This document shows, piece after piece, positions 1-5,219 of a stretch of 5,219 bases of DNA; position 1 is the first letter of the stretch; each line of letters opens with the position of its first letter. The notes below the pieces were generated by a model. The model was not told the origin of the DNA. It did not search any database and saw nothing but the letters and a program-made list of their open reading frames with translations. A program made the position numbers and the translations under genes. Source of the DNA: Desulfobulbus sp. (GTDB lineage Bacteria; Desulfobacterota; Desulfobulbia; Desulfobulbales; Desulfobulbaceae); assembly GCA_028684915.1 (NCBI GenBank), contig JAQUEZ010000362.1:1-5219 (forward strand). Direction: 5' to 3'.

Positions 1-1046
1 ATGAGATCGGTGTGTTGTGCGCTCCCACCGCTTTCGGCAAGACGATCACCGCTGCCGCCCTGATCGCTCGACGCAAGGTGAGTACGCTGGTGCTGGTCCA
101 CCGCACCGAACTGCTGCGGCAATGGCAGGAACGTTTGACCGGTTTCCTTGAACTTCCCAAAGACGCACTCGGGTGCATTGGTGGTGGCAAGAAGAAACCG
201 ACCGGCAAGATCGACATCGCCGTCATGCAATCCCTGTCACGCCGGGAAGATTTGGCGGAACTGCTCGATGGTTACGGGCAGATCATTGTCGATGAATGTC
301 ATCATCTCTCGGCCTTTTCCTTCGAGTCAATCCTCAAGCAGTCCAAGGCTCGGTATATCATCGGCCTGACGGCAACACCTGTTCGGCGTGATGGCCATCA
401 ACCGATCATTTTCATGCAGTGCGGCCCGATACGCCACAGAGCAACCAGGGCGGAAAATGCACCGACAAAGCTGGAGGTGTTGCCCAACTTTTTGCCTGTG
501 CCCGAGATTCCATTGAACGCTCCCATCCAGGAGGTTTTCCGCATCCTGGTGGGCGATATGCAGCGGAATCGCCGGATCGCCGCTGATGTGGTGGCGGCAT
601 ACCGGGAAGGGCGCAAAGTCCTCGTGCTGACCGAACGGACCGAACATCTACGATTACTGCGCGATGCGCTTGGGGATGAAGTGGTCCATTGCTTCGTGTT
701 GCACGGTCGTCTGACCAAGAAAGAGCGAGTCGCCACCCTGGCAGAACTTGCAGCATTGGACGGCGCTCTTCCGCGAGTCTTGCTGGCGACTGGCCGATTG
801 ATCGGCGAGGGGTTTGACCACCCGCCGTTGGATACCTTGGTTCTGGCCATGCCGATATCCTGGAAAGGAACGCTGCAACAGTATGCCGGGCGCCTGCATC
901 GGGAGCATGACGGGAAGCAGAATGTTCGAATTCTCGATTACATCGAACGTGATCAACCGCAGCTCGCCCGGATGTGGGACAAACGCCAGCGTGGTTATCA
1001 TGCTATGGGATATGAGATTGTCGAAAACCCGGCGAACGCCGGATAA
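1..1046 (+). CDS. Superfamily 2 DEAD/DEAH-type helicase, C-terminal part (5' end outside window)
   Basis: The reading frame is open at the left edge, and 344 residues can be read from codon 12. Numbered from there, the helicase motifs come in the usual order: Walker A PTAFGKT (5-11), motif Ia around VLVHRTELLRQW (27-38), motif II DECHH (94-98), motif III TATP (120-123), motif IV near VLVLTERTEH (203-212), motif V around LLATGRLIGEGFD (257-269) and motif VI QQYAGRLHR (289-297). Both RecA-like domains are therefore present, with all expected catalytic residues, so an ATP-driven nucleic-acid translocase is a safe call. The stretch RRDGHQPIIFMQCGPIRHR (125-143) and the tail HREHDGKQNVRILDY...RMWDKRQRGY resemble helicases of the type fused to an archaeo-eukaryotic primase domain in TOTE conflict systems. 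That is family memory, not proof, because the N-terminus is not visible. Walker A sits at the very edge, so the GTG at 12 is not the true start. G+C-rich codon use contrasts with the genes to the right. Confidence 0.93.
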   Translation, partial: EIGVLCAPTAFGKTITAAALIARRKVSTLVLVHRTELLRQWQERLTGFLELPKDALGCIGGGKKKPTGKIDIAVMQSLSRREDLAELLDGYGQIIVDECHHLSAFSFESILKQSKARYIIGLTATPVRRDGHQPIIFMQCGPIRHRATRAENAPTKLEVLPNFLPVPEIPLNAPIQEVFRILVGDMQRNRRIAADVVAAYREGRKVLVLTERTEHLRLLRDALGDEVVHCFVLHGRLTKKERVATLAELAALDGALPRVLLATGRLIGEGFDHPPLDTLVLAMPISWKGTLQQYAGRLHREHDGKQNVRILDYIERDQPQLARMWDKRQRGYHAMGYEIVENPANAG

Positions 1047-1179
1047 TGAAATCTTTTGGTATCATGAAGGGAAAACGCGTGAGGAATCCTGGAAAGTTCT
1101 ATCAAATCAGAGCATTCGCAAAATATCAGTCTATAGCCTTAGCCGCCGGTACGACTTGCTTTGCTTGCACTTATTCAAT

Positions 1180-1212
1180 AAAAAAGGGTTAGCTTCGAAA
1201 AGCTAACCCTTT
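1180..1212 (-). terminator. Rho-independent terminator of the tRNA-Pro locus
   Basis: A perfect 13-bp stem pairs 1183-1195 with 1200-1212 around a CGAA loop. Read on the minus strand, the stem's 3' side runs into six T residues (plus-strand A run 1180-1185), as in an intrinsic terminator. It begins 8 bases beyond the CCA end of the tRNA fragment, the usual place for a tRNA terminator. On the plus strand only three T residues follow the stem, so it would work poorly for the helicase gene. Its presence left of the fragment suggests that the left side is the original DNA downstream of the tRNA gene. Confidence 0.85.
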
Positions 1213-1220
1213 GATATTAC

Positions 1221-1270
1221 TGGTCGGGGCGGAGTGATTCGAACACTCGACCTCCTGCTCCCAAGGCAGC
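1221..1270 (-). tRNA. 3' half of tRNA-Pro(UGG): truncated copy, probable att site
   Basis: Read on the minus strand, the sequence gives an anticodon arm (1254-1270) with the 7-base loop CTTGGGA and anticodon TGG, a 5-base variable loop (1249-1253), a T arm with a perfect 5-bp stem and loop TTCGAAT (1232-1248), the acceptor 3' strand CGCCCCG (1225-1231), a discriminator A, and an encoded CCA (1221-1223). The D arm and the acceptor 5' strand, which should read CGGGGCG, are missing: the sequence beyond 1270 has neither. Homology fails within the anticodon stem, where the outermost pair is G-G. A tRNA 3' half alone is the classic direct repeat left when an integrase recombines into a tRNA gene. 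The fragment points left and its terminator lies on the left, so the inserted element should extend right, with the intact tRNA-Pro at its far end. A decayed tRNA is the alternative. Confidence 0.85.
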
Positions 1271-1359
1271 CTCGCCGGTTGAAATTTCGTCGATATTATT
1301 GAAGTTACAATACAGTGTTTGCGGCATTCGTCGTGAAAAACGTTGTGACGGAAGTAAAA

Positions 1360-1381
1360 CCGCCACCAGATCCGCCACCAG
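1360..1381. repeat. Tandem 10-bp direct repeat CCGCCACCAG
   Basis: CCGCCACCAG occurs at 1360-1369 and again, identical, at 1372-1381, separated by AT, giving a 12-bp period close to one helical turn. It lies in non-coding DNA about 90 bases inside the presumed island end. Helically phased direct repeats beside an attachment core are typical of excisionase or integrase arm sites, which is the proposed role here. No protein is assigned. Confidence 0.55.
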
Positions 1382-1487
1382 CGTGAAACCAGCTGAAGTA
1401 CGTATATACAGGGGAGATGTGAACTCAGGTCGAAAAATTAAATCCGTCCCCATTTCGTGTAGATTTCGTTCAAAAATCATTTATCCT

Positions 1488-1516
1488 TTGGATTTCGCTT
1501 TATTGCTTTCTATAGA
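1488..1516 (+). promoter_or_regulatory. Possible sigma-70-type promoter of the three-gene cassette
   Basis: TTGGAT (1488-1493), a 17-base spacer and TATAGA (1511-1516) form a moderate match to the consensus, with three and four matching bases. It would start RNA near 1523, leaving about 87 untranslated bases before the ATG at 1610, or an almost leaderless message for the GTG at 1529. It is the best candidate in the gap, but A+T-rich DNA gives such matches by chance. Confidence 0.35.
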
Positions 1517-1609
1517 TGGTTATGGTATGTGAATAAAAAAACTAAATTTCTATATAGTAAATTTCGATCTGAGATTTCCTCGATAATCCGAAATCCACGA
1601 CAAAAATCT

Positions 1610-2437
1610 ATGATTTTCGCCAAACCTCCTTTAGTGGAACTTATTGCAGAACTTCGTTGGGGGCCTCAGCCATCGGTTCCGTCTAGTGGTGGGCCCGGGC
1701 AAGGTGTGCAAAATTTATCGATGCCACTTGCCATGACAAATCGGGTTGAAGAGTGGTTTATGCAGTTCGGTGCCAAAATTTCGGTAGACGGATACACTCG
1801 ATTTGAACGTTTAGTACCAACCGGTTTTCCTTTGATGCCTTTTCAGCCTGTATATCGTTACAGAAAAAATGCGCCTGAAGATGGGACGAGTTTATACCAA
1901 CTTGGGCCAGGTTTATTTTCAGCTAATATTACGCCTCCTTATAAATCATGGGATCAATTTGAACCTATCGTTAAAAATGGAGTGGAAAAAGTACTTCAAA
2001 GTCGGACTGATATAGAAAACAAAATGCCATTTCGCACGGTTCTACTGCGATATATAGACGCTTTTGGTCCTGAATTTTTAAAAGACGAATCATCTTTAGA
2101 TTTTCTTATTACGAAACTTGGATTCAAGATAGAGCTCCCTAAGGTTTTTGACAAATTTGCAAATAGTTCTATTCCCGTTAAAGGGTCTTTGAATTTTGGT
2201 GTTCCTCTAAAAGATAATTTCGTCATGAGTATCAATGTTGGGGAGGGAATTGCGGATGGGAAACAAGCTGTTGTATTAGATACAACAGTCGCAAAAACTA
2301 TTCCCGTTCAGAGTGTATTAGTAGATGTTATGGCAACATTTAACGATGCTCGATCTATTATTCACGAAACATTCATTGAAATTACAAAACCAATCGCAAG
2401 CATAATGGAGCCTATAGAGGAGAAGGGAAATGATTGA
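1610..2437 (+). CDS. TIGR04255 family protein (first gene of three-gene cassette)
   Basis: A 275-residue protein of unknown biochemical activity. The N-terminal PPLVELIAELRW (6-17) is the signature opening of the sporadically distributed TIGR04255 family. The family-like core follows: LYQLGPGLFSANITPPYKSWDQF (95-117 region), LRYIDAF (146-152), and a C-terminal segment with alternating hydrophobic residues (233-265) ending in an acidic/lysine tail. Length is normal for the family. I chose the ATG at 1610 because family members begin a few residues before this signature. An in-frame GTG at 1529 would add 27 basic residues and cannot be excluded, as neither start has a good ribosome site. No signal peptide or membrane segment is seen, so it is probably cytoplasmic. 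The end overlaps the next gene by 8 bases, indicating translational coupling. Codon use is A+T-rich, unlike the helicase. Family membership is fairly sure; function is not known. Confidence 0.82.
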   Translation: MIFAKPPLVELIAELRWGPQPSVPSSGGPGQGVQNLSMPLAMTNRVEEWFMQFGAKISVDGYTRFERLVPTGFPLMPFQPVYRYRKNAPEDGTSLYQLGPGLFSANITPPYKSWDQFEPIVKNGVEKVLQSRTDIENKMPFRTVLLRYIDAFGPEFLKDESSLDFLITKLGFKIELPKVFDKFANSSIPVKGSLNFGVPLKDNFVMSINVGEGIADGKQAVVLDTTVAKTIPVQSVLVDVMATFNDARSIIHETFIEITKPIASIMEPIEEKGND

Positions 2438-3011
2438 ATTCTTTCTGCTTCCACTTTCAGTTTATTCGTTTAGCTCTTGCTTCATTCGGGATGATTCATT
2501 GAGTCATTCCAGCTCTTGTCCAATAAATAGGTCCATTGAACCTCGACTCCACGAATTAAATTTTTCTGATGTTAACAATGTCTTGCAATGGGAAAGACTC
2601 AAGTTAAAAGCTAATGTTTTTTTGTCTCTTGAGGACGATTGGGATGGATATGGCGCGGTCGGAATTGACTCAGTTGTGGTTAATAATTTTTGCCGCATAA
2701 TTGATTTACTTCAGAAAAATAGATGGGTTAAATGTGTTCCTGATATTAACCCAGTTGCTTCTGGAACTATATCTCTTTCCTGGGAATTCAATAACGTTGA
2801 AGCGTACCTCGAAATAGGCAGGACGCGATATTCAGGCTATGTACAAAGTGAAGAACAAGATCCTGTAATGGTAGAAGGAGAGCTCGAGTCCTTTGACGTT
2901 GCTTCATTTTGTCCTTTTTTCGATTACTTGAATTCTAATTTGTTAATCTCAGAACCCACAGCAAGGGTTAAAATCAATGTTTATCCAATAGATGAATTCA
3001 TTCCCGCATGA
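2430..3011 (+). CDS. Hypothetical protein with LEDDWDGYGA motif (second gene of cassette)
   Basis: A 193-residue protein whose function I do not recognise. Its clearest feature is LSLEDDWDGYGA (65-76), a motif I associate with small uncharacterised accessory-region proteins that continue, as here, into a helical stretch (82-97), a VPDINP turn, and a beta-rich G-I-S-L-S-W segment (112-118). The first 17 residues are hydrophobic (FFLLPLSVYSF), followed by a cysteine and a serine-rich linker, but no convincing signal peptidase site is visible. The start is well supported by a purine-rich AGGAGAAGGG ribosome site just upstream. It overlaps the preceding gene by 8 bases and the following gene by 20, so the three are one transcription and translation unit. 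The products may form a complex, which is inference from coupling. It reads intact, without frameshifts. Confidence 0.8.
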   Translation: MIEFFLLPLSVYSFSSCFIRDDSLSHSSSCPINRSIEPRLHELNFSDVNNVLQWERLKLKANVFLSLEDDWDGYGAVGIDSVVVNNFCRIIDLLQKNRWVKCVPDINPVASGTISLSWEFNNVEAYLEIGRTRYSGYVQSEEQDPVMVEGELESFDVASFCPFFDYLNSNLLISEPTARVKINVYPIDEFIPA

Positions 3012-3462
3012 AATAAGTAATAATGAGACAATAGTTCGAGGGATTTGTAGTCCGTATCATATTTCTAGTAACGGAAAATTAAAGCCATCTGCTTTTGATC
3101 CTTCCCCGGGAACTGACGAAGTTTCAGTAATGCGTCATGATTGGATTGGCACCGATGCTTGTCGTAACCGTTCAAAGTTACTTGCTGACCCGGAAAAGAA
3201 TAAAATTTATAGAGGGCTGGCGACATTAACAGCAGAATTAATTCGCAGCACTGGGGCTGAGGTTATTGATTCGCGGAGTTTTTTTTTAGGGCATGCTGAT
3301 ATCAAGCATGGTTTTGTAACGAAAATCGGCGAACCTCTAGCTCCTGATATTCTTCTTGCAATGCGTACACGGAATAAACGTCTCGCAAAAATAGCAAATT
3401 ACTTTTCTGATCCTAATCCTGAATCTATTACTTGGGGAGGAGCGGCGCTTAATTTACCCTAA
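2992..3462 (+). CDS. Hypothetical protein with DEVSVMRHDW and GHADIKHG motifs (third gene of cassette)
   Basis: A 156-residue soluble protein of unknown function. It has blocks that look like conserved family sequence: IVRGICSPYH (14-23), DEVSVMRHDW (42-51), YRGLATLTAELIR (73-85), DSRSFFLGHADIKHG (93-107) and GEPLAPD (113-119), ending in a tryptophan-glycine turn. The clustered His, Asp and Arg residues could form an active or metal site, but no named catalytic motif is recognised. It starts inside the second gene's last codons (20-base overlap) and has no ribosome site of its own, so its translation should depend on the upstream gene. It is the last gene of the cassette, followed by a weak terminator. 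It could be an effector or immunity partner of the other two; nothing in the sequence decides between these. Confidence 0.8.
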   Translation: MNSFPHEISNNETIVRGICSPYHISSNGKLKPSAFDPSPGTDEVSVMRHDWIGTDACRNRSKLLADPEKNKIYRGLATLTAELIRSTGAEVIDSRSFFLGHADIKHGFVTKIGEPLAPDILLAMRTRNKRLAKIANYFSDPNPESITWGGAALNLP

Positions 3463-3479
3463 CAATAACCACGACCTAG

Positions 3480-3520
3480 AAAAAAGAACCATTAATGAAA
3501 ACTTCCGTTTTCTCTTTTTT
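3480..3520 (+). terminator. Weak Rho-independent terminator after the cassette
   Basis: GAAAAC (3497-3502) pairs with GTTTTC (3507-3512) around TTCC, followed by TC and six T residues (3515-3520). An upstream A run (3480-3485) could pair with the T run and lengthen the structure. With only two G-C pairs in the inner stem it is weak, but it lies 34 bases after the last cassette stop codon, where a terminator is expected. Confidence 0.5.
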
Positions 3521-3536
3521 AGTTATCCCGCCTCAG

Positions 3537-3599
3537 CATTTCATCATTCCTTTTTAGTGCATTTCATCCATTCCCCCTCGGCCTTCAATAATTCCCCCT
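3537..3599. repeat. Imperfect direct repeats in pyrimidine-rich gap
   Basis: CATTTCATCATTCC (3537-3550) recurs as CATTTCATCCATTCC (3560-3574), and ATTCCCCCT occurs at 3570-3578 and 3591-3599. The copies are 21 to 23 bases apart. They lie in the gap between two converging genes, 3463-3658, which otherwise holds no supportable gene. Their role is unknown; they could be protein-binding repeats or remains of slippage in pyrimidine-rich DNA. Confidence 0.4.
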
Positions 3600-3658
3600 T
3601 TTCTACATCGTTTATTCAACGTAATATTTGTAATTATTTAACTTTACTTTATATTTTA

Positions 3659-4111
3659 TTAAGCTACCTTACGAGTCGTAGTGGTGTCCTCTCTCGTTTC
3701 TGTTTCTTCCTTTGCTTCCTTCCATTTCTTAAATTCCTGGAACGTTTTTTCGAATTCCACCTCGAACCAAATTTCTCGTTTACGATCTCGCCTAACCATC
3801 TCGGTTAACCATTCCTCCGCTTCATCCAGAATCTCGAATTTTCTTTTTTGGTTTTCTTTCTCAGCTTTTACTATGATTATTTTTTCATCATTTTTTTTCT
3901 CGTAAAACAAGAGATTTAAATCCATTTTCCTTTTTACTGCCTCTGCAAAAAGAGTTTGGACTAACGTTCCTCTTCTTTTTCTGTTAGCCATTTCCTCTGG
4001 AATTATTCCAATAATTTCAGCTACTTCTTTGTCTTGCTTCACGCCTAATAACTTTTTAAACATATCCAACACGGTTTTTTGATATTCTTTTTCTGTTTTA
4101 TCAATTGACAT
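3659..4111 (-). CDS. CI-type phage repressor-like helix-turn-helix regulator
   Basis: A 150-residue DNA-binding protein. Residues about 15-70 match the N-terminal domain pattern of bacteriophage CI repressors: a leading helix (MFKKLLGV), a helix-turn-helix with DKEVAEIIGI (27-36) and the recognition segment PEEMANRKRRG (38-48), then the closing LFAEAVKRKMDLNLLFYEK. The usual tryptophan before KRRG is replaced by arginine. The rest (70-150) is highly charged, rich in Lys and Glu, probably helical, and ends in a threonine-rich tail. There is no LexA-type peptidase domain, so RecA-triggered self-cleavage is not expected; release would need an antirepressor or another signal. It is divergent from the small-gene operon and presumably controls it through the intervening operators. 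There is no Shine-Dalgarno sequence before the ATG, and the -35 box of the opposing promoter overlaps the first codons. Its strong A+T bias is consistent with acquisition by transfer. Confidence 0.82.
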   Translation of the reverse strand: MSIDKTEKEYQKTVLDMFKKLLGVKQDKEVAEIIGIIPEEMANRKRRGTLVQTLFAEAVKRKMDLNLLFYEKKNDEKIIIVKAEKENQKRKFEILDEAEEWLTEMVRRDRKREIWFEVEFEKTFQEFKKWKEAKEETETREDTTTTRKVA

Positions 4112-4132
4112 AACTGTTATATTATGTAAGAT
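4105..4132 (+). promoter_or_regulatory. Promoter for the small-gene operon
   Basis: A perfect -35 box TTGACA (4105-4110), a 16-base spacer and TAAGAT (4127-4132, four of six consensus bases) predict a start near 4139, about 67 bases before the first operon gene. The -35 box overlaps the repressor's start codon, and candidate operators cover the spacer and the -10/start region. Repressor binding would therefore block RNA polymerase. Confidence 0.65.
4110..4120. promoter_or_regulatory. Candidate operator 1, ATAAC-T-GTTAT
   Basis: A perfect 11-bp palindrome between the -35 and -10 boxes of the rightward promoter, overlapping the repressor's start codon. The same half-sites reappear in operator 2, which suggests a shared binding protein, most likely the adjacent CI-type regulator (inference). 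Confidence 0.5.
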
Positions 4133-4146
4133 AACTTAAAGGTTAT
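4131..4146. promoter_or_regulatory. Candidate operator 2, ATAAC-TTAAAG-GTTAT
   Basis: The inverted half-sites ATAAC (4131-4135) and GTTAT (4142-4146) are separated by 6 bases, giving a 16-bp site of the size a repressor dimer usually covers. It overlaps the rightward -10 box and both predicted transcription starts. Half-sites match operator 1, but the spacing differs, so the two may bind differently. Confidence 0.55.
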
Positions 4147-4154
4147 TTATTTTA

Positions 4155-4163
4155 ATTATACCA
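4155..4163 (-). promoter_or_regulatory. Extended -10 promoter of the repressor gene
   Basis: On the minus strand the sequence reads TGGTATAAT: a perfect TATAAT with the TG extension that reduces the need for a -35 box (none good is seen). The predicted start near 4147 gives a leader of about 36 bases. It faces the rightward promoter, with starts about 8 bases apart. Confidence 0.6.
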
Positions 4164-4206
4164 CACAGCTACCAAGACAGGAAAACCCAAGAGGCCGAGG
4201 CCCATC

Positions 4207-4611
4207 ATGCCAGAAACCAAATTATGCATACAAACAAGCCACAACCCTACATGCGGCTCTTCCGTTGAATTTTGCCCTAAGTGCCTTAACCTGCTCTCTT
4301 TCTCCGGTATGCAGCAAACCGACCGTGGTTTTCAGCTCGTGTACGATTGCCCCGAATGTGAAAGTTCTTTCACGTATGCCCCTGTCACCCAAATGCAGCT
4401 TTTTGAAGTCCTCAGAGATACGACCGAGCCGCAAATCTTCTGCGGTATTAATCCATTAATCGACCACATATCCGAGATTGATAACGTGTCTAAGTCCCAC
4501 CTTATCAACGAGCTGCAGCTTTTAAGACGTGCCTTGGATCGCCTTCGTCATGAGCGCCAATTTTTAGACGAGTCCGATATTGATTCCTTCCTCGATAGAC
4601 TTCAAGGGTGA
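4207..4611 (+). CDS. C4 zinc-ribbon protein, first gene of repressed small-gene operon
   Basis: A 134-residue protein not recognised as a named family. The N-terminal half is a zinc ribbon: CPKC (23-26) and CPEC (48-51), spaced C-x2-C-x21-C-x2-C, with aromatic residues between them as in such folds. Extra cysteines at 7, 16 and 79 may be structural. The C-terminal half (about 85-132) is rich in leucine, acidic and arginine residues and probably forms a helical hairpin or dimerisation helix (INELQLLRRALDRLRHERQFL region). GAGG at 4197-4200, six bases before the ATG, serves as the ribosome site. It is the first gene after the repressor-controlled promoter, a typical place for an early phage regulator or replication factor. 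Nucleic-acid or protein binding is inferred from the fold only. Confidence 0.75.
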   Translation: MPETKLCIQTSHNPTCGSSVEFCPKCLNLLSFSGMQQTDRGFQLVYDCPECESSFTYAPVTQMQLFEVLRDTTEPQIFCGINPLIDHISEIDNVSKSHLINELQLLRRALDRLRHERQFLDESDIDSFLDRLQG

Positions 4612-4617
4612 GTCAAA

Positions 4618-4743
4618 ATGACACTTTCCGACCCTATGACTCCTTTTAGCATCTTCATCATCTGGGTAGGCTTCGGCCTTCTCATTTGCGTCGGCTTATT
4701 ACTCAAGTACCTGGATGCAAAAGACGAAAAACGGCACGAATAA
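4618..4743 (+). CDS. Small single-pass membrane protein (41 residues)
   Basis: The translation starts MTLSDPMTPFS, continues with about 19 hydrophobic residues (IFIIWVGFGLLICVGLLL, 12-29), and ends with a charged tail KYLDAKDEKRHE. One transmembrane helix with a charged C-terminal tail is evident. The gene starts 6 bases after the previous stop codon with a GGGTGAG ribosome site, and ends 7 bases before the next ATG, so it fits the operon exactly. Small acidic/hydrophobic/charged proteins of this size occur in filamentous phages as coat or minor virion proteins, but holin-like or toxin-like roles are equally possible. There is no cleavable signal. Confidence 0.65.
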   Translation: MTLSDPMTPFSIFIIWVGFGLLICVGLLLKYLDAKDEKRHE

Positions 4744-4750
4744 AAGACCA

Positions 4751-4963
4751 ATGAAAAACCCAACCCGCCCCAACACCTCAGAGATAACCTGCCACAAATG
4801 CGGCAGACCGCTTGAAGTGACCACCGTCGAAACCACCGACGGCCACTATCAAGACTTTCTCCAGTGTTGGCATTGTTTCACCAGCACACCGGGGCGGAAA
4901 ATCATGCGTATACCACTGCACACTTACAAACAGCCAGAACTCAACGTACCAGCGAACCTCTAA
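4751..4963 (+). CDS. Small C4 zinc-ribbon protein (70 residues)
   Basis: CHKC (14-17) and CWHC (39-42) form a zinc ribbon with the same C-x2-C-x21-C-x2-C spacing as the larger protein two genes upstream. Histidines inside both knuckles could also take part. The basic N-terminus and proline-rich tail have no recognised family. I chose the ATG at 4751; an in-frame ATG at 4715 would add 12 residues but overlap the membrane-protein gene by 29 bases. Neither start has a strong ribosome site. It is probably translated by coupling, being 7 bases after the previous stop. A nucleic-acid-binding accessory role is plausible but unproven. Confidence 0.7.
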   Translation: MKNPTRPNTSEITCHKCGRPLEVTTVETTDGHYQDFLQCWHCFTSTPGRKIMRIPLHTYKQPELNVPANL

Positions 4964-4980
4964 CGCCTCCAGGAAACGAA

Positions 4981-5142
4981 ATGATCCTCACATCTTACGG
5001 TATACCCGGCAAAGGCAAAACTAACGAAGCGACCCGCAACCTTGTCCAAAAAATCATAAAGGAACGTCAGGCCCCAAACAAAGCACCATCCAAACATATA
5101 GACCATCAACCCCCAAAAAATCCAAGCAAAAACCAGGAGTAA
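4981..5142 (+). CDS. 53-residue protein with Walker A motif (Zot-like N-terminus)
   Basis: The N-terminus runs MILTSYGIPGKGKT: a short beta strand followed by GIPGKGKT (7-14), a perfect G-x4-GKT nucleotide-binding loop, then one helix (15-29) and a Pro/Lys-rich tail (31-53). The opening resembles that of Zot-type assembly ATPases of filamentous phages, but the rest of the domain, including Walker B, is absent, so it cannot be a full ATPase by itself. It may be a truncated gene, a decoy or regulatory peptide, or a chance resemblance. AGGA lies 8 bases before the ATG, giving a convincing start. It is 17 bases after the previous gene and 5 before the next. Confidence 0.6.
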   Translation: MILTSYGIPGKGKTNEATRNLVQKIIKERQAPNKAPSKHIDHQPPKNPSKNQE

Positions 5143-5147
5143 CCACC

Positions 5148-5219
5148 ATGCCCAACGAGAAAGAAATCACAAACGCCAACAGCCTTCCCGCTTTCATCAT
5201 CTCGGGCCGTATCGAGTCC
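5148..5219 (+). CDS. N-terminus of a further operon gene (3' end outside window)
   Basis: The ATG at 5148 has AGGAG about 8 bases upstream and follows the preceding stop codon by 5 bases. Twenty-four codons are visible (MPNEKEITNANSLPAFIISGRIES) and remain open at the right edge. Too little is present to assign a family. Its position in the operon suggests a phage early gene, such as a DNA-binding or replication protein, which is inference only. Confidence 0.6.
   Translation, partial: MPNEKEITNANSLPAFIISGRIES

Follow-up and report, generated by a model that had tools for sequence, protein, structure and literature searches.

The window analysed here, a 5,219-nucleotide stretch of Desulfobulbus sp. 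DNA, raises the question of what a compact three-gene cassette does when its leading gene belongs to TIGR04255, a curated family to which no function has been assigned. We consider it likely that the cassette is of toxin-antitoxin nature, and our best explanation, held with a probability of about 0.6, is a tripartite module in which ORF3 is the toxin, ORF2 the antitoxin and ORF1 their partner, the whole being cargo of a filamentous-type prophage integrated at a tRNA-Pro. The cassette would then give TIGR04255 its first likely job.

Organization of the cassette and its prophage setting

The cassette consists of three + strand open reading frames, listed for the window at 1529–2437, 2430–3011 and 2992–3462, and the overlaps of 8 bases (ORF1/ORF2) and 20 bases (ORF2/ORF3) described in a first-pass annotation of this DNA are confirmed by these coordinates. 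The GTG start of ORF1 at 1529 is probably wrong and the ATG at 1610 the better choice, judging from the sequences, because the public protein is 275 aa long and homologues begin at or near this codon. The A+T-rich composition is also evident, with a GC content of 0.395 in 1610–3462 compared with 0.548 to the left (1–1220) and 0.423 to the right (3463–5219). The features of the region are as follows.

1221–1267, − strand: 3′ part of a tRNA-Pro-like sequence (47 nt), probable attachment-site remnant and element boundary
1610–2437, + strand: ORF1, TIGR04255 protein of 275 aa, proposed dedicated chaperone-like partner of the antitoxin (from NCBIfam, homologue alignment and AF2 model)
2430–3011, + strand: ORF2, 193 aa, pI 4.4, proposed antitoxin (from a 33-row alignment, the C-terminal part of PADLOC PDC-M32A and a composition test of middle genes)
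2992–3462, + strand: ORF3, 156 aa, pI 8.6, proposed toxin with a predicted ADP-ribosyltransferase-like fold
3659–4111, − strand: phage-type repressor

The setting is best understood by comparison with a second locus, L115, which reads as a filamentous prophage because it encodes Zot (E 8.1e-50), a single-stranded DNA-binding protein (3.6e-8) and an integrase (2.8e-55). The 47 nt at 1221–1267, with a tRNA identity and UGG anticodon read by eye, recur identically in L115, where the flanking DNA is also homologous on either side, to about 100 bases beyond the tRNA stretch. The att site reported earlier is thus upheld as a recurring junction, although only the 3′ part of the tRNA-Pro-like sequence is present and neither ARAGORN nor Rfam calls a tRNA at this position. 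The reported repressor is supported by a weak match to phrog_4 (E 6.2e-4) and by 30% identity to the L115 repressor in the corresponding position (E 6e-15). Between att and repressor (2242–3929) L115 carries genes of phrog_15597 and phrog_18577, the second of which also has weaker matches to metallo-proteases, and from this one comparison the slot appears to carry exchangeable cargo. Since L115 has different genes between the same att junction and a related repressor, the assignment of the cassette as prophage cargo is well supported. The element carrying it looks like a filamentous prophage. The window ends before any diagnostic phage gene; a truncated ORF start at 5148–5219, which by eye resembles the L115 single-stranded DNA-binding protein, is a hint that a filamentous prophage continues to the right. 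To the left of the att remnant, in DNA of higher GC, the C-terminal part of a ResIII-type helicase (3–1046) probably lies on the host side.

The trio is a conserved unit

When genome contigs were scanned with the ORF3 alignment, four loci were found, in a gammaproteobacterial MAG, Variovorax, Pandoraea and Burkholderia multivorans, and the TIGR04255, WDGYG and third genes lie in this order in all four (the third-gene match in Variovorax ends at residue 105). A fifth lies between the lysis genes and terminase of a plasmid-borne Pantoea prophage, and the trio also occurs in viral contigs (L005, L007/L008, L080–L083, L084 and L085), with a divergent TIGR04255 gene in two more (L014 and L022). The arrangement is therefore not due to chance, and this recurrence, together with L115, bears out the earlier description of a coupled three-gene unit that a mobile element carries between att and repressor, and shows the unit to be conserved. 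The surroundings vary: an integrase adjoins the trio in L004 (PHROGs) and integrase-like genes do so by eye in L080–L083 and L085, and, again by eye, the trio follows tail genes in L005 and lies between tail genes and a umuC-like gene in L084. The three genes also co-diverge, with pairwise distance matrices across 14 cassettes giving r 0.81 for ORF2 and ORF3, and 0.57 and 0.59 for ORF1 with either (each p 2e-4). In L010, L013 and L021 (approximately 4300–5690) a WDGYG gene and, by eye, an ORF3-like downstream gene are led by a different small first gene of 126–154 aa, so that the pair may also travel without TIGR04255.

Properties of the three proteins

ORF1 matches TIGR04255 at 72.8 bits against a cut-off of 30 (NCBIfam, E 3.7e-20, model positions 2–245 of 252), in agreement with the original family assignment, and a protein search gave 141 proteins, window row included. 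ORF1 has no PADLOC match. The AF2 model (pLDDT 90.3) has TATA-binding protein as its top Foldseek match (E 6.9e-4); fold searches with this model listed folds other than SecB, and such listings do not exclude a family. The term ‘TIGR04255’ is absent from the open-licence literature searched, supplements and other journals lying outside that search.

ORF2 combines a variable, charge-poor N-terminus (approximately residues 1–45) with a WDGYG domain, as seen in an alignment of the 33 proteins found (window row included). It has no Pfam, NCBIfam or PHROGs family, disregarding one match at E 0.3, and is weakly related to the C-terminal part of PADLOC PDC-M32A (E 4.1e-4, positions 240–341 only). The motifs pointed out previously, LEDDWDGYGA in ORF2 and both DEVSVMRHDW and GHADIKHG in ORF3, are present and fall within conserved stretches of the alignments.

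ORF3 (51 proteins found, window row included) has no curated family among Pfam, NCBIfam and PHROGs, no PADLOC match up to E 1, and its profile has no match to PDB sequences. The statement that no known effector domain is visible therefore holds for sequence, but a confident structure model points to the ADP-ribosyltransferase (ART) folds of the KptA/Tpt1 and HopF-type enzymes as best matches; the match spans only one domain of KptA/Tpt1, its C-terminal part (approximately residues 85–180). Residues S45, R48 and H101 are kept in 14/14 cassettes and R16 in 13/14. We propose ORF3 as a toxin with an ART-like fold.

TIGR04255 operons elsewhere

TIGR04255 is not confined to trios like that of the window, and also precedes other pairs of middle and third genes, some including known toxins. 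The family is present in 35/369 genomes of a class sample and 30/398 of a phylum sample, the class and phylum being those of a Pandoraea genome and the two samples overlapping. The two family searches contributed 72 parsed loci at 71 places (L057 and L066 being the same place; G603 C55 and G472 C115 of the phylum search were left unparsed, and G003 entered the parse as L003), and 14 picked cassette loci, with both downstream ORFs present in 14/14, bring the total to 86. Two further tandem ORFs on the same strand follow TIGR04255 at 63 of the 71 places (38/42 plus 25/29), the remainder being L029, L039, L057/L066, L067, L094, L102, L107 and L112. Gaps are of 30 bases or fewer in 73/76 cases for the first junction and 70/74 for the second, with the 14 chosen cassette loci included and nine loci dropped; because the parser takes the longest ORF starting between 35 bases before and 120 bases after the previous stop, these counts are conditional on that rule and some of the downstream ORFs may be spurious. 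The conservation count covered 82/86 loci (L064, L067, L107 and L112 left out). The clustering near integrases that the annotation had named as a supporting sign was not seen for TIGR04255 genes at large, which by eye, among the matches listed, show no visible grouping near tyrosine integrases.

A WDGYG profile match lies beside 12/43 places in the class sample, a figure that includes the Pandoraea locus already known. The middle genes otherwise have weak Pfam matches to HTH_23 (5/73) or HTH_3 (4/73), or no match (73/76 scanned; L035, L084 and L102 left out). For the third genes, 76/78 were scanned (L035 and L100 left out; L084 and L109 have identical middle and third genes), and 71 of the 76 have no Pfam match at E ≤ 0.01. 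The confident matches are toxins in every case: PIN in two (best 5.5e-9), YhaV (6.8e-46) and PemK/MazF (1.1e-18); there is one marginal match to Phage_tail_S (0.0085). A further PIN_3 match (2.2e-6) in L045 is outside the 76-gene set, its parse being doubtful. Where the annotation had left the cargo as either anti-phage or toxin-immunity, these third-gene toxins make a toxin-antidote type the best reading.

That the middle gene is the antitoxin and the third the toxin is indicated most clearly by L042 (1483–3091), where TIGR04255 is followed by a PrlF-like middle gene and a full YhaV toxin. The middle gene covers only the C-terminal half of the model for PrlF, the antitoxin of YhaV (46–90 of 99 positions, with E 0.0058 and, in NCBIfam, E 0.0026, neither reaching the cut-off), and the first 84 residues of the protein are a tail with a hydrophobic stretch that replaces the PrlF N-terminal half. 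More generally, charged residues make up 17% of the N-terminal 45 residues of middle genes, a smaller share than in the remainder of these proteins (23%; 50 genes, p 8e-7) or at the N-termini of third genes (29%; 49 pairs, p 4e-8), in tests that treat loci as separate even though related loci are not independent. The composition test kept 50/57 genes (L029, L031, L045, L057, L064, L066 and L067 dropped; L004 corrected by hand). The PemK/MazF toxin belongs to L091 (2234–2858), with a 95-aa middle gene without assignment.

Comparison with known systems

Toxin-antitoxin-chaperone (TAC) systems, such as HigB1-HigA1-SecB(TA) of M. tuberculosis and CmdTAC of E. coli, resemble the cassette in having three linked genes and, if ORF2 is read as an antitoxin, an antitoxin with an extra tail. 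The SecB-like chaperone of these systems binds a ChAD tail at the C-terminus of the antitoxin, the tail is transferable and still worked on reporter proteins when moved to the N-terminus, and the chaperone occurs with HigA, MqsA and HicB antitoxins (PMC5105189), just as TIGR04255 accompanies several toxin-antitoxin families. In CmdTAC, a phage capsid protein takes the place of the antitoxin on the chaperone and thereby frees the toxin CmdT, an ART (PMC11618068), which parallels the ART-like fold predicted for ORF3. The cassette differs in that its first gene is a TIGR04255 gene, not SecB-like on present evidence, and in that the candidate tail of ORF2, whose binding is putative, is N-terminal whereas ChAD is C-terminal.

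Classical type II toxin-antitoxin systems are two-gene pairs. Toxins of the PrlF-YhaV, VapBC-type PIN and PemIK/MazEF kinds hold the third position in a few other TIGR04255 operons, whereas the toxin candidate of the window has a predicted ART fold.

The PADLOC candidate PDC-M32, listed for S. meliloti prophages (PMC12429752), already pairs relatives of ORF2 and ORF3, with a different first domain. The C-terminal part of PDC-M32A (approximately 240–361) is the WDGYG domain, and the third gene of L056 has a PDC-M32B match (E 8.4e-4); however, ORF3 itself has no PDC-M32B match, and PDC-M32A is about 375 aa long with its own N-terminal domain, of which ORF2 lacks any counterpart in its match. In L071, on the minus strand, a PDC-M32A has a WDGYG-type end fused to an N-terminal domain unrelated to TIGR04255. 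The gene that follows it resembles PDC-M32B by eye.

Proposed function and alternatives

In the tripartite toxin-antitoxin module that we favor, ORF3 would be an ART-fold enzyme with a presumed activity on a target inside the cell, and the acidic WDGYG domain of ORF2 would restrain it. The charge-poor N-terminal tail would make ORF2 unstable alone, and ORF1 would bind this tail and so maintain a functional antitoxin, in the manner of the SecB-type chaperones of TAC systems; we put such a tail-binding role for the TIGR04255 protein at somewhat below even odds. Titration or loss of ORF1, as might happen during infection, could cause ORF2 to fail and ORF3 to stop growth, and we speculate that this would protect the prophage or the lysogen. 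An anti-phage role is plausible.

A related reading keeps the same toxin-antitoxin pair but makes the TIGR04255 protein the DNA-binding regulator of the operon, as the third component is in omega-epsilon-zeta and PaaR-PaaA-ParE. The TATA-binding protein match of ORF1 is consistent with this, and a separate regulator could compensate for the missing N-terminal half of the PrlF profile in L042. However, TIGR04255 proteins are acidic (median pI 5.56, n=74; 5.29 for ORF1) and several of the neighboring middle genes already carry HTH domains, albeit with weak E-values, and we regard a regulator as quite unlikely. A three-part anti-phage effector without self-toxicity, in which sensing or delivery would fall to the TIGR04255 and WDGYG proteins and modification of a phage target to ORF3, would account for the prophage cargo positions and for the resemblance of ORF2 and the L056 third gene to PDC-M32, but it is unlikely in view of the type II toxin families among the recognisable third genes and of the PrlF-like middle gene.

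Two other explanations seem very improbable. ORF3 could be a harmless ART-fold enzyme of the KptA/Tpt1 kind (an RNA 2′-phosphotransferase) in an RNA-repair or metabolic unit, but its structural match is limited to the C-terminal part of KptA/Tpt1, and both its operon mates and a sporadic, partly prophage-borne distribution are unlike housekeeping. The three genes could equally be phage morons with an unrelated role, such as lysogeny control or a virion trait, as their occurrence in both tailed and filamentous prophages might suggest; against this, the cassette is also found in L002, where no phage genes were recognised nearby by eye, and TIGR04255 occurs with known toxins.

Extending the favored toxin-antitoxin reading to the whole family is more tentative. 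TIGR04255 proteins may form a new class of dedicated antitoxin partners, unrelated to SecB, that defines a modular tripartite family: each would bind a low-charge N-terminal tail on one of several unrelated antitoxins (WDGYG, HTH, PrlF-like and others) and so control unrelated toxins, among them ART-fold, PIN, YhaV and MazF toxins as well as several unassigned ones. Prophages would be one vehicle of these systems, and phage infection their likely trigger. If TIGR04255 is such a common partner, a test of a single operon would suggest what the whole family does, dozens of unassigned third genes would become toxin candidates, and chaperone-addicted toxin-antitoxin logic would have arisen on a second protein fold.

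Several families are apparent among the unassigned third genes. Those of L029, L031, L068, L087 and L088 share HVGI...LTCATF motifs and by eye resemble papain-like peptidases, with no match in Pfam. Large families with a QGD...CD type motif are found in L028, L032, L043, L059, L090 and others, and a profile comparison links two of these groups (87%, E 4e-6).
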